The notes beneath the pieces were generated by a model. It was not told where the DNA came from and ran no database searches. It saw only the letters and a program-made list of their open reading frames with translations. A stretch of 10,178 nt of DNA from Candidatus Kaiserbacteria bacterium. GTDB taxonomy: Bacteria > Patescibacteriota > Minisyncoccia > Phycocordibacterales > UBA918. Where the stretch lies: assembly GCA_020428895.1 (NCBI GenBank), contig JAGQLZ010000044.1:1-10178 (forward strand), given 5' to 3'. Within the stretch, counting starts at the first letter, position 1, and each line of letters opens with the position of its first letter. A program made the translations under genes and the position numbers. This document shows, in pieces, positions 1 through 10,178 of this stretch.

Positions 1-34
1 GTAGCAAGTCCAGCTTTAATGAAGATATATTAAT

Positions 35-1702
35 TTAGTCAACTACCGATTTTTTTACCGCTGATTTTAATAGCTCTGGCTTGGGATCAACTTTTTTATG
101 GGGATTGAAAATTCGGTGCGGGTCGAAAATTTCTTTAATCTCCTGAAATACATTAATTACCTCAGGACTAAAAATTTTATGTAAATACGGCGTACGAATC
201 AATCCATCATTATGCTCTCCGGTAATTGAGCCATGATATTCCGCCACCAAAGAATACACGCGTTCCGATAGGTCATTGATAATATGTACAAAATCTGGAC
301 GTGAAAAATCCATAAGTGGAATAATGTGAAAATTCCCATCACCTACGTGTCCAGCCACGGTATAAGTAAGTTTATATTCATCAAGGATTTCATAAAGCCG
401 TGGCAAAAACTCTGGTAAATATTGTGGAGCTACCACCATGTCGTCAATAAACGGAGCAGTGTGTTTGCCTCGAATATTTTCTCGTAAGAGCTTGAAACTC
501 TCACGACGGATTGTCCAAAATTTATTAGCTTCCTGCTGACTGCCGGTCACGTGGGTTGCAATATCATATTTACTTAATACAGCTTGTTCGGCCGTTTTAG
601 CGATTACCTCTGCTTCCTTTTCTGTGTCTGCGGAAAATTCAGCCATCAAAACCAGCTTAGGGATACCGCCTGTCATTACCATCTTAATTTCCGGCCAAAA
701 GTCACGTGCCAACTTAAATGGATTACCACCAAGTCTTTTAAATAACTTAGGAAAAACTTTAAGCATTACATTGAATGTTTTATCATCATAAGACTCAAAA
801 CTTTCCGGCTGTTTTTCTAAAACCGTGTTTACTATCTTGCCTAAATCAACAAAGTGTTTGGCTCGCAAAAACATAACCAACATACGAGAAGCTGGTTTTG
901 GTTTTACTAAATCAAAAGTTATTTCACTTACAAAACCGAGGGTGCCTTGTGAACCAACAAAAAGCTGGGTCAGGTCAAAGGTATCATTGTTTTTATCCCA
1001 GACATTCCATATTCCGTATCCTGACGAATTCTTAGTGACTTGCGGTTTAGCCGCCATGATAACGTCATAATTATCACGAACGAGTTCTTCGATCCGTCTA
1101 TAAATCTCACCTTCGTAATCATGTTGAGCTTTTTTTGCTTCTAGTTCAGCACGGTTTAATTTTTTGAAAGTATATTCAATACCATCTTGAAGGACTACTT
1201 TCAGTTCTCTTGTATAGCGTTCGGTTTTTCCATAAGTAAGCGATTTTTCACCAGCCGAATTATTAGCAACCATGCCGCCAACTGTGTTTAGTTCTTTACT
1301 AGCGGTATAGCTTGGCAAGAGAGCATCATATTTTAAAGTTTCTTTTTCGAAATCTCGATAATAAACTCCGGGTTCAGTAACAGCTGTATGAGCATCAACC
1401 TGTTTAATATTATTAAAGTATCGAGTAAAATCAACTACAATCGAGTCAGTAAGTGGCCCTCCTGACATATCTGTTCCAGCACTACGAGCAGTTAGCGAAA
1501 GTTCGCCTCGCTTGCTGTGTACAAAGTGAATAAGTGTATATAAATCTTCAACATCCTTAGGATAAACAACTAAACTAGGTTGAATCTTGAAAATACTTGT
1601 ATCTTCACTGTATTTATCAAGTACCGCCAGTGATTGATCTACTTCCCCTTTAAATTGTTCCGGTAATGATATTAATCTTTTATTAGTGGGTAGCGTATCC
1701 AT
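35..1702 (-). CDS. FAD-linked dehydrogenase of the GlcD/Dld type (D-2-hydroxyacid dehydrogenase-like)
   Basis: The 555-residue protein has the full architecture of the VAO/PCMH flavoprotein family, which oxidises D-lactate, glycolate or related 2-hydroxyacids using FAD. The FAD-binding half shows the pyrophosphate-loop motif TARSAGTDMSGG (71-82), GGMVANNSAGEKSLTYGK (142-159) and GSQGTLGFVSEI (250-261). The C-terminal FAD-oxidase domain shows GHVGDGNFHIIP (451-462), GEHNDGLIRTPYL (495-507) and a final FDPHRIFNPHK block. The family commonly reads GEHG[ID]G where this protein has GEHNDG. There is no signal peptide, membrane helix or fused Fe-S (CCG) domain, so it should be a cytoplasmic or peripheral stand-alone flavoprotein. 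The ATG lies 13 nt after the stop of the membrane haem protein gene, with only a weak AGAAG upstream, so the two are probably co-transcribed. Substrate and electron acceptor cannot be read from the sequence; D-lactate is a guess from family frequency. Confidence 0.88.
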   Translation of the reverse strand: MDTLPTNKRLISLPEQFKGEVDQSLAVLDKYSEDTSIFKIQPSLVVYPKDVEDLYTLIHFVHSKRGELSLTARSAGTDMSGGPLTDSIVVDFTRYFNNIKQVDAHTAVTEPGVYYRDFEKETLKYDALLPSYTASKELNTVGGMVANNSAGEKSLTYGKTERYTRELKVVLQDGIEYTFKKLNRAELEAKKAQHDYEGEIYRRIEELVRDNYDVIMAAKPQVTKNSSGYGIWNVWDKNNDTFDLTQLFVGSQGTLGFVSEITFDLVKPKPASRMLVMFLRAKHFVDLGKIVNTVLEKQPESFESYDDKTFNVMLKVFPKLFKRLGGNPFKLARDFWPEIKMVMTGGIPKLVLMAEFSADTEKEAEVIAKTAEQAVLSKYDIATHVTGSQQEANKFWTIRRESFKLLRENIRGKHTAPFIDDMVVAPQYLPEFLPRLYEILDEYKLTYTVAGHVGDGNFHIIPLMDFSRPDFVHIINDLSERVYSLVAEYHGSITGEHNDGLIRTPYLHKIFSPEVINVFQEIKEIFDPHRIFNPHKKVDPKPELLKSAVKKSVVD

Positions 1703-1715
1703 ACTATACTTCTGT

Positions 1716-4037
1716 TTATAGTCCTGGCTCTTCTATACGCAATCCAACGTTTGAAACAGCTGATGGAGTATCAGATTCAATACGTTTTACTAACTCAAAA
1801 GTATGAGCGTCATACACTTCAATTTCATTAGCAGTTTGTGACACTATGTACACAAATTGTCCGTCAAGTGTAAATTCAGGATGCCATGAACTTTCCCCCG
1901 GAACTGGTTTGATAGTTTCAACAATTTTATTTATGCGAGCATCGATGACGTAAATTTCATCGTGGTTATCACCAAAAGCCGTATCAGCCCAAACATACGG
2001 ATAACTAGGATCATTAGGATATGAGCGAATGAATAGACCTGGACCACCGGTTTCAATGTAGGCTATTGGTTCCCAAGTGACAGTGTCTATTGCTGTAATA
2101 AGCCCTTCACCAATCGCTGGTACATAAGTGGTGGTACCCCAAGTTGCTCCTGGGCCGGTGTGTGGTGTGTCGCCAGTTTTAACTTCACCGACTTCTTCCC
2201 AAGTGTCTGTGTTAAGCACCCAGACTGTATTGGCTCCCATGGCAGCCACTAAATAGAATTTTCCGTCTGGTGTTAAGTAAGCGTCATGAAGTGGTGTCTG
2301 ATTCCCACCGATGTTCCAGTATTTTTCAGCTACTGGGAAAGTTTGGTCATCTCCATCTATAACCCATACGCTATTGAGATCTTTTAGGGCGATAATAAAA
2401 TCATTACCTTTTTCAACAACCGCACCGACTCGAGACTCAACTTCCACTCCATCAAGCGTACCGACCGTTGGGATAGTTTTTAAAATTTCTAAAGTATCAG
2501 CGTCCACTATTACAACATTACCCGGAGCATAGTTACCAATAGCTATGTACCTTCCGTTGTCTGAAATAGCCGTACCTCGTGAATTTTCACCAACCAGAAT
2601 AGTCTTAACCGGCTTAAAATTATTTAAATCAATTTTGGTAAACCAACCATCACGAGCAATTATGTACATATAACGAGCATCAGGTGAATACACAGAGGTA
2701 TGAGGTTGAAAACCAATATCATGAACTCGCCCTAATACTTCATGGGTTTTCCCATCAATAAAGATTAGTTTCTCAGCATCTTTTTCCACGATTACCATCA
2801 ACTCATGATTATCCCAGCTTCCTGCTTCGACATACAGTTCTTCGTAAGGTTTTAATTCTGATCGTTTGGCCGGTAAATTTTCATCAGGTAAAGTTACATT
2901 TTGATCATCAATTCGCCCAATATATAGACGCATCATTTTGTCACTTACTCCAGCACCGTGGTTCCGGTGGTAATTTTCACTAGCATCAGTACCACAATTG
3001 AAAGCCGCTGGATGTAGTTTTGATTCTGGAGTAGCGTCAAATACCATGTCATCAATGGTTAGCCAACAATCATCTTTTTTATTATGCGAAGCAACTTCAG
3101 TGACGCTAAAACCTAACGAACCAATGTGATAGGACTGAACGCGGTCGCTTATACCGTCAGGGCGCATCTCTAGATACGCTGTAGTAATATCAGTGCCACA
3201 CTGATAGAGATCAGGATATTTTTCTGCAGCCGGAGTGACGTTATAAACTTCACCACTAATAACCACCCAACAATCTTCGATGTGGCTATGACCACCAATT
3301 TCGTTCCAAGTAAAGGTAGCAAAACCAGTCTCATTCTCGACACTTGACTCGCTTGAGTTGACTGAATTTATAACTATTTGACTTGAGTCTTCAGAAAACG
3401 GACTTAGGAACAAACTTAAACCAAATGACGCAACACAAAATAATCCAACGATAACCAATAAAGCATTAATGCTTTGTCGAACATCTGTAAGTTGGAATTG
3501 TCGAGAAATGGCCAAATAAAAATATCCAAAAAATGCAATCGCTCCAAAGTAAAGAGCTAAAGCTAACCACATGCTTATCTCAAATCGGTAGAGCGCATGA
3601 TGAACAACTAAGAATAGCCACGATACAAATACAATAATCGTAGCGAAGACATAGTAAACGCCCACCACTGGTGTGTAGGTTTGTTTTTCATCAAGTACTA
3701 CCATTTTAGGTAATATCCAGTATTGGATAAAAAACTGTGTCATCACCAACACAGCAAAAATAATGGCGGCGGCCTTAAAGATACCGAGTTGCAACATGGC
3801 TTCATACGATAAAGTAAAAAGACCGACCCCAGAAATACTATAGAGGATTATACTTGTCCAACTTACTACTCTACCGTTTTTAATAATAGCTACTTCATCG
3901 TCTGATATTTTCTTATCACGCAAAATTGCCTGTAGCATTAGACTAGAAAACGCAGCCGAACCTAAACCAAGAGCCAAAGCCACTGAAAATACTATCAGAT
4001 ATATATCGTGCAAACTAAAAATTCCAAACAAGAGCAT
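1716..4037 (-). CDS. Membrane-anchored tandem cytochrome b5 / cytochrome d1-like propeller fusion protein
   Basis: This 773-residue protein has three parts. Residues 1-212 contain about six hydrophobic helices (roughly 11-34, 58-80, 84-108, 122-147, 153-177, 190-212); positive charges in the loops place the C-terminal part outside the cytoplasm. Residues about 239-308 and 310-376 are two cytochrome b5-like domains sharing DCW, V[YF][ND][VA]T and CGTD. The second keeps candidate haem ligands H342 (LHPAAF) and H360 (RNHGAG); the first has Y274 and no second His. Residues about 405-773 form an eight-bladed YVTN-type propeller that I align from memory to the haem d1 domain of NirS. H446 (FQPHTS) matches the proximal d1 ligand, and H584 (TPLHD) and H626 (TPHTGPGA) match the two active-site histidines. 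Blocks such as GGPGLFIRSYPN and SSWHPEF also match. Nitrite reduction, haem d1 handling (NirF/NirN-like) or another redox role are all possible. No c-type CXXCH site is present. Confidence 0.85.
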   Translation of the reverse strand: MLLFGIFSLHDIYLIVFSVALALGLGSAAFSSLMLQAILRDKKISDDEVAIIKNGRVVSWTSIILYSISGVGLFTLSYEAMLQLGIFKAAAIIFAVLVMTQFFIQYWILPKMVVLDEKQTYTPVVGVYYVFATIIVFVSWLFLVVHHALYRFEISMWLALALYFGAIAFFGYFYLAISRQFQLTDVRQSINALLVIVGLFCVASFGLSLFLSPFSEDSSQIVINSVNSSESSVENETGFATFTWNEIGGHSHIEDCWVVISGEVYNVTPAAEKYPDLYQCGTDITTAYLEMRPDGISDRVQSYHIGSLGFSVTEVASHNKKDDCWLTIDDMVFDATPESKLHPAAFNCGTDASENYHRNHGAGVSDKMMRLYIGRIDDQNVTLPDENLPAKRSELKPYEELYVEAGSWDNHELMVIVEKDAEKLIFIDGKTHEVLGRVHDIGFQPHTSVYSPDARYMYIIARDGWFTKIDLNNFKPVKTILVGENSRGTAISDNGRYIAIGNYAPGNVVIVDADTLEILKTIPTVGTLDGVEVESRVGAVVEKGNDFIIALKDLNSVWVIDGDDQTFPVAEKYWNIGGNQTPLHDAYLTPDGKFYLVAAMGANTVWVLNTDTWEEVGEVKTGDTPHTGPGATWGTTTYVPAIGEGLITAIDTVTWEPIAYIETGGPGLFIRSYPNDPSYPYVWADTAFGDNHDEIYVIDARINKIVETIKPVPGESSWHPEFTLDGQFVYIVSQTANEIEVYDAHTFELVKRIESDTPSAVSNVGLRIEEPGL

Positions 4038-4045
4038 TTCATCTA

Positions 4046-4051
4046 ATTATA
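4046..4051 (-). promoter_or_regulatory. Possible -10 box just upstream of the b5/d1-like gene
   Basis: Read on the minus strand, a perfect TATAAT (4051-4046) lies 8 nt before the ATG at 4037. If used, transcription would start at or within a base or two of the start codon, giving a nearly leaderless mRNA. No good -35 box is found at the right distance (TGAGTG or ATGAGT), so it may be chance in AT-rich sequence. Confidence 0.3.
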
Positions 4052-4101
4052 ATGAACTAACTAAAAATCACTCATGTTTTTATCCACTGTATTTTCTAAA
4101 C

Positions 4102-5202
4102 TTACCGAAACCTTTCCTGAACATCTTCAACAATATGTAAAACGTGTCTTAGCGGTTCGGCAATTGTCATTATGTATGTTTGTAGTTCGTACCGATCTAG
4201 ATTTTTTACGGTTTTACCTAATTTTATATTGTCATTAGGAAATAACATGTACATATATTCACCGATGAAAGAAAACCGTATATTTATTTTTCTACCATTC
4301 CACCAATCATACAAATCATTCATAAACTCTGGTGTCAAAATATACCGTGCTTCAACTGGATTGGTTGAAGCGACATGTAATAGATCTTCAAAATCATTCC
4401 ATTCTAACTCAGTTTCTTGAGCCCCTTTATTATTTAAATCTTTCCAAAAAGAACGGTGTCCAAACCCTCGTTTATCACCTTCAGTAGATACAAAAGTTTT
4501 ACCTTCTAATTTTTTACCCAGTTCAAGTCGTACAAAGTAACCTTTAAAAATTTTCTTTTCACTCCGGTTTTTACCACTGCCGGTAACATGCCTAATATCC
4601 ATCTCTCCCACCAATAACTCCTTATCATTAACGCTTGCTTTAAACATATCATCAAGATTCATGGTGTTACGCGGTTCGGTAATCAATTCCGAAGCATCTA
4701 GGCCAGATGCAAGTTCAATTTGCTGTTTATTTTCTTGAGCTTTTTTAAATTTATTAAATAATTCAGACAAACCAACTTTATATATTTCAATCTTTTCATC
4801 AGCTAAAAACTGAGTTGAACGATACTCACCGGTTATGCCAAATAAAGAAAAGGTTTCAGAAAATACTACTTGATTAAGTTTTTGATTAAAATCGGTAATA
4901 ATTTTCATTGTTTCAAGGTAAACTCTGAAAAACTTACTAACTAGAAAAATAATAAGAACAATTACTCCAAATATAATCAAATGTGCATATTGGACAAAAA
5001 TTATTTCTGTAAAACCTAAGCCGAAAATAAATATAACGGTTAAAATTGAGAACAGTAGATTTCGTTTTCTAACCGCTTTAACGTAACTGTCCTCTAGATA
5101 ACCAACCTGACTTCTAATTTGGGTATTTATATCAAACCAAGTCTCATTTAGTCTTTGTTCTAAAGATTCTTTACTAGGAAATTTTTTTTTAAAAACATTC
5201 AT
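4102..5202 (-). CDS. DUF3137 family membrane protein
   Basis: The 366-residue protein has a charged cytoplasmic-type N-terminus (1-47), two adjacent membrane helices (about 48-70 and 73-94) and a long soluble C-terminal region. The C-terminal part carries blocks I associate with DUF3137: IFKGYFVRLELGKKLEGKTFV (split as 218-227 and 228-238) and PVEARYILTPEFMNDLYDW (282-300), then a strand-rich stretch and a helical end. The biochemical function of the family is unknown. Genes of this family are often found beside lemA, which supports both the assignment and a role in an envelope unit. Its ATG is only 2 nt downstream of the htpX stop, so translation is probably coupled; the nearest purine-rich stretch (GGGACAAG) lies inside the htpX coding end and is too far away to be a convincing ribosome binding site. 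The gene is followed by 64 nt before the membrane haem protein. Confidence 0.8.
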   Translation of the reverse strand: MNVFKKKFPSKESLEQRLNETWFDINTQIRSQVGYLEDSYVKAVRKRNLLFSILTVIFIFGLGFTEIIFVQYAHLIIFGVIVLIIFLVSKFFRVYLETMKIITDFNQKLNQVVFSETFSLFGITGEYRSTQFLADEKIEIYKVGLSELFNKFKKAQENKQQIELASGLDASELITEPRNTMNLDDMFKASVNDKELLVGEMDIRHVTGSGKNRSEKKIFKGYFVRLELGKKLEGKTFVSTEGDKRGFGHRSFWKDLNNKGAQETELEWNDFEDLLHVASTNPVEARYILTPEFMNDLYDWWNGRKINIRFSFIGEYMYMLFPNDNIKLGKTVKNLDRYELQTYIMTIAEPLRHVLHIVEDVQERFR

Positions 5203-5204
5203 TA

Positions 5205-6104
5205 TTAAACTTGTCCCATACTACGTAAACGTGAAATACGGTCTTCAGCTGGTGGATGAGTGTGGAATAAACTATAAGCTTTTTGAATAAAGCCACGTTT
5301 ACCTCGACCGTACGGATCAGCAATAAACAAATGAGCCGTAGCATGACTGGTACGTTTCATTGGGATATTATGACTCGAAATCTTCTCAAGAGCTGAAGCT
5401 AAACCTTCTGGATATCTGGTAGTTAAAGCTCCAGTTGCATCAGCTAGATACTCTCGCTTACGAGATACTGCTAATTGTATCAATTTGGCGGCTATCGGTG
5501 CCAGAATTATTCCTACGATTGCCAATATCAAAAACGCTGGATGACGGTCGCGGTTGTTTCCCCCGCCGTATAATAATGAACGACTAAAAATGTCGGCCAG
5601 CATCGCTACGCAACCAGCTAAAACAACCGCGACCGTCATCACCAACATGTCTCGGTTACCAATATGAGCCATCTCATGAGCCACTACACCTTCCAACTCT
5701 GAACGATCAAGAATCTGCATTAAACCAGTAGTAACTGCCACGACCGCATGTTTTGGATCACGACCAGTAGCAAAGGCGTTAGGAGCTGGATCGTCTACTA
5801 CATAAACCTTAGGCATTGGTAAACCAGTTGTAATCGCTAAGTTCTCAACTATGTTATATAGTTCTGGAGCTTCTTCCTTCGCTATTGGTTTAGCATTGGT
5901 CATCCGCAAAACGATCTTATCTGAATACCAGAAACTTGTGACATTCATTACTAACGCAAAAATTAGGGCGACGTAAAGAAAAATAAAGCTACCGGAAAAC
6001 CAACTAACCGCATACCCAAGTGCAATTACTACTACTAAAAATACACCCATTAAAAACCAGGTTTTTCGAATATTACTTGACTGTTGTGTATATAGAGTGG
6101 CCAT
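5205..6104 (-). CDS. htpX: HtpX-type membrane zinc metalloprotease (M48B)
   Basis: HtpX is a membrane-bound zinc endopeptidase that degrades misfolded membrane proteins. This 299-residue copy has the usual length. Two membrane helices lie near the N-terminus (about 16-34 and 38-57). The catalytic HEXXH motif is HEMAH at 143-147, with the zinc ligands H143 and H147 and the catalytic E144. A third ligand, E218, sits in SRKREYLADATGA (214-226), the typical HtpX block. Hydrophobic segments near 155-172 and 191-212 flank the catalytic region. The C-terminus ends with FHTHPPAEDRISRLR, typical of the family. All catalytic residues are present, so it should be active. It lies 11 nt after the pyrophosphohydrolase stop, with no clear Shine-Dalgarno sequence, and 2 nt before the DUF3137 gene. 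The lemA/htpX pairing is common in bacteria. Confidence 0.95.
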   Translation of the reverse strand: MATLYTQQSSNIRKTWFLMGVFLVVVIALGYAVSWFSGSFIFLYVALIFALVMNVTSFWYSDKIVLRMTNAKPIAKEEAPELYNIVENLAITTGLPMPKVYVVDDPAPNAFATGRDPKHAVVAVTTGLMQILDRSELEGVVAHEMAHIGNRDMLVMTVAVVLAGCVAMLADIFSRSLLYGGGNNRDRHPAFLILAIVGIILAPIAAKLIQLAVSRKREYLADATGALTTRYPEGLASALEKISSHNIPMKRTSHATAHLFIADPYGRGKRGFIQKAYSLFHTHPPAEDRISRLRSMGQV

Positions 6105-6115
6105 TTATACCAAGT

Positions 6116-6499
6116 CTAAAGTGGAATACCTTGTGGGGTTTCTTCAGTTTTGTAATCTACATCTTCACTCCATACTAAGAAGTGTTTATGATCATACTTA
6201 CCTTTCTTAAGACGGTTTTCGGCTCGAGCTTCTTTCACTTTCTCGTGAGGTATCTCTAGTTGATCAATAATAGTTTCTAAAACCATCATCAAATCACAGT
6301 ACTCGTTTAAGAAATCTTCAGCGCTTCTAGCCATCGATACTGCATGCGCTTCTTCTCTAACCTTCTTAAATAACTCCTGTTGGAATTCTTGAGCATCAGT
6401 AATTGGCCTAACTTCAAAGTTTTCTCCTTTAGCCTTTATCTTATCTGGTACGTTATCTCGAATCAGCTTGTTGTAATATACGCGTGAAATCTTAGCCAT
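6116..6499 (-). CDS. MazG-superfamily house-cleaning NTP pyrophosphohydrolase (COG4997-like)
   Basis: This 127-residue all-alpha protein opens with YYNKLIRDNVPDKIKAKG (8-25), the hallmark of small predicted nucleoside triphosphate pyrophosphatases often mislabelled phosphoribosyl-ATP pyrophosphohydrolase. Such enzymes hydrolyse non-canonical NTPs to NMP and pyrophosphate with Mg2+. The metal-binding signature EExxE...ExxD is partly present: E49-E50 and E66/D69 (EYCDLMMVLE) are there, but position 53 is Ala where the third Glu is expected. The C-terminal KKGKYDHKHFLVW (98-110) also fits the family. The gene lies between lemA (9 nt upstream) and htpX (11 nt downstream), so it is almost certainly in the same transcript, although nucleotide clean-up is not obviously linked to membrane proteolysis. 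There is no Shine-Dalgarno sequence ahead of the ATG. A histidine-biosynthesis role (HisE) is unlikely because no other his genes are nearby and the N-terminal motif differs. Confidence 0.82.
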   Translation of the reverse strand: MAKISRVYYNKLIRDNVPDKIKAKGENFEVRPITDAQEFQQELFKKVREEAHAVSMARSAEDFLNEYCDLMMVLETIIDQLEIPHEKVKEARAENRLKKGKYDHKHFLVWSEDVDYKTEETPQGIPL

Positions 6500-6508
6500 A
6501 ATTATTAA

Positions 6509-7090
6509 TTAAAAGTCTACTTTTACGTTTTCACGTTCCTGACTATTTTCGTCAATTTCAAAATACTGTTGTTCCTTGAAACCAAACATATTTCCAATAA
6601 TATTTGACGGAAAACTCTGTAATGCAATTGCTAAATCACGAACGTTAGTGTTGTAAAAACGTCTAGCAGCTTGGATTTTATTTTCTGTATCAGAAAGTTC
6701 TGTTTGCAACTGACTAAAATTCTGATTAGCTTTAAGATCCGGATAAGCTTCGGCTACTGCTAACAATTTACCGAGGGCACCAGTTAGAGCATTTTCTGCA
6801 CCAGCCATAGCGGCAATCTGATCTGGGGTAATGTTACTAGGATCAACATGTACTTGCGTAGCAGCTGCTCGAGCACTAGTAACGTTATCAAAAGTCTCTT
6901 TTTCGTGTGAAGCATAACCTTTAACTGTTTCAACTAGATTAGGAATCAAGTCGTAACGTCGTTTCAGTTGTACATCAATATCCGCCCATGCTTCTTTGGC
7001 ACGTTGTACCAACTTAACAAATTTATTGTAAGTAACGATGGCGTAAAATGCCAAGACCGCTACTACTCCTAATGTAATCCACAAACCCAT
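6509..7090 (-). CDS. lemA: LemA family membrane protein
   Basis: LemA proteins have one N-terminal membrane helix and a helical-bundle domain; their molecular role is unknown, though they recur next to membrane proteases such as HtpX. This 193-residue copy has the usual length. The helix spans about residues 3-20. It is followed by the family signature RRYDLIPNLVETVKGYASHE (44-63), then AVAEAYPDLKAN (111-122), and the block with FSQLQTELSDTENKI (125-139) and ARRFYNTNVRD (141-151). It is the first gene of a minus-strand run with pyrophosphohydrolase, htpX and DUF3137 genes, separated from the first by 9 nt. No Shine-Dalgarno sequence precedes the ATG; the leader is purely AT-rich. The likely promoter lies in the divergent region up to 7167. 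Confidence 0.95.
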   Translation of the reverse strand: MGLWITLGVVAVLAFYAIVTYNKFVKLVQRAKEAWADIDVQLKRRYDLIPNLVETVKGYASHEKETFDNVTSARAAATQVHVDPSNITPDQIAAMAGAENALTGALGKLLAVAEAYPDLKANQNFSQLQTELSDTENKIQAARRFYNTNVRDLAIALQSFPSNIIGNMFGFKEQQYFEIDENSQERENVKVDF

Positions 7091-7138
7091 AATTAAGTTA
7101 TAGTTAATTCAATAATACTGCTTAATATTACCATATAT

Positions 7139-7167
7139 CAGATATTCATCATCTACTTGATTGTAAA
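7139..7167 (-). promoter_or_regulatory. Candidate promoter for the lemA operon
   Basis: Read on the minus strand, TTTACA (7167-7162, five of six matches to TTGACA) is followed by a 17-nt spacer and TATCTG (7144-7139, a weak match to TATAAT). This would give a leader of about 40 nt ahead of lemA. The -35 box is convincing but the -10 is poor, so this is only a candidate. Confidence 0.35.
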
Positions 7168-7168
7168 T

Positions 7169-7196
7169 TTGACAATTCTAATTAAATGTTGATACT
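7169..7196 (+). promoter_or_regulatory. Candidate sigma70-type promoter for the HD-domain gene
   Basis: A perfect TTGACA -35 box (7169-7174) is followed by a 16-nt spacer and GATACT (7191-7196), four of six matches to TATAAT. Transcription would start near 7203, about 33 nt before the ATG at 7236. Its -35 box is one base from the -35 candidate of the divergent lemA promoter. Confidence 0.5.
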
Positions 7197-7222
7197 TGAA
7201 TATTAGATAGACAAAAAAACAG

Positions 7223-7229
7223 AAAGGTG
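7223..7229 (+). promoter_or_regulatory. Ribosome binding site deciding the HD-gene start
   Basis: AAAGGTG at 7223-7229 lies 6 nt before the ATG at 7236, ideal Shine-Dalgarno spacing. An upstream in-frame GTG at 7227 overlaps this element and has no Shine-Dalgarno of its own, so the ATG is the better start. Confidence 0.75.
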
Positions 7230-7235
7230 TCGAAA

Positions 7236-7958
7236 ATGCGTAAACTAGCAAAGATTGACAGCTACAGCATGTTCGCAAACATGATTGATGAAACATTTGC
7301 TGAACTATTCGGTATTAACATATCCGAACTTCAGGATCATCATCAATATCAGAAAATAAAAACTTACCTGCTCAATAGTTACACGGAGCATTTCCGTGTC
7401 TATCATGCTTGTCAGCACCCAGTCTATATGATACTGAAGCTCTACGAGCTACTGGAAGACCACCCTGATCTTTCAGAAAAGGTTAATCTTCTCGCTTTGA
7501 AGTTAATGATTATTTACCACGATGTCATTTTCAAGCTAATGAGAGAGCTAGGTTGGAGCGAGAAAAAATCAGCCGAAAAAGCTTTTAGAGATATTCATCT
7601 CACATTGAGAATGCCGGCTAAGTTTGCTGATATTGTGCAAACTGGCATCCTTGCTACCGCTAGGCATAAAATGCCCCTTAAAACAAATGATCTCAACCCT
7701 ATATCGAGAAGAACCATCGCTCTGCTACTTGACCTTGATCTAATGGGATTTGGCAACTCATGGTCTAAGTTTAAGGAAGATACAAAGGACAATTGGTGCG
7801 AGTGGCAGTCAATAAAAACTGAACAGGAGTTCCATAAAAATCGTGGAGTTTGGGCAAGGAAGTTTCTCAAAGATCACCTCAAAATCTACAACACCGAGTA
7901 CTTCGCCAACAAAGAAGAACAAGCCCAGAAAAACTTGTCTAGATTGGCAAAGATATAA
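7236..7958 (+). CDS. HD-superfamily metal-dependent phosphohydrolase (COG4339-like)
   Basis: From the ATG chosen by the ribosome binding site the protein is 240 residues; a GTG three codons upstream is the alternative. The pattern fits predicted metal-dependent HD phosphohydrolases of the COG4339 type. It has YHxxxH (H57 and H61), IIYHD with the metal-binding H95-D96, SEKKSAEKAF (108-117) in the position where the family has an NE..SA helix, ATARH ending at H144, and LLLDLDLMGFG with D166 and D168 in the place of the usual LDADL(x)ILG. The late F..NRGVWARKFL block and the helix ending EEQAQKNLSRL also match. Substrate is unknown; relatives hydrolyse nucleotides or phosphoesters. The protein looks soluble. 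The gene diverges from lemA and is followed 8 nt after its stop by a GC-rich hairpin. It has a strong Shine-Dalgarno sequence, unlike most of its minus-strand neighbours. Confidence 0.75.
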   Translation: MRKLAKIDSYSMFANMIDETFAELFGINISELQDHHQYQKIKTYLLNSYTEHFRVYHACQHPVYMILKLYELLEDHPDLSEKVNLLALKLMIIYHDVIFKLMRELGWSEKKSAEKAFRDIHLTLRMPAKFADIVQTGILATARHKMPLKTNDLNPISRRTIALLLDLDLMGFGNSWSKFKEDTKDNWCEWQSIKTEQEFHKNRGVWARKFLKDHLKIYNTEYFANKEEQAQKNLSRLAKI

Positions 7959-7966
7959 CGTCAAAA

Positions 7967-7988
7967 AGCCGGCCCCTTGGGGCCGGCT
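7967..7988. terminator. GC-rich hairpin after the HD-domain gene
   Basis: A perfect 10-bp stem AGCCGGCCCC / GGGGCCGGCT encloses a two-base TT centre. On the plus strand it is followed by TATATCCTTG, a poor U-tract. On the minus strand it is followed by TTTTTGA, a good U-tract. It could therefore be leaky for the upstream HD gene and more efficient for transcription arriving from the right. Confidence 0.65.
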
Positions 7989-8036
7989 ATATCCTTGCGT
8001 ATGTGAATTTATTCTTGTAAGTTAGAGATTAGTAAA

Positions 8037-8042
8037 AAGGAG
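8037..8042 (+). promoter_or_regulatory. Strong Shine-Dalgarno sequence of the 89-residue gene
   Basis: AAGGAG (8037-8042) lies 7 nt ahead of the ATG at 8050, near-ideal spacing. It is the strongest ribosome binding site in the window and is good evidence that this small reading frame is translated. Confidence 0.8.
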
Positions 8043-8049
8043 TACCTAA

Positions 8050-8319
8050 ATGAAATATAAACCTTTTGGAAAACTCAAAGTTGGTGAATGTTTTATAAAT
8101 TCATTTGGTATTTATGTCCATAAAAAATGTAACAATTTTGAAATAAACGGAACCGTTTATAATGCTTGTCGACTTGAGAGAAGTATAAAGGGAGAGACTA
8201 TTGAAGTTCCGGTATTTTTCCGCAATGATGCGTTGGTTGGTCTGGGTATATCAAATGAATCTCTTGATGACAACCAAGAAAATACCGTTATTTACCCAGC
8301 TGTGTGGCATAAAGGTTAA
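8050..8319 (+). CDS. Small hypothetical protein, 89 residues
   Basis: I do not recognise a family with confidence. The protein is soluble, with no signal peptide or membrane helix. It looks strand-rich, starting with PFGKLKVGECFINSFGIYV (5-23), a pattern of F.xLxxGexF seen in small beta-rich proteins of unknown role. It has three cysteines (14, 27 and 40), not arranged as an obvious metal site, and a tail with aromatic residues (IYPAVWHKG). Coding is supported by the AAGGAG site 7 nt upstream, an undisturbed frame and a tight fit between two hairpins. No clear promoter lies in the 61 nt after the first hairpin; TTGCGT (7995-8000) with TAAGTT (8018-8023) is weak. It may be expressed by read-through from the HD-domain gene. 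It converges with groEL. Confidence 0.7.
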   Translation: MKYKPFGKLKVGECFINSFGIYVHKKCNNFEINGTVYNACRLERSIKGETIEVPVFFRNDALVGLGISNESLDDNQENTVIYPAVWHKG

Positions 8320-8324
8320 CAGCA

Positions 8325-8352
8325 AAAGGCCGGCCCCAAGGGGCCGGCCTTT
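8325..8352. terminator. Bidirectional terminator between the 89-residue gene and groEL
   Basis: A perfect 13-bp stem, AAAGGCCGGCCCC / GGGGCCGGCCTTT, encloses a two-base AA centre. It lies 5 nt after the plus-strand stop and 23 nt beyond the groEL stop. T-runs follow on both strands (TTT then ATATCTTTTT on plus; TTTTG on minus), so it should end both convergent transcripts. Confidence 0.9.
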
Positions 8353-8375
8353 AATATCTTTTTGAGACCTATAAA

Positions 8376-10040
<1,665 letters not shown>

Positions 10041-10043
10041 CTA

Positions 10044-10178
10044 TTAGCTGATAATTCCTAAAATATCTGACTCTGAGATAATCCAGTATTCTTCGTCACC
10101 AATCTTCATTTTTTCTGTCCAACTTTTGAAAGCTACTCTCTCACCTTCTTTTACTGACATTGAGATACGCCCATCCCC
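10044..10178 (-). CDS. groES: Co-chaperonin GroES, C-terminal fragment (cut by the window edge)
   Basis: Only the last 44 codons and the TAA stop are inside the window. The minus-strand translation reads [20 protein letters not shown], then [20 protein letters not shown] and GIIS. It matches the end of GroES: the VKxGDRV-like turn, the GxEY strand and the SDILAII terminus, here SDILGIIS. GroES caps the GroEL cavity. The position 12 nt upstream of groEL on the same strand is the standard groES-groEL operon order. Nothing looks damaged in the visible part; truncation is only due to the window end. Confidence 0.95.

Follow-up and report, generated by a model that had tools for sequence, protein, structure and literature searches.

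A conserved protein family in CPR bacteria that joins a membrane module and cytochrome b5 to a haem d1-type propeller: a candidate nitrite reductase

To our knowledge, haem d1 enzymes have been associated with cytochrome c as donor and with hosts that make the cofactor themselves. What, then, is encoded by a gene from a Candidatus Kaiserbacteria bacterium that places a membrane anchor and cytochrome b5 domains ahead of a d1-type propeller? The gene lies in the 10,178-nucleotide stretch of DNA analyzed here (the window), and the reading that we favor, with a probability of roughly 0.55, is that it encodes a NirS-like nitrite reductase, tethered to the membrane and facing outward, with cytochrome b5 in the role of cytochrome c.

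An initial annotation of the locus had described one uninterrupted frame encoding about six membrane helices, two b5-like domains and a propeller. The frame was borne out at exactly these coordinates (Table 1): translation of the minus strand contains no internal stop, whereas the plus strand of the same interval contains 49. Pfam searches placed Cytochrom_D1 at E 4.5e-77 (259.5 bits vs a cut-off of 25.5) and Cyt-b5 on two stretches (E 1.4e-16). The annotation had proposed a structure prediction of the whole chain; AlphaFold2, given a 64-row alignment, returned six long helices, two b5-fold units and then the propeller (mean pLDDT 87), with the six helices at residues 9-41, 46-76, 85-112, 123-148, 156-178 and 184-211, in agreement with the helix count first claimed. 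The 64 rows are the window protein and 63 of 120 listed relatives (51-75% identical), picked for length and spread, with fragments left out. Altogether, 405 relatives at E<=1e-3 were found among the 7996 candidates scored, so this architecture is not a chance product.

Table 1. Features of the b5-d1 gene and its neighbor, in window coordinates
Feature	Position	Strand	Remarks
Whole gene, 6TM - b5 (haem-less) - b5 (haem) - d1 propeller	1716..4037	minus	773 aa + stop
Membrane module, six helices, residues 9-211	3405..4013	minus	models; pLDDT 91 modelled alone
H10	4008-4010	minus	predicted outer end of helix 1
H146/H147	3597-3602	minus	predicted outer end of helix 4
First b5-fold domain, residues 240-308	3114..3320	minus	no haem histidines; Cys256/Cys280
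Second b5 domain, residues 309-377	2907..3113	minus	haem ligands H342/H360; Cys324/Cys348
H342 codon	3012-3014	minus	b5 axial haem ligand
H360 codon	2958-2960	minus	b5 axial haem ligand
Haem d1-type eight-bladed propeller, residues 408-764	1746..2816	minus	Pfam + fold searches
H446, proximal d1-iron ligand (P. aeruginosa NirS His182)	2700..2702	minus	alignment; 138/138 rows
H584, distal catalytic His (NirS His327)	2286..2288	minus	138/138 rows
H626, distal catalytic His (NirS His369)	2160..2162	minus	138/138 rows
FAD-linked 2-hydroxyacid dehydrogenase-like gene (GlcD/D-lactate/YdiJ type), 555 aa	35..1702	minus	13 nt after b5-d1 stop

The host genome is a 0.67 Mb bin of 105 contigs, 79.9% complete. 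Misbinning of the window was considered and rejected: GroEL is 81-86% identical to that of five same-genus genomes and 75-76% identical to that of two same-family genomes. It is also 85-87% identical to GroEL of the genomes of loci L031 and L032, and thus shows lineage, not genus. Upstream of the b5-d1 gene and on the same strand (window 4102-7090, minus) lie a DUF3137 gene, an M48 peptidase, a 127-aa gene and LemA. Of these, LemA and M48 also have relatives 5-9 kb from the b5-d1 gene of locus L036. Two plus-strand ORFs of 243 and 89 aa (7227-7958 and 8050-8319) have no Pfam match over cut-off.

The two b5-like domains of the initial annotation stand as folds, but haem histidines are present in the second only, where H342, H360, Cys324 and Cys348 are aligned in 64/64 rows. 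Among the 45 rows that have the first domain, the first ligand place (274) is Tyr or Phe and the other (292) is Thr in 15, Arg in 14, Lys in 5, Val in 5 and another residue in 6, with His in none of the 45 at either place; the only conserved His of this domain, H250 (44/45 rows), lies away from the ligand places. The domain is missing from the remaining 19 of the 64 rows. Many members thus have one haem b5 and a haem-less copy, and haem binding, as judged by ligands, is predicted for one b5 domain, not two. The second domain keeps both haem histidines of cytochrome b5 and flavocytochrome b2, and here too a flavin 2-hydroxyacid dehydrogenase-like gene adjoins; unlike in those proteins, the b5 domain is predicted to lie outside the membrane and has a conserved Cys pair, and, unlike in flavocytochrome b2, the flavin enzyme is encoded by its own gene and is of the FAD type (GlcD-like).

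Assignment of the propeller was to be settled by scoring it against generic propellers, and d1 proteins score far better by both sequence and fold; a generic YVTN/lactonase propeller, with much lower scores on both counts, is ruled out. R462 (= NirS Arg198) and R487 are, like the three site histidines, invariant (138/138 rows). Of the d1-carboxylate arginines of NirS (Arg156, Arg198 and Arg372), however, only Arg198 is kept: Arg372 is replaced by Pro629 in 137/138 rows and Arg156 by Lys419 in 133/138, which counts against a nitrite reductase. CXXCH is absent (Cys occurs only at 201, 256, 280, 324 and 348), and no cytochrome c or cupredoxin family matches the window protein in Pfam at E<=1. L-NosZ, the clade III nitrous-oxide reductase, was also rejected, by its NCBIfam score (55.9 bits vs a cut-off of 700, over few repeats).

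Could the protein be a redox-dead relic, or a scaffold whose YVTN-like propeller serves binding or adhesion? The patchy distribution of the family and the haem-less first b5 domain would permit partial decay, but the invariance of the b5 ligands across 64 rows and of the d1-site ligands across 138, together with the much lower scores of generic propellers, make this the least probable of the readings considered, and a very remote one.

A role in haem d1 biosynthesis or handling, of the NirF/NirN type and with b5 replacing NirC or cytochrome c, is suggested by pairwise scores: the best single-sequence PDB matches are to NirN (208 bits) and NirF (161 bits), while NirS scores lower at 77 bits, a ranking that also speaks against a nitrite reductase, and several relatives are labelled 'protein NirF' by JGI. 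The window protein shares a d1-type propeller with NirN and NirF. Yet the place of NirS His327 is Asp in the two NirN and Tyr in the two NirF compared, whereas the window family has His there in every row. NirN and NirF also belong to the d1 pathway, whose tested genes were not found in these genomes (NirJ and CobA gave no match in the window's own), and they group separately in a tree of d1 proteins. We therefore regard this role as very unlikely. In that tree (FastTree, 267 rows; the root was set arbitrarily at NirF, and the sequences included depend on two relative searches), the window family forms one clade with support 1.0, apart from NirN and NirF; its neighbors are P0164, which is of the cupredoxin type, and L003, a d1 protein from CPR whose N-terminus is different. 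The next group holds cupredoxin/cytochrome c-d1 proteins together with NirS; few of the former carry organism names, and those are mostly Chloroflexi.

These nearest relatives outside CPR have cupredoxin and/or cytochrome c ahead of the same propeller. The initial annotation's view that b5 replaces cytochrome c as donor fits this pattern, albeit with one haem-ligand b5 domain rather than two, and its overall interpretation is supported. Given the position of the cupredoxin/cytochrome c-d1 group in the tree, the new step is the replacement of a cytochrome c or cupredoxin donor by b5. Excerpts of Schwartz et al. 2022 (PMC8756737) describe the Chloroflexi C1-C2-NirS form; this and related proteins resemble the window protein in the kind of propeller, the exchangeable N-terminal electron modules and the retained His327 equivalent, and differ in that their donor is cytochrome c and/or cupredoxin. 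The window protein shares with NirS of Pseudomonas and Paracoccus the d1 propeller fold and the equivalents of His182, His327, His369 and Arg198. It differs in having b5 and a six-helix anchor in place of the cytochrome c domain, in being membrane-bound by prediction where NirS is soluble and periplasmic, in its two lost arginines, and in a host where the tested nir synthesis genes were not found: it is NirS-like, yet not a NirS. The initial annotation knew of no described protein with the order 6TM-b5-b5-d1, and the portions of the literature covered by our search (subscription papers and preprints fell outside its scope) contain neither this architecture nor a description of a b5-d1 protein.

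How is the propeller held, and on which side of the membrane? Mean Lys+Arg counts over 64 rows alternate along the membrane module (0.02 at the N-terminus, then 4.47, 0.06, 3.22, 0.97 and 3.16 for the successive loops, and 2.17 in the 32 residues past helix 6). By the positive-inside rule, this pattern predicts an N-terminus outside, six crossings, and b5 and d1 outside, where the initial annotation had placed a tethered d1-like center. H147 is present in 61/64 rows, 60 of which also have H10 (the other has a gap); where 147 is Gly (three rows), a His sits two turns deeper, at place 17, and one of these rows has H10 as well. Relatives of the membrane module carry a His at the corresponding place too (by eye). 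The paired outer-face histidines H10/H147 look like a putative binding site for haem, metal or quinol. Fold searches with the six-helix module alone returned no significant PDB match, an absence that excludes no identity, cytochrome b561 and other haem-b membrane proteins included, but makes quinol oxidation a guess and weighs against our reading; its relatives have sub-cut-off Pfam matches to CopD and DUF2214.

The same module occurs in other settings. It stands alone as proteins of 185-190 aa (L004, L005, L012, L014, L015 and L027), follows a VKOR-like domain in L008 (Pfam, E 5.8e-21), L011 and L017 (both by eye), and precedes a second kind of propeller in L100:1803-3995, L101:1918-4044 and L102:2580-4697. 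VKOR proteins are disulfide-forming and quinone-linked. L100 also has a His-rich cupredoxin-like stretch, and its next-but-one gene is multicopper-oxidase-like with a CuA-like stretch (both by eye). Conversely, a short b5-d1 form of 513-516 aa without the six-helix module is found in four genomes. In three of these (L002/L047, L043 and L044, not L042), a DoxX-like membrane gene, of a type that we take to be linked to quinone, lies just upstream (E 0.0012-0.011, below cut-off).

The 18 named loci matching the family profile bear the labels Kaiserbacteria, Elulimicrobium, Wolfebacteria, Azambacteria, Yonathbacteria, Nomurabacteria, Paceibacterota, Patescibacteria or Parcubacteria, apart from one labelled 'bacterium' and an archaeal locus (Thermofilaceae) that is more distant. 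Among 297 genomes of the order, 86 have some match at E<=1e-3, but E<1e-100 is reached in just three: the window's genome, G206 (b5-d1) and G157, where two copies of d1 lack b5. Matches in the other genomes are weak, and most involve only b5 or the membrane module. Five same-genus and two same-family genomes gave no match to the family. Such a patchy distribution suggests that the b5-d1 family has probably moved laterally. The archaeal locus (L046:1442-5517) encodes a d1 propeller with an N-terminal cupredoxin resembling the CuA end of L-NosZ (136 bits, cut-off 700), and its next-but-one gene is a COX2-like/NapH-like membrane protein; archaeal d1 respiration is possible.

The gene downstream of b5-d1, with FAD_binding_4 and FAD-oxidase_C domains (Pfam; NCBIfam matches are all below cut-off), is a candidate electron source. 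It adjoins b5-d1, on either side, in 4/21 loci; among the 21, L002 and L047 probably represent a single genome, and several loci stop at contig ends. At E<=1e-30 it occurs in 15/19 distinct d1-bearing genomes (16/20 rows, best E<=2.2e-95 each; G206 and G313 share coordinates) vs 146/297 order genomes (p 0.016). Its frequency where b5-d1 is missing tells against the nitrite reductase reading, as do 20 further FAD loci, 19 from the order sample and one from a b5-d1 genome, where inspection of 4.5 kb turned up no NirK and no b5-d1. The idea that the FAD gene is dedicated to NirK or b5-d1 was therefore dropped; in general it is not.

In a same-genus genome without b5-d1 (G231), however, NirK (TIGR02376, 316.5 bits vs a cut-off of 296.3; membrane-like N-terminus by eye) is found two genes away from the FAD gene (69% identical). 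Gene order there is a 152-aa gene, NirK, two genes, FAD, a ribosomal protein L10-like gene (by eye) and a 208-aa gene; in L031 it is a 158-aa gene, FAD, b5-d1, L10-like and a 211-aa gene, and in L034 a 156-aa gene, FAD, b5-d1 and the contig end. These matching flanks indicate a single locus that carries either NirK or b5-d1, although each lies on a different side of the FAD gene. NirK over cut-off lies <1 kb from a FAD homolog in 4/17 order genomes with NirK (G231, G055, G206 and G237; the last three are one genus, and the G313/G206 locus was inspected directly, the others by coordinates). NirK over cut-off is also found in 7/18 b5-d1 CPR genomes (in one, L045, the copy is cut by a contig end, with the b5 part unseen) vs 16/294 order genomes (the 297, 17 of them with NirK, minus G000, G206 and G157; Fisher p 9e-5), a comparison of two genome sets drawn differently that ignores shared ancestry, which detracts from it as support. 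The window's own genome, 79.9% complete, has no NirK match, a further point against. The six-helix module is fused to a NirK-type enzyme with a C-terminal cupredoxin-like stretch in G236 (L099:602-2653; TIGR02376, 240 bits, below cut-off), and in G157 a 313-aa NirK-like ORF, in which an unusual insertion was seen by eye, begins 26 nt after the gene for a d1 protein that lacks b5 (L095:1038-3619). Genomic context thus points to nitrite. CPR NirK, treated in excerpts of Danczak et al. 2017 (PMC5581439), is a copper enzyme whose fold is unrelated to the window protein; the likeness lies in the locus, shared in the same-genus genome where NirK has this FAD gene at its side, and in the one NirK-type enzyme that has the window's six-helix module. 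Sections of CPR metabolism papers describe nirK (PMC5581439, PMC12239599, PMC9530719 and PMC8672522), nirK and nirS by annotation in Saccharimonadia (PMC12577380), a respiratory Parcubacterium (PMC5220378), and cytochrome b5 among Absconditabacteria electron carriers (PMC8080830).

Where would the cofactors come from? NirJ over cut-off was found in 0/21 genomes (20 CPR and one archaeon; plasmid controls 2/2 positive; radical-SAM sub-cut-off matches in 6 genomes), URO-D in 0/20 CPR genomes (control genomes 8/14 positive), and CobA over cut-off in 0/19 CPR and 0/1 archaeal genomes (plasmid controls 2/2; weak sub-cut-off matches in 6 CPR genomes). COX1 was likewise found in 0/20 CPR genomes (controls 8/14). 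G206 and G313 are counted twice where both were searched (NirJ, URO-D and COX1). The same absence across the genome set makes assembly loss from the 79.9% bin unlikely. Genes for haem biosynthesis and complex IV are mentioned for some groundwater CPR in PMC12577380, so the absence may not extend to all CPR. This leaves two options: uptake of haem and d1 from other cells, or a pocket with different contents.

The second option, in which haem b, another scavenged tetrapyrrole or copper brings new chemistry to an old fold, draws on the same missing synthesis genes, which also count against a nitrite reductase, and on the replacement of Arg372 and Arg156. It is quite unlikely, given the five invariant site residues and the fact that the two NirN compared also lack both arginines, yet NirN binds dihydro-haem d1 (PDB entry title). 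We likewise think it unlikely, if somewhat less so, that the protein binds a tetrapyrrole but uses electrons from b5 to reduce O2, NO or hydroxylamine, as an oxygen-scavenging terminal enzyme might. Its catalytic site is that of NirS, and cytochrome cd1 also reduces O2 and hydroxylamine; the COX1 search revealed no other such oxidase. The context, however, is that of a nitrite reductase, NirK, not of an oxidase. For the nitrite reductase reading, the lack of a haem-copper NO/O2 reductase in the 20 CPR genomes searched for COX1 is a difficulty, since the NO product would be left.

The favored reading, a b5-driven nitrite reductase, builds on computed domain content, d1 fold, conserved ligands, predicted topology, missing tested synthesis genes and NirK context; from these we infer a quinol or flavin donor, d1 itself as cofactor, nitrite as substrate, and scavenging. 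Quinol, probably reduced by a membrane-associated flavin dehydrogenase such as the product of the neighboring gene, would supply electrons, which would enter via the six-helix module, reach the second b5 domain's haem and move on to a tetrapyrrole, most likely haem d1, on H446 of the propeller. H584 and H626 would hold and protonate nitrite, yielding NO outside the cell, as an electron sink or for detoxification. Since the host seems to lack synthesis of both haem and d1, the cofactors would be scavenged from neighboring cells.

More broadly, it is possible, though we offer this only tentatively, that CPR bacteria which make neither haem nor d1 respire nitrite through a minimal chain tethered to the membrane, consisting of a flavin dehydrogenase or quinol, the six-helix module, cytochrome b5 and haem d1, with all cofactors obtained from neighboring cells. 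If true, this would be a 'cytochrome bd1' nitrite reductase, and haem d1 would be a shared good in microbial communities. The b5-d1 family is a candidate terminal reductase for supposedly fermentative CPR cells and suggests a putative nitrite-to-NO activity in groundwater; its presence in CPR that lack the tested haem and d1 genes makes cofactor scavenging directly testable.
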